59,837 bases of DNA, taken from positions 1 through 59,837 of the forward strand of contig CANQVE010000009.1 in the NCBI GenBank assembly GCA_947627205.1, given 5' to 3'. Under the pieces are notes generated by a model. The model was given only the letters and a program-made list of their open reading frames with translations. It did no database searches and was not told the DNA's origin. Origin of the DNA: an uncultured Clostridia bacterium. Its GTDB lineage: Bacteria; Bacillota; Clostridia; Oscillospirales; Ruminococcaceae. Of the stretch, positions 1-59,837 are shown in pieces. Numbering within the stretch: position 1 is the stretch's first letter; each line of letters begins with the position of its first letter. A program made the translations under genes and the position numbers.

Positions 1-32
1 CCGTCGCCGCCTGTTCTTTCGGCGACTTGTTT

Positions 33-61
33 ATTATATCACACCGCTTTTTATTTGTCAA
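33..61 (-). promoter_or_regulatory. Sigma-A promoter firing out of the left edge
   Basis: On the minus strand there is TTGACA (61-56), a 17-bp spacer and TATAAT (38-33), a perfect consensus. Predicted transcription starts near 26 and leaves the window. The first transcribed bases can pair: GTCGCC with GGCGAC, with a roughly 10-nt loop. The gene it serves lies outside the window. Confidence 0.75.
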
Positions 62-229
62 GGGGTTTTTTGAAAAATTTTAAATATTTTGCAGCAAAAA
101 TTTCTTTATTGAATTACAATGTAAATTATTCCCGAAAAATTTTAATATATACATTATAATATATCCACTGTCTTATTACACATTATTATTTCAAAAAGAA
201 AAATATTTTTGATTTTTTGTAAAATATAC

Positions 230-258
230 TTGATAAATTTCAAAGAATATGTTACAAT
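230..258 (+). promoter_or_regulatory. Sigma-A promoter of the XRE regulator operon
   Basis: TTGATA (230-235), a 17-bp spacer and TACAAT (253-258) stand just upstream of the XRE gene. The promoter implies a very short leader. The flanking 60-250 region is strongly AT-rich and shows no gene. Confidence 0.6.
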
Positions 259-275
259 ACAAACGAGGTGAGGTT

Positions 276-482
276 ATGGCGAAAAATCTCAAAATGAAAG
301 CCGCGCGCGCTGCGCTTGATTTATCACAAGATGAACTTGCAAAAAAGGCAAATGTCACGCGGCAGACCATTTCGGCGGTCGAAAACGGAGACTACAATCC
401 TACAATAAATTTGTGTATTGCTATCTGTAAAGCGCTCGGCAAGACGCTTGACGAGCTGTTCTGGGAGGAGGAACAAAAATGA
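276..482 (+). CDS. Small XRE-family transcriptional regulator (YozG/Cro-like)
   Basis: This is a 68-residue helix-turn-helix DNA-binding protein that is almost entirely one Cro/CI-type domain. The recognition region is seen in LSQDELAKKANVTRQTIS, followed by VENGDYNP and the C-terminal LDELFW, typical of the short YozG-like regulators. An in-frame ATG exists at 249, but the ATG at 276 has GAGGTGAGG just upstream and matches the family's usual length, so I chose it. Its stop overlaps the start of the next gene (ATGA), so the two are co-transcribed and probably translationally coupled. In this family the partner membrane protein is often a regulated target or sensor. That role is inferred here. 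Confidence 0.85.
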   Translation: MAKNLKMKAARAALDLSQDELAKKANVTRQTISAVENGDYNPTINLCIAICKALGKTLDELFWEEEQK

Positions 483-985
483 GCCTTAAATCTTTTGACA
501 AGTTCTGCGAAAGCATGATAATCGGCAACGGCGGAAAAGAGAAGATAATTTATGACGAACGGCAGAAAATTTTGCAGACGAAACTTTGGCTTGAAGCCAT
601 GGCCATTTTCATTATTGCGGGAATGATAAATATTCTTATAATGGACAAAATTTTTAATTACGCGGAATCGTATTTATTCCCGATGCTTCTTATTTTGATC
701 ATTTGCGTTTTCTACTATCAATTCAGATGTGTTGCATGCGGCTGTTTTATCGGAATCAACGGCGTCAGACCTATGAGAGTTTCTGCAATCTGGTCAATAT
801 TTATCGGATTTTTTGACAGCTTTATTTTCATATTTGATGAAGATGTACCGCTAATTCTCAGCGACGGGAAAATCAGTGACCGTCTGTTTGGTATTATTAT
901 GACAGCGAGCGTTGTAATTTACGGCGTTGTTATGCTTATTGTTCTTCATAATATTGAGAAGAAAAATAAGCAAGATACTGATTAA
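479..985 (+). CDS. Multi-spanning membrane protein paired with the XRE regulator
   Basis: The 168-residue protein has about four hydrophobic segments: near residues 40-58, 66-82, 100-118 and 138-158. A Cys pair (CVACGC) sits between the second and third. The N-terminal 35 residues are polar and probably cytosolic, with a YDERQ motif seen in small Firmicutes membrane proteins encoded beside YozG-type regulators (DUF6773/DUF3796-like; an uncertain match). It overlaps the upstream regulator by four bases, and GGAGGAGG lies just before its ATG. I cannot assign a biochemical function. Confidence 0.7.
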   Translation: MSLKSFDKFCESMIIGNGGKEKIIYDERQKILQTKLWLEAMAIFIIAGMINILIMDKIFNYAESYLFPMLLILIICVFYYQFRCVACGCFIGINGVRPMRVSAIWSIFIGFFDSFIFIFDEDVPLILSDGKISDRLFGIIMTASVVIYGVVMLIVLHNIEKKNKQDTD

Positions 986-1003
986 ACAGGTTAACATTTC
1001 AGC

Positions 1004-1037
1004 AAAACAGGGAAAACAAAATGCTTCCCCTGTTTTT
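1004..1037. terminator. Bidirectional rho-independent terminator
   Basis: AAAACAGGG (1004-1012) pairs with CCCTGTTTT (1028-1036), flanked by A-rich and T-rich runs. It lies between two convergent operons and can serve both. Confidence 0.7.
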
Positions 1038-1056
1038 CAGCTTTAAATCGCCTTGT

Positions 1057-1875
1057 TTATGCTATTGAAAAACTGCCCTTGTGATTATCAGCCTTGATAG
1101 TAACAACGACCTTTCCATTAACATCTACATCAAAATATGCGGTTTTAATATTCTGCTCGTCAAAAATGATCTTATCATCATTCTCCCGTATTTCGATTGA
1201 GATCGTCCCTGAATTTGTTTCAACATCTATATGCAGTACATCCGAGTTTGGATAAATACTTTTCTCCATAATTCCGTCAAGCAAGGAGTATCTTCCGCTC
1301 CAGGCGTCCAAGGTTTCACTGCCTACATAACCTACCCGCAATGCCGAGCGGGTGCTTACACAATTAAATTGTTTTGCAATAAAAATCGCCCCAAAACAAA
1401 TCAATAAAGTGACAACTACCGTAACAGCAGAAAATATCCACGGCTTGCGCACGGTTTTTTGATATTCCTTAATGTCATCTTCGGTCGTATGAAGTTCAAA
1501 TGCTTTCCCGTCATTCACCTTTTCAACTAAAAGAAGTTCTTTATTGAAAGTTCCCGCTGTTGTTGCAATTTTACCACCTTTTTCCGCCCAGGGACGAAAT
1601 ATCGCTTTACCTACGGAATAGTTAAGGTTTAAATTCTTGAATATCACTTTATAGCCGCAGTCCTCTAAAAATTCCGCATATTCCTTAGCGTTCTGCTTTG
1701 ACTTTTCGCCTACAAATTCTACCGCATAGCGATATTTCTTCGGCTCGCACTCCTCAAACTCATACCACGCTCTGCCTGTGCGAATTAGACGAAAGCCTTT
1801 ATCTGCCATTTCGTTCAGCCATTTTTCCTGCTTCTTCAAAAATCCCCAAAAGAAACGATAATATTTTTTTGTCAT
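1057..1875 (-). CDS. DUF2812 domain-containing membrane protein
   Basis: 272 residues. The N-terminal half carries the DUF2812 signature: an aromatic start (KYYRFF), then EKWLNEMADKGFRL and a later KYRYAVEF. It is followed by one membrane segment near residues 145-168 and an extracytoplasmic C-terminal domain of about 100 residues rich in beta-type sequence. DUF2812 proteins are commonly encoded directly downstream of a PadR regulator, as here, where only two bases separate the genes. The ATG at 1875 is preceded by GAGGG inside the padR 3' end. The molecular role of the family is unknown. An envelope sensor or a PadR-controlled stress protein is conjecture. Confidence 0.8.
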   Translation of the reverse strand: MTKKYYRFFWGFLKKQEKWLNEMADKGFRLIRTGRAWYEFEECEPKKYRYAVEFVGEKSKQNAKEYAEFLEDCGYKVIFKNLNLNYSVGKAIFRPWAEKGGKIATTAGTFNKELLLVEKVNDGKAFELHTTEDDIKEYQKTVRKPWIFSAVTVVVTLLICFGAIFIAKQFNCVSTRSALRVGYVGSETLDAWSGRYSLLDGIMEKSIYPNSDVLHIDVETNSGTISIEIRENDDKIIFDEQNIKTAYFDVDVNGKVVVTIKADNHKGSFSIA

Positions 1876-1877
1876 GA

Positions 1878-2195
1878 TCAGCCCTCCATTATATCCTCGG
1901 CAATTTTCAAAAGTTCCTTTAATCTGACAATTTCCTTATCGCAGACAGCTTTCCCCGCGTCAGTGATAAGGTATTCCTTTTTGCGCCCGTCTGTATCCCC
2001 GCAGGGACTTATCCAGCCTTTTTCTTCGAGAGATGAAAGCGCACCGTATAGCGTTCCCGCTCCAAGCGTCAGACGACCCTCGGTTTTTTCTTCGATAAAC
2101 TGCATTATCGCGTATCCGTGTTTAGGCTTATAAAGCGCAAGCAAAATGAAGAATGTGACTTCAGTCAGCGCACCGCCTTTTATATTGTCACGCAA
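1878..2195 (-). CDS. PadR-family transcriptional repressor
   Basis: This 105-residue winged-helix regulator has the PadR hallmarks: an N-terminal helix with FFILLALYKPKHGYAIMQ, the GTLYGALSSLEEKGW recognition region, and the wing with DGRKKEYLITDAGK. The start is a TTG at 2195 placed eight bases after AGGAGG. No ATG fits. It is the first gene of a two-gene operon with the DUF2812 membrane protein. The repeated ACNGTAATA elements over its own promoter suggest autorepression, which is the norm for PadR proteins. Confidence 0.9.
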   Translation of the reverse strand: MRDNIKGGALTEVTFFILLALYKPKHGYAIMQFIEEKTEGRLTLGAGTLYGALSSLEEKGWISPCGDTDGRKKEYLITDAGKAVCDKEIVRLKELLKIAEDIMEG

Positions 2196-2210
2196 TTTTT
2201 AGCCTCCTTT

Positions 2211-2257
2211 ATTACGTTTACTGTAATAATTATATCACTAACCGTAATAGTTGTCAA
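2211..2257 (-). promoter_or_regulatory. padR promoter with candidate PadR operators
   Basis: Minus-strand TTGACA (2257-2252), a 17-bp spacer and TATAAT (2234-2229). Two direct copies of AC(T/C)GTAATA lie at 2220-2228 and 2241-2249, 21 bp (two helical turns) apart. An ATTAC/GTAAT inverted pair covers 2211-2227. One copy sits in the spacer and one just downstream of the -10, positions typical of repressor operators. Confidence 0.7.
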
Positions 2258-2295
2258 TAGGAAATTTTAAATTTCAAAAATTTTTTCTAATGTGG

Positions 2296-2324
2296 TTGAA
2301 AAAAATGACTGCTTGTGTTATAAT
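2296..2324 (+). promoter_or_regulatory. Sigma-A promoter of pyrG
   Basis: TTGAAA (2296-2301), a 17-bp spacer and TATAAT (2319-2324). The leader to the ATG at 2356 is short. I see no terminator-like attenuator in it. Confidence 0.75.
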
Positions 2325-2340
2325 AAATATAAGTTTGTAG

Positions 2341-3969
<1,629 letters not shown>

Positions 3970-4044
3970 TCAAATTCTCTTTTTACATTAGTGATGATAT
4001 TAAAATTCAATAATTAAACATCTTGTAACAAGGGTGCAATCAAA

Positions 4045-4071
4045 AACAGCGGGCTTTCAAGGTCCGCTGTT
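4045..4071 (+). terminator. Weak hairpin between pyrG and rlmD
   Basis: AACAGCGG (4045-4052) pairs with CCGCTGTT (4064-4071). No clean T-run follows, so termination may be partial and rlmD may receive read-through. Confidence 0.35.
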
Positions 4072-4098
4072 GACGTATAAATTTACAAGGACAATGAA

Positions 4099-5457
4099 AT
4101 GAACAAAAACGATTTGATAACTCTCGAAATAACCGACATAACAAACGAGGGCTTCGGTTTCGGAAAATATAACGGAATGGCGGTTTTTGTGCCGCTTACG
4201 GCAGTCGGCGATGAGATAGAAGCAAAAGTTTTAAAGGTGAACAAAAGCTATGCCTATGCGAAACTTGAAAAACTGCTTCTTCCCTCTCCCGACAGAATTG
4301 AAAATGACTGCCCTGCTTTCGGAAAATGCGGTGGCTGTGCGTTTCGTCACATCAGCTACAATGCCGAGCTTAAAGCGAAAGAGAGTTTTGTTAAAGATGC
4401 GTTTATGAAGATCGGAGGGTTTGAGACTGAAAACATAAATTTTCTGCCGATAGAACCGAGCGATGAAATCGAGCGATACAGAAACAAGCTCGAAATGCCT
4501 GTAGGAATAAACGAAAGCGGAGAGATGTACTGCGGGTTTTATGCCCAAAGAAGTCACAGGATCATTCCCGTAAACGACTGTCTTTTACAACCCGAAATTT
4601 TTTCGGAGATAGCGTGGTTTATTGTCCAAAAGGCAAAGGCGCTGAAAATTTCCGCTTATAATGAAGAACGGCACGAGGGCGTTCTGCGTCATATTTTTCT
4701 GCGCAAAGCCGAAAACAAGCCTGACGGCGGGCTGTGCTGTGTTATTGTTGCAAAAAGGAAAGTTCCCGAATTCAACAGGCTTGCGCGGGAGCTGTCGGAA
4801 CAATTTCCGCAAATAACGGGAATTGTCCTCAACATAAATCCCGATAAGACAAACGTTATCCTCGGCGAAAAGGAAATTCTTCTTTGCGGAAAAGCCGATA
4901 TTACGGACGAGATGTGCGGAGTACCCGTGGAAATTTCGCCGAAGTCGTTTTATCAGGTGAACACAAAAACCGCCGAGAAGATATACCGCAAAGCCACCGA
5001 GTTTGCAAATCCGAGCGGAAAGGTTATTCTAGATTTATACTGCGGTGCGGGAACGATAGGGCTTTCAATGGCGAAAAATGCGAAGAAAATAATCGGCGTT
5101 GAAATAATTCCCGAAGCGGTTGAAAATGCCAAAGCGAATGCAAAAAGGCTCGGAGTTCAAAACGCCGAATTTATCTGCGCAAATGCGGGCGATACAGCGA
5201 CGCTCGGCATTTCAGAAAAGCCCGATGTTATACTGCTTGATCCGCCGAGAAAGGGCTGTGACGAAAAGACGCTTGATTTTTGCGCAAGCCTCTCCCCTGC
5301 GCGGATCGTAATGATCTCCTGCAATCCCGCTACCGCCGCCCGCGACTGCAAATGGCTTTCGGAGCTTGGGTTCAGGGTGAACGCTGTTCAGGCGTTCGAT
5401 CTGTTTCCGAGGACGAGGCATGTGGAGTGCGTGGTGTTGTTGTCGAGGGATAAATAA
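4099..5457 (+). CDS. rlmD: 23S rRNA (uracil-C5)-methyltransferase, RlmD/RlmCD type
   Basis: SAM-dependent RNA m5U methyltransferase of the TrmA/RumA family, acting on 23S rRNA. The 452-residue protein starts with a TRAM domain (about 1-60), followed by the 4Fe-4S-type cysteines in CPAFGKCGGC. The Rossmann SAM-binding motif is DLYCGAGTIGLSMA, the catalytic-domain motif is DPPRKGC, and the catalytic Cys lies in SCNPATAARD. The C-terminal FPRTRHVECV is also typical. The ATG at 4099 has AAGGA upstream. Gram-positive members may be dual-specific (U747 and U1939), which the sequence alone does not settle. Confidence 0.92.
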   Translation: MNKNDLITLEITDITNEGFGFGKYNGMAVFVPLTAVGDEIEAKVLKVNKSYAYAKLEKLLLPSPDRIENDCPAFGKCGGCAFRHISYNAELKAKESFVKDAFMKIGGFETENINFLPIEPSDEIERYRNKLEMPVGINESGEMYCGFYAQRSHRIIPVNDCLLQPEIFSEIAWFIVQKAKALKISAYNEERHEGVLRHIFLRKAENKPDGGLCCVIVAKRKVPEFNRLARELSEQFPQITGIVLNINPDKTNVILGEKEILLCGKADITDEMCGVPVEISPKSFYQVNTKTAEKIYRKATEFANPSGKVILDLYCGAGTIGLSMAKNAKKIIGVEIIPEAVENAKANAKRLGVQNAEFICANAGDTATLGISEKPDVILLDPPRKGCDEKTLDFCASLSPARIVMISCNPATAARDCKWLSELGFRVNAVQAFDLFPRTRHVECVVLLSRDK

Positions 5458-5467
5458 AGAGCATAAG

Positions 5468-5496
5468 AAAAGTGCCGATTTAACGGCACTTTTTGT
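5468..5496 (+). terminator. Rho-independent terminator after rlmD
   Basis: AAAAGTGCCG (5468-5477) pairs with CGGCACTTTT (5484-5493), with a six-base loop and continuing T residues. It marks the left boundary between ordinary chromosome and the AT-rich leftward block that follows. Confidence 0.85.
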
Positions 5497-5549
5497 CTAT
5501 TGAATTATCCTCCTGTAGTAATACAATAATTTCTGATATTATATCTCGT

Positions 5550-6524
5550 TTAAAATGCTTTTTTCATTGTATCTGTTTTCTCTTCCATGTTTATTATCAG
5601 ATCACTAATCAGCGTTATAAGCCATACACTGTGTATAGCCGGCATTATCATCATATATGCAATAACATACGGGATTTCCGCGATATCATTATCACTAAGC
5701 ATAATCAGTATAAGTATAAATAAAATAGTGGACGCATACGGAGAATACTTGAACAATACGGCTTCTATCAGATCTATGACAGCTATTGATGCATGGTATG
5801 CAACTCCATGTATAATTATATAGCGAAGACAACTGCTGTTTTTATTGAATCTCAATGTTTGGGCAAACCCCTTTGCCCACCTTATACGCTGTTTGATTAG
5901 AGCTGCCATATTGACAGATGGCTTTTCACTTCCCAGAACGGATTTTGTACGCTTAACCGTCATATTGTTCTCTTTGGCACATATACCGATTGTAAGATCA
6001 TCAAACAGCGTATCATACTTCTGTAGAACATTATTAAAGCTATTGCGTTTCATTATGAATACTTGTCCGGGAATGCTTATCCCAATATTCATGTTCCATA
6101 GTGCCGGACGAATTATATTATGCGAGAGAATTTTGTCTATCTTTATAAGATGTTCAGTAAATGTGTCCGTACTGCTGACCATGATTTTTCCAAAAAACAG
6201 ATCTGCATCTTCGGGACACTGAGCAATAGCTCTCTTTAGGTTTTCATATTCAATTTTTATATCATTGTCAATAAAGAGAATCCTGTCATATCTGCATGAA
6301 ACTATGGAATCCTTTATACGCATATATTTTGTCGTTGAATTACAAATAACTTCTCTTATATTCTCATCTGTTAATTCATTTTTCTTCAGCACCTTTTTAT
6401 CTGAATAAATTATAAGCTCACAATTGTCAAGGTATTTTGAAATATACTTGTAAAAACCTATAATATTATGGTTCAGCTTTTCAGTGCCGCTAATGAATGT
6501 AACGATACTGATGTATTTTATCAT
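5550..6524 (-). CDS. Membrane-anchored family-2-type glycosyltransferase
   Basis: 324 residues. The N-terminal GT-A domain contains a DxD-type motif (FIDNDIKIE, about residue 88) and, near residue 213, QRIRWAKG, matching the Q-x-x-RW motif of processive GT2 enzymes. Two or three hydrophobic segments follow at about 240-310, so the enzyme is probably bound at the inner face of the membrane. The ATG at 6524 has AAGGAG upstream. It lies inside the 3' end of the preceding gene (35-bp overlap) and is the last gene of the nine-gene leftward block. The sugar donor and acceptor are unknown. It is shorter than hyaluronan or cellulose synthases and lacks their C-terminal pore helices. Confidence 0.75.
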   Translation of the reverse strand: MIKYISIVTFISGTEKLNHNIIGFYKYISKYLDNCELIIYSDKKVLKKNELTDENIREVICNSTTKYMRIKDSIVSCRYDRILFIDNDIKIEYENLKRAIAQCPEDADLFFGKIMVSSTDTFTEHLIKIDKILSHNIIRPALWNMNIGISIPGQVFIMKRNSFNNVLQKYDTLFDDLTIGICAKENNMTVKRTKSVLGSEKPSVNMAALIKQRIRWAKGFAQTLRFNKNSSCLRYIIIHGVAYHASIAVIDLIEAVLFKYSPYASTILFILILIMLSDNDIAEIPYVIAYMMIMPAIHSVWLITLISDLIINMEEKTDTMKKAF

Positions 6525-7071
6525 CGCTGTACTCCTTTCCGCTGAATAGAGCAGCGAGACTGCTTTGAATTTTCGACTCGCTCAAGCAATGATCGCTTTC
6601 AAGCAATATCAGTCTCTTGTTCTGGGCTGAAGTCTGCTCAAGCAGTTCTATGCCGTGGTGTATCCCGATTTTTTCATCTCTAAGAGAAAGCACAATGCTG
6701 AGTTTTTCAACAACAATTTGCTTGTTTATGAGTTCAATTTCCCACTGAGTTCCCATCGGGAACCCTTTCTCGTGCGAAAGCTGAGAACGTGAGATAAATG
6801 GATTAATAAGCACCATCTCTCTTGGACAAATTGATGCATCTACCGAAACCATAGCATACATCATTGATGCGCCCAAACTAATTCCGCACCAAATATCATA
6901 TTGATTATGTTTGAGCCATTTGTTCCACTCGGAACCGGAAAAGAGCATGGATTCACCGATGTCATACTCAAACGGAAAAAAATTTATACTATATGTGTCA
7001 CTCATTCCTGATAGGAATACTTCCAACACATTGTGATTTCCTCTTCCATTCCAGAATAAAAGCCTTTTCAT
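6490..7071 (-). CDS. Small alpha/beta-hydrolase-like protein
   Basis: 193 residues. The nucleophile elbow is visible as WCGISLGASMMYA (Ser in G-x-S-x-G form, about residue 66), followed by a strand ending in LINPF. A late acidic and His pair (SLRDEKIG near 130, SDHCLSES near 159) is compatible with a Ser-Asp-His triad. The start MKRLLFWNGRG resembles compact thioesterase/esterase folds with a minimal lid. The ATG at 7071 follows GAGGG and overlaps the upstream radical-SAM stop by four bases. The substrate is unknown. Placement between a radical-SAM enzyme and a glycosyltransferase suggests a biosynthetic or tailoring role, which is inference. Confidence 0.65.
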   Translation of the reverse strand: MKRLLFWNGRGNHNVLEVFLSGMSDTYSINFFPFEYDIGESMLFSGSEWNKWLKHNQYDIWCGISLGASMMYAMVSVDASICPREMVLINPFISRSQLSHEKGFPMGTQWEIELINKQIVVEKLSIVLSLRDEKIGIHHGIELLEQTSAQNKRLILLESDHCLSESKIQSSLAALFSGKEYSDDKIHQYRYIH

Positions 7072-8237
7072 ATAAGTCCCTCATAAAATTCGTTTGCAAG
7101 GCTGTTTCTAAGAACAGAGGCGTCAAAAAACGGTTTATAGCCGAATTTGTGATACAGCTCTGCTGCAAATGAATATAGTCGCCTGATATAATCCGTGTCA
7201 ATAGCACCAAGACTGTTTCCAATTATAGAGCTTACTTCAGCATGATAGATATTAGCACCCGGAATTATGCCGTTTTCTGCCATAAATCGGAAACCATCAA
7301 TCATGTCTTCAAGAGGGACCAATCCTGCTACAAAATTGGACCAGACCTTGCCCGGACCGTAAAACTCTACAAGTTTTTTCAGCGATTCGATAATATGTTC
7401 AAAGCCGACATACATCTCCTTGCCGGGGCAGAAATAACTAAATGCCGAATGAGGCCATACCTCTATATTGAAGCTGGGATTATCAACGCCGTTATCATAC
7501 AGTTCTTTCAGCCGCACTGTATTTTTTGGCGGCATCATGGATACATTGCCTTTTATTCTGCCGTTCCACGGAAGATACTCTCTGATAGCTTTTATTGTCC
7601 TGATATGCATATCAAATTCATGGTCACTGTTTATGTATGATCCGCCGGTAATTATTATATAATTTAATATATCATTTGCAGAAGCCATCTGACATATTTC
7701 CGCCAGCTTTTCCGGAGCTTTCTTCACCTGAATAGGGTTATCTTTATCAACTGTTGCTTTAACCGAACAGAACCTACATCCCTTACCTGAATTCTGAAAT
7801 TCACAGCCCGAATACAGATTGAAATTAAGACAATTCAACCCATACATTTGCGCGAAACGTTTAGGATCATCGCCATCTTTCATTTTCATTTTCCAGAAAT
7901 TCGGGCGCGGCAGAAATCTGAATTCTGATAATTCCTCATGTCCTTTGCATATCAACAATATCCCATTGCTTTCTACGAGTTTCAACGGAGAATCCGGTCT
8001 TATATGAAGTTTTGATACTATACCGCCTGGAAGCAGTATTTCAGTAGGTGTAAGGCGCTTTTTATCCACACCCCAGTTACCATTATCAAAGGCATAATGC
8101 TCCTCCTTAAATTCTCCCGCGTATTTTGAGAATAATTCGGGGTTGTCTTCTACTCCATATACAAGAAGCTCAAATTTGGTCTGTGCGCTTCTTTTGCGGC
8201 TACCTTTGTCGTTTATAAAATCATTCTGGTTTTTCAT
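7068..8237 (-). CDS. Radical-SAM enzyme with unusual Cx8Cx2C cluster motif
   Basis: 389 residues. Cysteines 145, 154 and 157 in CEFQNSGKGCRFC give a CX8CX2C spacing instead of the canonical CX3CX2C. IIITGGSYIN is a plausible 'GGE-like' SAM-contact motif, and a TIM-barrel-like stretch continues to about residue 360. An N-terminal domain of about 130 residues precedes the barrel and contains alternating strands (ILLPGGIVSKLHI). Biotin-synthase/HmdB-like radical-SAM families also depart from canonical spacing, so a distant relationship is possible but not shown. It overlaps genes on both sides by four bases, which is strong evidence of co-translation with the kinase-like and hydrolase-like proteins. 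The reaction is unknown. Confidence 0.75.
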   Translation of the reverse strand: MKNQNDFINDKGSRKRSAQTKFELLVYGVEDNPELFSKYAGEFKEEHYAFDNGNWGVDKKRLTPTEILLPGGIVSKLHIRPDSPLKLVESNGILLICKGHEELSEFRFLPRPNFWKMKMKDGDDPKRFAQMYGLNCLNFNLYSGCEFQNSGKGCRFCSVKATVDKDNPIQVKKAPEKLAEICQMASANDILNYIIITGGSYINSDHEFDMHIRTIKAIREYLPWNGRIKGNVSMMPPKNTVRLKELYDNGVDNPSFNIEVWPHSAFSYFCPGKEMYVGFEHIIESLKKLVEFYGPGKVWSNFVAGLVPLEDMIDGFRFMAENGIIPGANIYHAEVSSIIGNSLGAIDTDYIRRLYSFAAELYHKFGYKPFFDASVLRNSLANEFYEGLI

Positions 8238-8797
8238 ATTTCTTCTCCAATGTAATCAAGTATTGTCTTAGCAACAATTTCGGGAGAAATTTCATCAGTA
8301 ACTATTTCCGTAATAATACCTGTTCTTTCTTTCAAACAGTCAAGGAAAAAAGAATACTGCCGATTGCGTTCAGCTGTGATATCATCAGCTTCATCAGCAA
8401 AAGCACGTTTTTCTATTCGGTTAATTCGTGTGTCAAACTTACATTTCAGTCTGAAAACAAAATCAGGCCTTACCAATGTATCAAATAGTTTATCTGCCAT
8501 TTCAAGTGCTTGTTCAATTTCAAACAAATTGTCGGCATAAGCAGCAGAGACAGTGCTTATCCAATACCTTGCCAGCAGCGCTTTATTGTATTTTTCAGTC
8601 TGTTCACCGCAAATTCGGTTATATTCAAGAAAAGCCTTAAAGCGTGAAAGACTTCCAATATCAAAACGCTTAGACTGTTCCTCAAGTGTTAATATTTCTT
8701 TATGCTCAGTTATAAATTCAAAACCGTATCTTTCACTGAGAATATGTGATACTGTTGTTTTCCCTGTACCATTATCTCCTTCAATAACAATAAACAT
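8234..8797 (-). CDS. Thymidylate-kinase-like P-loop protein
   Basis: 187 residues with an N-terminal Walker A, IEGDNGTGKTT (about 4-14), and the general layout of dTMP kinase-type NMP kinases. ALLARYWISTVSAAYA occupies the place of the dTMP kinase DRY-x-x-S motif, with Ala replacing Asp. A LID-like basic and acidic segment (EKRAFADEADD) follows. It is shorter than housekeeping Tmk. It is therefore probably a specialised nucleotide or nucleoside kinase rather than the essential enzyme. The ATG at 8797 follows GAGG. A 111-bp gap separates it from the activase gene upstream, the only sizeable gap in the nine-gene block. Confidence 0.75.
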   Translation of the reverse strand: MFIVIEGDNGTGKTTVSHILSERYGFEFITEHKEILTLEEQSKRFDIGSLSRFKAFLEYNRICGEQTEKYNKALLARYWISTVSAAYADNLFEIEQALEMADKLFDTLVRPDFVFRLKCKFDTRINRIEKRAFADEADDITAERNRQYSFFLDCLKERTGIITEIVTDEISPEIVAKTILDYIGEEI

Positions 8798-8908
8798 ATT
8801 ATCGCCTCAGCGTAGTGTCTGCATTATGTGCAATGTAAGTAATTCCCTTTTTGACGTGCAAATTCTGTTAATGCACATCAAACCATAAACTAATGACGAA
8901 TTAATCTC

Positions 8909-9475
8909 CTAAAAAGGCCAACCATTCATTTGTATTGTTTTATCGGATATGTTTATCTCCATTGAATGAGAGCGATTTTCAAATTCTATGCCCGGCTGAT
9001 AAAAATCCGATAAGAAATACACCTTTTGATTAGTTGAACCTATCCAATCGCGTTCAGTGTCATATAATTCTTCTATAAACGGTCCGTCTACAAGAATATC
9101 TGTATATTGAAGAAGTTTCTGTACGAAAGGATTGTTCATTTCCAATAGTTCCTGATACAAATATCCTGTAAAGACAATAACAGAAAGGTTTTGTTTATGG
9201 CACCATTCAGCCAGATATGCGAGTCCTTCAGCCTGAAGCATAGGTTCCCCGCCTAACATGGTAATTCCTTCAATTTGATATGTATCTACTGCATTTGAAA
9301 TAACTGAAACAAAATCCGCAGTATCGACAATTCTGTTTCTACGAAATTCCTGCATATCAAGATTGCAGCATCCCGGACAATTTCGTTTACAGCCTTGAAC
9401 CCAGACAGCAATTCTTTTGCCGGGACCTTCTGATTCTGTGCACAGCCTTATAGCAGCAAGATTTAAAAACGGCAT
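8909..9475 (-). CDS. NrdG/PflA-like radical-SAM activating protein
   Basis: 188 residues with the canonical CX3CX2C motif (Cys29, Cys33, Cys36 in GCKRNCPGCC) and the TMLGGEPMLQ SAM-binding motif. This is the compact architecture of anaerobic ribonucleotide reductase activase and related 4Fe-4S single-cluster proteins, which abstract hydrogen to create a glycyl radical on a partner enzyme. The C-terminal ISDKTIQMNGWPF resembles the end of many NrdG-like proteins. No glycyl-radical enzyme is encoded anywhere in the window. Instead the gene sits six bases after a ClpB-like ATPase, in line with helicase and PIN genes. Its target may be a component of this block or may lie elsewhere. Confidence 0.85.
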   Translation of the reverse strand: MPFLNLAAIRLCTESEGPGKRIAVWVQGCKRNCPGCCNLDMQEFRRNRIVDTADFVSVISNAVDTYQIEGITMLGGEPMLQAEGLAYLAEWCHKQNLSVIVFTGYLYQELLEMNNPFVQKLLQYTDILVDGPFIEELYDTERDWIGSTNQKVYFLSDFYQPGIEFENRSHSMEINISDKTIQMNGWPF

Positions 9476-9481
9476 ATTATA

Positions 9482-11323
9482 CTACTCCAAATCGAAGTCA
9501 AATAATGCTGCTTTTTCACTCATCTGAGAAATCAGAATACGACGATTGTACAGCATTTCAGATTTCTTAAATATAAACTCAGAAAGAGGATTGATTATGA
9601 CACTTTCCATCACGTTCAGCAAACCTCGTCCTCCATTTGCTATACCTGCTTTTTCTGCTATGGCATTAAAAGCATGTTCCTCGTTCTCAAACACGAGATC
9701 CGCATGATAACGCTCTTTTACGAAATCACTGATTGTCTTAAATTTAAGGCGAGCAATCTGTGTTAATACAGCAGTATCTTTGATAAAGTTAAATGCAACA
9801 ATATTATCGCCTATACGATTTAATAATTCAGGTCTTCCGAGCGTTTTGATGAAATGCTCCTTAACTTTTTCAATAAATTGTTTTGAGATCTCTTTACGAT
9901 CCTGCCCCGGTTGAACTGAAGATGCACCTATATTAGAGGTAAAGATAATGATTGTTTCAGAGAAATAGACAGTTTCACCTTTTCCGTCAGTCAAACGACC
10001 ATCCTCAAGAATTTGAAGAAACTTATCCAGAATTTTTCCATGAGCTTTCTCAATCTCATCAAAAAGTAAAACGCAAAACGGTTTCTCTTTAACAGCATTT
10101 GTAAGCTGACCGCCTGCTTCATAACCGACATAACCGGGAGGCGCACCTACAAGCCTTTGATCGCTGTGTTCATGATTATATTCAGACATATCAAATCTTA
10201 TACATGCATTTTCGTCACCAAATATGTATTCCGCAAGCGACTTTGCCAATTCGGTTTTGCCGACACCGGTCGGGCCTACAAAGAACAATGTTCCTTTGGG
10301 CTTTTTTTGTTTTGCCGAATGCTGTAAGCCGGAGAACCCTGTGTATGCACGAATAACTACATCCTTGACTTTTGATATTGCGCCATCTTGCCCCTTTACA
10401 CGTTCTTTTAATCTTTCTTCAATGTGTTCGAGCTTGTCTTTTGAAAGTTCTTCCCAAGGGCTGACTTTTTCCCCGTATTTATACAGATTTATTAGTTTTT
10501 CGCATGACATTCTTTCTCCCTCATCCTGACGTGACAAAATCATCAGCTGGAAGATTTCACGCAATGTAAAACCATCAAGAGCATCGACAAAATCATCGAT
10601 GCGTGATTTATCACAACTGATATCCGGATTAACACGCAATGATGAAAGATTTGTGGTTACAAATTGTTCTCTTTCATTGCGGCCGGGCAACGGAACATTA
10701 ATCAAACTTACCATTGGGTTATTAAGATAAAAAGCAGGCGGGATAGTGGCACTGTTTTGCGTGATAAGTATAACTATGTTCGACTTGTTTGAAGTATCCA
10801 AAAAGTCATATGGACGGCTCTTTTCTAATACTTTTCCGAGCGTTGCCAAATACTCACGTTCTTTTTCGCTTAATGAGTTGGCACTGCCAAAAAGATAATC
10901 CGAATAGTCAAGTATATAGGCTCGGCCTTTTATATCGTCTTCGCCTCTGTTTTGTTGAATTTGTTGAAGCATATACGGAAAGAATTCTTCCGGTGCCTTG
11001 TAATTTGGAGTTTCTAAGTTTGCAAAATCATCTGTGTCTATTCCCATATCGTAGGTGGACTCGCTTTGCAAATTTTGAATGTTGCTTTCTTTGATTGGAT
11101 TAGAAAGTTTATTATCTATACCATCCACACGGTCCCATTTAGTGACATTATATTTTTGGGCTTGCAAACAACTAACGACAGTGTCTATAACAGGCATATA
11201 CAACCCATTATTAAATGTGTTCATCATAATGTCGCTTGTATTTCCAAATAGAATTATGGCAGATTTTATGCCGCACTCTCGCTTAAATCTTTCAATCCAT
11301 AAATCGTATTCTTTTTTGGCCAT
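9482..11323 (-). CDS. ClpA/ClpB-like AAA+ ATPase with a degenerate first AAA domain
   Basis: 613 residues. The C-terminal half (about 300-613) is a ClpA/B D2-type AAA+ module: Walker A GPTGVGKTEL (350-359), the pore-loop region containing GAPPGYVGY, Walker B LLFDEIEKAH, sensor FTSNIG, and an arginine-finger region GRPELLNRI, followed by the ClpB D2-small domain. The N-terminal half looks AAA-like (AYILDYSDYLF in the Walker B position, VILITQN in the sensor position), but I find no Walker A there. The Clp N-domain and the ClpB middle coiled coil are missing. The pore-loop aromatic predicts substrate threading or unfolding. Its ATG overlaps the coiled-coil gene stop by one base, with AAGGAG upstream. 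Confidence 0.85.
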   Translation of the reverse strand: MAKKEYDLWIERFKRECGIKSAIILFGNTSDIMMNTFNNGLYMPVIDTVVSCLQAQKYNVTKWDRVDGIDNKLSNPIKESNIQNLQSESTYDMGIDTDDFANLETPNYKAPEEFFPYMLQQIQQNRGEDDIKGRAYILDYSDYLFGSANSLSEKEREYLATLGKVLEKSRPYDFLDTSNKSNIVILITQNSATIPPAFYLNNPMVSLINVPLPGRNEREQFVTTNLSSLRVNPDISCDKSRIDDFVDALDGFTLREIFQLMILSRQDEGERMSCEKLINLYKYGEKVSPWEELSKDKLEHIEERLKERVKGQDGAISKVKDVVIRAYTGFSGLQHSAKQKKPKGTLFFVGPTGVGKTELAKSLAEYIFGDENACIRFDMSEYNHEHSDQRLVGAPPGYVGYEAGGQLTNAVKEKPFCVLLFDEIEKAHGKILDKFLQILEDGRLTDGKGETVYFSETIIIFTSNIGASSVQPGQDRKEISKQFIEKVKEHFIKTLGRPELLNRIGDNIVAFNFIKDTAVLTQIARLKFKTISDFVKERYHADLVFENEEHAFNAIAEKAGIANGGRGLLNVMESVIINPLSEFIFKKSEMLYNRRILISQMSEKAALFDFDLE

Positions 11324-12525
11324 TATTGATTTCTCCTTTTCGGGTTAGTTGTTGAATTCGAATCTTTTGACAACCTATCGGGGTTTTCCCAGATTATACG
11401 TTCATCTGAAAGGCTGATTGAGTACACCTGTTCAAGTTCAACATTAAACTGTTCGATATCTTTGAGGCATGTCATTCCCTCATATTCATCAAATTTATAA
11501 ACAAGTTTTCCGTGTAAATCCAGTCTACACTGAACCCGCTTTCCGGATGGCTTCTGAGCTACAATCCTGACATAATTATAATTCTGATCCTGTACTAATT
11601 GGGGAGGTTTGACCTGAAATCCTTGTTTTTTAAGCGAAAGGAATACTGATTTAACTGCTTCGCGGCGAACATCTTCACTAATAAGTGTATCATCCATATC
11701 AGATTCTATTTTTGCAAGTTCTTGTTCTAATTCCGGCTGCGACTTACTATCCGATGAGATTTGTTCCTGAATAGAAGCAATCTGTTTCATCAACATCTGA
11801 GCCTTTTCCTGATCTTCAACTTTTTTCTGTGTCAACTGTTCCTGCATCATTTGGAGGCGTTCCGTAAAGACTTGCTGATTTTCCTTTTTCTCGGATTGAT
11901 TTTCCCATTCAGAAGCTCTAGCATGAGCTTGTGCAATGATCTGTTCGGCATGCTTGCGTAAATCGGAAGCACTCATTGAATTCACGCTGTCCAATGCTTT
12001 GTTACGCAGTTCCGATAATTCCTTTGCAGCAAAATTTATAACCGCCTGATCTTGAATACCGGAAATCAAATCATAATAAGTATCATTAATTTCACCTTGT
12101 TTGCGAATACGTTCTGCTCGCTCTGCTTCTTGACGCTGCCGCTCTGCTTCTATTTCTCTTCTTCGATATTCCCTTTCAGCTGCATGCCCTTCTCTATACA
12201 TCGAATGGATATATTCTCCGATACGAAAACTTACATCTCTCGCAGCACCGGGATCAGAATACAACTGTGAACGAATTTGACTTAAGTCAGAACTAAGCCG
12301 TTCCATCTCATCCGGGATATAGGTTTCAAACCCCTGCGAACGCATATCTTCATATTGCTGAAGATATCGCTGATAAAACTGCTCTGTGTTATTGCGAATT
12401 CTAGCCTCATTAGCCCGTCTGCGCGCTTCATACGCCGCCTGCAGTCTTGCTTGCCGAATTTGTCTTTCTATTTCTCGTGCCCGTTTCTGTGCAAGAGAAT
12501 AATCATATTCTGCCGATCTGCTCAT
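11323..12525 (-). CDS. Coiled-coil protein partnered with the ClpB-like ATPase
   Basis: 400 residues. I recognise no enzymatic domain. The first 160 residues are extremely rich in Arg, Glu, Gln and Ala with heptad-like spacing (for example YRRREIEAERQRQEAERAER), predicting long coiled coils. A second coiled segment lies at about 220-290 (MQEQLTQKKVEDQEKAQ). A more globular C-terminal domain (about 300-385) has alternating strands (YNYVRIVAQKPSGKRVQCRL). It may be an adaptor or scaffold for the adjacent AAA+ protein, since both are in one operon with overlapping stop and start. The ATG at 12525 follows AGGAGG. Confidence 0.7.
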   Translation of the reverse strand: MSRSAEYDYSLAQKRAREIERQIRQARLQAAYEARRRANEARIRNNTEQFYQRYLQQYEDMRSQGFETYIPDEMERLSSDLSQIRSQLYSDPGAARDVSFRIGEYIHSMYREGHAAEREYRRREIEAERQRQEAERAERIRKQGEINDTYYDLISGIQDQAVINFAAKELSELRNKALDSVNSMSASDLRKHAEQIIAQAHARASEWENQSEKKENQQVFTERLQMMQEQLTQKKVEDQEKAQMLMKQIASIQEQISSDSKSQPELEQELAKIESDMDDTLISEDVRREAVKSVFLSLKKQGFQVKPPQLVQDQNYNYVRIVAQKPSGKRVQCRLDLHGKLVYKFDEYEGMTCLKDIEQFNVELEQVYSISLSDERIIWENPDRLSKDSNSTTNPKRRNQ

Positions 12526-12540
12526 TCTAACCTCCTGTTA

Positions 12541-15003
12541 TTAACGCTTCTTTTTCTTCTTGTTATTTTTGCCATTATTCTTTTCTTGCTTGTGTTCCCG
12601 TTCAGCTTGCTGAATGTTAGCTAAAAATCCGTCCGTTGTCATAGTAGTGATTCCCTGTGATTTAGCAAGATTTCTCATATTCGTATCATCTGTAATTAAA
12701 ATCGGCTTATGAATAAAATATTTCAGTGCAACGGATATAATGCGGCAATCAGGATTGTCAGAATCTAAATCACTTGAAAGCAAATCTATGTTACTTGCCT
12801 CTTTAAGATTTATCCAATCAAAAGTACTGTAATTATCAATTACTCGTATTGCCTCGCGAGCTTGAAAAGCAATTTTCTCATCTTCATCCTTTTTTAACCC
12901 GTCTAACTCTGATAGCATCATTTGCGGCACAATTACCATAGTTTCTTTCCCATCAAGCAGTTCAAATAAATTCGGTAAATGCATCAATGAATTGGTATCC
13001 AATATGCAAATTTTGCTATAACGCAGCGTTTTATCACAACAAAACATACTTAGCACAGATGATAGTTTTTGAAAATTCTTATCAGCCGAGATCAAAGCAT
13101 GACTTGCAGTTGACATATCCGAGAAATCTCCAAATCTAGAATCGAACTGTTCTAAGTTGCTTCTCCAAAGTTCCAAAAAATCTGTAATCTTTTCAAGGTC
13201 TGAGCGATGATATAAAACTGCCTCGGTCAAGTGCTTTTCACTTGTTTCATCCATAAGAGATATTTCAAGTAATTCTTGCGTTCTGTCAACAACACTTCTC
13301 ATATCTCGTAAAACGGATTCGTACTGAGTAAACTCTTCAAGGGTGTAAAAGTCATCATCTGCAAACTTCGATAGCATTTCTCTTAGAACTTCATCACTAT
13401 ACAAAGTTTGGCATAGGTTTTCCTGTTTAATAAACTTTATGTACTGTTTTCCGAGACTTTGAATATATGACAGCATCTCAACAACTTCAAACAAACTCTG
13501 AGACATCCTAATGCCATTTAAAACAATACGCAATAGTGCTTCTATTGTACTTGGACGTTTTTTTACAACATCAACCGAAGTATAGTTTCTCAAAACCTGT
13601 AAAGCACTCGAAACATTAGTTATCTGTAATTGAATATCATCTTTATCCAAAATCAATTCGTTAATTATTTCATCGCTTACGGTTTTACTCTTATATAAAG
13701 TTAGTGAGTCATCATTCAGTTGTGTAAGGAAACGTATTTTATCTTCTATTGACTTCAAATTACGGCAATAATCCTCAATTAACTGCATTTCCACAGACTG
13801 CATACCTAATGCTCGATAAATATGCAAAAAGCTCGGATTTGCCATATATTTTTTCTCAATATAACCAAGTATTATTGTCTTAATGTCAACACTTGGTTTT
13901 TTCGGGATATAGGCAAGTTCTACAATTCTCGTTGTAGAACCGGCAGTTAAAGAAAATAAGCCGCGTCCGACAGCCTGATTTCTATCCAAGTATACCAGGC
14001 CCTTTGGCAGAAGATTTTCGGATAGATAAACAGTAATCGAACCTCGTTCTATTTTCAGTTTTGTATCCTCAGCATTACAGAAGAAACTAAGTTTAACGTT
14101 CCCTTTTTCACTCGAAAAAGAACGAATTTCCTCAAAATGATAATTTGAATCAACAATAAGCATATCACTGATTTTATCAATTTTATCAATCAATGATTGA
14201 AGCTGATTTGACGGGGCAATTGCTTTCAGCTCATTATCAGGATCTCTCACCTGAATGAGCGGAAGATCATTAGAAGTTAAACCTAAATCTAATCCGGATA
14301 ATGCAGCTGAATCAATAGCAGGATTATCATTGCTTTCAACGCTGCAAATTAACCCGCTGCGAATAACAAGCGATTTGATAACATTTTTCCAAACCAATTC
14401 TGATTTAACAGGTATTATTCGTTGAATACTTGTTTCTTTCTCTAACCAAGAAGGCCGTTCTGTCTGCTGTTTAAGAGCTTCTAATGTCTGTCTGACTAAC
14501 GGTTCCGGAAAAACTAATTCATCTGCTGATTCAATTTCGCGAACAATTATTCCGTTAGGTTTATCATGATAAGTTGTTGTCTTAAAATCTCTTCTAAGCT
14601 GATTTGCTAAAACATGATAGAAAAATCCAATTCTATCAGTAGATGCAGCACTTGGCAGTTTGCCATCTTTTTGCATAGCAGCGCCAACATCTGTCAATCG
14701 CAGCTGCCCCATTGTTGTTTTACTCATATCTGTCTGATCATAGACCAAGTTTAACTGCAAAGCACCGATATCCCTTAAGTTCAATAAGCAAGGCCTAATC
14801 ATTTGATTGGTGTCAGTAATACCAAATATCTTAGAGAAAAATTCCTCTATCGTTGCTCCTGAATATTGAGGTATTTGCTGTACTCGCTGTACAGCCTCTA
14901 AAATCAACCATTCTATTGCAGTAGAACGTCTAGCAGTAAAATGCGTAACCTCAACACTATATTGAATAAACGGATAAGATAAAGTAACATCAGTCAGCTT
15001 CAT
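12541..15003 (-). CDS. Large protein with C-terminal PIN nuclease domain
   Basis: 820 residues. The last ~165 form a PIN-like domain: CILDTNSLMHLP (first acidic residue), LSELDGLKKD (second), DSDNPDCRII (third and fourth) and PILITDDTNMRNLA (last). These are all the acidic residues expected for metal-dependent RNA/DNA cleavage, and the arrangement resembles the PIN found in PhoH2/YlaK-type proteins. A very basic Lys-rich tail follows. The first ~640 residues match nothing I recognise; they seem largely alpha-helical from about 400 to 640. It overlaps the helicase stop by four bases (ATGA), so helicase and nuclease are probably made together. A nuclease effector is the simplest role. Confidence 0.8.
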   Translation of the reverse strand: MKLTDVTLSYPFIQYSVEVTHFTARRSTAIEWLILEAVQRVQQIPQYSGATIEEFFSKIFGITDTNQMIRPCLLNLRDIGALQLNLVYDQTDMSKTTMGQLRLTDVGAAMQKDGKLPSAASTDRIGFFYHVLANQLRRDFKTTTYHDKPNGIIVREIESADELVFPEPLVRQTLEALKQQTERPSWLEKETSIQRIIPVKSELVWKNVIKSLVIRSGLICSVESNDNPAIDSAALSGLDLGLTSNDLPLIQVRDPDNELKAIAPSNQLQSLIDKIDKISDMLIVDSNYHFEEIRSFSSEKGNVKLSFFCNAEDTKLKIERGSITVYLSENLLPKGLVYLDRNQAVGRGLFSLTAGSTTRIVELAYIPKKPSVDIKTIILGYIEKKYMANPSFLHIYRALGMQSVEMQLIEDYCRNLKSIEDKIRFLTQLNDDSLTLYKSKTVSDEIINELILDKDDIQLQITNVSSALQVLRNYTSVDVVKKRPSTIEALLRIVLNGIRMSQSLFEVVEMLSYIQSLGKQYIKFIKQENLCQTLYSDEVLREMLSKFADDDFYTLEEFTQYESVLRDMRSVVDRTQELLEISLMDETSEKHLTEAVLYHRSDLEKITDFLELWRSNLEQFDSRFGDFSDMSTASHALISADKNFQKLSSVLSMFCCDKTLRYSKICILDTNSLMHLPNLFELLDGKETMVIVPQMMLSELDGLKKDEDEKIAFQAREAIRVIDNYSTFDWINLKEASNIDLLSSDLDSDNPDCRIISVALKYFIHKPILITDDTNMRNLAKSQGITTMTTDGFLANIQQAEREHKQEKNNGKNNKKKKKR

Positions 15004-18000
15004 TCGTTGTCACCGCCTTGATATTCTTTCAAGATTCTTGCTTCTACATCCGGAGTTATTAGTTTTTCGCTGCCTTTGAAACACCCTTTTCTATTCATAT
15101 CTTCCATGATATTTTGATATACAGGAACAGTACTTGTCCCGGAATCATCCATATTAGGAAGTTTAATTTTGAGCTTTCCATAGGTATGCTTAGCTCCTAC
15201 GATAACTAACAGTTGCTGTGCTCGGGAAAAAGCAACATTAATTCGCTCAAATGTAATTACATGTTTACTTGCCCGTCCCTCGGGTGAATTGGTTACAAGA
15301 CTTGTAATAATAACATGTTTCTCCTTACCCTGGAAACGATCTACAGTATTAATGTCGACATCAAGCGGCGAAAAATCAAATCCGCTCCGCTTGGTTTCTC
15401 TGAATAGTTCACGTATTCTATTGACCTGAGCTTGATAGAAGCTAATTATGCCTACTTCTTTTTTCTTTCCATTATTTTGGAATTGCTCACGCCACCCATC
15501 TGCCATTTTCTTTAAAAGTTCAATGATCATGTACTGCTCTAATGTGTTATAAACAGAAGTTCCGCTTTCTTCTCTGGTTCGTGGGTTAGATTTAGAATCA
15601 TAGATAGGTGTCCCTTTGGGCAGCTGTGAAGAATCCACCCAATAAGCATGCTTTGAGGGGACAATAAACTCACTGCCATCGGCTCCCCTTATTGTCAATC
15701 CATGCGCTTTTATTTTTGCTTCTTGAGTATCCGACCATCCATTTTTAAGCCGATTTTCATAAAAGCGATTGATGACAGACATGATATGCGAATGCATTCT
15801 ATACTGTACTAAAAGCGAATGGCGAATACTGTCATCAGCTTTCTCAAAATACTCCTTAAATAAAGAAGAAGTAATCATATCTCTAAATCTTCGGAAATTA
15901 TCAACTGTCATTAAATCACGTAATTCTACCGGAATAGAATCGGAGTCAGCGATAAGGTCCTTGTATGAACTCTCATGTTCCTTAAACATCGGTGGCAGCT
16001 GCCGATGGTCGCCTACTAATATTGCTTTTCTTGCTTTCATTAAGGGAATCAGCAATTCCGGCGGAGTAGCCTTACTAACCTCATCTATTATGACTACATC
16101 AAAATCTTCGTAACCATTGTCAGTTAAAGCTCGCATATTATCAGTACAAGAAATTCCGACCACATTGCAAGAATTGACATAAATAGGCTGATAATACTTC
16201 TGATCGTAACTAAACATTTTATCGTCAGTTAAACGATCATTAAAATGTTTCATAATATCTTCCCACTGTCTGCGAATTATTTCAGAGTCAGCAAGCATTT
16301 TCTCAACGCTTTGAAGAGTTTGAGATAGAGCCGACATGATCGTAAAAGAATCATTAGTAGAAGTTTGATATTTGGCAGAAAGCGTTTGCAATAATGATTG
16401 CTTCCGTTCTAATGATAATTTTGTATCTTGTATTCTGTCATTAATTGCTTTCAATTGACTATCATTAAGTCTAATTTGCTCCAAAACACCGGATGTATCT
16501 TCATGAGGCAGGTTATCTGTATATTCGATAACCTGTGAGCATGCCAATTTCAAAGCATCATTTGCCTTTGATAAAATGCTTTCAACCTTTTCTTTAATTA
16601 CAGATATATCTCCGGTATTTATTTGTGCAGTTAAAGAAGCACTAAACACTTGCTTCTCTGTATAATTGAGAGAAATACTGGAGTTGTTTCCATTTGCCGC
16701 GTCGATCTGATCTTTAACTTCATTTAATTCTTTTTTGAGCTTAGCCAGCAATTCATTATCATCTGCTTCTGCGGCATCCGCCATTTTGTTCTTAATCTCA
16801 ATTCGCCGGTTTTCAAGTATCTCAAGTCCGCTGGCATTTTGAACTGATTGACGTCCGCATTCTTGAATTTTTGTACTAATGCTTTCGAGAACAGGAAGTC
16901 TTGAAAGCAATATGCGCAGCATCTCACAGCAGTTTTCAGTTCCCTGTGTTTGAGTATTCAGTTCGTGTATTGTTAACTGAATTCCTTCATCAAGAGCATT
17001 TTTGATTATGGGATTGATAATCTTACCTACAATATCAAGCTGGCTATCGGAAAGGAACAATTTTGATTCAGTCACACCATTCAGGATATTCTTAAATGAT
17101 TGTGCTTTCTGTTTAGCGTCCAGAACCGCTGCATTTTGACTATTCAACCGGTCAAGCTGTTCACGCAGTTCATCATATCTTTGCTGTAGATTTTGATGTT
17201 CCTGATACAATTGACTAAGATTATGTTGATATTCAGCAATATCCTGCTGGTAGTTTTGCAGATCTTTTATGTCTCGACGGCACTCAATACGCTGTCTCTC
17301 AAGTGTATCCCACTTATCGAGCCATTTTTTTCTGATTGAAAGCGAAAGCGCCTGATAGTAGTACTTCAACGCTTCATCTTCCGAATATTTTCGCTTATTC
17401 AAATCGACATTACGTTTTTTTCTGCTCCTTTGTCCAAGTCGAATAGCCCTGATTTCAGGTCTGTCCGCAAGACGTTCCAATGCATTATCAACTGCATCAT
17501 TAGATTGTGAAGCAATGAGAACACGGTTTCCTTGTACCACAAGTTGAAAGATTGCTTCGGCAATTACAGTTGTTTTTCCTGTACCGGGAGGCCCTTGTAT
17601 CAAACAAATGTCCGGAGCTGCTATCATTTTTCTGACAGCTTCTTTTTGATTTTCATTTTCCGCGATGTTGGGATTAAGCCAATGTTCTATTTCTACAGAT
17701 TCGTTTGCCATCGGAAGTCGAGCTTGATTAATGTTAAACAACCATGCCGCCAAATTTGGAGAATAGCATTCGTCTCTTTCCAAGCTATTGATAGCCCAAT
17801 TAAATCGCCTAATAAGAACTAAGTCGCCGACTGCCGAAAGCGCAAGAAAACCGTTAGGCCTTATATCAGCAAGGTAGTTTTCATCAATGAAGTATCGTTC
17901 CTCATCTTCAGTAAGAAAATTCTGATCCTGCATTCTATCTTTAATGTCTCGCGGGAGATCATAAGCAACTTTAGCAATGTAAGGAGTGTCGAATGCTTTA

Positions 18001-19127
18001 ACGACATCTTCATCAGACAAAAGTGTGATTGAACTCTGTTTAGCAGATTCTGAAAAATCGTCATCTTCTTCAGAAGCATAGGAAATCCCGTGAGATTTCG
18101 GAAATTCAGTAGCACTATCATTATTGACTGTCAAGTAATAGCTTTCTTTAACCTCTCTAAATCGTCCCAATTCAATACTGCGTGCAAATTTTCGCTTTCC
18201 ATCATCTACAACTGCTAATTCAAATTCCCATTCATTTTTAGAATAATCATTGTCAAATATTTGAATATCTCTGTTAAGATAGCATCGATTAGCTTTAAAA
18301 TATTCTTCGTCTTTGCACACTAGCCAAAAGATAACCTGCTTCTTTTCAAAATCATACTGAAAACGATAGTATTTTATTCCATATACTTGACGAATGCAGA
18401 TTTCTCTATGCCAAACCAGATACTCTTTCCATCCTTTAAGTCTTTCTGAAGTATATTTAGCAAGAGATTCTGCATTATTCAGTATTTCATAAAGAAAATT
18501 ATACTTAACCTCAGTCGGATTATTTTTAGGTACAACAGTAGCTGCCACTTCAAAATCAAGTTGTTCTGTATCTGCGGCATCATAAATGTCATCTACTACA
18601 AATTCGTGCCCTTTTACATGCCCCCTAAACATGAGAGTAATCCCTTTCGGAAGCAATTCCAGCAAATAATCACCCGGAGCAAGTTTGGGCCGAATTGCTA
18701 AAACTTGAACACCATTACCGTTCTTGTTTTGAAAAGATAAATTGCGAATAAAAACACTTTTCTGAAATCCGTCATAGAACTCGTTATCCAGTATAGTTTG
18801 CAATTTGTTATCAGACTGCATTTCCCGAATAAGGTGATATTTCTTGCAGAGCTTTTCAATACTTGTTTTGAGGCGATTTCTTTTCTCATTTTCATTGTTA
18901 AGTCGGATGAAAACAAAACGATTTGAATAGGACAAATCTGTATTATTAATTTCTGTTTCATCTTCTGCGCTGACATCATCTATACTGTCATCAATAAAAT
19001 CGTTGCCATCACTAACGGAATCAGTCACATCATTATAAAATGTACCGCCAACAATATCTTCAAGCCCTGCATAAACTTTATTAGAATTATATACGTCATC
19101 CTGCGAATTCCAATGTTCATCTCTCAT
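15000..19127 (-). CDS. UPF1/DNA2-like superfamily-1 helicase with long coiled-coil insertion
   Basis: About 1375 residues. SF1B helicase motifs of the AAA_11/AAA_12 (UPF1, DNA2, SMUBP2) class are clear: Q-like/motif I QGPPGTGKTTV (about 511), Ia ASQSNDAVDNALERL, motif II VVIIDEVSKATPPEL, III VGDHRQLPP, IV region LVQYRMHSHIM, V VDRFQGKEKHVII, VI NVAFSRAQQLLVIVG. About 450 residues of mostly coiled-coil sequence are inserted between motifs Ia and II. The N-terminal ~490 residues match no domain I know. I moved the start to the ATG at 19127, nine bases after GAGG. The upstream in-frame TTG at 19136 abuts that site. First gene of the block, behind a perfect promoter. 5'-3' translocation on RNA or DNA is expected from the family. 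Confidence 0.9.
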   Translation of the reverse strand: MRDEHWNSQDDVYNSNKVYAGLEDIVGGTFYNDVTDSVSDGNDFIDDSIDDVSAEDETEINNTDLSYSNRFVFIRLNNENEKRNRLKTSIEKLCKKYHLIREMQSDNKLQTILDNEFYDGFQKSVFIRNLSFQNKNGNGVQVLAIRPKLAPGDYLLELLPKGITLMFRGHVKGHEFVVDDIYDAADTEQLDFEVAATVVPKNNPTEVKYNFLYEILNNAESLAKYTSERLKGWKEYLVWHREICIRQVYGIKYYRFQYDFEKKQVIFWLVCKDEEYFKANRCYLNRDIQIFDNDYSKNEWEFELAVVDDGKRKFARSIELGRFREVKESYYLTVNNDSATEFPKSHGISYASEEDDDFSESAKQSSITLLSDEDVVKAFDTPYIAKVAYDLPRDIKDRMQDQNFLTEDEERYFIDENYLADIRPNGFLALSAVGDLVLIRRFNWAINSLERDECYSPNLAAWLFNINQARLPMANESVEIEHWLNPNIAENENQKEAVRKMIAAPDICLIQGPPGTGKTTVIAEAIFQLVVQGNRVLIASQSNDAVDNALERLADRPEIRAIRLGQRSRKKRNVDLNKRKYSEDEALKYYYQALSLSIRKKWLDKWDTLERQRIECRRDIKDLQNYQQDIAEYQHNLSQLYQEHQNLQQRYDELREQLDRLNSQNAAVLDAKQKAQSFKNILNGVTESKLFLSDSQLDIVGKIINPIIKNALDEGIQLTIHELNTQTQGTENCCEMLRILLSRLPVLESISTKIQECGRQSVQNASGLEILENRRIEIKNKMADAAEADDNELLAKLKKELNEVKDQIDAANGNNSSISLNYTEKQVFSASLTAQINTGDISVIKEKVESILSKANDALKLACSQVIEYTDNLPHEDTSGVLEQIRLNDSQLKAINDRIQDTKLSLERKQSLLQTLSAKYQTSTNDSFTIMSALSQTLQSVEKMLADSEIIRRQWEDIMKHFNDRLTDDKMFSYDQKYYQPIYVNSCNVVGISCTDNMRALTDNGYEDFDVVIIDEVSKATPPELLIPLMKARKAILVGDHRQLPPMFKEHESSYKDLIADSDSIPVELRDLMTVDNFRRFRDMITSSLFKEYFEKADDSIRHSLLVQYRMHSHIMSVINRFYENRLKNGWSDTQEAKIKAHGLTIRGADGSEFIVPSKHAYWVDSSQLPKGTPIYDSKSNPRTREESGTSVYNTLEQYMIIELLKKMADGWREQFQNNGKKKEVGIISFYQAQVNRIRELFRETKRSGFDFSPLDVDINTVDRFQGKEKHVIITSLVTNSPEGRASKHVITFERINVAFSRAQQLLVIVGAKHTYGKLKIKLPNMDDSGTSTVPVYQNIMEDMNRKGCFKGSEKLITPDVEARILKEYQGGDNE

Positions 19128-19256
19128 TGTTTTCAACCTCTTCTGTAGAGTCTTTTAACATTTTTCTTTAATCAAAGCATGCTGTACTTCATCAGCAATT
19201 TGAGAAAATATGATGCGCAGAATAGACAGTAAGCACCACTCACCATATCTTACACA

Positions 19257-19285
19257 ATTATATCACATTTTTTACATAATGTCAA
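19257..19285 (-). promoter_or_regulatory. Consensus sigma-A promoter of the helicase-to-glycosyltransferase block
   Basis: Minus-strand TTGACA (19285-19280), a 17-bp spacer and TATAAT (19262-19257). The leader to the ATG at 19127 is about 120 nt. No other comparably good promoter was seen upstream of the genes down to 5550, so one transcript may cover all nine. Confidence 0.8.
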
Positions 19286-19318
19286 GGTTGATAAAACTGT
19301 TATGATACAAACAAATAT

Positions 19319-19360
19319 AAGGCGCTCATAATTATTTTAAAAATGAGCGCCTTTATTTTA
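19319..19360 (-). terminator. Bidirectional terminator right of the helicase block
   Basis: AAGGCGCTCAT (19319-19329) pairs with ATGAGCGCCTT (19343-19353), an 11-bp stem. It lies just past the stop of the leftward gene at 19374 and insulates the helicase promoter from that operon. Confidence 0.85.
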
Positions 19361-19373
19361 TTATTTAATTTTT

Positions 19374-19745
19374 TCAGTTCAGAATTGCGGAAAGCACTCC
19401 GCCTCTGTAGAGAATATTCAGAATGAGAATTATCGCAAGGGCAAGATTAAACGTATTCGATATGGAAATATACGACGCCTTTGAACGCTTGCTTTCGATA
19501 AGCGACGAACAAAATCCCAAAAGTGTCGCTTCTATCGCCACCGCAACGGTAATAACTAATACTCCGACCATTACCGTTATCTCGCCGTGAAGCAGCCTTT
19601 TAAAGACAAGCTCAAGTATAACGAACGCAAGAGGAACTATTCCGAGCGGCAGCATTGCCAATGCCCAGGGCTTGTGATGAGTTCTTAGGAAAACAACTTC
19701 CATAATGATAAAAAAGCCGATAATAACGATACATTCTATTACCAT
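19374..19745 (-). CDS. Four-helix hypothetical membrane protein
   Basis: 123 residues, almost entirely hydrophobic, with segments near 3-18, 28-46, 55-78 and 95-115. The short polar loops contain RTHHKPW and ESKRSKASY. No catalytic motif is seen. It follows the DUF4358 lipoprotein by 17 bases, and a terminator comes directly after it, making it the last gene of a three-gene operon with the SGNH hydrolase. I do not recognise a named family. Confidence 0.65.
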   Translation of the reverse strand: MVIECIVIIGFFIIMEVVFLRTHHKPWALAMLPLGIVPLAFVILELVFKRLLHGEITVMVGVLVITVAVAIEATLLGFCSSLIESKRSKASYISISNTFNLALAIILILNILYRGGVLSAILN

Positions 19746-19762
19746 AATCTAAGCTCCGACTG

Positions 19763-20290
19763 TTATTTCAGGATTTCCTTTGCCTTTTCATTGTTGTCAC
19801 ATATAGCGTAAATGACCGTGTTTCCGTTCTGCTCTACAAAATCGTCGTCAAATCTGTACATTGCGTCGGGAGTGTAGCTCTCAAACGTTGTATACTGCGA
19901 ATCAACGCGCGCCTCAAGAGCGTCTTTTATCCTTTTAGCCGCGTCGGCGTCCTTTGCAACAAAGATACCGAACTCGTCGGGTGCCGCTCCGGATCCGCAG
20001 ATGTATGCCGAAAATTCTTCTACATCAGCTTCGTCAATGCCGAAATAAACATTCAGCTTATCCGCCGTAACTTCTACCATGCTCGGAAACTCAACATCGG
20101 AAAGCACCTGTTCAGCTTTTTCGGAAACGGTTTTTGTTTCGGCAGAACCGCTGTCGGATGAACTGCTGTTATCGGCAGGCGTGCTGTTCGCAGGTTTTGA
20201 TGTTTCCGAATTAGATGAGCCGCTGTTGTCACATCCGCAGAGCGAAAGGCACAGAGCCGCGCAAAGAGCCATTATAATTGTTTTTTTCAT
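19763..20290 (-). CDS. DUF4358-type secreted lipoprotein
   Basis: 175 residues. A type-II signal peptide ends at the lipobox LSLCGC (Cys20). A Ser/Asn-rich low-complexity linker runs to about 60, then a small domain begins with VEFPSMVEV and includes DEFGIFVAKDADAA and a C-terminal IYAICDNNEKAKEI. These are features I associate with DUF4358, common in Clostridia. The ATG at 20290 has AAGGA upstream. It is surface-anchored. The function of the family is not established. Confidence 0.8.
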   Translation of the reverse strand: MKKTIIMALCAALCLSLCGCDNSGSSNSETSKPANSTPADNSSSSDSGSAETKTVSEKAEQVLSDVEFPSMVEVTADKLNVYFGIDEADVEEFSAYICGSGAAPDEFGIFVAKDADAAKRIKDALEARVDSQYTTFESYTPDAMYRFDDDFVEQNGNTVIYAICDNNEKAKEILK

Positions 20291-20322
20291 TTTAGTTTTC
20301 CTTTCTTTATTTACTGTTTAAT

Positions 20323-21249
20323 TTAAGAATATTTTTTCTGGAGTGCAGACAACAACACCTTGTATGTGTTTGATTTGAAATGCAGACCGTCAACCTCGGC
20401 ATACTCTTTCAGGAAATAACCATCACTGTCGGTGATGCCAGCATAAAAGTTGTAAAAATCACAACCCTGTTCTGCGCACTGCTGTTTAATAAAATCGTTC
20501 ATTTCGCGGACATCGGAATTATGGATATTAGGATAATCCGTTTCACGCGCGACAGGTGTCAGAGAAATACAGCATATCTTTGCTTCGGGAACTTTCTCTT
20601 TAAGAGCTTTTATCATCTCGGAATAACTGCTTTTTAAAGAACCGATACCCGACGACGAAAGACCGTTGCTTCCTATGAGGATATAGATATGCTTTGGAGA
20701 AAGCTGTACCGCATAATCTGCGGCGGACAATCCGCGGGCGTCAAACGCACTGTTTATAACTCCGCTCGGAGTATAGCCAACCTTTGCGGCTACATTATTC
20801 TGGTCTATGTGATTATACAGATAAAGCCCCGTAAAGATACTGTCGCCTATAAACAGGTCGTTTTTGAAAAATTCCTTATCAAAACTCGTCGGGAGAGTAT
20901 TGCCCTGTGAAGATGAACTGCTTGGCGTAGGCGTACTGCTCTGTGTTTGAGAAGAACTGCTCTGCGGTATACTGCTCTGCGTTTCGGAAGAAGCGGTGCT
21001 TTGAGAACTTTGAGAAACGGAACTTCCGCTTTGCACATCGGGAGGAAGTATAAAACCGCCCGTACTGCTCTGCGAGCTGATTTGAGCGCTCGAAGAACTG
21101 TCGGAAGAGCTATTGTTCATAATATTAAAGCCGATAAAGAACACTACCGCACATATCCCGAGGATAAGCACCGCCGCGCCTATGTAAAGCGCAACCGTCG
21201 AAGCAGGAACTTTTGTGCGTTTGTATATACTGCGTCTGCGTTTTTTCAA
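20323..21249 (-). CDS. Membrane-anchored SGNH/GDSL hydrolase
   Basis: About 308 residues: a short basic cytosolic N-terminus, one transmembrane helix (about residues 18-45), a Ser/Gln-rich linker (about 50-120), then an SGNH hydrolase domain. Block I is LFIGDSIFTG (nucleophile Ser), the oxyanion Asn is in LIGSNGL, and the Asp/His pair is in VDGLHFK. Such domains deacylate polysaccharides or lipids outside the cell. A GTG at 21258 overlaps AGGAG itself, whereas the TTG at 21249 is eight bases from it, so I prefer the TTG. It leads an operon with the DUF4358 lipoprotein. Confidence 0.8.
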   Translation of the reverse strand: MKKRRRSIYKRTKVPASTVALYIGAAVLILGICAVVFFIGFNIMNNSSSDSSSSAQISSQSSTGGFILPPDVQSGSSVSQSSQSTASSETQSSIPQSSSSQTQSSTPTPSSSSSQGNTLPTSFDKEFFKNDLFIGDSIFTGLYLYNHIDQNNVAAKVGYTPSGVINSAFDARGLSAADYAVQLSPKHIYILIGSNGLSSSGIGSLKSSYSEMIKALKEKVPEAKICCISLTPVARETDYPNIHNSDVREMNDFIKQQCAEQGCDFYNFYAGITDSDGYFLKEYAEVDGLHFKSNTYKVLLSALQKKYS

Positions 21250-21279
21250 ATCATACACTCCTCAAAAAATTCTTTATAT

Positions 21280-21308
21280 ATTTTATCATAATCATTTCAA
21301 AAATGCAA
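21280..21308 (-). promoter_or_regulatory. Likely promoter of the SGNH hydrolase operon
   Basis: Minus-strand TTGCAT (21308-21303), a 17-bp spacer and TAAAAT (21285-21280), close to the gene start. Confidence 0.5.
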
Positions 21309-21370
21309 GCAGTTTTACCAAAAAAATTATTACAATTTTGTTACAATTATCAACTAAAAAACATAATTCG

Positions 21371-22000
21371 TCAGCGAAAGACCTTGCCTGTTAAATCAAG
21401 GATACTTGTCCTTGTAATATTTATACCGTTTAATTTTCCGAATTCCTTTTCATACGCTCCCAGAAGCAAAGCGGGGTTTATATTAAAATCGTTTCCTGCG
21501 GGGAGCTTTATTTTCAGAATGCCGTCATCATTGCCGAGCAATGTTATATACGGCTTTAAGTCAATTTCGGAAATACCTTTTTTGGTCTTTTTTTCGGTGA
21601 TGATTGACGGTCTTTCGCAAAATTCACAAAGTTTATTGCTGTCAAAGTTTCCTGTTATTTCATACTCCGCGAAAGCGATATCGGTGTTTTTCATAACGGG
21701 GGCTGATACATCTATAACACTTATATCGAGCGGAAGCGCTTTTGAAAGCCTTTCTTTGGTTTCTTCAAAAGGAATGTCCTTTAGAAGTCTCATATCAACG
21801 GCTTCTCTCAGTCCCTCCTGTCCGAGCGAAAGAGGAAGCATAAACTGCAGATACAGACGCGGGCTAAGCCCCTCGGTATACCAGGCGGGAAGCTCTGCTA
21901 TTCTTACGGCACGCTGAAAAACGCCGTAGAGATCAAGATGTGAAATATACTTTGCCCGCCCGACCTTGCTGAAAAACACACGGGTATTTACTGACGGCAA
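21371..22000 (-). CDS. DUF2344 protein (TIGR03936 type), radical-SAM-associated
   Basis: 209 residues, typical of the family that is encoded as, or fused to, the C-terminal part of B12-binding radical-SAM proteins. Signature elements are RVFFSKVGRAKYISHLD near the N-terminus and the later AELPAWYTEGLSPR. The start is a TTG at 22000 with AGGAG nine bases upstream. It lies 14 bases after the radical-SAM gene. The family often precedes RNase G and L21 genes and may act on RNA or ribosomes, which is unproven. Confidence 0.88.
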   Translation of the reverse strand: MPSVNTRVFFSKVGRAKYISHLDLYGVFQRAVRIAELPAWYTEGLSPRLYLQFMLPLSLGQEGLREAVDMRLLKDIPFEETKERLSKALPLDISVIDVSAPVMKNTDIAFAEYEITGNFDSNKLCEFCERPSIITEKKTKKGISEIDLKPYITLLGNDDGILKIKLPAGNDFNINPALLLGAYEKEFGKLNGINITRTSILDLTGKVFR

Positions 22001-22014
22001 TATCCTCAGCTCCT

Positions 22015-23868
22015 TTAGTCTTTTTTATGCACAGGGCAATCCTTTACCCCGCAGGCAGAACATTTTTCCCTGCAATTCGGGGTAGGCTCTGACAGGTGCG
22101 CGCGCTCGTTTTCTTTAATAAGAAAATCCTTTGACACGAGCATATCAATCATGCTCCAGGGAGATATTTCATCATAGCTTCGGCGGCGGTTTGCATAAAA
22201 TTCCATAGAGAGACCGCATTCTTCAAAAGCCGCTTTCCATTTTTCAAAGCTGAAACAGTCGTTCCAGCCATCCATCACACAGCCGTTTTTCCATGCGGTA
22301 TAAATAACTTTTCCGACGCGCCTGTCGCCTCTTGCAAAGACAGCCTCTAAAAGTCCTAAGTTGCTGTCGGAATATGAAATGGATATCTTTCGGTCTTTTC
22401 TTGCGTCAAATAAAAGTTTTACGCGCTTGTTTATTTCCTCCCCGCTTATCTGCGGTTCAAACTCAAACGGCGTAAAAGGCTTCGGGATAAACATTGAAAG
22501 CGATATTGAAACGCTCGGCGCTTTTCCTTTCGGGCGGTTCGGATTTTTATAAAACTGCTCCACTATCTCTTTTGCAAGGTCATAAATACCTATAATATCC
22601 TCGTCAGTCTCGGTCGGAAGTCCGAACATAAAATAGAGCTTTATTGCGGTATAACCGCCCTCAAAAGCTATTTTTACACTGTTCAGAACATCTTCTTCCC
22701 TGATGTTTTTGTTTATGACGTCGCGAAGACGCTGTGTTCCCGCTTCGGGAGCAAACGTAAGTCCGCTCCGTTTTACGCTGGATATTTCGTTTAGTATCTC
22801 CTCGCTGAAACGGTCTATCCTAAGGGACGGGAGCGAAAGATTGACACGGTTTTCTGCCGTCCATTTATTAAGGTCGCAAAGCAAGCCCTCTACATCTGTA
22901 TAATCACTTGTAGAAAGGCTAGACAGCGACACTTCGTCATATCCCGTGTTTTTGCATAATTTAATGGTCTGGCCGATAACGGTCTCGCGGGATTTCTCGC
23001 GCAGAGGGCGGTAGATAAATCCCGCCTGGCAAAATCTGCAACCGCGAATACACCCGCGCATAACTTCTTCTACAGCTCGGTTATGCACAATGTCCACAAA
23101 CGGGACAACAAAATTTTCGGGATAATAAGACTTGTCCAAATCGCTTATAATGCGCTTTCTGACCTTTTCGGGAGCGCCGTTTTTGGGAACGATTGCAGAA
23201 ACCGTTCCGTCGGCGTTATATGAAATATCATAAAGGCTCGGGACGTAAACTCCCTCAATTTCCGACGCCATTTTCAGAAACTCCGCTTTAGTGCGGTTTT
23301 CTTTCTTACACTTTTCCATTAGGCGCATTATTTCGAGGTTAAGTTCTTCTCCCTCGCCTATTGCAAATAAATCGAAGAAATCGGCGAGCGGCTCGGCATT
23401 ACAAACGCAAGGTCCTCCGCCCATAACTATAGGCGTAAGCGACGTTCTTTCACTTGCAAGCAAGGGTAATCCCGCGAGGTCGAGCATTTCGAGAATGTTT
23501 GTATAGCACATCTCATACTGGATAGTAAAGCCGAAAAAATCAAACTCTCTTATCGGATCGAGGCTTTCGAGCCCGTACAGTTCGATACCGTTTTCGCGCA
23601 TTTTTTCCCGCATATCGGGAAGCGGTAAAAAACACCGCTCGCACCAATAATTCGGTACGGCATTTTTAAGCCCGTAAAGAATTTTCATTCCGAGGTGCGA
23701 CATTCCTATTTCGTATGTATCGGGAAACGCAAACGCAAACCTTATATCTACGCTTTCCTTATCTTTTATAACGCTCCCCGGCTCTCCGCCGATATAGCGC
23801 GCGGGTTTTTCCACGTCAAGAAGAAAGCTCTCGAGTTTTTCAAGATAATCCCGATTTCTGTACATCAT
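22015..23868 (-). CDS. B12-binding-type radical-SAM protein (TIGR03960 family)
   Basis: 617 residues. The N-terminal region (about 25-190) corresponds to the degenerate B12-binding fold, with FAFPDTYEIGMSHLG. The radical-SAM core has EVMRGCIRGCRFCQAG (CX3CX2C), and a Cys-rich tail ends CREKCSACGVKDC. The partner DUF2344 gene follows immediately. Two adjacent ATGs occur; the second (23865) has the better spacing from AAGGAG. The substrate is unknown in the literature I recall; an RNA or ribosomal modification is often supposed from gene context. Confidence 0.9.
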   Translation of the reverse strand: MMYRNRDYLEKLESFLLDVEKPARYIGGEPGSVIKDKESVDIRFAFAFPDTYEIGMSHLGMKILYGLKNAVPNYWCERCFLPLPDMREKMRENGIELYGLESLDPIREFDFFGFTIQYEMCYTNILEMLDLAGLPLLASERTSLTPIVMGGGPCVCNAEPLADFFDLFAIGEGEELNLEIMRLMEKCKKENRTKAEFLKMASEIEGVYVPSLYDISYNADGTVSAIVPKNGAPEKVRKRIISDLDKSYYPENFVVPFVDIVHNRAVEEVMRGCIRGCRFCQAGFIYRPLREKSRETVIGQTIKLCKNTGYDEVSLSSLSTSDYTDVEGLLCDLNKWTAENRVNLSLPSLRIDRFSEEILNEISSVKRSGLTFAPEAGTQRLRDVINKNIREEDVLNSVKIAFEGGYTAIKLYFMFGLPTETDEDIIGIYDLAKEIVEQFYKNPNRPKGKAPSVSISLSMFIPKPFTPFEFEPQISGEEINKRVKLLFDARKDRKISISYSDSNLGLLEAVFARGDRRVGKVIYTAWKNGCVMDGWNDCFSFEKWKAAFEECGLSMEFYANRRRSYDEISPWSMIDMLVSKDFLIKENERAHLSEPTPNCREKCSACGVKDCPVHKKD

Positions 23869-23902
23869 TGCGCTCCTTATTCAGCGTTTTTCGGAATGTG
23901 TA

Positions 23903-26746
23903 TCATTGATTTCTAAGTTTACGCTCATTCCATTCCTGTTTTGTCATCAATACCTGACGCGGCTTTGAGCCCTCAAACGAGCCTACTATGCCCATTTTCT
24001 CCATTGTGTCAATAAGACGCGCCGCGCGGCCGTATCCGAGCTTTAAGCGTCTTTGAAGAGCGGACGTGCTGGCTTGTCCCGCAGTTACAACAAACTCGAT
24101 CGCTTCTTCGAGCTTTTCATCTGCTTCGTCGTCGTCAAAGTCCTCGTCACTGCTCTGTTCTTCTGCAGCTTCTGCCCTGCGCTCAATTTCGGCAATAATG
24201 TTCTCGTCATACTCGGCGCTGAATGTCTGCTTTATAAACTCAACAACGCGCTCAACTTCTTCGTCCGATACATAACACCCCTGAAGACGTATCGGCTTCG
24301 GCACTCCCACGGGCATATAGAGCATATCGCCGTTTCCGAGGAGCTTTTCAGCTCCCGACGCGTCAAGTATAACGCGACTGTCTATCTGCGACGCTACCAT
24401 AAGCGCGATACGGCTCGGAATATTGCCCTTGATAAGACCTGTTACGACTTGAACGGTAGGTTTCTGCGTTGCAATTACAAGGTGCATTCCTGCGGCTCTT
24501 GCCTTTTGTGCAAGACGGACAATACTGTCCTCAACGTCCTTTGGAGAAGCCATCATAAGGTCGGCTAACTCGTCGATGAATATAACAATTCTCGGCATTA
24601 TACTGCCGTCAATTAAACCTTTTTCCACAAGCTCGTTATATCCGTCGATATTGCGGACATTGTTCTCGCTGAACAAGGTATAACGGTTGTCCATTTCGGT
24701 AACTGCCCATGCGAGCGCGCCCGCAGCCTTTTTCGGATCTGTAACAACGGGAATAAGCAGATGAGGGATACCGTTGTACATCATAAATTCTACCTGTTTC
24801 GGATCTACCATTATAAGCCTTACGTCAGAGGGCGTGGATTTCATGAGCATACTCATTATGATAGAGTTTACGCAGACGGATTTTCCCGAACCCGTTGTTC
24901 CTGCAATAAGCAGATGAGGCATTTTTGAAACGTTACAGCGCACCGCTTCGCCGCTGATGTCTTTTCCGAGGACGGTATCGAGCTTGTTATTGAAAGTCTT
25001 TTTAAAGCTCTCGGTATCGACAAGTTCGCGGAAGAAAACAGTATCTCTTATCTTATTCGGAATTTCAATTCCGACAGCGGCTTTATCGGGCACGGGAGCT
25101 ATTCTTATGCCCGAGACAGCAAGATTAAGCGCCAAATCGTCGGCAAGTCCTGCGATCTTGCTGAGCTTTACACCGGGTGCGGGCTGAAGCTCATAGCGTG
25201 TTACGGACGGACCGCGCGCCGCTCCGATATAAGTCGCGGTTACGCCGAAGCTCTTAAGCGTATTTACGAGCTTGTCCGCGTTTGAACGTATCTCCTGCTC
25301 GACGTCTGCGGGCTTTACGGCTTTTTTCGCCTCGTCAAGCAATGTTACGGGAGGAACGGTATAGACCTCGGCAAGCGTAGGCTGGCGGGGTTCGGCTTTC
25401 TTGGGCGGCTGAACGGTAGGTTTTGAAGCAGGCTTTGAAAAATTCGGTTTTTTCTCTGACTTCTCCGTGACGTCATCAAGGTCAAGTTCTAATTCTGCTT
25501 CTTCGCTTTTTGTAATTTTTCTCGGCTTGTCGTCGGATGTAGTACGCTCGGACGCGGGAGCGTCCACTATTTTCGACACTCTCGCCGTTGATTTTTCGGC
25601 GTTCAGCTTGTCAAGCGCATCGGCAAGCGGAACAAGGTCTGCGTCGTTATCAACAAAGCTGTCGGCATTTCCACCATCTTTTTGACGGAGAATAGGGTGC
25701 TTTTTTTCCATGTATTTTTTCAAAGGCTCGCGATAGTCGCGCGTCTCTTCGGTCTCAGCAGTTTCGTTATTTTGTACGTTCTCCTGTGTATCCTCTGCAG
25801 GCTCTTTTCCGTGATACTTGTCGATAACTTTGCGATAGTTTTTGCTATCCTCGGACTGTGCTTCTACAAGCCTCGAATTGTCGCGCTGGGCAGGTATTTT
25901 AACGGGCGAAGTCTGTTTGGGCTTTGCCTTTGCGGGAGCTTCGTCTTTTCCGACGGAATCTTTTATATTTTTAAGCTCTTCTATCTTGCGCTGTTTTTCT
26001 TCAAGCTCTAATTGCTTTTTAATTTCTTTTTCGGCGCGGCGTTCTGCCTGCATGCGCCTATACTCCTCGTTTGCCGCGGCGCTTTCCTCGCGGTGAGTTT
26101 TAATTTTATCGGCAGTCTTACGTCCGACATTCTGCGCACTGTTGCCCAAGCGCGAGAACATCTCGCTCAGCGGTATCTTTATCACCAGCAGAACAAGTAC
26201 GAGCATTAAGATGATTATTACAATGACCGCTCCCGTTTTTCCTAAAAGCAAAAGCGGAACTCCGAGAACAAGAGCTAAAACTCCGCCTCCCGCAAAAGCC
26301 GAGCCGTTTATGTAAAGGTTTGAAATTATTTCTCCGAAATTTGCTCCTGCAAGTTTATCGCGAATGAATATCTCGAACGCGGCGCTTGCAACGAGCTGTA
26401 TTATTGACAAAAAGACAATATTTGAAGTTATCTGCGCTTTCGGCATATCTGAAGATATCATAAGCGCCGAGGCTATCATAAAAATGCCTACGGTCATGAA
26501 CGGAACGCCGAAAACTCCGAGAAAGACATTATGTATCGCGAGCCAACCCTCGCTTCCGGGAATTATCGCAAGAAGAAACAAAAATAACCCCACGGCAAAG
26601 AGTATGACCGAAACGACTCTGCGGCGGGTACGGCTTTTTCGCAGAGCTTCTTCGCGGCGGCGCTTTTCTTCAAGCGCTTTTTTAGAACGTGCCGACGAAG
26701 AAGAGGACTTTGTTTTGCCTGTTTTCACATTTTTTCTTTCTGCCAT
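23903..26746 (-). CDS. ftsK: DNA translocase FtsK/SpoIIIE
   Basis: 947 residues. About four N-terminal transmembrane helices (45-190) anchor it at the septum. A long charged linker (about 200-470) is followed by the motor. Walker A is GTTGSGKSV in LIAGTTGSGKSVCVNS, Walker B is VIFIDELADLMM, and RIALMVASQIDSRVILD is highly conserved. The C-terminal gamma winged helix (about 880-945, GYGRAARLIDTMEKMG) reads oriented KOPS/SRS sequences. It moves chromosomes through the division or sporulation septum. The tepA-uppP-ftsK order recalls Bacillus, where tepA precedes spoIIIE. ATG at 26746 with AAGGA upstream. Confidence 0.96.
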   Translation of the reverse strand: MAERKNVKTGKTKSSSSSARSKKALEEKRRREEALRKSRTRRRVVSVILFAVGLFLFLLAIIPGSEGWLAIHNVFLGVFGVPFMTVGIFMIASALMISSDMPKAQITSNIVFLSIIQLVASAAFEIFIRDKLAGANFGEIISNLYINGSAFAGGGVLALVLGVPLLLLGKTGAVIVIIILMLVLVLLVIKIPLSEMFSRLGNSAQNVGRKTADKIKTHREESAAANEEYRRMQAERRAEKEIKKQLELEEKQRKIEELKNIKDSVGKDEAPAKAKPKQTSPVKIPAQRDNSRLVEAQSEDSKNYRKVIDKYHGKEPAEDTQENVQNNETAETEETRDYREPLKKYMEKKHPILRQKDGGNADSFVDNDADLVPLADALDKLNAEKSTARVSKIVDAPASERTTSDDKPRKITKSEEAELELDLDDVTEKSEKKPNFSKPASKPTVQPPKKAEPRQPTLAEVYTVPPVTLLDEAKKAVKPADVEQEIRSNADKLVNTLKSFGVTATYIGAARGPSVTRYELQPAPGVKLSKIAGLADDLALNLAVSGIRIAPVPDKAAVGIEIPNKIRDTVFFRELVDTESFKKTFNNKLDTVLGKDISGEAVRCNVSKMPHLLIAGTTGSGKSVCVNSIIMSMLMKSTPSDVRLIMVDPKQVEFMMYNGIPHLLIPVVTDPKKAAGALAWAVTEMDNRYTLFSENNVRNIDGYNELVEKGLIDGSIMPRIVIFIDELADLMMASPKDVEDSIVRLAQKARAAGMHLVIATQKPTVQVVTGLIKGNIPSRIALMVASQIDSRVILDASGAEKLLGNGDMLYMPVGVPKPIRLQGCYVSDEEVERVVEFIKQTFSAEYDENIIAEIERRAEAAEEQSSDEDFDDDEADEKLEEAIEFVVTAGQASTSALQRRLKLGYGRAARLIDTMEKMGIVGSFEGSKPRQVLMTKQEWNERKLRNQ

Positions 26747-26797
26747 TTTTAAATTCCTTTCCCCCTATAATTCCCCTTGTGACCGAATGAATTGCTT

Positions 26798-27664
26798 TTA
26801 CATTATCATGTCTCTGATGTATGTACCCGTAACAAGTTCATAAACTCCTGCGGCTATGCATGCAATACCAAGTACAGCCGTATAAACTCCGAAGATCTTG
26901 AACCTGTTCTTTTTCAAAAGCCAGCTTACGAGCTTTATTGCTAAAAATCCAACGGCCGCTGCAATGACAAATCCTACTCCGAGCATAAGCCAGTCAACTT
27001 CTATATCACTGTGAATGACATCGCCAAGCTCTAAAACGCTTCCGCCGAGTATAGCGGGTATGCCGAGTATAAATGCGAATGTTACGGCAGTCTCCTTTGA
27101 CAATCCGCAGAACAGACCTGCCGCCGTTGTAGAGCCCGATCTTGAAACTCCGGGAAAGAGCGCTACGCACTGAAACGCTCCCACAACAAGCGCGTCGGTT
27201 ATCTTCATGTCCTTTCCTATCTTCTCTCCCGAACACCTGTCGGATAAGAAAAGTATAAGCGCCGTAAACAAAAACGCAGCTCCCTCAAAGATTATATCCC
27301 CGTCGCCCTGGCGCGAAGTGAAGAATTCCTTTACGAGATAACACGGAACAAGAAGAAGCGTTGCTATTATCACCATTATCATCATTCTGCGGTCGGAGTT
27401 CATTCTTTTCCATGAGAACTTTCCCGTGAAGATATCCCCTATCGTAAGGAAAAACTCTTTTATCATTCCCCAGATAGTTTTTCTGAATGCAACAAATACC
27501 GCAAGGAGCGTTCCGAGGTGGAGCGATATCGAAAGAATAAGAGCCGCTTCGCCGTCTACTCCCGTAAGATGCTGTATAACGGACAGATGTCCCGAGCTTG
27601 AAACCGGCAGAAACTCCGTCAGTCCCTGTACTATTGCCTGAATTATTACTGTTATGTAATCCAT
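26798..27664 (-). CDS. uppP: Undecaprenyl-diphosphatase UppP/BacA
   Basis: 288 residues, integral membrane. It dephosphorylates undecaprenyl pyrophosphate to recycle the lipid carrier for peptidoglycan, and confers bacitracin tolerance. Motifs are the N-terminal GLTEFLPVSSSGHL, the catalytic region FPGVSRSGSTTAAG, and about eight hydrophobic helices. The track-length frame begins at 27679, but the ATG at 27664 has GGAGG at ideal spacing. It sits between tepA and ftsK. Confidence 0.96.
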   Translation of the reverse strand: MDYITVIIQAIVQGLTEFLPVSSSGHLSVIQHLTGVDGEAALILSISLHLGTLLAVFVAFRKTIWGMIKEFFLTIGDIFTGKFSWKRMNSDRRMMIMVIIATLLLVPCYLVKEFFTSRQGDGDIIFEGAAFLFTALILFLSDRCSGEKIGKDMKITDALVVGAFQCVALFPGVSRSGSTTAAGLFCGLSKETAVTFAFILGIPAILGGSVLELGDVIHSDIEVDWLMLGVGFVIAAAVGFLAIKLVSWLLKKNRFKIFGVYTAVLGIACIAAGVYELVTGTYIRDMIM

Positions 27665-27681
27665 TTTATCCTCCGTCATTT

Positions 27682-27705
27682 AAGTCCCCCCTAAGCGGGG
27701 GACTT
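27682..27705 (-). promoter_or_regulatory. Intercistronic hairpin between tepA and uppP
   Basis: AAGTCCCCC (27682-27690) pairs perfectly with GGGGGACTT (27697-27705), with a six-base loop. On the coding strand no T-run follows, so it looks like an mRNA-processing or stability hairpin rather than a terminator. It ends about 10 bases before the uppP Shine-Dalgarno. Confidence 0.55.
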
Positions 27706-27710
27706 TTCTG

Positions 27711-28436
27711 CTATTTGGTTTTGCGTTTTTCTATCTGCTTATATAAGCTGTTTATCGCGTCGGACAATGAGCCGAGCTTATCAATAAGCCCCTCCGCCAC
27801 AGCCGCTTTTCCGTCGAGCACCGTTCCTATGTCTAACACGAGCTCGTCGCGCTCCATCATAAGCTCCGTAAAGCGTTCGGGTTTTATCTTGCTGTTTCTT
27901 GCGACAAAATCCGTTATCCGCTCCTGCATTTTTTCAAAATAACGCATTGTCTGCGGAACTCCGAGCATCATTCCGTTCATTCTCACGGGATGAATGGTCA
28001 TTGTCGCGCTCGGCACAATAAAGCTCTGCTTTGCGGAAACCGCGAGCGGAACGCCGATAGAATGTCCTCCGCCCAGAACAATTGAAACAGTAGGCTTGCT
28101 CATACCTGCAATAAGCTCCGCTATAGCAAGTCCCGCTTCTACATCTCCGCCTACGGTATTAAGAACTATCAGCAAGCCCTCTACCGTAGTATCCTGCTCA
28201 AACATCGCGAGCGCGGGAATAATATGCTCGTATTTTGTGGACTTGGTATTTTGAGGAAGCTCATAATGCCCCTCTATCTGCCCGATTATGGACAAGCAAT
28301 GAATATTGTGCGGAGCGTTTTCTGCGGAAGTTATCCCGAAATCGCTAAGAACATTGCTTTGCTGTTCGTTTATCGGCGCTTCGTTGTTTTCACTATCTTC
28401 GGCTTTACAGTTTGATTTAACGTGTTTTTTACCCAT
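27711..28436 (-). CDS. tepA: ClpP-family serine protease, TepA/YmfB type
   Basis: 241 residues with a ClpP/crotonase fold. GGDVEAGLAIAE forms the oxyanion region, the nucleophile Ser is in LGGGHSIGVPLA, and the His is in MTIHPVRMNG. A charged N-terminal extension (about 45 residues) replaces the ClpP axial loop. The Bacillus homologue (translocation-enhancing protein) lies next to spoIIIE, which supports the call. It is the first gene of the operon. The ATG at 28436 is preceded by a G-rich stretch (GGGGTGGG). Confidence 0.88.
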   Translation of the reverse strand: MGKKHVKSNCKAEDSENNEAPINEQQSNVLSDFGITSAENAPHNIHCLSIIGQIEGHYELPQNTKSTKYEHIIPALAMFEQDTTVEGLLIVLNTVGGDVEAGLAIAELIAGMSKPTVSIVLGGGHSIGVPLAVSAKQSFIVPSATMTIHPVRMNGMMLGVPQTMRYFEKMQERITDFVARNSKIKPERFTELMMERDELVLDIGTVLDGKAAVAEGLIDKLGSLSDAINSLYKQIEKRKTK

Positions 28437-28568
28437 GTTCCCACCCCTTTTTTAGAATTATACTCAAAAAGGACAGGATTATTCATAAACCGTCTAAAGA
28501 GACTGAAAGGCAAGTTCTTGCACAGATCGTTGTATATTATTATCCCAAATCACAAAAGAACACATTAT

Positions 28569-28597
28569 ATTGTAACACAAAAGCAAAGAAAAATCAA
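28569..28597 (-). promoter_or_regulatory. Promoter of the tepA-uppP-ftsK operon
   Basis: Minus-strand TTGATT (28597-28592), a 17-bp spacer and TACAAT (28574-28569), about 130 bp before tepA. Confidence 0.55.
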
Positions 28598-28619
28598 GTG
28601 GTTTTTTAATAAGTATGAG

Positions 28620-28654
28620 CATATATAAAAAGCACGGACAAATGCCCGTGCTTT
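28620..28654 (-). terminator. Terminator of the clostripain-family gene
   Basis: AAAGCACGG (28629-28637) pairs with CCGTGCTTT (28646-28654). On the minus strand a T-rich stretch follows the stem. Confidence 0.8.
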
Positions 28655-28661
28655 AAACTGT

Positions 28662-31010
28662 TTATTTTAAGATTATTGCTTCCGACCAATATTCCTGATT
28701 GTAAATATCGGTGAACAGATAAGTTATTCTTACTTCGTTATCTCCCACACTGACATTCGTTATCTTCATATTATCGGTTACTGTCATCTGCTCGCCGAGA
28801 TAATAGCTGTCCTGATATGTCATATCAGTAGAATAAAAGTCGCATATAAAATCGAGCTTGTCGCCGACGTTAAGCTGTGTAAGGCTTTTTGCAACCGTTT
28901 CGGTCTCATCGGTATAATCATAGTCCGCGCCCGCTATATAAGCGTCATTTTCCTCGAAAACTATTATGAGATTTACGCGCGAACCGTTAAGCATTGCGGG
29001 AACATAACCCATATCGGTGTAAGTTCCGTCGGAATTTTCTATTGAGTCGGTATGATAATACGCTACGGGCTGTCCGTTTATTGCCACCCAATTTTTCTCG
29101 GTATCGGCTACAAGATCCCCGTTATCATCAAACGAGAACACATTGTCTATGCCCATATCGACATAGCCCTCTCCGTCAAAATAGAACATATTCATATCGA
29201 GAGCATGAACGAGCGACCACTGTTCTTCGGAAAGCGAGAGGATATATTTTCCGCCGGTCTCTTTCCAGACGAGCTTGCTTGCGTCAAGATAATTATCTGC
29301 AAGATACTGCGCGGTTGAGTTTATATCCTGCCCCTGCATAAAGTCGGTATTCGTGCTGTCAAGTCCGTCAATAGATCTTCCCGAGCCCAAAAATGCACTC
29401 AAAAGACCGCTGATTATATCGGAACTTCCCGACGAGCCTGTGGGACTGCTAAGTCCGAACAATGAAGATATCGGCGAGGAGCTTCCTCCCGCAGCGATCT
29501 GTCCGCTCGTTTCCATTTGAGCAAATTGCTTTATGCACTCCGCATATTCGCTGTCCATTCCTATAAGCTCGTATGTGTCGCAGGCGTCGTCAACATACGA
29601 CGTTCTCTTATACGGGAAATATATCGAAACGCCGTAAGCGTTCGTCATATTAGACGAGGTGCGGTTGTACTTTACTGCATTTCTGAGCGCAGAGCTTAAA
29701 GCGCTTCCCTCGGAATTGTTCATTTTCTCCGCGAAATCAACGAGGTCGATTTGGTCTATCTTTGAGCTTGTGGCAAATTCTCTCGTGTTATAACGCGCGT
29801 CTGAAACGGACTTATAATCGTTTGAAGTTATCTTTCCGCTTATCGACCTTGAAAAGTCTACAAGTTTTTCGGGAACGGTGTTTGAAAACTCTGCGAGGTC
29901 AATTACGGAAAGCGTGGTTTTTTGTCCGCGGCACTCGCTCGAGCATTTTGAAACAAAATCGTCCGCAACTTTCTTTCCTATCTCAAGCGTAGACATCGAA
30001 GTGTTTTTCGCAAAATTTGTGAGCCAATTTGTATAATACCAGCCTATGCCGGGTTCTGTTTCTTCAGAAGCTATGAGATAATCGGCATATTTATCGAGCA
30101 TAAGCGCGTTTTCCGCTGTTGCCATAAGGCAAGCGTCAAAGCCTATAAAGTCGAAAGAAACTCCTCCCGCTTTCAGTGCCTTGTCTATTCCCGCAAGATC
30201 CATAGAGCCAGAATATTTCTCGTCATATCCGTATCCGCTGACTGATCCTCCGCCGTGGTCCCACAAAATAAGTTCGTTTCTGTTTGCGGGATAATTTGAC
30301 GCGCAATACTTGATGAAATCGGAAAGCGTGTTCGGGTTTGTCATAGACCGACTGCTTTCTTCTTTCAGGAGCTTCATTTTCCCGTTTTTAATGGAATAGT
30401 ATTGATTTTTAGAAGTGCTGATGCCCGAAGTTTTCCAATTCTTACATCCGCCCGTGTAAACGATAACGTTAAAATTGTCGCCGAAATTCTTGCTCGCCGA
30501 GAGCATTTCGTTCATATCTGCGGAAGCCATTCCGTATTTGCTTTCGAGGTCCGTTCCGCACATATACACCATAAGCGTAACAACGTCTTTTTTTGAACCG
30601 AGTATCTGCGTCCTTTTCGCGCGAGAGCCTGCCGCAACGTTATTGTTTACGCTTCCGCCGTTGTTATTTCCGCCGTAGCCTATGTCATTGCCATAGTCGT
30701 TGGTTATACCGCCGTTATCGGTTCCGCCTCCAAGAAAACTTCCGAAAAGGTTTCCGCAAACGCCGTTGTTTAACAGCAACACAAGAACAATGATAACGAC
30801 TATTATACCGCCGCCTCCGCCTATTGCCGCTCCTCTGGTAACGCCGCCCGAATAAGTTCTCCTGCCGGAATTTCCCGAACTTCCCGACGAAGAGCTGTAA
30901 CTGTGAGAACCTACTCTGCCCGTTCCGAGTCCGCTTCCTCTGCGGTGAACGCCGCTGCTTTGACCGCTGACGGTCTTATTTCTCGAATGAGGTCTGTTGT
31001 TTCTGTCCAT
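28662..31010 (-). CDS. Clostripain-family (C11) cysteine peptidase, membrane-anchored
   Basis: About 782 residues. A basic, Ser/Gly/Arg-rich N-terminal cytosolic region (about 1-60) is followed by a single transmembrane helix (GGGGIIVVIIVLVLLL) and a Gly/Asn-rich linker. The peptidase C11 domain follows: catalytic His in LILWDHGGG and Cys in FIGFDACLMA, with the STASEETEPG-like SEETEPGIGW region. A C-terminal beta-rich domain of about 200 residues has no match I know. The frame is open to 31226, but the ATG at 31010 with GGAGG is the plausible start and lies just past a consensus promoter. It probably acts at the outer cell surface. Confidence 0.88.
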   Translation of the reverse strand: MDRNNRPHSRNKTVSGQSSGVHRRGSGLGTGRVGSHSYSSSSGSSGNSGRRTYSGGVTRGAAIGGGGGIIVVIIVLVLLLNNGVCGNLFGSFLGGGTDNGGITNDYGNDIGYGGNNNGGSVNNNVAAGSRAKRTQILGSKKDVVTLMVYMCGTDLESKYGMASADMNEMLSASKNFGDNFNVIVYTGGCKNWKTSGISTSKNQYYSIKNGKMKLLKEESSRSMTNPNTLSDFIKYCASNYPANRNELILWDHGGGSVSGYGYDEKYSGSMDLAGIDKALKAGGVSFDFIGFDACLMATAENALMLDKYADYLIASEETEPGIGWYYTNWLTNFAKNTSMSTLEIGKKVADDFVSKCSSECRGQKTTLSVIDLAEFSNTVPEKLVDFSRSISGKITSNDYKSVSDARYNTREFATSSKIDQIDLVDFAEKMNNSEGSALSSALRNAVKYNRTSSNMTNAYGVSIYFPYKRTSYVDDACDTYELIGMDSEYAECIKQFAQMETSGQIAAGGSSSPISSLFGLSSPTGSSGSSDIISGLLSAFLGSGRSIDGLDSTNTDFMQGQDINSTAQYLADNYLDASKLVWKETGGKYILSLSEEQWSLVHALDMNMFYFDGEGYVDMGIDNVFSFDDNGDLVADTEKNWVAINGQPVAYYHTDSIENSDGTYTDMGYVPAMLNGSRVNLIIVFEENDAYIAGADYDYTDETETVAKSLTQLNVGDKLDFICDFYSTDMTYQDSYYLGEQMTVTDNMKITNVSVGDNEVRITYLFTDIYNQEYWSEAIILK

Positions 31011-31038
31011 AAATGCCTCCCATACATTATATGGATTT

Positions 31039-31067
31039 ATTATACTATGTTTTTTTGTTTTTGTCAA
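31039..31067 (-). promoter_or_regulatory. Promoter of the clostripain-family gene
   Basis: Minus-strand TTGACA (31067-31062), a 17-bp spacer and TATAAT (31044-31039). It is divergent from the feoAB promoter, with about 100 bp between the two -35 boxes. Confidence 0.8.
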
Positions 31068-31168
31068 GAATGAATATACATAAGTTTCGGGCTTTATAAA
31101 ATGCATGTTTGAAACAGATTGTACAACAAACAAACAGCAAGCTGTAAAAAACCGTAAACATTTCAGTA

Positions 31169-31197
31169 TTGACAAAACGGAAAATTGAATGTATAAT
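31169..31197 (+). promoter_or_regulatory. Promoter of feoAB
   Basis: TTGACA (31169-31174), a 17-bp spacer and TATAAT (31192-31197). I did not find a convincing full Fur box, although the region just downstream is AT-rich. Confidence 0.8.
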
Positions 31198-31244
31198 ATG
31201 TATGCATAATTAGATACACCTAACATTCGGAGATGACAATTATT

Positions 31245-33593
31245 ATGACTTTAAAAGACCTTTCTGTCGGAGAGTCCGCCGTTATAACAAAAACAGGCGG
31301 AGAGGGCTCTCTAAGGCAGCATTTTCTTGATATGGGAGTTATTCCGGGAGCGGAGATAACTCTTGTAAAATTTGCGCCTATGGGCGATCCGATAGAATTT
31401 CAGATACAAGGATATGAACTGACTTTGAGGCTGGCTGACGCGGAAAAAATTCTTGCGGAGCCGATAAAAAGCGAAAAGAAACCGCCTATTCTCTCAAACG
31501 AAGCCAAACGCAAAAAAGCCCACCCAGGTCTTGGCGAGGGCGGAAAATACCATGTCAAAGCAACCGAAGATCCTCTCCCGAAAGGCACGGTGCTTACTTT
31601 TGCTCTGGCGGGAAATCAGAACTGCGGAAAAACCACGCTTTTTAATCAGCTTACGGGTTCTAATCAGCATGTCGGAAATTTTCCGGGAGTTACAGTTGAC
31701 AGAAAAGACGGCGCTATAAAAAATCACCCCGAAACTCTCGTAACGGATCTTCCGGGAATTTACTCGATGTCTCCCTATACAAGCGAAGAAATTGTAACTC
31801 GCGAATTCATCATAAATGAAAAGCCAAAAGGCATTATAAACATTGTTGACGCGACGAACATTGAACGAAACCTGTATCTTACAATGCAGTTAATGGAACT
31901 TGATGTTCCGATGGTTTTGGCGCTGAATATGATGGACGAAATGCGCGAAAACGGCGGTTCTGTCCATATAAACGAACTTGAAGATATGCTCGGCATTCCA
32001 GTTGTTCCTATTTCGGCGGCAAAAAACGAGGGCATAGACGAGCTTATAAGCCACGCGCTACATGTTGCATATTATCAGGAAAAGCCCGGAAGAATAGACT
32101 TCTGCGGAAAAAACGACAACGGCGGCGCGGTACATAGATGTCTGCACGGCATTATGGAGCTTATAGAGGACCACGCAATTGCAGCGGGAATACCTCTTAG
32201 ATTTGCCGCAAGCAAAGTCGTCGAGGGCGACAAGCTCATAGAAAACGCGCTGGGACTGACGCAGAACGAAAAAGAAATGATAGAGCATATCGTCCTGCAA
32301 ATGGAAGAAGAGCGCGGTCTGGACAGAAGCGCGGCTATCGCGGATATGAGGTTCAACTTTATAAACAAGCTCGTAAAAGACGCAGTCGTAAAGCCTCACG
32401 AAAGCCGAGAAAAGGAACGCAGCAAAAAGATCGACAAGATACTGACGGGAAAGTTTACCGCGATACCCGCGTTTATACTTATCATGTCGGCGATATTTTT
32501 CCTTACGTTCAACGTTATCGGAGCTTTTTTACAAGACCTGCTGGAAACAGGGATAGACAAGCTCTCGGAGCTTACGGACGAGGCGCTTACGATAATGAAC
32601 GTAAATCCCGTGTTACATTCGCTCGTTATTGACGGAGTTTTCACAGGAGTAGGAAGTATACTGAGCTTTTTGCCCGTTATCGTAGTTTTGTTTTTCTTTC
32701 TGTCGCTTCTTGAGGACAGCGGTTATATGGCGAGAGTAGCATTTGTAATGGATAAATTGCTTAGAAAAATAGGTCTTTCGGGGCGGAGCATTGTGCCTAT
32801 GCTTATAGGCTTCGGCTGTTCTGTTCCCGGAATAATGGCTTCGCGCACTCTCCCCTCGGAACGTGACAGAAAAATGACAATAATGCTCACGCCGTTTATG
32901 AGCTGTTCGGCAAAGCTCCCGATATACAGTTTTTTCGCCTCGGTATTTTTCCCCGACTGTGCGGGATTTGTTATGATCGCGCTGTATTTCGGCGGTATAC
33001 TTACGGGAATACTTGTGGCGCTTATTTCGCGAAACACCGCGTTTAAAGGCGAAGCAGTACCGTTTGTAATGGAACTTCCGAACTATAGAATGCCCGGAGC
33101 GAAAAATGTTGCAATGCTGCTTTGGGACAAGGCAAAGGACTTTTTGCAGAGAGCGTTTACCGTTATTTTCATTGCGGCAATAGTTATCTGGTTTTTACAG
33201 AATTTTGACTATAAATTTACTCTTGTAGAAAACTCTCAAAACAGTATGTTAGCAGGTATCGCGGGATTTATCGCTCCTGTTTTCAAGCCTTTGGGATTTG
33301 GAGACTGGAGAGTATGCACATCTCTTATTGCGGGATTTATGGCAAAGGAGAGCGTTGTTTCTTCGATAAACGTGCTTTTCGGAAGTACGGCAAATCTCAC
33401 TGCACTGCTCTCTGCCGCCGATACTGCGGCTCTGCTGGTATTCTGTCTGCTTTATACGCCCTGCGTTGCGGCGATATCCGCAGTAAGGCGCGAGCTTGGC
33501 GGGAAATGGGCGGCAGGCGTTGTTATCGGGCAATGCGCGATTGCATGGATAATGGCGTTTATAGTAAGAATTATAGGATATCTTTTTGTTTAA
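31245..33593 (+). CDS. feoB: Ferrous iron transporter, FeoA-FeoB fusion
   Basis: About 782 residues. An N-terminal FeoA SH3-like domain (about 1-75, LSVGESAVITKTGGEG) is joined by a short linker to the FeoB G domain: G1 GNQNCGKTTLFN, G2 around GVTVD, G3 DLPGIYSM, G4 ALNMMDE. A helical domain and the membrane permease follow, with two Gate motifs including GFGCSVPGIMA. It imports Fe(II) under anaerobic conditions. Of two in-frame ATGs, the one at 31233 abuts GGAG, so the ATG at 31245 is preferred. The stop overlaps the stop of the convergent FemAB-type frame. Confidence 0.96.
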   Translation: MTLKDLSVGESAVITKTGGEGSLRQHFLDMGVIPGAEITLVKFAPMGDPIEFQIQGYELTLRLADAEKILAEPIKSEKKPPILSNEAKRKKAHPGLGEGGKYHVKATEDPLPKGTVLTFALAGNQNCGKTTLFNQLTGSNQHVGNFPGVTVDRKDGAIKNHPETLVTDLPGIYSMSPYTSEEIVTREFIINEKPKGIINIVDATNIERNLYLTMQLMELDVPMVLALNMMDEMRENGGSVHINELEDMLGIPVVPISAAKNEGIDELISHALHVAYYQEKPGRIDFCGKNDNGGAVHRCLHGIMELIEDHAIAAGIPLRFAASKVVEGDKLIENALGLTQNEKEMIEHIVLQMEEERGLDRSAAIADMRFNFINKLVKDAVVKPHESREKERSKKIDKILTGKFTAIPAFILIMSAIFFLTFNVIGAFLQDLLETGIDKLSELTDEALTIMNVNPVLHSLVIDGVFTGVGSILSFLPVIVVLFFFLSLLEDSGYMARVAFVMDKLLRKIGLSGRSIVPMLIGFGCSVPGIMASRTLPSERDRKMTIMLTPFMSCSAKLPIYSFFASVFFPDCAGFVMIALYFGGILTGILVALISRNTAFKGEAVPFVMELPNYRMPGAKNVAMLLWDKAKDFLQRAFTVIFIAAIVIWFLQNFDYKFTLVENSQNSMLAGIAGFIAPVFKPLGFGDWRVCTSLIAGFMAKESVVSSINVLFGSTANLTALLSAADTAALLVFCLLYTPCVAAISAVRRELGGKWAAGVVIGQCAIAWIMAFIVRIIGYLFV

Positions 33594-34617
33594 CTCTTTT
33601 TCCTTTTAGTAAGTTTTAATGAGATCAGGCATATCAGCGGGTTCTTCTGGGATTGTTTAAGCATAGTTGCAACATAGTTTCTGTAGACCACCGAATATTC
33701 TCCGACATATTCGACCGCTTCTCCGCCGAAGCCGTGTTTAAAACGCCAAAGTCTGTAACCGCCCGAATTTTCATCATGATAATTCGGTATTCCGCCGAAA
33801 TCATATTCTTTGCAGTTATGCGCTATGGCATACTTTATCATTTCGCTGTGCATAGATAGCAAGGATATAGGTTTCGGTTCTGTGAACTGCTTGCGCCGTA
33901 GACATAGGTAAAACGACTTCCGAAGCATAATCCGACCGCCGCGGAAAGCGGTTCTCCCTCTTTGCTCCTGCACAAAAATATTTTACAATCATTTCCGAAA
34001 GCAGATAGCATTTGCATGAAATATTCTTTTTCTCTGACAGGAAAACCGTTGCGTTTTCCTGTTTCTTCGTATAATGCGTAAAATTCATCAACGGCTTCTT
34101 CATCATGTATTTCAAGCCTTACTCCACGGTTTAATGCTTTATGTATACGGTTTCTGTAATCGGACTTAAATCCGCGTTCTGTTTCTTCATAAGTATCGGC
34201 GAGGTCAAGAATGACGTTTTCGCAGGGCTGGATCGGTCTTATATTTTCACTGCGGTATTTTTTAAAAAAATCGGGCTCGTCCGCTTCCGATACGCGTGGA
34301 TCAAACAAGAATGCGACCGAACGGTATTTCTTTGCAAGTATCTTTGTTCCCTCCAGAATATCATTGAATGCACTTTCCGAAACCTCTCCGATAAATCCTC
34401 TCGGCGCATACATAAGGCTTATGAGCGGAGTTTTCTTGACAAGCACAAGGCAAACCGCTCTTATGCTTTTGTCATCACCGCGGGATATAACTCCCTCGCA
34501 GAGCCAGCCCCGTTTTACGTTTCCCCAGCACGGCGACTGCATAAATTCGCCGTATCTGCGGGCAAATTCATTAAATTCTGACATTTGACTTTCGTTTGCA
34601 AGATCAAGTAGTTCCAT
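33590..34617 (-). pseudogene. FemAB-type peptidyltransferase / GNAT gene split by a frameshift
   Basis: Two overlapping minus frames form one family member. 34617-33838 encodes the N-terminal 259 residues (SPCWGNVKRGW start region, SDYRNRIHKALNRGV, then SRFTYVYGASS). The C-terminal part (GGIPNYHDENSGGYRLWRFK, EYDFGG) is in the -1 frame and runs to 33590. The join falls near 33855-33870, in a repetitive TATCTATC-like stretch where one lost base explains the break. Intact homologues (FemX/FmhB or lipid II aminoacyltransferases) add amino acids to the peptidoglycan stem using aminoacyl-tRNA. It could be a decayed gene, a sequencing error, or slippage. ATG at 34617 with AAGGAG upstream. Confidence 0.8.
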
Positions 34618-34723
34618 AAATTTTCTCCTTATTGTAAAAATTTTGTAAAAAATTAAATGCGGTAAAATTAAAATGTATTTTTTTGTTATTGTTAATGCAG
34701 AACAGCACGGATAAAATTCGGCA

Positions 34724-35041
34724 GTGGAGATTGGACAGAGGATAAGAAATTATCGTTTGCAGATAAAGTTAAGTCAAGAGGAGATTGCGGAACGCTGCGG
34801 ACTTCACCCGACATACATCGGTCAGGTAGAACGAGGTGAAAAAAATGCAACTATAGAAAGTATAGGAAAAATTTCATCGGGATTGGGGATACCGCTCAGC
34901 AGGTTGTTTGAAAATCTTGATATAAGCAATGACATAAAAACTAACTATCCTGCACAGGCTTATGCTCTAGTTCAGTCACTCGATCTGAACGAACAGAAGA
35001 AACTTGTCGGAATTCTGCGTGATATAATAGAGTTCAGATAA
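34724..35041 (+). CDS. XRE-family transcriptional regulator
   Basis: 105 residues: one N-terminal HTH (about 1-62, LSQEEIAERCGLHPTYIGQVERGEKNAT) and a C-terminal tail of 40 residues with a helical NEQKKLVGILRDII. The start is a GTG at 34724; no stronger start or clear Shine-Dalgarno is seen. It lies alone between the FemAB-type gene and a long AT-rich spacer with phased TGTAAT repeats, to which it may bind. That link is inference. Confidence 0.85.
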   Translation: MEIGQRIRNYRLQIKLSQEEIAERCGLHPTYIGQVERGEKNATIESIGKISSGLGIPLSRLFENLDISNDIKTNYPAQAYALVQSLDLNEQKKLVGILRDIIEFR

Positions 35042-35130
35042 ATTTCTATACAGTTTGGTTTATTTCCTTTTTTTCATTATAAACAAAGCCTAAAACAAAA
35101 GTCAAGTATAGTTACAAATATATAAGTAAA

Positions 35131-35210
35131 TTGTAATCATATTGTAATTTATCTCAATTTAATGTAATAAAATTGTAATCAAATCGTAACATATAATACT
35201 TTAATGTAAT
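35131..35210 (+). repeat. Helically phased TGTAAT repeats
   Basis: TGTAAT starts at 35132, 35143, 35163, 35174 and 35205, with a variant CGTAAC at 35185. The spacings are 11, 20, 11, 11 and 20 bp, so the copies sit on about one face of the helix. The array lies in the 400-bp gene-free spacer 35042-35445, which otherwise shows only a promoter at 35371. It resembles an operator array for a cooperative regulator. Confidence 0.6.
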
Positions 35211-35370
35211 AATTTTCCGACAGCATTATAACGGTCTTTCATCATACGACTAAACGTGTTACTAATAATTAAGAGTGTATAAGACGCCATTTTGTGAGCA
35301 TCAAAAGCAAAAAAGTTTTCCGGTTTTTTGTAAATCAAAATTGCACAGAAAAATTTTATATATTTTCATA

Positions 35371-35399
35371 TTGACGAAACGTAAAAAATTTTGTATAAT
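35371..35399 (+). promoter_or_regulatory. Promoter of the kinase-[2Fe-2S]-hydrogenase operon
   Basis: TTGACG (35371-35376), a 17-bp spacer and TATAAT (35394-35399), 47 bp before the kinase ATG. Confidence 0.75.
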
Positions 35400-35445
35400 A
35401 TTATAAGTGTACAAGATACAATGTGATATGGTCAGGGGGTTGTAT

Positions 35446-36183
35446 ATGGAAAATAATGTTATTGCCTCAAGACAGGCGAAAACCGTATACCGCGACGGCG
35501 ACAAATGCATTAAATGCTTTGGAGACGGTTTTACAAAATCAGACGTTTTAAATGAGGCGCTCAGTCAATCAAGAGTTGAAGAAACGGGACTTATGATCCC
35601 GAAAATACTTGATGTGACCGAGATAAACGGACAGTGGGCTATCGTTTCGGAATTTATCGAGGGCAAAACGCTTTCGGCTCTTATGAAAGAATATCCCGAA
35701 AAACGCGATGAGTACCTCGAACTTCTGGTAAAATTGCAGATAGAAGTTCACTCTAAAAACAACAATTTGCTCATTAAGCTGAGAGATAAGCTCCACCGCG
35801 AGATATGTTCCTCGGACGTTGAAGCAACGACGCGCTATCATCTTCACGCAAGGCTCGAAAGTATGCCGAAGCATAACAAGATATGCCACGGGGATTTTTG
35901 CCCGTCAAATATTATCATAAAAGACGACGGCTCTCCGTACATAATAGACTGGTCGCAGGTATCGCAGGGAAACGCTTCGGGAGACGCGGCTTGGAGCTAT
36001 CTGACGCTCTGTATGTCCTGGGGAGAAGACGCGGCGGAAAAATATCTCGAAATGTTCTGCGAAAAAAGCTCGATTGACATCAGCTATGTCAAAAGGTGGA
36101 TGCCGATTATTGCGGCGGCGCGGCTCTCTCACGAAAAGCCCGAAGAACGCGATTTTCTGCTGAAATGGGCTAATGTTATTTAA
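35446..36183 (+). CDS. Aminoglycoside/choline-kinase-like phosphotransferase
   Basis: 245 residues with a protein-kinase-like fold of the APH family. The catalytic loop is CHGDFCPSNIII (Brenner Asp, with Asn), the Mg-binding motif is YIIDWSQ, and the hinge region is VSEFIEGKTL. The N-lobe Lys is probably in the KCIKCFG stretch. The ATG at 35446 follows AGGGGG. Thirteen bases separate it from the [2Fe-2S] protein gene. Substrate unknown. Relatives phosphorylate small alcohols such as choline, thiamine or sugars. Its linkage to hydrogenase genes is unusual. Confidence 0.82.
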   Translation: MENNVIASRQAKTVYRDGDKCIKCFGDGFTKSDVLNEALSQSRVEETGLMIPKILDVTEINGQWAIVSEFIEGKTLSALMKEYPEKRDEYLELLVKLQIEVHSKNNNLLIKLRDKLHREICSSDVEATTRYHLHARLESMPKHNKICHGDFCPSNIIIKDDGSPYIIDWSQVSQGNASGDAAWSYLTLCMSWGEDAAEKYLEMFCEKSSIDISYVKRWMPIIAAARLSHEKPEERDFLLKWANVI

Positions 36184-36196
36184 GACGGAGGAATTT

Positions 36197-36442
36197 ATGA
36201 AAATTACTATATGCATAGGCAGTTCTTGCCACCTTAAAGGTTCTAAAAGAGTTGTAAACCGTTTACAGGAGCTTATTGCGGAAAACGATCTTTCGGAAAA
36301 AGCGGAGCTCAGCGGCGCGTTTTGTATGAAAAAATGCGGCGAGGACGGCGTCAGAGTTATGGTCGATGAAAAGATATACTCCGTGCTTCCCGAAAATGTT
36401 GACGAATTTTTTGATAACGAAATTCTTTCTAAGATGAATTGA
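36197..36442 (+). CDS. Thioredoxin-like [2Fe-2S] ferredoxin (NuoE/HndA-like)
   Basis: 81 residues. Four cysteines in the order expected for thioredoxin-like [2Fe-2S] proteins: CIGSSC near the N-terminus and CMKKC at about 42-46, in the SGAFCMKKCGEDGV motif. This is a stand-alone version of the C-terminal domain of NuoE/HydC and HndA electron-transfer subunits. The ATG at 36197 follows GGAGG. It lies nine bases before the hydrogenase gene, so it is very likely an electron partner for it. Confidence 0.9.
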   Translation: MKITICIGSSCHLKGSKRVVNRLQELIAENDLSEKAELSGAFCMKKCGEDGVRVMVDEKIYSVLPENVDEFFDNEILSKMN

Positions 36443-36451
36443 GGATAGAAT

Positions 36452-37876
36452 ATGAGAAAATTTGATACTAAGGTACAATATCTGAAATACAAGGTATTGA
36501 GAGAAGTAGCAAAGCAGGCGTGGAACGGAACGTTATATGACAATCTGCTCGATATCCCGAAAATAATCGTTCCGACAAATACTCCTACAATGCGCTGCTG
36601 TGTATACAAGGAGCGCGCAATACTTGCAGAGCGCGTAAAGATTGCTATAGGCGGCGACAAGGAAAACCCGAATGTTATTGAAGTTATAAACATTGCGTGC
36701 GACGAATGTCCCGTAGGCGGATTTGAAGTAACAAACGCCTGCAGAGGTTGTCTTGCTCACCGCTGTGAGGACGCCTGCAGGTTCGGGGCTATTTCCTTTA
36801 ACCAGAACCACGAAGCGCAGATAGACAAGACGAAATGCAAGGAGTGCGGAGCGTGCGCAAAGGTCTGCCCGTATACCGCGATCGTCAGCAGAAAGCGTCC
36901 ATGTCAGAGCGCCTGCAAGGTAAAGGCGATAGAAATGGACGAAAACCGCGCGGCGCAGATAGACAACTCAAAGTGTATTTCCTGCGGAGCGTGCGTTTAT
37001 ATGTGTCCGTTCGGGGCAATTATGGACAAGTCGTACATACTGAACGTCATTGATATGCTCAAAAAAAGCGAAAAGAGAAACGATTTGAGAGTTTACGGAG
37101 TTGTTGCTCCCGCTATAGTGAGCCAGTTCAGCTATGCAAAGCCCGGTCAGGTCGTTGCGGGGCTTAAACAGCTCGGATTTCATGCTGTGGTTGAGGCGGC
37201 GCTCGGCGCGGATATGGTAGCGCAGGCAGAATCTGCAGAGCTTGCGGAAAAGGGATTTTTAACAAGCTCGTGCTGTCCTGCGTTTGTGGATTTCATTCAC
37301 AAGAATTTCCCCGACATGGTCGGAAATATTTCGCACAACCTCTCCCCTATGGCGACTATCTCGAAATTTATAAAGAGCACCGATGAAAATGCAAAGATAG
37401 TATTTATCGGTCCTTGCACGGCGAAGAAAATGGAAGTTCAGAAAGATACCGTAAAGCCGTATGTAGACGCGGCGATGACGTTTGAAGAGCTTCAGGCGCT
37501 GTTTGACGCGAGAGATATAGATATTACGAGCCTCGAAGAAGAGTCGCTCGACAACGCTTCTTATTTCGGAAGAATTTTTGCAAGAAGCGGCGGTCTTGCT
37601 GACGCGGTAGAAGAGGGCATAAAAGAGCAGAACCTTGAGGTAGATCTTAAAGCGTGCGTCTGCGACGGAATAGAAGCATGCAAGGTGGCGCTCCTGAAAA
37701 AGAGCAAGAATATGCTCGACGCTAACTTTATCGAGGGAATGGCTTGTATGGGAGGCTGTATAGGCGGCGCAGGCTGTCTGACGCACGGAGAAAAGAACAA
37801 GGCTGAAGTCGATAAATACGGCAGAGAGGCGCTTGAAAAAACGATCTTGGGAGCGGTTGCTACTCTCGGAAAATAA
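36452..37876 (+). CDS. Monomeric [FeFe]-hydrogenase, group B type
   Basis: 474 residues. The N-terminal region has cysteine clusters (RCCVYKERAI; CDECPVGGFE; CRGCLAHRCEDAC) and two 4Fe-4S ferredoxin motifs (CKECGACAKVCP and CISCGACVYMCP). The H-cluster motifs are L1 TSCCPAF, L2 GPCTAKK and L3 MACMGGCIGGAGC, diverged from classical group-A hydrogenases (TSCCPGW, MPCxxKK), as in the TIGR04105-type B1/B3 group. It probably oxidises or evolves H2 with the adjacent [2Fe-2S] protein and ferredoxin. Maturases HydE/F/G are not in the window. Confidence 0.92.
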   Translation: MRKFDTKVQYLKYKVLREVAKQAWNGTLYDNLLDIPKIIVPTNTPTMRCCVYKERAILAERVKIAIGGDKENPNVIEVINIACDECPVGGFEVTNACRGCLAHRCEDACRFGAISFNQNHEAQIDKTKCKECGACAKVCPYTAIVSRKRPCQSACKVKAIEMDENRAAQIDNSKCISCGACVYMCPFGAIMDKSYILNVIDMLKKSEKRNDLRVYGVVAPAIVSQFSYAKPGQVVAGLKQLGFHAVVEAALGADMVAQAESAELAEKGFLTSSCCPAFVDFIHKNFPDMVGNISHNLSPMATISKFIKSTDENAKIVFIGPCTAKKMEVQKDTVKPYVDAAMTFEELQALFDARDIDITSLEEESLDNASYFGRIFARSGGLADAVEEGIKEQNLEVDLKACVCDGIEACKVALLKKSKNMLDANFIEGMACMGGCIGGAGCLTHGEKNKAEVDKYGREALEKTILGAVATLGK

Positions 37877-37884
37877 ACACAAAT

Positions 37885-37915
37885 CCCCTACCATTAAAGG
37901 TAGGGGGTTGCTTTT
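37885..37915 (+). terminator. Terminator of the hydrogenase operon
   Basis: CCCCTACC (37885-37892) pairs with GGTAGGGG (37899-37906), followed by TTGCTTTT. Confidence 0.8.
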
Positions 37916-38009
37916 AGTATACAGTTTACAGTGTACAGTAGTCAGTAATGATGTCCGCCGCAAGGCGGACACCTAGACTGTACACTGTATACTGCACACT
38001 ATCAACTGA
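37916..38009. repeat. Short imperfect palindromic repeat element
   Basis: AGTATACAG...AGTGTACAGT on the left (37916-37939) faces ACTGTACACTGTATACT on the right (about 37976-37993). A central perfect hairpin TGTCCGCC/GGCGGACA lies near 37952-37971. It is noncoding and miniature-element-like. Other copies would need a genome search. Confidence 0.55.
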
Positions 38010-38021
38010 CAGCGCGTTTTC

Positions 38022-38687
38022 CTATAGCGTATATTCTTTTCGGATATATTCGGGCGGATTTTTATTCCACTCCTCGTTTGTCCAGGTCACCCCGTCCGCC
38101 AGTCCTCCGTAATTTAGCGATAACGCAAATGTTCCGCCGCTGTATTCCCATGTATACTGCTTATCCGAGATCATGGTTTTATTTACAAAATCATCTTCGT
38201 AAATATGGTCTATCCGCTTTACTGTTAAGCCGTTTCTTTGATAAACATATATTTGTGTGAATTCATTTTCCGTTGAAACGATCTTGTCGGTTTTTTCAAC
38301 AAATACGATCCCCTTTTCGCCGCCTAAATCTATCTCCTCTATGTATTCATTTGGGTCATGATAAACAATGTCGTAGACCGTAAACCAGACAGCCGCCACA
38401 AAAAACACGCCCATTACGCAGATAAGAGCTATTCTTTTTCTGCGCGCGGATTTTTCGGTTATTTCTCTTAAACCGAATATATTCGACAAGCATTGAAGAA
38501 AAAAACCTACGCTTACAGCAAGGTAAGCCAAAAATGTTTTATCAAATATCTTTCCCGCCAAATAGATCTTTAAGTCGTTTTTGTCAAGATATGAACACAA
38601 ATAAAACCACGCTGCCAAGATAAGTATACAGATTACAACAGTCGTCACAATGCCGGCTGTTTTTCCCGCGGTAGTTGTTTTTTTCAT
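38022..38687 (-). CDS. Hypothetical membrane protein with extracytoplasmic C-terminus
   Basis: 221 residues. Three hydrophobic segments (about 12-30, 48-68, 85-106), then a C-terminal 115-residue polar domain with Tyr/Trp-rich strands (TQIYVYQRNGLTVKRI, GGTFALSLNYGGL). The ATG at 38687 follows AAAGGAAA. Last gene of the leftward cellulase/lipid group. I do not recognise the family. Confidence 0.65.
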   Translation of the reverse strand: MKKTTTAGKTAGIVTTVVICILILAAWFYLCSYLDKNDLKIYLAGKIFDKTFLAYLAVSVGFFLQCLSNIFGLREITEKSARRKRIALICVMGVFFVAAVWFTVYDIVYHDPNEYIEEIDLGGEKGIVFVEKTDKIVSTENEFTQIYVYQRNGLTVKRIDHIYEDDFVNKTMISDKQYTWEYSGGTFALSLNYGGLADGVTWTNEEWNKNPPEYIRKEYTL

Positions 38688-38758
38688 AGGTTTCCTTTCT
38701 TATTTATCTTTTTGCAAAGAAAATTGTATGATACGACACAACGTAAATTGCACAAAAA

Positions 38759-39445
38759 TCACATCACATAAAACAGTATGCAGAAGAAGTGCAGCAGGCT
38801 TCCGACAACTACGAACAAATGGAAAACCGAATGCATATAAGCGTGTTTTTTTCCTATTGCATAAACGACCGCTCCTATCGTATAGCAAACGCCGCCCGTA
38901 AGCAAAAAGACTAAGCCCCCGACGCCTATTCCCGCAAGGACTGTTTTCATAGTAAACACTATACACCAGCCAAGTCCGAGATACAAAAGCATTGAAACGG
39001 TTTTAAAGCGCTTCATATCAATAGCGTTTAAGACAATTCCCGCCGCGGCAAGTCCCCACTGTATGCCAAAATATACCCAGCCGAGCGCAGTATCTGCCTC
39101 GCGGATAGTGCAAAGCGTAAAGGGCGTATATGTCCCCGCGATAAGCAGGTAAATGGCACAGTGGTCAAGTATTCTGAAAACTTTTTTCGCTTTGAGTTCG
39201 GGGTGAAGTCCGTGATAAATGCTAGACATACAGTAGAGAATTATCATCATAGCGCCGTATATCGCGCCGCTTATTACTCCGTAAACATTATGATGAAGCG
39301 CCGCCATAATAACGCAAAGCGTTGTTGCGGTAATTCCCAGAGCGCCGCCGACAATGTGCGACGTCATGTTGAATATTTCCTCGCCCTTTGTGTAGTGAGG
39401 AATTTCTATTCTGTTAAGCTTTTTTGCATGAGTGTGGCTTGACAT
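38759..39445 (-). CDS. trhA: Hemolysin III / TrhA-YqfA family membrane protein
   Basis: 228 residues with seven transmembrane helices of the PAQR/hemolysin-III family. Conserved residues: EIFNMTSHIVGGALG in helix 1, SSIYHGLHP with its His, the acidic FRILDHCAIYLLIAGTYTP, and the late histidines in YMHSVFHLFVVVGSLLHF that would bind the metal. The ATG at 39445 has AGGTG upstream; the in-frame GTG at 39454 lies within that site. The role proposed for bacterial members is membrane-energy or lipid homeostasis. Hemolysis is not shown for most. Confidence 0.92.
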   Translation of the reverse strand: MSSHTHAKKLNRIEIPHYTKGEEIFNMTSHIVGGALGITATTLCVIMAALHHNVYGVISGAIYGAMMIILYCMSSIYHGLHPELKAKKVFRILDHCAIYLLIAGTYTPFTLCTIREADTALGWVYFGIQWGLAAAGIVLNAIDMKRFKTVSMLLYLGLGWCIVFTMKTVLAGIGVGGLVFLLTGGVCYTIGAVVYAIGKKHAYMHSVFHLFVVVGSLLHFFCILFYVM

Positions 39446-39454
39446 AAATATCAC

Positions 39455-40597
39455 CTATTCTTTTTTATTTTTATTTTCAAGCTCCGAGATTATTTCATCG
39501 ACCTTGCTTCGTTTTATTCCGAGTAAATCGTCTATAATATCGGAAGTTTTAAGGGTTTTTGTAATTGCTTCGTCATTATTCGGAGCTTCGGTATCTTCAA
39601 TTTCTGTATCTTTAACTTCAATATCTTTATCTTCGGTATCTTTTACTTCGGTATCTTCAACTTCGGTACCTTTAACTTCAATATCCTTAGCTTCAAATTC
39701 TTCCGTTTCTACAGCTTTCGGAGCTTCTTTGTCTTTTATTTCTTTTTGAGCTTCGATATCATTCGGCAATGCTTTTACACTGTCCGAGGGCTTTTTTACT
39801 ATGCTTCGCAAATAAGCGCTTTTGAGTTCTTCCGAAGAGCTTGTCTGCGAGAAAAACGCCTGCTCGGTTTTTGTTATACCGCTTTCACGAATGTCGGGCG
39901 GCAAAGCTCCCGCGTTTCTTTTGTGCGCTTTGGGAGCCTTATCTTCAGTTGTATTTTCAGATTTTCTCTGTTTAGCCGTATACGAAAACAGAACGCCGTC
40001 ATTTGACTGTGTGTTTGCGGTAAGTACGGGAGTCAGCTTTTCGGTCAGCGCTTCTTTGTCTATGAGTATTTGTTCCTTTTGTGGAGCAATATCGGCATGT
40101 CTCTTAGAGACAGAAGCTCTTATAATATCGAAAATTATAAGCGCAAGACAAGGCGCAATTGCTATGCACAATACTCCGAAAGGCGACTTTACAAACAGTA
40201 TTATCTTTCCTATTATCCTGCTGCTGTATTCGGCTTTTCCTACAAGGTCCTCCCCTGCTATTATAAGCTCTTTATCGTTTTCTATAACGTTTATGCTGTA
40301 AACTCCGTTTTTGACGCTGTAGCTTTTTCCATAGCCGAGCGAAAGTTTTCCGCCGTTTTTATATAAAAGGAGCTTTCCCTCGGTTATTTCATAAGGCTCG
40401 CACGATAATACTATTACTGCGCTCTTATCGGGTACGCCTGTTAAATTCTCCCCGTTTGCGACATAAATATTAACGCCGAAAACTCCTACGGTCTCCTCTG
40501 ACGTAAATGCCCATGACACAAATGCCAAAAATATGCACACTGCAAGCATTATCCCGCAGAAAACATATCCTATCACACGAGCGACTTTCTTCCCCAA
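39455..40597 (-). CDS. Two-helix membrane protein with acidic repeat tail
   Basis: About 380 residues. A transmembrane helix near the N-terminus (about 10-32), a pseudo-SipW-like extracytoplasmic stretch, and a second helix near 133-155. A long charged cytosolic tail contains near-tandem (V/I)(K/E)DTE-type units at about 295-345 (DNA 39585-39690). The C-terminus ends DIIDDLLGIKRSKVDEIISELENKNK. The TTG at 40606 abuts GGGGAG, so the TTG at 40597, nine bases away, is preferred. No known domain. The tail may be an interaction region. Confidence 0.65.
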   Translation of the reverse strand: MGKKVARVIGYVFCGIMLAVCIFLAFVSWAFTSEETVGVFGVNIYVANGENLTGVPDKSAVIVLSCEPYEITEGKLLLYKNGGKLSLGYGKSYSVKNGVYSINVIENDKELIIAGEDLVGKAEYSSRIIGKIILFVKSPFGVLCIAIAPCLALIIFDIIRASVSKRHADIAPQKEQILIDKEALTEKLTPVLTANTQSNDGVLFSYTAKQRKSENTTEDKAPKAHKRNAGALPPDIRESGITKTEQAFFSQTSSSEELKSAYLRSIVKKPSDSVKALPNDIEAQKEIKDKEAPKAVETEEFEAKDIEVKGTEVEDTEVKDTEDKDIEVKDTEIEDTEAPNNDEAITKTLKTSDIIDDLLGIKRSKVDEIISELENKNKKE

Positions 40598-40621
40598 AAA
40601 TTTCAACTCCCCGTATTATTT

Positions 40622-42622
40622 TTACAATCCCTTTGCCTTTGAAAGATTTATGCCGTTTTCGCCGAGCGGTATCTCATGGTCAAGACCGACGAATTTTCCG
40701 CTCTCCTGCCAAAGAACTTCTTTTACAAACGAATATTTTTCATTGTCCCATGTCTTAAAATCGTCAAGTACAAGTCCGCCCGTATCGCCCGAATTTGCGT
40801 TGAAACACCAGAAAGTGTGATTTAAATGATAAGTTTTTATTAGCTGGCGCATACAGGTCATCCATTTAAGATTAGGCTCGCGCATAAATCCTCCCCATTC
40901 TCCGATAAGGAGAGGAGCGGTGTTGTCCTCGTAAATATAGAACCAATTGTCGTGCCAGCAGTCTTTCATAAGGCTGTTATAATCATACCCGCCCTGGAAC
41001 CACGGCTGTTCGTATACGGTAGGACCGTAATCATGAGGAGAATAAACGAGCTTGTTCTGATATTGCCCGAGATTTACGGGATAATTTTTAACTCCGCGGA
41101 GATTTCCGCCCCACCAATTGAAATAATAATCCTTGCTGTTGGTAGAATGATAATCCATATTAGAAGAACTTATCGGGAATATTTCAGTTCCCTCGACCAT
41201 TATAAGCAGATTGGGATTTTTCGCGAGAATACGCTTTGCGGCGGTCTCGGCGGTGTATTTCCAATTGTTTATGTCTTTAGAATTGTTCCAGATAGCTTTA
41301 TTTGTTTCGTTGGGTTTTCCGTGAGGTTCGTTTTTAATATCAAAGGCGATTATGGTATCGTTGTTCTTATACCTGTCAGCAAACCATTCGAGAGCATGAT
41401 AATAATCCTCGACCGTTACCTTTGATGTATACCAGAGATTTACGTTATGCCCCTGGGCGTCTGTTTCGGCGCAATGGATATCGGGCATAACTTTCATTCC
41501 GTTCTGCTCGGCAAGTTTCAGGAAATAATCGAATATTTGCAGGGAATTCATATCGTTAAGCTCGGTGTTGTATGCGTTGTTATAATTTGCCCTCGGATAT
41601 TCTCCCGCAGACCACTGATTTATAAGCTGTGCAGAAATAGGCACGCGGATAAGGTTGAAACCGTGGTCGGCTATGGACTTTACGGTAGGAGCAAGCTGAC
41701 TGTTCCAAAGCCCGTCAAACGTATTCGTTCCCGTATTATAGCCGAACCAATTCACTCCCGTGAGCCAGACTTCTTTTCCGTTTTTGTCAAGTATCCTGCG
41801 TCCGTCGGTATGAAGCCAATCGTCGCCCTGTTTAGCCTCGGGAACTCTCTCCAGAAGCTCGGCTACGGTACCCGAAACGTTTTCCGACGGGATAGTGTCG
41901 TTGTTGTTATTATTCTGTGAAGAGCTTGTACTTGCGGGGGTGTTGTTCTGCGAAGTTCCGCTCGCATTTCCGCCCGACGGCGAAAAGTCCGTAGGACAGC
42001 TGAAGTTAAATCCCGCCGTTACAGAGCCGTTCTGCGGAATAGAAGTATTTCCCGAAACAGTGACAGTTGTTCCGTTTACCGAAAAGTCCGCGCTCCAGCT
42101 ATTTGTTATCTTAAAACCGCTCGGAACGGTAAAACTCGCTTTCCAATTATTGACGTTGCTCCCGCTGTTTTTTACAACGACTTCAATTGTTCCGCAATAA
42201 TTGTTTCCATCGCGCCAGCTCGAATTTTTCCTGAACTCGAGCGAGAGCGCTCTCGATTGATTATTATTAGGCTTGGAGCTTTGAGTGTTGTTAGGATTTG
42301 AGCTTTGAGTGTTATTGGGTTTTGAACTTTGTGTGTTGTTGGGTTTTGAACTTTGTGTATTATTAGGCTTTGAACTTTGAGTGTTATCGGAATTTGAGCT
42401 TTGTGTGTTGTTTGGATTCGAGCTTTGCGTATTGCCCGAAGCAGAACTTTCGTCGGACGAGCTGTCTATATCGGAAGAATTAAATTCTCCCGAAAAATCG
42501 CTGTTCTCGGACGAATAATAGCTGTCATCGGGAACACGCTGATTTTCCGAACGCTTACAGCCTGCCGTAAATAATACCGCTGTCAGCATAAGCGCGCATA
42601 CCTTTATATATTTTTTGCTCAT
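40622..42622 (-). CDS. GH5 cellulase lipoprotein with CBM2-like module
   Basis: 666 residues. Lipobox LFTAGC (Cys22), then an acidic Ser-rich stretch and about seven tandem octapeptides of the NTQSS(N/K)PN type (64-123). A CBM2-like cellulose-binding domain follows (about 127-215; [21 protein letters not shown]). After a second Asn/Ser linker comes the GH5 catalytic domain (about 275-640) with the acid/base in DIKNEPHG and the nucleophile in IGEWGG. It hydrolyses beta-1,4-glucan at the cell surface. It starts 36 bases after dagK with no visible promoter, so it may be co-transcribed with lipid genes. Confidence 0.92.
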
Positions 42623-42658
42623 AATGTCACCCTTTATGTAATATTTTTCATTTGACGG

Positions 42659-43510
42659 TCAGACCGTTTCTTTATTTTTCGCAAGAACTGCGCTTTTCAT
42701 TGTATAGCTTTCAACGTCCGTTATCGTTTCGCCGTCTGCCTGCAAGGGCGTCGGACGGTCAAATTTTACCTCAATATCGTATCCCTCGATCATGGTAAAC
42801 ATCTTAGGGTACTTAATATGCTCGCCCTTAAATATAGACGAAAAGCGCATAAGCGTCGTGAGCTTTCCTGCGTCATGCCATACGGCAAAAGTTATTTTAC
42901 GCTCGGGGTTTAGTCTGTCCTGTTTAGGCGTTATGCACATTCCTCCGCCGTAATATCTGCCGTTCATTGTCGGAGCAAGCCAGACTTTTTTAAATTCGTA
43001 CTTCTTTCCGTCTACTACGGCGACGGCATTCCGAGGCTTGAAATCATAAAGAACGCCCTTTATTGCTATAGCAGGGTAATTTACGGGCTTATCGGAGCTT
43101 TGGCGGAGCTTGTCGCCTATCTCACAGCAATAACCGTCTATCCCGTAGCCTATGCCGTTGAGTATCTTAAAGCTCTTTCCTTTTACGGTCGCTGTCGGAA
43201 GATCTTTTATATAAGGATTTAACAGGACAAGTCCGTCTTTTCCGATATCGCGCGTAAAATCGTTTCCCGTGCCTGCAGGAAAATAGTATATCTCGCGCTC
43301 GTCGGGAATTTCGTCTACGCTGTTTACAAGTCGGCTTATTGTTCCGTCGCCGCCGCACAAAACTATCTTTTCCTCGCTTTTGAGCATATCGGCATAATCG
43401 ACCTCGTGAATGTCCTTAAACTCGATTTTTTCATTGCTAAGCTCTTTTATCTTCTGCGCGTTTTCAAGTCCTTTTCCGTTTGCCGCAAGCGGATTGTAAT
43501 AAACTATCAT
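42659..43510 (-). CDS. Diacylglycerol/lipid kinase, DagK/YegS family
   Basis: 283 residues. The nucleotide-binding motif is LCGGDGTISRLVN, followed by FPAGTGNDFTRDI and the C-terminal LQADGETI, all hallmarks of the DagK_cat family. It phosphorylates diacylglycerol or related lipids, recycling them into phospholipid synthesis. It overlaps plsC by four bases, which couples it to the acyltransferase making phosphatidic acid. ATG at 43510. Confidence 0.9.
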   Translation of the reverse strand: MIVYYNPLAANGKGLENAQKIKELSNEKIEFKDIHEVDYADMLKSEEKIVLCGGDGTISRLVNSVDEIPDEREIYYFPAGTGNDFTRDIGKDGLVLLNPYIKDLPTATVKGKSFKILNGIGYGIDGYCCEIGDKLRQSSDKPVNYPAIAIKGVLYDFKPRNAVAVVDGKKYEFKKVWLAPTMNGRYYGGGMCITPKQDRLNPERKITFAVWHDAGKLTTLMRFSSIFKGEHIKYPKMFTMIEGYDIEVKFDRPTPLQADGETITDVESYTMKSAVLAKNKETV

Positions 43511-44301
43511 TGTTCATTCTCCTCAATGTGTTTTCTTATTTTTTCCTGTATCTCTTCGGAAAGCTCAATTGATTTTCTGCCTTTCGGATCAAGCGTTTCG
43601 ATTATATCAAAACGAACTTCAGTTCTCCTGAACGGAAAGCGCTTGTGAACTTTTTCGGTGCCGATAATTGCCGAAACAACAACGGGACATCCCGTATCGA
43701 TGGCTATTTTTAAACTCCCCGCATGGAACTTTAACATTTTTCCGTCTTTGCCGCGGTGTCCCTCGGGATAAACGCCTATCGACATGACCTTTCGGTTTAT
43801 ATAGTCCTCGGCTGTTTCTATCGCCGATCTGTCGCCCTTTGAGCTTTTTCTTCCGAGCGATATATAACAGCTTCGCGTTATCATTCCTCTGACAATGGGT
43901 ATCTTAAAAAGCTCGGCTTTGGCTATAAATGCTATCTTCCGAGGTCTTAGCACAAGGCATTGTACCATATTGTCAAGCTGTGAACGGTGATTTGATACCA
44001 AAAGAAACGGTTCGTTCGGCAGTTTTTCAAGACCACTCGGCTTTATTTTAACGCCCGCGCCACCGCAGACAAACGCATAGGCGAGGTTTAAAAGCCAAAG
44101 ATATACGCCCGACGGCTCGCGATAGGTTTTCCCGTGAGGTACGACAGCAGAAAATACCGCTAATATTATCCAGAAAAGCAGTGATAAGCCTACAGCCGTT
44201 CCCGCAAACAGCGCTAAAAACAACCAGAAATTCCCGATAATAATCGAAAGCACTGCCGCGCAAATTAAACTTAAAACAAGAATAACAAGAACAGGGTGCA
44301 T
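43507..44301 (-). CDS. plsC: 1-acyl-sn-glycerol-3-phosphate acyltransferase
   Basis: 264 residues. Two N-terminal hydrophobic segments, the catalytic NHxxxxD as SNHRSQLDN, and the substrate-binding motif YPEGHRG (the usual EGTR has His for Thr). It transfers an acyl chain to lysophosphatidic acid. The ATG at 44301 follows AGAGGAA. It lies 10 bases after a cellulase gene and overlaps dagK. Confidence 0.92.
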   Translation of the reverse strand: MHPVLVILVLSLICAAVLSIIIGNFWLFLALFAGTAVGLSLLFWIILAVFSAVVPHGKTYREPSGVYLWLLNLAYAFVCGGAGVKIKPSGLEKLPNEPFLLVSNHRSQLDNMVQCLVLRPRKIAFIAKAELFKIPIVRGMITRSCYISLGRKSSKGDRSAIETAEDYINRKVMSIGVYPEGHRGKDGKMLKFHAGSLKIAIDTGCPVVVSAIIGTEKVHKRFPFRRTEVRFDIIETLDPKGRKSIELSEEIQEKIRKHIEENEQ

Positions 44302-44311
44302 ATTTCCTCTT

Positions 44312-45541
44312 TCACGAATTTTCTACAAGCGCTTTTACTATGCTTTCAAACTTCCATGTGTTTGACGCTCTGTCAAGAAGCCCGAATGCTTCTCCGCCCG
44401 AGCCGAAAAAGTTGTTGTCCCACCAGAAGCACGTCATACCGCGCTCTCTTGCCGACTTTACATAAAATGCGGCAAATTCCGTTCTTACATCAAGGTTGCC
44501 GTTTTTGTCGCGGGCGCCGAACTCATCAATTATAACTGCCGTTCCCTTGCTGATAAACTTGTTGTACAGGTTATCCATAAAGACAGTCACCCCGTCGGCG
44601 TCGCTTTGGTTTGAAGCCGACCAAGAGTTTGTTCCCCATTCGTTCAGCGCGAAATCATAAGGAAGATACGCATGGACGGTCACTATTATGCGGTTTTCAT
44701 TTTCGGAAACGGGATCTGTCGGAAGTACATATCCGTCATTAAGTGCGCCGTCTGCCGAAGCGTCATATCCCGGACACATCAGATAACGCGAGGTGTTGTT
44801 ACCGCCTGAAGCACGGACAGTGTCCACAAACGCCTGATTTATCTCGTTTATGCAGGAAATAGCCTCTTTGCAGTCGGCGTTGTTCGGATCTATCCACCAT
44901 TCGTTGTTATGACCGACAAGCCTCGGCTCGTTCATGCTCTCGAATATCAGCTTATGGCTGTAATCCTTAAATCTTTCGGAAAGCTGTTTCCAGATAGCAG
45001 TAACATACTTTTTTGACTGTTCGAGATACTGATTATTCGGGTACATGAACTGTGTGCTGTTGTCGTGGTGGATATTGAGAATAACGTACATATCATTGTT
45101 AAGGCACCATTTCACGACTTCCTCTACCCTGTCGAGCCACGGCGCGCTTATGTTATAATCGCCGTCAACGTGATTATGCCACGAAACGGGAATTCTCACG
45201 GCGTTAAAGCCTGCATCTTTAAGCGTTTTTATATGCTCCTCGCGTGTCATCTCTCCGTTCCATGCGCTTTCATACTGCATTTCGTCAGTAAGCCATGTAC
45301 ATTCGTTCGCGTCAAACGTATTTCCCAAATTCCAGCCGATCTTCATATCCTCGACCATTTCAAGTACGGTCATTTCATCAACGGAAGAATTGTTATTGCT
45401 GTTATTGTTGCTGTCGCTGTAATTATCGCTGTCGGAAGAGCTGTTTTCCATAGGCGTAAAATATTGTCTTTCACAGCCAACAGCACAAATTATCATCGAC
45501 AAGCTCAGCGCCGCCGCAAAAAACTTTTTTAATTTATTCAA
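44312..45541 (-). CDS. GH5 endoglucanase-like lipoprotein
   Basis: About 409 residues. A lipobox signal peptide ends at IICAVGC, followed by a short Asp/Ser/Asn-rich linker (about 35-60) and a GH5 subfamily-2-like domain: WNLGNTFDA, GFNAVRIPVSWHNHV, acid/base in FESMNEPR, nucleophile in VIIDEFGARD. Endo-beta-1,4-glucanase activity is expected. The frame extends to a GTG at 45571, but the TTG at 45541, spaced correctly from GGGGAG, gives a proper signal peptide. First gene of the leftward group, behind a good promoter. Confidence 0.93.
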   Translation of the reverse strand: MNKLKKFFAAALSLSMIICAVGCERQYFTPMENSSSDSDNYSDSNNNSNNNSSVDEMTVLEMVEDMKIGWNLGNTFDANECTWLTDEMQYESAWNGEMTREEHIKTLKDAGFNAVRIPVSWHNHVDGDYNISAPWLDRVEEVVKWCLNNDMYVILNIHHDNSTQFMYPNNQYLEQSKKYVTAIWKQLSERFKDYSHKLIFESMNEPRLVGHNNEWWIDPNNADCKEAISCINEINQAFVDTVRASGGNNTSRYLMCPGYDASADGALNDGYVLPTDPVSENENRIIVTVHAYLPYDFALNEWGTNSWSASNQSDADGVTVFMDNLYNKFISKGTAVIIDEFGARDKNGNLDVRTEFAAFYVKSARERGMTCFWWDNNFFGSGGEAFGLLDRASNTWKFESIVKALVENS

Positions 45542-45575
45542 ATTATCACTCCCCAAAAAAATATAATACACTTAT

Positions 45576-45604
45576 ATTATAAACCAAAAACGAATTTTTT
45601 GCAA
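45576..45604 (-). promoter_or_regulatory. Promoter of the GH5-plsC-dagK-GH5 group
   Basis: Minus-strand TTGCAA (45604-45599), a 17-bp spacer and TATAAT (45581-45576), just before the endoglucanase gene. Confidence 0.7.
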
Positions 45605-45820
45605 TACAGTTTTTAACTAATTCAGAAACAATTCCCTATAATATTTTTGTATGCACTGAAAATAATAATACCGCAAAGGCAAACAAATTGAAAAAGGCTT
45701 TGCGTTATATCGGGCAAAGCCGTTATGGCCGGCGGGAATATTGCCGGCAGGAAAAGTGTGTTTTTATTAAGAGCATACGGTCTTTGCGTTAAAGTTTAAA
45801 ATCAATCAAGGAGAATAACT

Positions 45821-46000
45821 ATGTCTAACAAACAGTCTAAAGCTAATCTCGAGAGCCTTAAAATGCAGTCGGCAAATGAGGTAGGCGTTAATCTCGGAAA
45901 CGGATACAACGGCGATATCACTGCAAGACAGGCAGGCTCTATCGGCGGTATGATGGTCAAGAAAATGATCGAAAGCTACGAGCAGGGCGCAAGAAAGTAA
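45821..46000 (+). CDS. Alpha/beta-type small acid-soluble spore protein
   Basis: 59 residues, ATG at 45821 with AAGGAG upstream. The core GVNLGNGYNGDITARQAGS followed by IGGMMVKKMI matches the DNA-binding helices of alpha/beta SASPs, which saturate spore DNA and protect it from UV and heat. At the position where the germination protease GPR normally cuts (an E-(V/I/F)-A-x-E motif just before the EVGV/ELGV segment), this protein reads QSANE, so the usual Glu is Gln. Expected to be made in the forespore under sigma-G. I could not find a convincing sigma-G promoter. The upstream 45605-45820 region holds a GCCGGC/GCCGGC palindrome but no gene. Confidence 0.92.
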   Translation: MSNKQSKANLESLKMQSANEVGVNLGNGYNGDITARQAGSIGGMMVKKMIESYEQGARK

Positions 46001-46030
46001 TTTTTGCCATACTCGCGAATATTCAAAAAA

Positions 46031-46065
46031 GATCCCTCGGGCAGAAGTCCGGGGGATCTGTTTCT
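46031..46065 (+). terminator. Terminator after the SASP gene
   Basis: GATCCCTCGG (46031-46040) pairs with CCGGGGGATC (46049-46058) with one G-T wobble, followed by TGTTTCTT. It abuts the stop of apbE on the other strand. Confidence 0.75.
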
Positions 46066-47066
46066 TATTCGGTTTTTATAAGTTCAAAGTCTTTGTTTTC
46101 AAGAGAAAAAATTCCGTAAATTCCCTCGGTTACATGGACTGTATTGTCCTTTAAAACAAAGACTGCCTCAAAATTCTTGTTGTCGCGCCAGAATTGCTCG
46201 GCTTTTTCGCTTCCCATAACAAAAAGCGCCGTTGAAAGCGCGTCGCAGAGCGTTCCGCTGTCGGAGATGACGGTTACGGAAAGCAGGTCGTTGTCTGCGG
46301 GGAAGCCTGTTTTGGGATCGATAATGTGTCCGTATGTCTTGCCGTTTTCTTCAAAAAAGCGCTGATAATTCCCCGAAGTCACAACAGCGCAGTCAGTGAC
46401 CGAAAGTATTCCCAAATTGTCGCTTGGGGAAAGCGGATCGGCTACTCCTATTTTCCAAGGATCACCGTCGGGCTTTTTGCCCAAAAGGCGAATATTTCCT
46501 CCTAGATTTATAAGAGCAGAGCGGACGTTGTTTTCTTTGAGTATTTTATAACACTCCTCGCTCGCATAGCCCTTGGCGACTGCTCCCAAATCAAGCATGA
46601 CACCGCTGTCTAGGGTGACGCTGTTTTCGTCTATATGGACTTTATCCGCCCCAACGTTGTTTAAAAGCGCAGAAAGCGTTTCGCTGTCGGGAATTTTGTA
46701 TTCTCCGACAGTAAATCCCCACTCCCGCAGAACGGGATATATTGTCGGATCAAGCGCCCCGCCCGTCTTTTCGGACATATCCAGAGCATACTTTATAAGT
46801 TCGAGCGTTTCTTTGCCTAGTTCTGCCGAACCGCTCTTATTGAGCGCGAAAAGCTCGCTGTTTTCATCTGTCACGGAAAACAGCTTTTCAAGCGACAAAA
46901 CGCGGTCTTTTGCAAGACTCGCGGACTCGGAGCTTTCTCCGTATGCGTCTATGCTCATGATAGTGTCCATAGCGTAAAAGCTGAGCGAGGTCTTTTCTTC
47001 TTCGGCTTTGCAGGACGTAAGGAAAATGCATAAAGCTAAAATTAAAACCGATAATGTACGTTTCAC
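46065..47066 (-). CDS. apbE: FAD:protein FMN transferase ApbE
   Basis: About 333 residues, lipoprotein (lipobox FLTSC). It covalently attaches FMN to Thr/Ser of target flavoproteins (RnfG/NqrC-like or extracellular reductases) on the outer face. Motifs: AMDTIMSIDAYG, LDLGAVAKGYA, LINLGGNIR, and the Mg/FAD site in CDALSTALFVMG. The ATG at 47078 has no Shine-Dalgarno, whereas GGAG six bases before the GTG at 47066 is ideal, so I chose the GTG. No target flavoprotein is visible in the window. Confidence 0.93.
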   Translation of the reverse strand: MKRTLSVLILALCIFLTSCKAEEEKTSLSFYAMDTIMSIDAYGESSESASLAKDRVLSLEKLFSVTDENSELFALNKSGSAELGKETLELIKYALDMSEKTGGALDPTIYPVLREWGFTVGEYKIPDSETLSALLNNVGADKVHIDENSVTLDSGVMLDLGAVAKGYASEECYKILKENNVRSALINLGGNIRLLGKKPDGDPWKIGVADPLSPSDNLGILSVTDCAVVTSGNYQRFFEENGKTYGHIIDPKTGFPADNDLLSVTVISDSGTLCDALSTALFVMGSEKAEQFWRDNKNFEAVFVLKDNTVHVTEGIYGIFSLENKDFELIKTE

Positions 47067-47097
47067 ATTATTCTCCATTATGATTTATTTGCTTTTA

Positions 47098-47126
47098 ATG
47101 ATACCACATTTCAAAAAAAATGTCAA
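47098..47126 (-). promoter_or_regulatory. Promoter of apbE
   Basis: Minus-strand TTGACA (47126-47121), a 17-bp spacer and TATCAT (47103-47098). It is back-to-back with the rplJ promoter, with only 18 bp between the two -35 boxes. Confidence 0.65.
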
Positions 47127-47144
47127 TAATTTTTGAAAAACCTA

Positions 47145-47173
47145 TTGACAAATAATTTTTGGTGTGCTATAAT
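47145..47173 (+). promoter_or_regulatory. Promoter of rplJ-rplL
   Basis: TTGACA (47145-47150), a 17-bp spacer and TATAAT (47168-47173), a perfect consensus as expected for ribosomal protein genes. Confidence 0.85.
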
Positions 47174-47181
47174 GACATTGC

Positions 47182-47325
47182 TGTTCTGAAGACAGCAGGT
47201 TGACGTTTTGTCTATAATGCTTTTGCGCCTGCCGAAGAATGGGAATATGTATGTTAAATGCTTTTTAGCGGTTAATAGAATTGTTCTCTCTTCCTGTCCG
47301 AAAACAGGAAGTTTTTTATTTTCTG
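47182..47325 (+). ncRNA. Ribosomal protein L10 leader
   Basis: The leader of rplJ has the position, size and layout of the L10-leader RNA, where excess L10(L12)4 binds and represses its own operon. CTGTTCTGAAGACAG forms the first hairpin (47182-47196). At the 3' end CTTCCTGT (47290-47297) pairs with ACAGGAAG (47304-47311) and is followed by TTTTTT, an attenuator terminator placed just before the rplJ ribosome binding site. The identity rests on context plus these helices. Confidence 0.8.
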
Positions 47326-47356
47326 ACAGCAAAATTCTGCAAAAGGAGTGAATTTA

Positions 47357-47866
47357 ATGCCAAGTCAAACCGTTCTCACTAAGAAACAGGAATTCGTAAA
47401 CGAGCTTGCAGAAAAGCTCAAGAACTCTGTTTGCGGCGTATTGTTCGATTATAAGGGCATTACGGTCGAGGACGACACAAAGCTCAGAAAAGAGCTTCGT
47501 GAAAACGGCGTGGACTATTTTGTAGTCAAGAACACGCTGTTAAAGCGCGCATGCGATATGGTCGGACTTGAGGGGCTTGATCCCGCTCTTGAGGGCACAA
47601 CGGCTATCGCGCTTTCCTCCGAGGACATTATAGCAGGTCCGAAGATCCTCAACAAAAAGGTCGAGGACTCTAAGGGACAGTTTGCTATTAAGCTCGGATT
47701 TGTTGAGGGCAAGGTCATTTCCAAGGAAGAGGTCGAGGCTTATGCAAAGCTCCCGTCCAAGGAAACTCTGCTTTCACAGCTCGTATTTATGCTGCAGTCG
47801 CCTATGCAGCGTCTTGCTATCGCAATAAGCGAAATCGAAAAGAAACAAGGCGAACAGACCGCATAA
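47357..47866 (+). CDS. rplJ: 50S ribosomal protein L10
   Basis: 169 residues. It forms the base of the L7/L12 stalk that recruits translation factors. Typical elements: KKQEFVNELAEKLK at the start, then VLFDYKGITVEDDTKLRKEL and VVKNTLLKRA. A longer frame opens at a GTG at 47348, but that GTG is part of the AAAGGAGTG Shine-Dalgarno; the ATG at 47357 is the start. The C-terminal helix that binds L7/L12 dimers is intact. Followed by rplL after 51 bases. Confidence 0.98.
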   Translation: MPSQTVLTKKQEFVNELAEKLKNSVCGVLFDYKGITVEDDTKLRKELRENGVDYFVVKNTLLKRACDMVGLEGLDPALEGTTAIALSSEDIIAGPKILNKKVEDSKGQFAIKLGFVEGKVISKEEVEAYAKLPSKETLLSQLVFMLQSPMQRLAIAISEIEKKQGEQTA

Positions 47867-47917
47867 AAGCGGAAATAACTTTAAGAAAATCAAACATAAT
47901 TATGGAGGTAAATCAAA

Positions 47918-48295
47918 ATGGCTTCTGAGAAAATCACAAAGATCGTTGACGAAGTAAAAGAGCTTTCTGTTCTTGAACTTAACGAACTCGTAAAGGCACT
48001 TGAAGAGGAATTCGGCGTATCTGCTGCGGCTGTTGCTGCTGCTCCTGCTGCAGGCGGAGCTGCTGCTCCCGCTGCTGAGGAAAAGACCGAATTTGACGTT
48101 GTTCTTACTTCTTTCGGCGACTCCAAGATGCCTGTTATAAAGGCTGTAAAGGATATTTGCGGTCTCGGACTTAAGGAAGCAAAGGAGCTTGTTGAAGCTG
48201 CTCCTAAGGCTATCAAGGAAGGCGTTGCAAAGGCTGAAGCTGAAGAGCTCAAGAAGAAGCTCGAAGAAGTTGGCGCAACTGTTGAGCTTAAGTAA
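47918..48295 (+). CDS. rplL: 50S ribosomal protein L7/L12
   Basis: 125 residues. N-terminal dimerisation domain (about 1-35, [20 protein letters not shown]), Ala/Pro-rich hinge (36-55), then the C-terminal factor-binding domain with [15 protein letters not shown]. The ATG at 47918 has GGAGGT upstream. Codon use is biased toward GCT and CTT, as in highly expressed genes. A strong terminator follows. rpoB is not next, because the operon ends here. Confidence 0.98.
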
Positions 48296-48319
48296 TTTAA
48301 TTACTTCAACACAAAAACG

Positions 48320-48352
48320 ATCCGCTCTCTTATTTTGAGAGCGGATTTTTTT
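48320..48352 (+). terminator. Terminator after rplL
   Basis: ATCCGCTCTC (48320-48329) pairs with GAGAGCGGAT (48337-48346), followed by seven T residues. Confidence 0.9.
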
Positions 48353-49097
48353 ACATGGGCGTTATTATATATCCGTTAGATTTCCAATAGTCTATTACGT
48401 CGGGCAGTATCTTTGCGTTTGTTTCGGAAACTGCGTGAAGAAGATAAACAGCACCGTTGTGGGTTTTGGAGGTTATCTTGTCGAAAGCGTATTTCTCGTC
48501 GGGCTGGGCGTCTGTTAACCAGTCCTGATAAGCAAAGCTCCACAAGACTGTTGTATAACCCATATCCTTTGCAACGGAAAGCACCTTTTCGGAAAACTCA
48601 CCCTTTGGCGGGCGCATAAGATACATCTCATAGCCGAAATTGTTGCTGATATAACTATGGAGCTTTGAAAGCTCGTCATATATTTCACTGTCCGTACATT
48701 CGGGAAGCGACGGGTGGCTGTATGTGTGATTTCCGACAGTATGCCCCTCGTCTATCATTCTGCGTATAAGGTCGGGATTTTTCTCCGCATAGTCATAGGT
48801 GACAAAGAATACCGCTTTTACGTTTTTCGCTTTTAGAATGTCGAGTATCCTGCTTGTACAGCCGTTTTCATAGCCCTCGTCAAAAGTGAGCCAAAGCCGT
48901 TTGTTTTCGGGCTCGCCTATAAAGAGCGCGCCTTGGTCACCGTATTGTGCCTGTGCCTGTATTGCTCCGAGCGGACGGTTTTCGCTGTCCGTTTCAACGC
49001 CCATGCCGTAGGCTATTTTCTTTGATGACAAGCCATCGGAAAATGCCGTAAATGCCAGAACAGCCGATAATACTACGGCTGTTATTATTTTTTTCAT
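48351..49097 (-). CDS. pdaA: Delta-lactam-biosynthetic polysaccharide deacetylase, PdaA-like
   Basis: 248 residues. N-terminal signal peptide (about 1-22), then a NodB-fold carbohydrate esterase family 4 domain: LTFDEGYENGCT (motif 1, metal Asp), GNHTYSHPSLP (motif 2, metal His residues), LMRPPKGEFS (motif 3). The TFDEGYENG form is characteristic of PdaA, which makes muramic-delta-lactam in spore cortex. That fits the other spore genes here. ATG at 49097 with GAGAGGTG upstream. Confidence 0.9.
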   Translation of the reverse strand: MKKIITAVVLSAVLAFTAFSDGLSSKKIAYGMGVETDSENRPLGAIQAQAQYGDQGALFIGEPENKRLWLTFDEGYENGCTSRILDILKAKNVKAVFFVTYDYAEKNPDLIRRMIDEGHTVGNHTYSHPSLPECTDSEIYDELSKLHSYISNNFGYEMYLMRPPKGEFSEKVLSVAKDMGYTTVLWSFAYQDWLTDAQPDEKYAFDKITSKTHNGAVYLLHAVSETNAKILPDVIDYWKSNGYIITPM

Positions 49098-49204
49098 GCT
49101 TACACCTCTCTTTCCGAATTATTTTGGATAGATTTTTTTAATTTAGTTATGGAAATTGTATCAAAAAAAATTCACGGATATATTAAAAAATGGCAATTAT
49201 CCTA

Positions 49205-49233
49205 TTGAATTATTTTGCAATGTGTGTTATAAT
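49205..49233 (+). promoter_or_regulatory. Promoter of the NrnA-like gene
   Basis: TTGAAT (49205-49210), a 17-bp spacer and TATAAT (49228-49233). The ~100-nt leader holds a hairpin with TGTCAG (49269-49274) paired to CTGACA (49293-49298), extended by AAAAC/GTTTT. Confidence 0.7.
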
Positions 49234-49341
49234 AAATGTTGTATAGGTTGGTTTGTTTGCAAATGTGTTGTCAGAAAAACGTTGCGGTTTTACTGACACT
49301 TGGTTTTATACAAATCGTATGGTTTTTATTTAGGAGCTTTT

Positions 49342-50340
49342 ATGACGCAGGAATTGAGCGAACTTATTTCCCTTTTAAAGGGGCACAGGACATATATCCA
49401 GACACATAATTTTCCCGATCCCGACGCTATTGCGAGCGCTTATGGTCTGCAAGTGCTGCTTGAACATTTCGGGGTAATTACTATCATTTGTCATCACGGA
49501 GTAGTAGAGCGCGCGGCTACGATGGATATGGTGTCCGAATTTAAGATAAACATGACGACAGACAACGATCTGTACTACATGAACGAAAATGACTACATAG
49601 TAAATGTTGACAGCCAGAAAGGAAACGCGAATATCCGCGACCTTATAGGAAACGTCGTCGCTGTCATAGACCACCACCCCATTTTCTGCGAAAAAGACGA
49701 CTATAAATTCAAAGATATCCGTATGGTCGGGAGTTGTGCGACAATTATAGCTGACTATTTCAGGCAGAACGATGTGGAGATGACGGAGCCTGTTGCGACG
49801 GCGCTGTTATACGGTCTGAAATGCGACACGAGGAATTTTACACGCGGAGTAACAGAGCTTGATGTAGAAATTTTCTCATACCTCTTCCCCTATGCGAACA
49901 CACAGCTTATCAGGCGTTTTCAATCGGGCGAGCTTTTGTACAAAGAGCTTAACGCTCTTGCGGACAGCCTGAAAAAAGTAGAGCTTGTGGACAGCGTGGC
50001 GTTTGCGTTTCTTGATTTCCCCTGCTCCGATGCTTTTATAGCGATGATCTCGGATTTTCTGTTACAGATAGACAAGGTAAGTTTTTCCGTGGTTTACGAC
50101 CACAGAGAAGACGGTTTCAAATTTTCCGTGCGCTCGGAATTAGATGAGTTTGACGCAGGAAGAATAATCTCCGAGGCTCTCGCAGATATTGGCTCGGGCG
50201 GCGGTCACAAGACAATGGCGGGCGGATTTGCTACAGAGGATAAGATCAGAAGCATCAGCACCGACTATAACAGAACAATAAAGGGGCTGTTCCTGAAGAT
50301 TATTGAAAGTATCAAGAATAAAACCGAACAGCACGATTGA
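49342..50340 (+). CDS. DHH-family phosphoesterase, NrnA-like
   Basis: 332 residues. DHH domain with HNFPDPDAIAS (motif I), VNVDSQKG (II), VIDHHPIF (the DHH motif) and GSCATIIADY. The C-terminal DHHA1 domain has the GSGGGHKTMAGG glycine motif. Bacillus NrnA degrades short oligoribonucleotides and pAp; related proteins hydrolyse cyclic dinucleotide products, so the exact substrate is open. The ATG at 49342, with AGGAG upstream, is preferred over the in-frame start at 49300. Confidence 0.88.
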   Translation: MTQELSELISLLKGHRTYIQTHNFPDPDAIASAYGLQVLLEHFGVITIICHHGVVERAATMDMVSEFKINMTTDNDLYYMNENDYIVNVDSQKGNANIRDLIGNVVAVIDHHPIFCEKDDYKFKDIRMVGSCATIIADYFRQNDVEMTEPVATALLYGLKCDTRNFTRGVTELDVEIFSYLFPYANTQLIRRFQSGELLYKELNALADSLKKVELVDSVAFAFLDFPCSDAFIAMISDFLLQIDKVSFSVVYDHREDGFKFSVRSELDEFDAGRIISEALADIGSGGGHKTMAGGFATEDKIRSISTDYNRTIKGLFLKIIESIKNKTEQHD

Positions 50341-50346
50341 ATATAA

Positions 50347-50385
50347 CAATGGGACTCTTATTTTAGAGTCCCATTGTTTTTATTT
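50347..50385. terminator. Bidirectional terminator between convergent genes
   Basis: CAATGGGACTCT (50347-50358) pairs perfectly with AGAGTCCCATTG (50365-50376), followed by TTTTTATTT on the plus strand. It serves both the NrnA-like gene and the convergent radical-SAM gene. Confidence 0.9.
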
Positions 50386-51630
50386 CAGCACCATTCCCTC
50401 GGGAAATGCTTCTTTTCGCATTATCCCCCACATCTTGTCGATATAAGCGAGCGTGTAATAATTTTCAATATAATGATAATAAAACGCGCCCTTTAATGTC
50501 ATTTCATAAACGCCGTTGTCCTCGGTTATAAGTCCGAGCTTTTTTGCAAGCTCTATCTCTTCTCCGTAATATTCTTCAAGAGGCACTCCAAAAAACTTTT
50601 CAAAATCGCGCCTGTCTACCTTTGTTGAATACGCCGTCCAGAACAGCCAATAAACCATTCTCTGACGCAAGGTAAAGCGCAGTGTCAGAGAAGTCGGCAG
50701 TTTTCCGCTTTCAATTCGCTTTATGTATTCCTCAACATTAAAGGTGTTTATCTTGAACTGCTTTTTCAGAAGCGTAGCGGCGGAACAGCCGAAACCGAGA
50801 AAGTTTTCTCTTGTCATTGAAGAATATTTCGCCGTGGCCGAGTTTGAAAACGTCCAGATACTGTCGCGGCGGTATCCACGTTTTTGACAATATAGCGTTA
50901 TCCTATCTAAAAGCTCCCGTTTGCTTTTGTTGTCCATTGCTTTTATCGGGCTTTTCGTAAATGTAAAATCTATAAACGGATAAATGGCTATGTGGTTTGC
51001 TCCGCTCGAAAATGCAAGCTCGATATCGCTTTTAAGATCCTCGAACGTCTGGTTTGGAAGCGCGAAGATAAAATCCATTGACACCGTTTCAAAATCAAAA
51101 CTTTTAAGCACTTCCGACATTTTTTCGCGGTCAAATCTCTTTCTTCCGAGAACGGACAAGAATTTATCCCCGAACGACTGTATGCCTATGCTTATTTTTG
51201 TAACTCCCGCGGATTTGAGCGTGCCGAGAATTTCGGGGGTAACGTTTTCGGGGTGAAGCTCCGCGCCTATTCCGTCGGTTATGACAAAATATTCGCGGAT
51301 AACGGAAATAATCTCATCTATCCTGTCTGCTGTAAGGGCGGGCGTTCCTCCTCCGAAATAAAGGCTCGTAACTTTTTTCTTCATGCCCTTTTTACCTACA
51401 AGACGTATTTCCTTTATAAGCGCGTCTATGTATCGGTCCGCCTTTTCCCTGTCGTATAATTCCTTGCAATACGGGCAGAACGAGCATATCTGCGTGCAAA
51501 ACGGGATATGGACATAAAGTCCGAGGCTCTCGCACGAGCCGTATTTCAAAGTTTCATTATATTCGTTTTTAAATTCAAACGGCTTCAGAGAACGTGTCAG
51601 ATAACTTCTTACAAGTGATATGACATTCAT
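50380..51630 (-). CDS. HemN/HemW-like radical-SAM protein
   Basis: 416 residues. YVHIPFCTQICSFCPYCK carries the CX3CX2C cluster with the additional Cys two residues later, the coproporphyrinogen-dehydrogenase-like pattern. LYFGGGTP, ISIGIQSFGDKFL and a DFIFALPNQT motif complete the HemN core. The C-terminal winged-helix-like HemN_C domain is present. Other heme synthesis genes are not visible. It may be a heme chaperone (HemW), a HemZ-type oxidase, or a methyltransferase relative. ATG at 51630 with AGGTGA upstream. Followed-by relation: 9 bases after another radical-SAM gene. Confidence 0.8.
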   Translation of the reverse strand: MNVISLVRSYLTRSLKPFEFKNEYNETLKYGSCESLGLYVHIPFCTQICSFCPYCKELYDREKADRYIDALIKEIRLVGKKGMKKKVTSLYFGGGTPALTADRIDEIISVIREYFVITDGIGAELHPENVTPEILGTLKSAGVTKISIGIQSFGDKFLSVLGRKRFDREKMSEVLKSFDFETVSMDFIFALPNQTFEDLKSDIELAFSSGANHIAIYPFIDFTFTKSPIKAMDNKSKRELLDRITLYCQKRGYRRDSIWTFSNSATAKYSSMTRENFLGFGCSAATLLKKQFKINTFNVEEYIKRIESGKLPTSLTLRFTLRQRMVYWLFWTAYSTKVDRRDFEKFFGVPLEEYYGEEIELAKKLGLITEDNGVYEMTLKGAFYYHYIENYYTLAYIDKMWGIMRKEAFPEGMVLK

Positions 51631-51639
51631 TTTTTCACC

Positions 51640-52542
51640 TCAAATATATTTCAGATAGGTCGCAAGCATTTCGGCGATTATTTTTATATTCCCGCTGAAC
51701 AAAAGCGTATACTCGGCTACGAAAAAATATCCACACTTTTCGCACAGCCCTTTTTCGTGTATACATCTTCCGCAAACGCTCAGCTTTCCGTTTTCCATTA
51801 CCACGCACTGTTTGCAGGGCGTAGGAAAACTGTTGTTTATCAGATACGGAAAAGCGCTTTTAAGATTGAAAACGGGAGCGCCCTTTTCCATCATTTCTAA
51901 AATATCTTTACAGCATTTCGCCTTTTCCCTTTTAGTAAGCGCAAGCTCCTTTGTGTCGGGATACGGAGTATGAAAATTAAAAGACACAGCACGGACATTC
52001 TTCATTTGCTTTGCAAGAGCGCAGACTCTTTTAACCGCAGACTTATTTATCTTGTTTATCGCCATATAAAAGCAGATGTTGTCAGATGTCGCGTTGTTTA
52101 CGTTTCGGATAATTTTATCATAGGTGTCGCCTCTTATGGCGTTATGACGGGGTTTGTCTCCATCGAGGCTAAGAAGTATAAGATCCGCTTCTGGCAGGTC
52201 AATGGGAAAAGTTCCGTTTGTAACGGTGTTTACAATTAAAAATCCCATCTGCTTCGCTTCAATTACAAGGTCGCGGAGCGTCTTTCCCTCGCTCTGCCAC
52301 ATAAACGTTTCTCCCCCGCAGAAGAACAATATCCTGACGCCCATTATGTAGAGCTGTTTCATCTCGTTTATTATCTGCCTGTACGGGTGGACGACGGCGG
52401 TAAGATTGTTTACGGAACAATGCTTACAATGAAGATTGCATTTATCCGTAAGTATCACTGTTCCGAGTATCGGCGTTTTCTGCATTCCCAAAACAGTCTT
52501 TATGCCGTATTTTGCTAGATATGCAAAGCTCGGCAGTTTCAA
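51640..52542 (-). CDS. Radical-SAM protein with C-terminal cysteine cluster
   Basis: About 300 residues. N-terminal LTDKCNLHCKHCSVNN gives the CX3CX2C motif; FFCGGETFMW is the GGE motif; LILLSLDGDKPRHNAIRG is typical of the SPASM/HpnH-like branch. A C-terminal set of cysteines (CKQCVVMENG, CGRCIHEKGLCEKCGY) could bind an auxiliary cluster. The TTG at 52542 is correctly spaced from GGGGGTGATA, so it is chosen over the TTG at 52557. Function unknown; co-transcribed with the HemN-like gene. Confidence 0.8.
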   Translation of the reverse strand: MKLPSFAYLAKYGIKTVLGMQKTPILGTVILTDKCNLHCKHCSVNNLTAVVHPYRQIINEMKQLYIMGVRILFFCGGETFMWQSEGKTLRDLVIEAKQMGFLIVNTVTNGTFPIDLPEADLILLSLDGDKPRHNAIRGDTYDKIIRNVNNATSDNICFYMAINKINKSAVKRVCALAKQMKNVRAVSFNFHTPYPDTKELALTKREKAKCCKDILEMMEKGAPVFNLKSAFPYLINNSFPTPCKQCVVMENGKLSVCGRCIHEKGLCEKCGYFFVAEYTLLFSGNIKIIAEMLATYLKYI

Positions 52543-52554
52543 TAATATCACCCC

Positions 52555-52595
52555 CAAAAAATAAAAAACTGTACTGTTTAAAATAGTACAGTTTT
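52555..52595 (-). terminator. Terminator of the VanR/VanS-like operon
   Basis: AAAACTGTACT (52565-52575) pairs with AGTACAGTTTT (52585-52595), with a T-run on the minus strand. It lies between the kinase stop and the next gene's ribosome binding site. Confidence 0.85.
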
Positions 52596-52632
52596 ATTAT
52601 ATCATACATTTCTTACATTGTCAAGTGTTTTT

Positions 52633-53724
52633 TTAAGTTTTAGGGAGCTTAACGCAAAAGCGCGTTATTTCGTTTTCGCTGGTCGCGGTTATTTTGCCTC
52701 CGTGAAGCTCGGTTATCTGCTTTGCAATTGCAAGTCCCAGACCTGCGCCTCCGCTGTTTGTGGCGCGGGAAGTGTCAAGTCTGAAAAACTGCTCGAATAT
52801 TCTTTCCAGCTTATCCGACGGAATAGTAGCACCCGAGTTCGAGAAAAATATGTACACAAAATTATCGTCAGTAATAAGCCGTATTTCTATCAGGGTTTCC
52901 TCATAGCTGTAATTTACGGCGTTTCTAAGAAGATTGTCAAACACTCTCGAGAGCTTGTCGGAGTCGCATCTAAGCATAACTTTTTCTTCCGCATACAGCT
53001 TTGCTGAAAGTTTTTTCCTGTCAAAAACGGGACCGAACTCATAAACGAGCTGTTCGAGCATAAGCGTCAGATTTATCGTGGAATATTCGAGAGTGAGCTT
53101 TGAAAGATTAAAGCGTGTAATTTCAAAAAATTCGTTTACAAGCTCCTCGAGGCGGTTTGCTTTTGAAAGAGCAATGTCGGTGTATTTTTCGCGCGTTTCC
53201 TCGGAGATGTCCTTTTCGTCTTTAAGCAGTGAGAGATAGCCGATAACGCTCGTCAGCGGAGTTTTTAAGTCATGCGCAAGATATACGACAAGATCGTTTT
53301 TTCTCTGCTCCGCTTCTTTTGCTAAAGCGGAATTTTTAAGCGACTGCTCGCGCGCGGAATTAAGATCGTCCTGAATACCTTTGAGCTCGTCGGATAGGTG
53401 TATAGGCTTCGCGTCGGGATCAGCCAGCTTTTCGGCCTCAAATGTTATTTCATTAAGATATTTCAGCGCGCGCCTTAAAATGATGTAAAAAATCACTATC
53501 CAGCCCGCCAGAATGACTGTAGGAATTATCCAGTCCACATTGTTTTCAATAAATAGAAGCGGTTTGTACAGAGGTTCATCACCATACCATATAAAGCTCC
53601 TGCAGACAGCGTAAGATAATTGCAGAATAATTATAACAATGACAGCCCACGCTATCATTAAAAGCGCGCTCGTAGTCATAAGTTTTCGCGCAATAGAGCT
53701 GTATTTCAGTTTTTTCTTATTCAA
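52633..53724 (-). CDS. VanS-like sensor histidine kinase
   Basis: About 363 residues. Two transmembrane helices (about 18-42 and 72-92) flank a short extracytoplasmic loop of about 30 residues, then a HAMP-like linker. The phospho-acceptor His is in YLAHDLKTPLTSVIGYLSLL, very similar to VanS of glycopeptide-resistance clusters. N-box DNLLRNAVNYS, then a G-box GAGLGLAIAKQI. The TTG at 53736 abuts GGGGAG; the TTG at 53724 is a better start and overlaps the response-regulator stop. No vanHAX-type genes are near, so the signal is unknown. Confidence 0.88.
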   Translation of the reverse strand: MNKKKLKYSSIARKLMTTSALLMIAWAVIVIIILQLSYAVCRSFIWYGDEPLYKPLLFIENNVDWIIPTVILAGWIVIFYIILRRALKYLNEITFEAEKLADPDAKPIHLSDELKGIQDDLNSAREQSLKNSALAKEAEQRKNDLVVYLAHDLKTPLTSVIGYLSLLKDEKDISEETREKYTDIALSKANRLEELVNEFFEITRFNLSKLTLEYSTINLTLMLEQLVYEFGPVFDRKKLSAKLYAEEKVMLRCDSDKLSRVFDNLLRNAVNYSYEETLIEIRLITDDNFVYIFFSNSGATIPSDKLERIFEQFFRLDTSRATNSGGAGLGLAIAKQITELHGGKITATSENEITRFCVKLPKT

Positions 53725-54424
53725 TCGTATAACCAACTCCCCAGACAGTTTTTATAAATTTAGGCTCCCGCGGCGACTCTTTCAGCTTTTCTCTAAGACG
53801 CGCGATATGAGCCATAACGGTGTTGTTTGCGTTTATGAATTTTTCGCCCCAGACGTTTTCAAAAAGCTCCTCGGACGAAACGACCGTCCCCCTGTTAAGG
53901 CATAAATACAAAAGCAAAGAAAACTCTAAGGGCGTAAGAGAAACGGGTTCTCCGAAAAGCGTGCATTTATGCGAGGACTTGCTTATGACAAGACCGCGGA
54001 TATCTATTTCATCTGAGGGCTGTTCGGCTTCGGCGGAATTATACCGCATATATCGGCGAAGCTGTGTTCTGACACGCGCGGTGACTTCGAGCGGATTGAA
54101 AGGTTTTGTTATGTAATCGTCCGCGCCTATCGTAAGTCCCATAATTTTATCGCTGTCCTCGACTTTTGCCGTAAGCATAATAATAGGGAAAAAATACTTT
54201 TCGCGAATACGCTTTACGAGGGTAAATCCGTCTATATCGGGCAGCATAACGTCAAGAAGCGCCAAATCTATCTTTTCCTTTTGGACGCATTCGAGCGCGT
54301 CATTTCCGTTATAGAACTTAAGTATCTCGCAGCCCTCGTTTTTCAGATACAGCTCTAAAAGATCCGCTATTTCCTTTTCATCATCAACGACAAGTATCCG
54401 AGGAGTTGTTTTCCTATCTGTCAT
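53717..54424 (-). CDS. VanR-like OmpR-family response regulator
   Basis: 235 residues. Receiver domain with the acidic pair DDEKEIADLL, phospho-Asp in LALLDVMLPDIDG, the Thr/Lys switch (MLTAKVED, ITKPFNP). The C-terminal winged helix (about 135-232) has LTPLEFSLLLYL and FIKTVWGVGY. It pairs with the VanS-like kinase immediately downstream. The open frame begins at 54490, but the ATG at 54424 gives the normal domain start. Confidence 0.93.
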   Translation of the reverse strand: MTDRKTTPRILVVDDEKEIADLLELYLKNEGCEILKFYNGNDALECVQKEKIDLALLDVMLPDIDGFTLVKRIREKYFFPIIMLTAKVEDSDKIMGLTIGADDYITKPFNPLEVTARVRTQLRRYMRYNSAEAEQPSDEIDIRGLVISKSSHKCTLFGEPVSLTPLEFSLLLYLCLNRGTVVSSEELFENVWGEKFINANNTVMAHIARLREKLKESPREPKFIKTVWGVGYTIE

Positions 54425-54451
54425 AATAATTCCCCATGTCATTTTTATTTC

Positions 54452-54480
54452 ATTATAACTCAAATTTTTTATTTCGTCAA
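54452..54480 (-). promoter_or_regulatory. Promoter of the VanR/VanS-like operon
   Basis: Minus-strand TTGACG (54480-54475), a 17-bp spacer and TATAAT (54457-54452). Confidence 0.75.
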
Positions 54481-54514
54481 GACAATGCAAAAAATTGTAA
54501 TAATTTCGTAAGGA

Positions 54515-54551
54515 ATGAAAAAGGCTGTCGATATATTAAAATCAACAGCCT
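54515..54551 (-). terminator. Terminator of the thioredoxin gene
   Basis: AGGCTGT (54522-54528) pairs with ACAGCCT (54545-54551). On the minus strand TTTTTC follows the stem. Confidence 0.7.
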
Positions 54552-54557
54552 GTTTTC

Positions 54558-54875
54558 TCACATCATCTTATCAATTGCCGAAGAATACTCAGACTTGTTA
54601 GCCGCGCCGACAATTCTCCCCGACTCTTCGCCGTCTTTGAAAAAAACTATAGTAGGAACAGCGCCGACAACGTATTTTCTCGCGAGCTTTGCGTCAAGAT
54701 TTACGTTTATCTTTGCGAGCTTTATTTTATCGCCGTAGTCTTCTTCAAGCTCGGCAAGCACGGGAGAAACTCTCCTACAGGGCGCGCAGGTCTCCGAATA
54801 AAAATCAGCTAAAACTATTCCGTTTGTTTTTAAAACTTCTTTATCAAAATTTTCATTATCTACACTTATTGCCAT
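54558..54875 (-). CDS. trxA: Thioredoxin
   Basis: 105 residues, one thioredoxin fold. The active site reads SETCAPCRRVSPVL, a CAPC instead of the usual CGPC. The cis-Pro loop is in VGAVPTIVFFKDG. Cytosolic disulfide reductase. The ATG at 54875 is preceded by GGTGATA. It stands alone, with its own terminator. Confidence 0.95.
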   Translation of the reverse strand: MAISVDNENFDKEVLKTNGIVLADFYSETCAPCRRVSPVLAELEEDYGDKIKLAKINVNLDAKLARKYVVGAVPTIVFFKDGEESGRIVGAANKSEYSSAIDKMM

Positions 54876-54969
54876 ATTATCACCATATTTTTATTATTGA
54901 GAAATTTCTTTTCTCTATTTATATCTTCTCCCCTGACGCTGTTTTTAATCTTGAGTATATTTTCCGTTA

Positions 54970-55020
54970 AAAAAAGGCTTTTGAAAAGAAAACGGCGTTA
55001 TACGAAAATATCCGTATAAC
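54970..55020 (-). terminator. Terminator of the corA gene
   Basis: GTTATACG (54997-55004) pairs with CGTATAAC (55013-55020). T-rich sequence follows on the minus strand. Confidence 0.65.
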
Positions 55021-55048
55021 ACCTATGCCGAAAACTTATAAAAGGAGT

Positions 55049-55996
55049 CTATTTAAACTTCTGTATAAGATTTACAAGTATGCCTACTACTGCCGAAAGC
55101 CCGATACTTAAAATCAGCGGGAACCAGATATTTGCAAGAGGAAGTCCGTTTGCCGCGTCGTTAAGGTTCATTCCGTAAAAGCTGAACACAATCGTAGGAA
55201 CGGCAATTATAATGGTTAGAATTGTCATTCGCTTCATGACAATATTCAGGTTGTTTGAAATAATGCTCGCGAATGTGTCCATTGTTCCGCTCAAAATGTT
55301 TGAATAGATGTTTGTCATTTCGATAGCCTGCTTTACTTCGATTATTACATCGTCGAGCAGGTCGGAATCCTCCTCGTAGAGCTTTATGTAACGTCCGCGC
55401 ATTAGCTTTTCAAGGATAGCCTCGTTTGATTTTAATGACGTAGAAAAATATACCAGCGATTTTTCAAGACCGAGGAGCTGTATAAGCCCCTTGTTTTTCA
55501 TTGCAAGATACATTTTCCCCTCGACATAATTCGATATTTTGTCGATCTGTTTAAGATACTGGAGATAGCGGGTAGCTATCCGCAGAAGTATGGTAAAGAC
55601 AAAGTTTGTTTTATAGTTTGTGCGTATGCCTTTTAAAACGCCTTTTGATATTTCGTCAACTACGGCGTTTTCACGCGCGGAAACGGTAATAACGCTTTCG
55701 TCGGTTATTATTATGGACATAGGGGTTGTTGAATACAAAAGAGTCTTGTCGGGATCGTTGTCCTGCTCGGCGATAGGATAGTCAACGACAATAAGCGTAA
55801 CGCCGTCGTCGCTTTCGATACGAGAGGGCTCTTCTTCATCGAGTGCGGCACGGATATAATCGCGGTCTATTTTCAGGTCTTCTTCAAGGCGCGAGATCTC
55901 GGTTTCGGTAGGGCTTATGACAGACACCCAACAGCCCTGCTCGTATTCTTCTATACGGCAGACTTTCCCCTCAATGCTCCTGTAAAATTCTATCAC
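55049..55996 (-). CDS. corA: CorA-family divalent cation (Mg2+) channel
   Basis: About 315 residues. A cytosolic alpha/beta funnel is followed by a long helix and two C-terminal membrane helices. The GMN selectivity motif is seen in YGMNLNDAANG at the end of the first. It is a pentameric Mg2+/Co2+ channel. The frame starts at a GTG at 56029, but AAGGAAG precedes the GTG at 55996 by eight bases, so I use that. Confidence 0.92.
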   Translation of the reverse strand: MIEFYRSIEGKVCRIEEYEQGCWVSVISPTETEISRLEEDLKIDRDYIRAALDEEEPSRIESDDGVTLIVVDYPIAEQDNDPDKTLLYSTTPMSIIITDESVITVSARENAVVDEISKGVLKGIRTNYKTNFVFTILLRIATRYLQYLKQIDKISNYVEGKMYLAMKNKGLIQLLGLEKSLVYFSTSLKSNEAILEKLMRGRYIKLYEEDSDLLDDVIIEVKQAIEMTNIYSNILSGTMDTFASIISNNLNIVMKRMTILTIIIAVPTIVFSFYGMNLNDAANGLPLANIWFPLILSIGLSAVVGILVNLIQKFK

Positions 55997-56152
55997 CGCG
56001 ATCACTTCCTTTTCGGCAGAATATAACACAAAATATCATTTTCTTTTGCACTTGTATTATTGTAACACATTTTTCTGAAAATTACAAGTCTTTTATTCAC
56101 AATATTTCAAAAGTATATGTATTTTTGCATTTCAATTAAACTATAAAACTCG

Positions 56153-56181
56153 TCATAAATACGGACTTGCAAGCATAAGAT
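56153..56181 (+). promoter_or_regulatory. Candidate sigma-E promoter of sipL-spoIVA
   Basis: TCATAAA (56153-56159), a 14-bp spacer and CATAAGAT (56174-56181) resemble the sigma-E consensus (KMATATT, 13-15 bp, CATACAMT). The mother-cell role of both genes supports the reading. Match is partial. Confidence 0.5.
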
Positions 56182-56208
56182 GTACAAAACTAATACGAGG
56201 AGGATATT

Positions 56209-57723
56209 ATGGAAAAAGAAGAAATGCAAGGTATTTACAGCGGGCAGACGCTCTACGACGCGGCAATAGAGCAAAGCGCGGAGCTTGACTGTATCGTTCC
56301 TGATTATTGCCCCGAGGTTTTCAGAACGCTTTCGGGCTCGCTTTCGCCGAGGATACTGTCGTATGCCGTGTCGTCGGACGGAAAGCTCACAATTGACGGA
56401 GAAATAATCGCAAGAGCCGTCTACGCAAACGAAGAGGGCGGGCAGATATGCTGTGTTTTGGGAAGAACAACATTTTCAAAAACGGTTTCTCTCGGCGCAT
56501 ATACCGAGGACGTCCGCTTTTATGTGTGCGAGGATTACTGTTCCTGCAGGGCGGTAAGTCCGAGAAGAATAGATGTGCGCGGAGCCGTTTCTATAGGGAT
56601 AAAGGCGTTTAACTGCACAGAGATAAAACAGCCAGAGCTGTCAGATAAACTTGAACTTAAAACAGAGGAAATATCCTGCGCGGGAAAAACACTTTTCTCG
56701 TCTAAAAAGCTCGTTATACGCGAGGAGATAGATACGGGCGCTTCGGGAATTTCTTTTATAATAGACAGCGCGGCTGTGCCGAAAGTAAGCGATCTAAGGA
56801 TAGTAGCCGACAAAGCGGTGCTTAAAGGCGCTATTTGCGTTGACGCACTGTACGGAGTCGCTGTTCCCGAAAGCAGTTCTTCGGTGACTGCGGAAAAAAT
56901 GACGGCGGAAATTCCCGTGTCTGCGATACTTGACGTTTCGGGTATAAGCGACGAATACACCGCTATCCCGTCGATAAATGTTCTCGGCTGTGAGCTTATA
57001 CCGCGCCCCGACAGCGGAGTTATGTCGTGCGAGATAAACGCCGAATGTACTATAAGAGCTGCCTGTGAAAGCAAGATAAAGACCGCTTCCGACGCTTATT
57101 CCACTAATTTTGAAACGGAAATTTCCACCGCGAAGATAAAGCTCGGAACTGTCCCGAAACCGCTTTCGCAGAGCTTTCAGCTTAAACTTACGGCAAAGCA
57201 TGACGAAGAAATAGCGGCTGTGTGGGATTGTCGAGCGGAAATCAAAAATGCCGCCGCACGAAACGTAAACGGCGAGCTTATACTCTCGGGACTTCTTAGA
57301 TGTAAGGCTTATGGAAAAAGCAGCAGCGGCGCGGTATTCTGCATTGAAAAACAAGAACCGTTTGAAAGGTCCGTATTGTCGGGAACGACCGACAACAGCT
57401 CCGTTTATTTCTGCACAAACGTTTCTAATACGAACTTTGCGATAATGCCGGATAACACTCTTGAAATAACGGCAACGTGCGATGTTTCGGGAGATGTCCG
57501 CGAGATAATGTATGTTGATACATTAAGCTCCGTAAAGATACTCGAAGATAAACCCAAGCAGAAAGACAGCGAATTTGCGCTGAAGATATGCTATGCAGAC
57601 GAGCCGAAAGACTGCTGGGAAATTGCAAAGGAATACAACACGACCGTTTCGGCCCTGCTCGCCGAAAATACTCCGAACGAAGAAAACAAGCTCGATGGAA
57701 TGATAGTTGTTCCGACCGTTTGA
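56209..57723 (+). CDS. sipL: SipL-like spore morphogenesis protein (SPOCS/DUF3794 + LysM)
   Basis: 504 residues. The N-terminal ~140 and repeated central segments have the SPOCS/DUF3794 pattern (YDAAIEQSAELDCIVPDYCPEV, then IDGEIIARAVYA). The C-terminal ~50 residues form a LysM domain (CWEIAKEYNTTVSALLAENT). In Clostridioides difficile SipL uses its LysM domain to bind SpoIVA and tether the coat. Here the gene lies only 18 bases upstream of spoIVA, which supports the same partnership. The ATG at 56209 has GAGGAGG upstream. Confidence 0.88.
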   Translation: MEKEEMQGIYSGQTLYDAAIEQSAELDCIVPDYCPEVFRTLSGSLSPRILSYAVSSDGKLTIDGEIIARAVYANEEGGQICCVLGRTTFSKTVSLGAYTEDVRFYVCEDYCSCRAVSPRRIDVRGAVSIGIKAFNCTEIKQPELSDKLELKTEEISCAGKTLFSSKKLVIREEIDTGASGISFIIDSAAVPKVSDLRIVADKAVLKGAICVDALYGVAVPESSSSVTAEKMTAEIPVSAILDVSGISDEYTAIPSINVLGCELIPRPDSGVMSCEINAECTIRAACESKIKTASDAYSTNFETEISTAKIKLGTVPKPLSQSFQLKLTAKHDEEIAAVWDCRAEIKNAAARNVNGELILSGLLRCKAYGKSSSGAVFCIEKQEPFERSVLSGTTDNSSVYFCTNVSNTNFAIMPDNTLEITATCDVSGDVREIMYVDTLSSVKILEDKPKQKDSEFALKICYADEPKDCWEIAKEYNTTVSALLAENTPNEENKLDGMIVVPTV

Positions 57724-57741
57724 GAAAGAAAGGAAATATCT

Positions 57742-59214
57742 ATGAACACATCAATTTATGCCGATATTGCACGCCGTACAGGCGGAAACATCTATCTCGG
57801 AGTTGTCGGACCTGTTCGTTCGGGAAAATCTACCTTTATAAGCAGATTTATGAACAAGCTCGTCATTCCGAATATTGCTGACGAATATGCCAGAAGCCGC
57901 GCCGCAGACGAACTTCCGCAAAGCTCCGCGGGAAAAACTATTATGACGACCGAGCCGAAATTCGTTCCCGAAGAAGCCGCGTCTGTTTCAATAGGCGATG
58001 TAAGAATGAATGTAAGACTTATAGACTGCGTGGGATATATCGTGCCGTCGGCGGTAGGATATATTGAGAATAATGCTCCGAGAATGGTCATGACGTCGTG
58101 GTTTGACGAAGAGATACCGTTTAATATGGCGGCAGAAATAGGCACGAGAAAGGTAATAAACGACCACTCGACAATAGGCGTCGTCATAACGACCGACGGA
58201 ACTATAGCGGATATTCCCAGAAATGAATATGCCGAAGCCGAAGAGAAAATAATAAACGAACTTTGTGAAATAAACAAGCCGTTTGTTATAATCCTTAATT
58301 CACGCGAGCCCGACAAGCCCGAAACAAAAAAGCTCGCCGAGGAAATGTCCGAAAAATACGGCGAGAGGGTTATTGTGCTGAACTGTCTTGAAATGGACGA
58401 GGATAAAATTTCGGAGATACTCGGAGAGGTATTGCTGAAATTCCCCGTAAAAGAAATAAAGATAAAGCTCCCGAAATGGATAATGTCGCTGGATAAAGAG
58501 CACGAACTGAAAAAAGGCGTTATAGAAGCAATTAAGAGCGCCTGCTCGGAAATTTCCGATGTAAGCATGATAAAGAACGCAGGCGCAAAGATCGGCGAAT
58601 GTGAGTATGTAAAGCGTGCGGAAACGTGCGGGCTTGACCTTGGAACAGGATCGGGGATAATTGATATTGCGCTCAAAGACGAATTGTTCTATCAGATACT
58701 CGGCGAAGAAACGGGGCTTGAGATAAACAGCGAGAGCGACCTTATGCCGTGTATGCTTATGCTTGCGGAGATTAAGAAAAAGTATGAGCGTGTTAAAGAC
58801 GCAATTGAAGAAGTCGAAGCTACGGGATACGGGATAGTGCTTCCGCAGATGGAAGAAATGAGGCTCGAAGAACCCGAGATAATCAAGCAGGGCGGAAAAT
58901 ACGGAGTAAGGCTGAAAGCATCGGCGCCGTCGATACACATGATGAGCGCGGACATAACGACGGAGATAAATCCCATTGTCGGGAGCGAGAAGCAGTCCGA
59001 GGAGCTAATAAGCTATTTGCTGACGGACTTTGAGGAAAACCCCACGAAGATATGGGAAAGCAATATTTTCGGGAAATCACTTCACGATCTTGTAAACGAG
59101 GGATTGCATAACAAGCTCAACCGTATGCCCCGCGACGCAAGAATGAAGCTCAGAGAAACGATAGGAAGAATAATAAACGACGGCTGCGGGGGGCTGATTT
59201 GCATTATTCTCTAG
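57742..59214 (+). CDS. spoIVA: Stage IV sporulation protein A (coat-assembly ATPase)
   Basis: 490 residues. N-terminal P-loop ATPase domain: Walker A GPVRSGKSTFISRF (about 24-37), a sensor region TTEPKFVPEEA, and the DCVGY Walker B region. A middle domain and a C-terminal domain end in GRIINDGCGGLICIIL. It polymerises on the outer forespore membrane as the platform for coat and cortex assembly. The ATG at 57742 follows AAAGGAAA. Length is that of the family. Confidence 0.97.
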   Translation: MNTSIYADIARRTGGNIYLGVVGPVRSGKSTFISRFMNKLVIPNIADEYARSRAADELPQSSAGKTIMTTEPKFVPEEAASVSIGDVRMNVRLIDCVGYIVPSAVGYIENNAPRMVMTSWFDEEIPFNMAAEIGTRKVINDHSTIGVVITTDGTIADIPRNEYAEAEEKIINELCEINKPFVIILNSREPDKPETKKLAEEMSEKYGERVIVLNCLEMDEDKISEILGEVLLKFPVKEIKIKLPKWIMSLDKEHELKKGVIEAIKSACSEISDVSMIKNAGAKIGECEYVKRAETCGLDLGTGSGIIDIALKDELFYQILGEETGLEINSESDLMPCMLMLAEIKKKYERVKDAIEEVEATGYGIVLPQMEEMRLEEPEIIKQGGKYGVRLKASAPSIHMMSADITTEINPIVGSEKQSEELISYLLTDFEENPTKIWESNIFGKSLHDLVNEGLHNKLNRMPRDARMKLRETIGRIINDGCGGLICIIL

Positions 59215-59287
59215 AGGCTGGAAGCTGTTAAGAGCGGCGGACAACGTTTTACAACCAAACCACCTCTCAGGCGGCGACATGAAAGTT

Positions 59288-59413
59288 TTTTGAAAAGGGA
59301 GTCCAGAGGGGAAAAATTTTTTTCAAAAAATTTTTCCCCTCTGGTCGCGGCGAAGCCGCGAAACTTCGCAAATTAGCGCTAAAGGGTGTGGGGAAAACAA
59401 GAGTTTTCCCCAC
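59288..59413. repeat. Left arm of a large hairpin-rich inverted repeat
   Basis: This arm matches the reverse complement of 59711-59837 closely. It contains a 42-nt nearly perfect palindrome (59303-59322 paired with 59325-59344, 20-bp stem, 2-nt loop), then CGCGGC/GCCGCG (59346-59360), then GTGGGGAAAAC/GTTTTCCCCAC (59388-59413, 4-nt loop). The region 59215-59837 contains no gene I can support. Confidence 0.85.
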
Positions 59414-59451
59414 ATTTTCAAATTTAAAACCTTAGTTTTAAATTTGAAAAT
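59414..59451. repeat. Perfect 17-bp-stem hairpin between the arms
   Basis: A 17-base stem at 59414-59430 pairs exactly with 59435-59451 around a CTTA loop, directly abutting the previous hairpin. Confidence 0.8.
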
Positions 59452-59675
59452 CATGAAACAACATTAGAGCGGGGAGCAACTTTTAAAATGGATTTACAAT
59501 AGAGCGTGGAAGAAGTACGTTTAGACTTTTAACGGGTGATAAATGAGAGAATGTTGTTTCTGGCATGCGCCTATGGACTAACAGAAAAGCTGTTAATAAA
59601 CCATGACGAACTTAATTTCCCGCTCAAAGGTTTTTTCACACTTAAGGTTGTTCCTTGCTCAAAACCTCTCCTAGG

Positions 59676-59710
59676 ATTGCCGTTTCAAAGCACGGCTTTG
59701 AAACGGCAAT
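59676..59710. repeat. Perfect 16-bp-stem hairpin next to the right arm
   Basis: A 16-base stem at 59676-59691 pairs exactly with 59695-59710 around an ACG loop, directly abutting the right arm. Confidence 0.8.
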
Positions 59711-59837
59711 GCGGGGAAAACTCTTGTTTTCCCCGCACCCTTTAGCGCTTAGCTAGCGCCGTTTCGCGGCTTCGCCGCGACCAGAGGGGAAAAATTTTTT
59801 GAAAAAAATTTTTCCCCTCTGGACTCCCCTTTCAAAA
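59711..59837. repeat. Right arm of the hairpin-rich inverted repeat (cut by the window end)
   Basis: Reverse-complement counterpart of 59288-59413. It contains GCGGGGAAAAC/GTTTTCCCCGC (59711-59736), GCGCT/AGCGC (59745-59759), CGCGGC/GCCGCG (59765-59779) and the same 42-nt palindrome (59781-59822). The compensating change GTGGGG/CCCCAC versus GCGGGG/CCCCGC preserves pairing between the two arms' hairpins. Confidence 0.85.

Follow-up and report, generated by a model that had tools for sequence, protein, structure and literature searches.

Mokosh type I is the described system closest to part of the locus reported here. It consists of two genes, which encode a UPF1-like helicase with a Ser/Thr kinase (MkoA) and, beside it, a protein (MkoB) with an N-terminal domain and a C-terminal PLD nuclease. 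PMC11291487 describes Mokosh as a degrader of viral transcripts.

We analysed a window of 59,837 nucleotides, the whole stretch of DNA taken from an uncultured Clostridia bacterium of the Ruminococcaceae (contig CANQVE010000009.1), which carries a tightly packed five-gene operon at positions 8909-19136 of the minus strand. The genes follow the order P1 (UPF1-like helicase), P2 (PIN protein), P3, P4 (ClpB-D2-like AAA+ protein) and P5 (NrdG-like radical-SAM enzyme), with junctions of -4, +15, -1 and +6 bases from P1 to P5. The promoter and the genes are listed below.

19257..19285, minus strand: perfect sigma-70-type promoter (TTGACA, 17-base spacer, TATAAT), by sequence pattern
15000..19136, minus strand: P1, UPF1/IGHMBP2-like SF1 helicase, 1378 aa (Pfam, padloc, motifs)
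12541..15003, minus strand: P2, PIN nuclease protein with MkoB-like N-terminal domain and Lys-rich tail, 820 aa (Pfam, padloc, hhalign)
11323..12525, minus strand: P3, coiled-coil-like protein, 400 aa (alignment, profile comparison)
9482..11323, minus strand: P4, two-domain AAA+ protein, 613 aa (Pfam, NCBIfam, structure comparison)
8909..9475, minus strand: P5, NrdG-like minimal radical-SAM enzyme with CX3CX2C at residues 29-36, 188 aa (Pfam, NCBIfam, motif)

The initial annotation had described five leftward genes with overlaps or gaps of at most 16 bases behind one perfect promoter, and the open reading frames, the junctions and the 19257-19285 site bore this out. Perfect promoter sites with a spacer of 16-18 bases numbered 7 across the window, against 0.03 expected from shuffles; good promoters are thus common here, and that of the operon is ordinary for the genome. 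Domain matches upheld the annotated identities of the helicase, PIN, AAA_2 and radical-SAM proteins, while the label of coiled coil for P3, whose Pfam matches were all sub-threshold, stands on composition.

Nine distinct systems, spread over three phyla, have the same five genes in one order: the window, Schwartzia succinivorans, Slackia equolifaciens, genome G752, and plasmids of Photobacterium, Polaromonas, Acinetobacter, Moellerella and Leisingera (5/9 plasmid-borne, all proteobacterial). Co-occurrence in unrelated genomes had been set beforehand as a check on the proposed system, and the nine systems provide it. The five proteins diverged in parallel, with pairwise distances correlated at r 0.74-0.98 (shared ancestry not subtracted). 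Full-length P2 occurred in 1 of 197 genomes of the order, 2 of 398 of the phylum and 1 of 149 of Slackia's class. Within the phylum sample, only the two genomes with the whole operon had full-length P2 or the N-terminal region of P1, and the single scattering of homologues that the annotation had named as contrary evidence was not what we found. The plasmid P1 matches covered 298 records, of which nine loci or slightly more were examined, and the Leisingera and Rhizobium loci were included through a P4 match. Left out of the loci examined were G374, G814, G775, G903 and G950 and, among 21 plasmid records, Caballeronia, five Rhizobium and Mesomycoplasma.

The operon is mobile: it is carried on plasmids, and genes for an integrase or a transposase lie beside it in Photobacterium, Polaromonas, Moellerella and G752. 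As a raw count, uncorrected for background, defence-type neighbours were present at 3/9 loci: Acinetobacter has BREX-1, Photobacterium an HsdR-N gene, and Moellerella HsdS with ArdA. The expectation of known defence genes nearby was borne out at these loci and not at the other six. No relatives were detected among 50,697 phage records or in viral contigs; this absence fits defence and also other mobile cargo. An empty-site comparison with family relatives revealed differently arranged neighbourhoods and no clean junction. Our preferred reading, held with moderate confidence, is a mobile five-gene anti-parasite system centred on RNA, in which P3-P5 would gate the helicase-PIN pair; the defence role and the mechanism are what we infer.

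P1 contains the AAA_11/AAA_12 domains of a UPF1-type helicase (Pfam), with a long insertion separating the front from the rear helicase motifs, and the motifs GPPGTGKT, DEVS, GD(H/P)xQLPP and QGKE are present in 9/9 systems. The reading frame as listed begins with TTG at 19136; translation could plausibly start instead at an ATG in the same frame at 19127. Four P1 proteins were scanned with padloc, and the MkoA profile PDLC03920 scored 337, 346, 363 and 367 bits on them, where a plasmid MkoA scores 719 bits. Pkinase was absent from all eight P1 proteins scanned with Pfam, padloc gave no kinase-family match in Schwartzia P1, and a kinase profile built for the analysis matched nothing in any of the nine five-gene loci. 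By these matches, P1 is MkoA-like, without the kinase.

Two domains of P2 bear on the comparison with MkoB.

14584..14988, minus strand: P2 residues 6-140, winged-helix-like domain common to P2 and Mokosh type I MkoB (padloc, hhalign)
12637..13005, minus strand: P2 residues 667-789, PIN domain (Pfam PIN_4)

PIN_4 matched the C-terminal part of P2 at 2.9e-20 (Pfam), and the acidic residues D669, E699, D752 and D773 are retained in 8/9 systems; the ninth P2, that of G752, has lost its PIN domain. PLD was absent and PIN_4 present in the five P2 proteins scanned with Pfam, and PLDc_2 was found in one of two MkoB proteins scanned. With padloc, three of four P2 proteins gave weak MkoB matches in register (E 8e-4 to 6.5e-3), and Slackia P2 gave none. 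Aligned with four MkoB proteins by hhalign, the P2 N-domain reached P 3.9e-4 and a probability of 36% (score 41.9; best of 100 column shuffles, 21.2), and none of 8 other families came near the MkoB score. The structure model of P2 was poor (mean pLDDT 41), with residues 28-114 moderately confident. The PIN domain also matched PhoH2, which NCBIfam names an RNA helicase, at 18.5 bits, far under the cut-off of 680; assignment of P2 as a PhoH2/YlaK protein was rejected, P2 matches in other genomes being nearly all limited to the PIN part.

Judged from these profile comparisons, the P1-P2 pair is a relative of Mokosh type I. The two systems share a UPF1-like helicase beside an MkoB-type N-domain protein with a C-terminal nuclease, and both are carried on plasmids (L135-L138). 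In contrast to Mokosh, however, the five-gene helicase lacks the Ser/Thr kinase and has the long insertion, P2 has PIN where MkoB has PLD, and the two Mokosh genes compare with five in 9/9 systems, P3-P5 being extra.

UPF1-like helicases also include DNA enzymes such as DNA2 and SMUBP-2, which counts against an RNA reading. The solved structures closest to P1 were SMUBP-2 (107 bits), DNA2 (97 bits) and UPF1. Some PIN nucleases cut DNA flaps, and the giant helicase of locus L134, which lies beside P4/P5 homologues, has a REase domain. These points would suit a DNA-directed defence, in which P1 as a DNA2/SMUBP-2-like helicase-translocase would detect transferred DNA or intermediates of replication, with PIN cutting the flaps or single strands. 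The two S1 RNA-binding domains of Slackia P1 (the only one of 8 Pfam-scanned P1 proteins with S1), the sub-cut-off PhoH2 match of PIN and the transcript degradation described for Mokosh speak against this alternative, and we regard it as quite unlikely.

The features of P3 and P4 that enter the control half of the operon are as follows.

11467..11469, minus strand: P3 Cys353 codon (conservation, alignment)
10454..11323, minus strand: P4 residues 1-290, first AAA-like domain, degenerate and lacking Walker A
9812..10303, minus strand: P4 residues 341-504, intact ClpB-D2-like ATPase (GPTGVGKT, LLFDEI, GYVG pore loop)

P4 matched AAA_2 at 4.5e-52 (Pfam) and has a ClpC/ClpB-like fold of two rings. 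It shares with ClpB/ClpC the two-ring architecture, the D2 Walker A/B motifs and the GYVG pore loop, whereas Walker A is missing from its first AAA domain in 9/9 five-gene P4 proteins. Its score against the ClpB equivalog was 286 bits against 1232 (NCBIfam), and ClpB is defined by two active AAA domains, of which only the D2 motifs are intact in P4; at 613 aa, P4 is too short to accommodate the N and middle domains of ClpB. Weak matches to the P4 N-terminal part at L101-L105 were set aside as housekeeping-like and different in context; L110 (G1093) was also set aside. Across 5,426 E. coli genomes, no place covered 80% of P4, and the 20 matching records listed out of 1,479 were partial ClpB or Clp-subunit matches.

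P5 carries the Pfam domains Fer4_12 and Radical_SAM, and its CX3CX2C motif is present in 9/9 five-gene P5 proteins and all 19 others tested. Its gene adjoins P4 in 29/30 P4 loci examined (loci picked by P4). P5 resembles NrdG and other glycyl-radical-enzyme activases in belonging to the minimal radical-SAM family and in its CX3CX2C and GGEP motifs, but it falls below the NCBIfam NrdG cut-off (103 bits against 126) and its operon offers no plausible glycyl-radical substrate. Among the five core proteins of the window, no NrdD or glycyl-radical family match was found (Pfam, NCBIfam). The pattern R[VTCI]xG[YF] occurred in P1-P4 of the nine systems as two isolated matches (Leisingera P2 and Polaromonas P1), both unshared and not C-terminal, and P5 was rejected as activator of an in-operon glycyl-radical enzyme. 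P5 did not qualify as a prokaryotic viperin either, with 20.8 bits for pVip and 17.1 for NF038283 (cut-off 180).

Clustered P4 and P5 homologues also occur in loci that we call kinase-type (L061, L063-L065, L099, L100, L107 and L132), which contain coiled-coil, P4, P5, FHA, PP2C and Ser/Thr kinase genes; here phospho-signalling genes occupy the place of P1/P2. One of them, L065, adjoins type III CRISPR genes. Single-profile searches gave no link between P3 and the kinase-type coiled-coil proteins. Profile-profile comparison gave P 0.024 with fewer sequences and 9.7e-5 with more (score 35.2, reached by 0/199 shuffles, the highest at 19.9). P3 has a conserved C-terminal domain at about residues 275-385, and its Cys353, kept in 9/9 P3 proteins, aligns with a cysteine kept in 14/14 of the kinase-type relatives. 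The kinase-type coiled-coil protein is probably homologous to P3. A Gly-Tyr pair is present in 14/14 kinase-type coiled-coil proteins, and some P3 proteins have Asp/Glu for Gly, with Phe for Tyr; because the pair is not retained in P3, we did not take it for a site of glycyl-radical formation. Some P4/P5 loci (L132, L134) have large UPF1-like helicases of the Hhe/DUF4011 systems, but these belong to another helicase family, on which the P1 profile scored only 22-23 bits (L131/L134), and no PIN partner was seen.

By gene content, P3-P5 is a separable module with a wider spread than the five-gene set. The relation of P1 to MkoA and of P2 to MkoB could suggest that the operon is simply a subtype of Mokosh type I in which P3-P5 ride along as passengers, yet the kinase and PLD domains are absent, all five genes stay together in 9/9 systems with correlated divergence, and P3-P5-like sets recur without P1/P2, so P3-P5 are unlikely passengers; we consider this account highly unlikely. 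No named system in padloc or NCBIfam matched the whole set, contrary to a direct match that would have told against novelty. The literature covered, which took in few subscription papers, yielded no recognised description of the five-gene set or the P3-P5 module and no published name for the kinase-type loci. The annotation's view that the combination could not be named held for the whole set and did not hold for its parts, P1/P2 being recognisably Mokosh-related and P3-P5 separable and more widespread. What appears new is a Mokosh-related variant together with a P3-P5 module for which no description was found.

The leftward run resumes 111 bases past P5, first with a nucleotide-kinase-like gene, then with one for a radical-SAM protein and two others.

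8234..8797, minus strand: candidate accessory, nucleotide/deoxynucleoside-kinase-like protein (Pfam; like the Acinetobacter plasmid gene after P5)
7068..8237, minus strand: candidate accessory, second radical-SAM protein (NF045502; NCBIfam)

On the Acinetobacter plasmid, nucleotide-kinase-like, radical-SAM and small genes are placed after P5 as in the window. The kinase-like proteins share 31.5% over 146 residues (blastp), and the second radical-SAM and small-gene pairs showed no similarity by blastp. Other radical-SAM genes lie close to the operon in Photobacterium and Schwartzia, with 23-26% identity in matches among them. With Acinetobacter counterparts alike only for the kinase, the genes at 8234-8797, 7068-8237 and 6490-7071 were rejected as core members.

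In the preferred RNA-centred defence reading, P1 and P2 would form a sensing and cutting pair: P1 would load on foreign or aberrant RNA and pass it to the active site in the PIN domain of P2, a handover like that proposed for Mokosh with its PLD nuclease. P3, P4 and P5 would be the control module. The adaptor P3 may recruit P4, whose first ring would be structural and whose second would thread by ATP, remodelling the helicase-nuclease complex. The radical chemistry of P5 would modify a partner, for which the conserved C-terminal cysteine of P3 is the foremost candidate position. Where related loci lack P1/P2, the Ser/Thr kinase, PP2C and FHA proteins may feed the P3-like/P4/P5 module. The loss of PIN in G752, the Slackia P2 without an MkoB match and the restriction of S1 domains to one of the eight P1 proteins scanned with Pfam were counted against this reading.

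The operon could instead be a stress or RNA-quality-control module, with P1/P2 degrading transcripts that are damaged or stalled (possibly on the ribosome), P4 extracting or unfolding trapped proteins, P5 as an anaerobic or redox-linked regulator, and horizontal spread through conditional usefulness rather than phage defence. The UPF1-like helicase with PIN is reminiscent of eukaryotic RNA decay, the S1 domains of Slackia P1 and the threading ATPase P4 would fit, and Slackia and Schwartzia are gut or rumen anaerobes. However, Acinetobacter, Photobacterium and Moellerella are not strict anaerobes, the operon is very rare and carried on plasmids, with BREX-1 at one locus and integrases or transposases at several, and the closest named relative of P1/P2 is the defence system Mokosh. 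We judge this explanation unlikely. A broader proposal, which we rate no likelier, is that P3-P5 may be a hitherto undescribed protein-modification switch of several immune systems, in which P5 would modify the single conserved cysteine of the coiled-coil adaptor and thereby license a two-ring threading ATPase with one dead ring to activate interchangeable effectors. The effector would in one form be a Mokosh-like helicase with PIN in place of PLD; in the other, a kinase/phosphatase/FHA circuit would supply the input. To our knowledge, no RNA-targeting immune complex is otherwise known to be controlled by radical-SAM modification of a protein.

These results extend the Mokosh helicase idea to another nuclease and suggest that the helicase half can be coupled to a radical enzyme and an energy-driven ATPase in place of a kinase. 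Since P3-P5 recurs with other partners, working out its biochemistry once would account for a broader group of mobile operons, and the conserved cysteine of P3 opens a direct way to test what the radical-SAM enzyme does.

The five genes and the features flanking them in the window were as follows:

8909–19136, minus strand: five genes, all leftward, encoding a UPF1-like helicase (P1), a PIN protein (P2), a coiled-coil-like protein (P3), a ClpB-D2-like AAA+ protein (P4) and an NrdG-like radical-SAM protein (P5)
19257–19285: perfect promoter ahead of the five genes
8234–8797: nucleotide-kinase-like gene, after P5
7068–8237: radical-SAM gene, after the nucleotide-kinase-like gene

The initial annotation had claimed five leftward genes with overlaps or short gaps behind one perfect promoter, and the junctions of -4, +15, -1 and +6 bases confirmed this; the promoter itself is normal for the host genome, since the window holds seven of the kind. 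Domain searches likewise supported the guessed UPF1-type helicase, PIN, ClpB-D2-like AAA+ and minimal radical-SAM domains, while the coiled coil of P3 is assigned from composition, and all domain matches of P3 were sub-threshold. The nucleotide-kinase-like and radical-SAM genes after P5 had the same arrangement on an Acinetobacter plasmid (L128:23856-25360); the two nucleotide-kinase-like proteins were similar to each other, and the two radical-SAM proteins showed no similarity by blastp. This pairing recalls viperin-type nucleotide chemistry. Tandem radical-SAM genes were also observed near the operon in Schwartzia (L034:16221-19230) and Photobacterium (L126:10527-12595), and both proteins scanned with Pfam, one from each, contained a SPASM domain.

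We sought the same five genes in other genomes. Searches with P2 recovered a full-length relative in a single one of 197 genomes of the order, the genome of origin (any match, 3/197), and in two of 398 genomes of the phylum, the genome of origin and that of Schwartzia succinivorans; matches of any kind occurred in 34/398, nearly all confined to the PIN part. The N-terminal region of P1 matched the same two of the 398 genomes. The five genes were complete, in an order identical to that of the window, in S. succinivorans and in Slackia equolifaciens, which was found by genome scan and was alone among 149 genomes of its class in having full-length P2 (any match, 63/149). A deeper profile of the first-domain region of P4 (P4-N) matched 13/196 genomes of the window's class, one of which, G752, held the five-gene set next to a phage-type integrase. 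The P1 search of plasmids yielded 298 records with a match and, with follow-up, the full set in the same order among plasmids from Photobacterium toruni, Polaromonas naphthalenivorans, Acinetobacter sp. and Moellerella wisconsensis; a Leisingera thetidis plasmid locus was reached through a P4 match. Six Moellerella records, one of which was examined, were counted as one because their P2 proteins were 99.9–100% identical. The results thus revealed nine distinct systems of identical order in three phyla, Bacillota, Actinomycetota and Pseudomonadota (alpha, beta and gamma), the window and G752 being placed through their kinship to Schwartzia.

Identity to the window proteins across these systems was 25–45% for P1, 18–28% for P2, 22–45% for P3, 41–67% for P4 and 40–62% for P5, and pairwise distances correlated among the five proteins (r 0.74–0.98, shared ancestry uncorrected). 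Window P4 matched its Slackia counterpart, from another phylum, as closely (66%) as its G752 counterpart (67%), and more closely than the Schwartzia one (56%), which points to horizontal transfer of the unit. Defence-type genes were present beside three of the nine loci, a raw count uncorrected for background.

Genes neighbouring the five-gene loci on plasmids
Acinetobacter: BREX-1 genes, DarT-like gene
Photobacterium: HsdR N-terminal-domain gene, IS3 transposase, integrase
Moellerella: HsdS, ArdA, integrase
Polaromonas: transposases
Leisingera: plasmid replication genes

Helicase motifs were present in P1 of all nine systems, with a long insertion between the front and rear motifs; in Acinetobacter and Photobacterium the last motif escaped the strict form of its search pattern. 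The solved proteins nearest to P1 were SMUBP-2, DNA2 and UPF1. P1 of Slackia carried two S1 RNA-binding domains, which were absent from the seven other P1 proteins scanned with Pfam. The acidic residues of the PIN domain were retained in 8/9 P2 proteins; P2 of G752 lacked the domain, and tblastn of the G752 locus gave no significant PIN match. In that locus (L098:3657-5069 and 2567-3715), P3 starts with a basic stretch resembling the end of a P2 protein, an arrangement that would fit the loss of an internal segment.

The refuting case, a match to an already named system, was checked against Mokosh type I, which comprises MkoA (kinase and helicase) and MkoB (PLD). The padloc MkoA profile scored 337–367 bits on the four P1 proteins scanned, but P1 has no kinase. 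P2 residues 6–140 matched the MkoB N-terminus weakly in 3/4 P2 proteins scanned, and, when profiles were compared, aligned with four verified MkoB proteins from plasmids at P 3.9e-4 and a probability of 36% (score 41.9; controls ≤21.2 in 100 column shuffles and ≤20.9 for eight other families). The C-terminal domain is PLD in MkoB of Pseudanabaena and PIN in P2. The five-gene set thus differs from Mokosh type I in kinase, PLD and two-gene composition and is not Mokosh type I by these features, although P1 and P2 are Mokosh-related; Mokosh with passenger genes is a very improbable reading. In passages of the cited papers, Mokosh is described as degrading viral transcripts (PMC11291487) and is tabulated with a PLD-like domain (PMC10952713). 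A passage on vWA-type conflict systems (PMC7159879) states that, among the effectors, SF1 helicases typically accompany PIN domains, with a radical-SAM domain elsewhere; the architectures given there differ from the five-gene set, yet offer a precedent for helicase plus PIN. The parts consulted of PMC10853773 and PMC12926258 held nothing resembling the set, and no description of it was found in the titles, abstract openings and passages searched.

P4 and P5 also occurred without P1 and P2. The P4-N profile matched 13/398 phylum genomes, namely both genomes with the five-gene set and a further 11 (loci taken from 10), and 6/198 genomes of Actinomycetota. Of 21 loci without P1/P2, 20 had P5, 16 a P3-like coiled-coil protein, 15 a kinase, 14 FHA and 12 PP2C; this count includes partial contigs and excludes five-gene L098 and, beforehand, weak-match loci L101-L105 and L110, and some of these loci also supplied the sequences behind the profiles for kinase, PP2C and FHA. 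P2 matched none of these loci and P1 matched just the two Rhizobium ones, weakly (22–23 bits); the nine five-gene loci, over the stretches covered, gave no kinase, PP2C or FHA profile match at E 1e-3. A kinase-type cluster of coiled-coil, FHA/zinc-ribbon, NrdG-like radical-SAM, two-domain AAA+, PP2C and Ser/Thr kinase genes recurred (L061, L063-L065, L099, L100, L106-L108, L132), some genes being undetected in some loci; no published name for it was found in the literature searched. Slackia carried one locus of each kind, five-gene (L041) and kinase-type (L107).

Several further gene neighbourhoods were observed. Type III CRISPR genes, Csm4 and RAMP, lay directly upstream of one kinase-type cluster (L065:15303-18295), and another, on an Aristaeella plasmid, was preceded by a gene with a DUF4011 domain and one for a Ser/Thr kinase (L132:1-6003). 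On a Rhizobium plasmid, P4 and P5 adjoined a fused kinase and DUF4011 helicase, a protein of 2086 aa directly after them (L134:11470-17730) with kinase, DUF4011, UPF1-like helicase and REase_MTES_1575 domains. In Agrobacterium, a PP2C gene followed a Mokosh type I pair (L136:6956-9203), which suggests that the MkoA kinase there is under phosphatase control.

The predicted P4 structure (mean pLDDT 73) matched ClpC/ClpB across both rings (best E 2.4e-26), with a TM of about 0.45 and an rmsd >10; the domains therefore agree and their mutual placement does not. In all nine systems the first domain lacked Walker A, and the second had Walker A, Walker B and GYVG. No single-profile search linked P3 to the coiled-coil proteins of the kinase-type loci. 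Comparing profiles reached only P 0.024 at first, when few sequences were used, and comparison of the C-terminal domains of nine P3 proteins and 14 kinase-type relatives gave P 9.7e-5 and a probability of 58% (score 35.2; controls ≤19.9 in 199 shuffles and ≤21.0 for eight other families). P3 Cys353, invariant in 9/9 P3 proteins, aligned with a cysteine invariant in 14/14 relatives, whose aligned C-termini have only three invariant columns (Gly, Tyr and Cys); in Acinetobacter and Moellerella its equivalent is the sole cysteine of P3. Because of this conservation and alignment, and because P5 is encoded in the same operon or cluster as P3 or the P3-like protein, Cys353 is, as judged from sequence, the leading candidate site of P5 action; a structural or metal-binding role is equally plausible.

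The shuffle and other-family controls left our weighting of all four readings unchanged. A stress or RNA quality-control module is an unlikely reading of the five-gene set, and a DNA-directed defence a distinctly unlikely one. We lean slightly towards the five-gene set being a mobile RNA-targeting defence, in which P1 and P2 would act as sensor and cutter of RNA and P3–P5 would form a control module.
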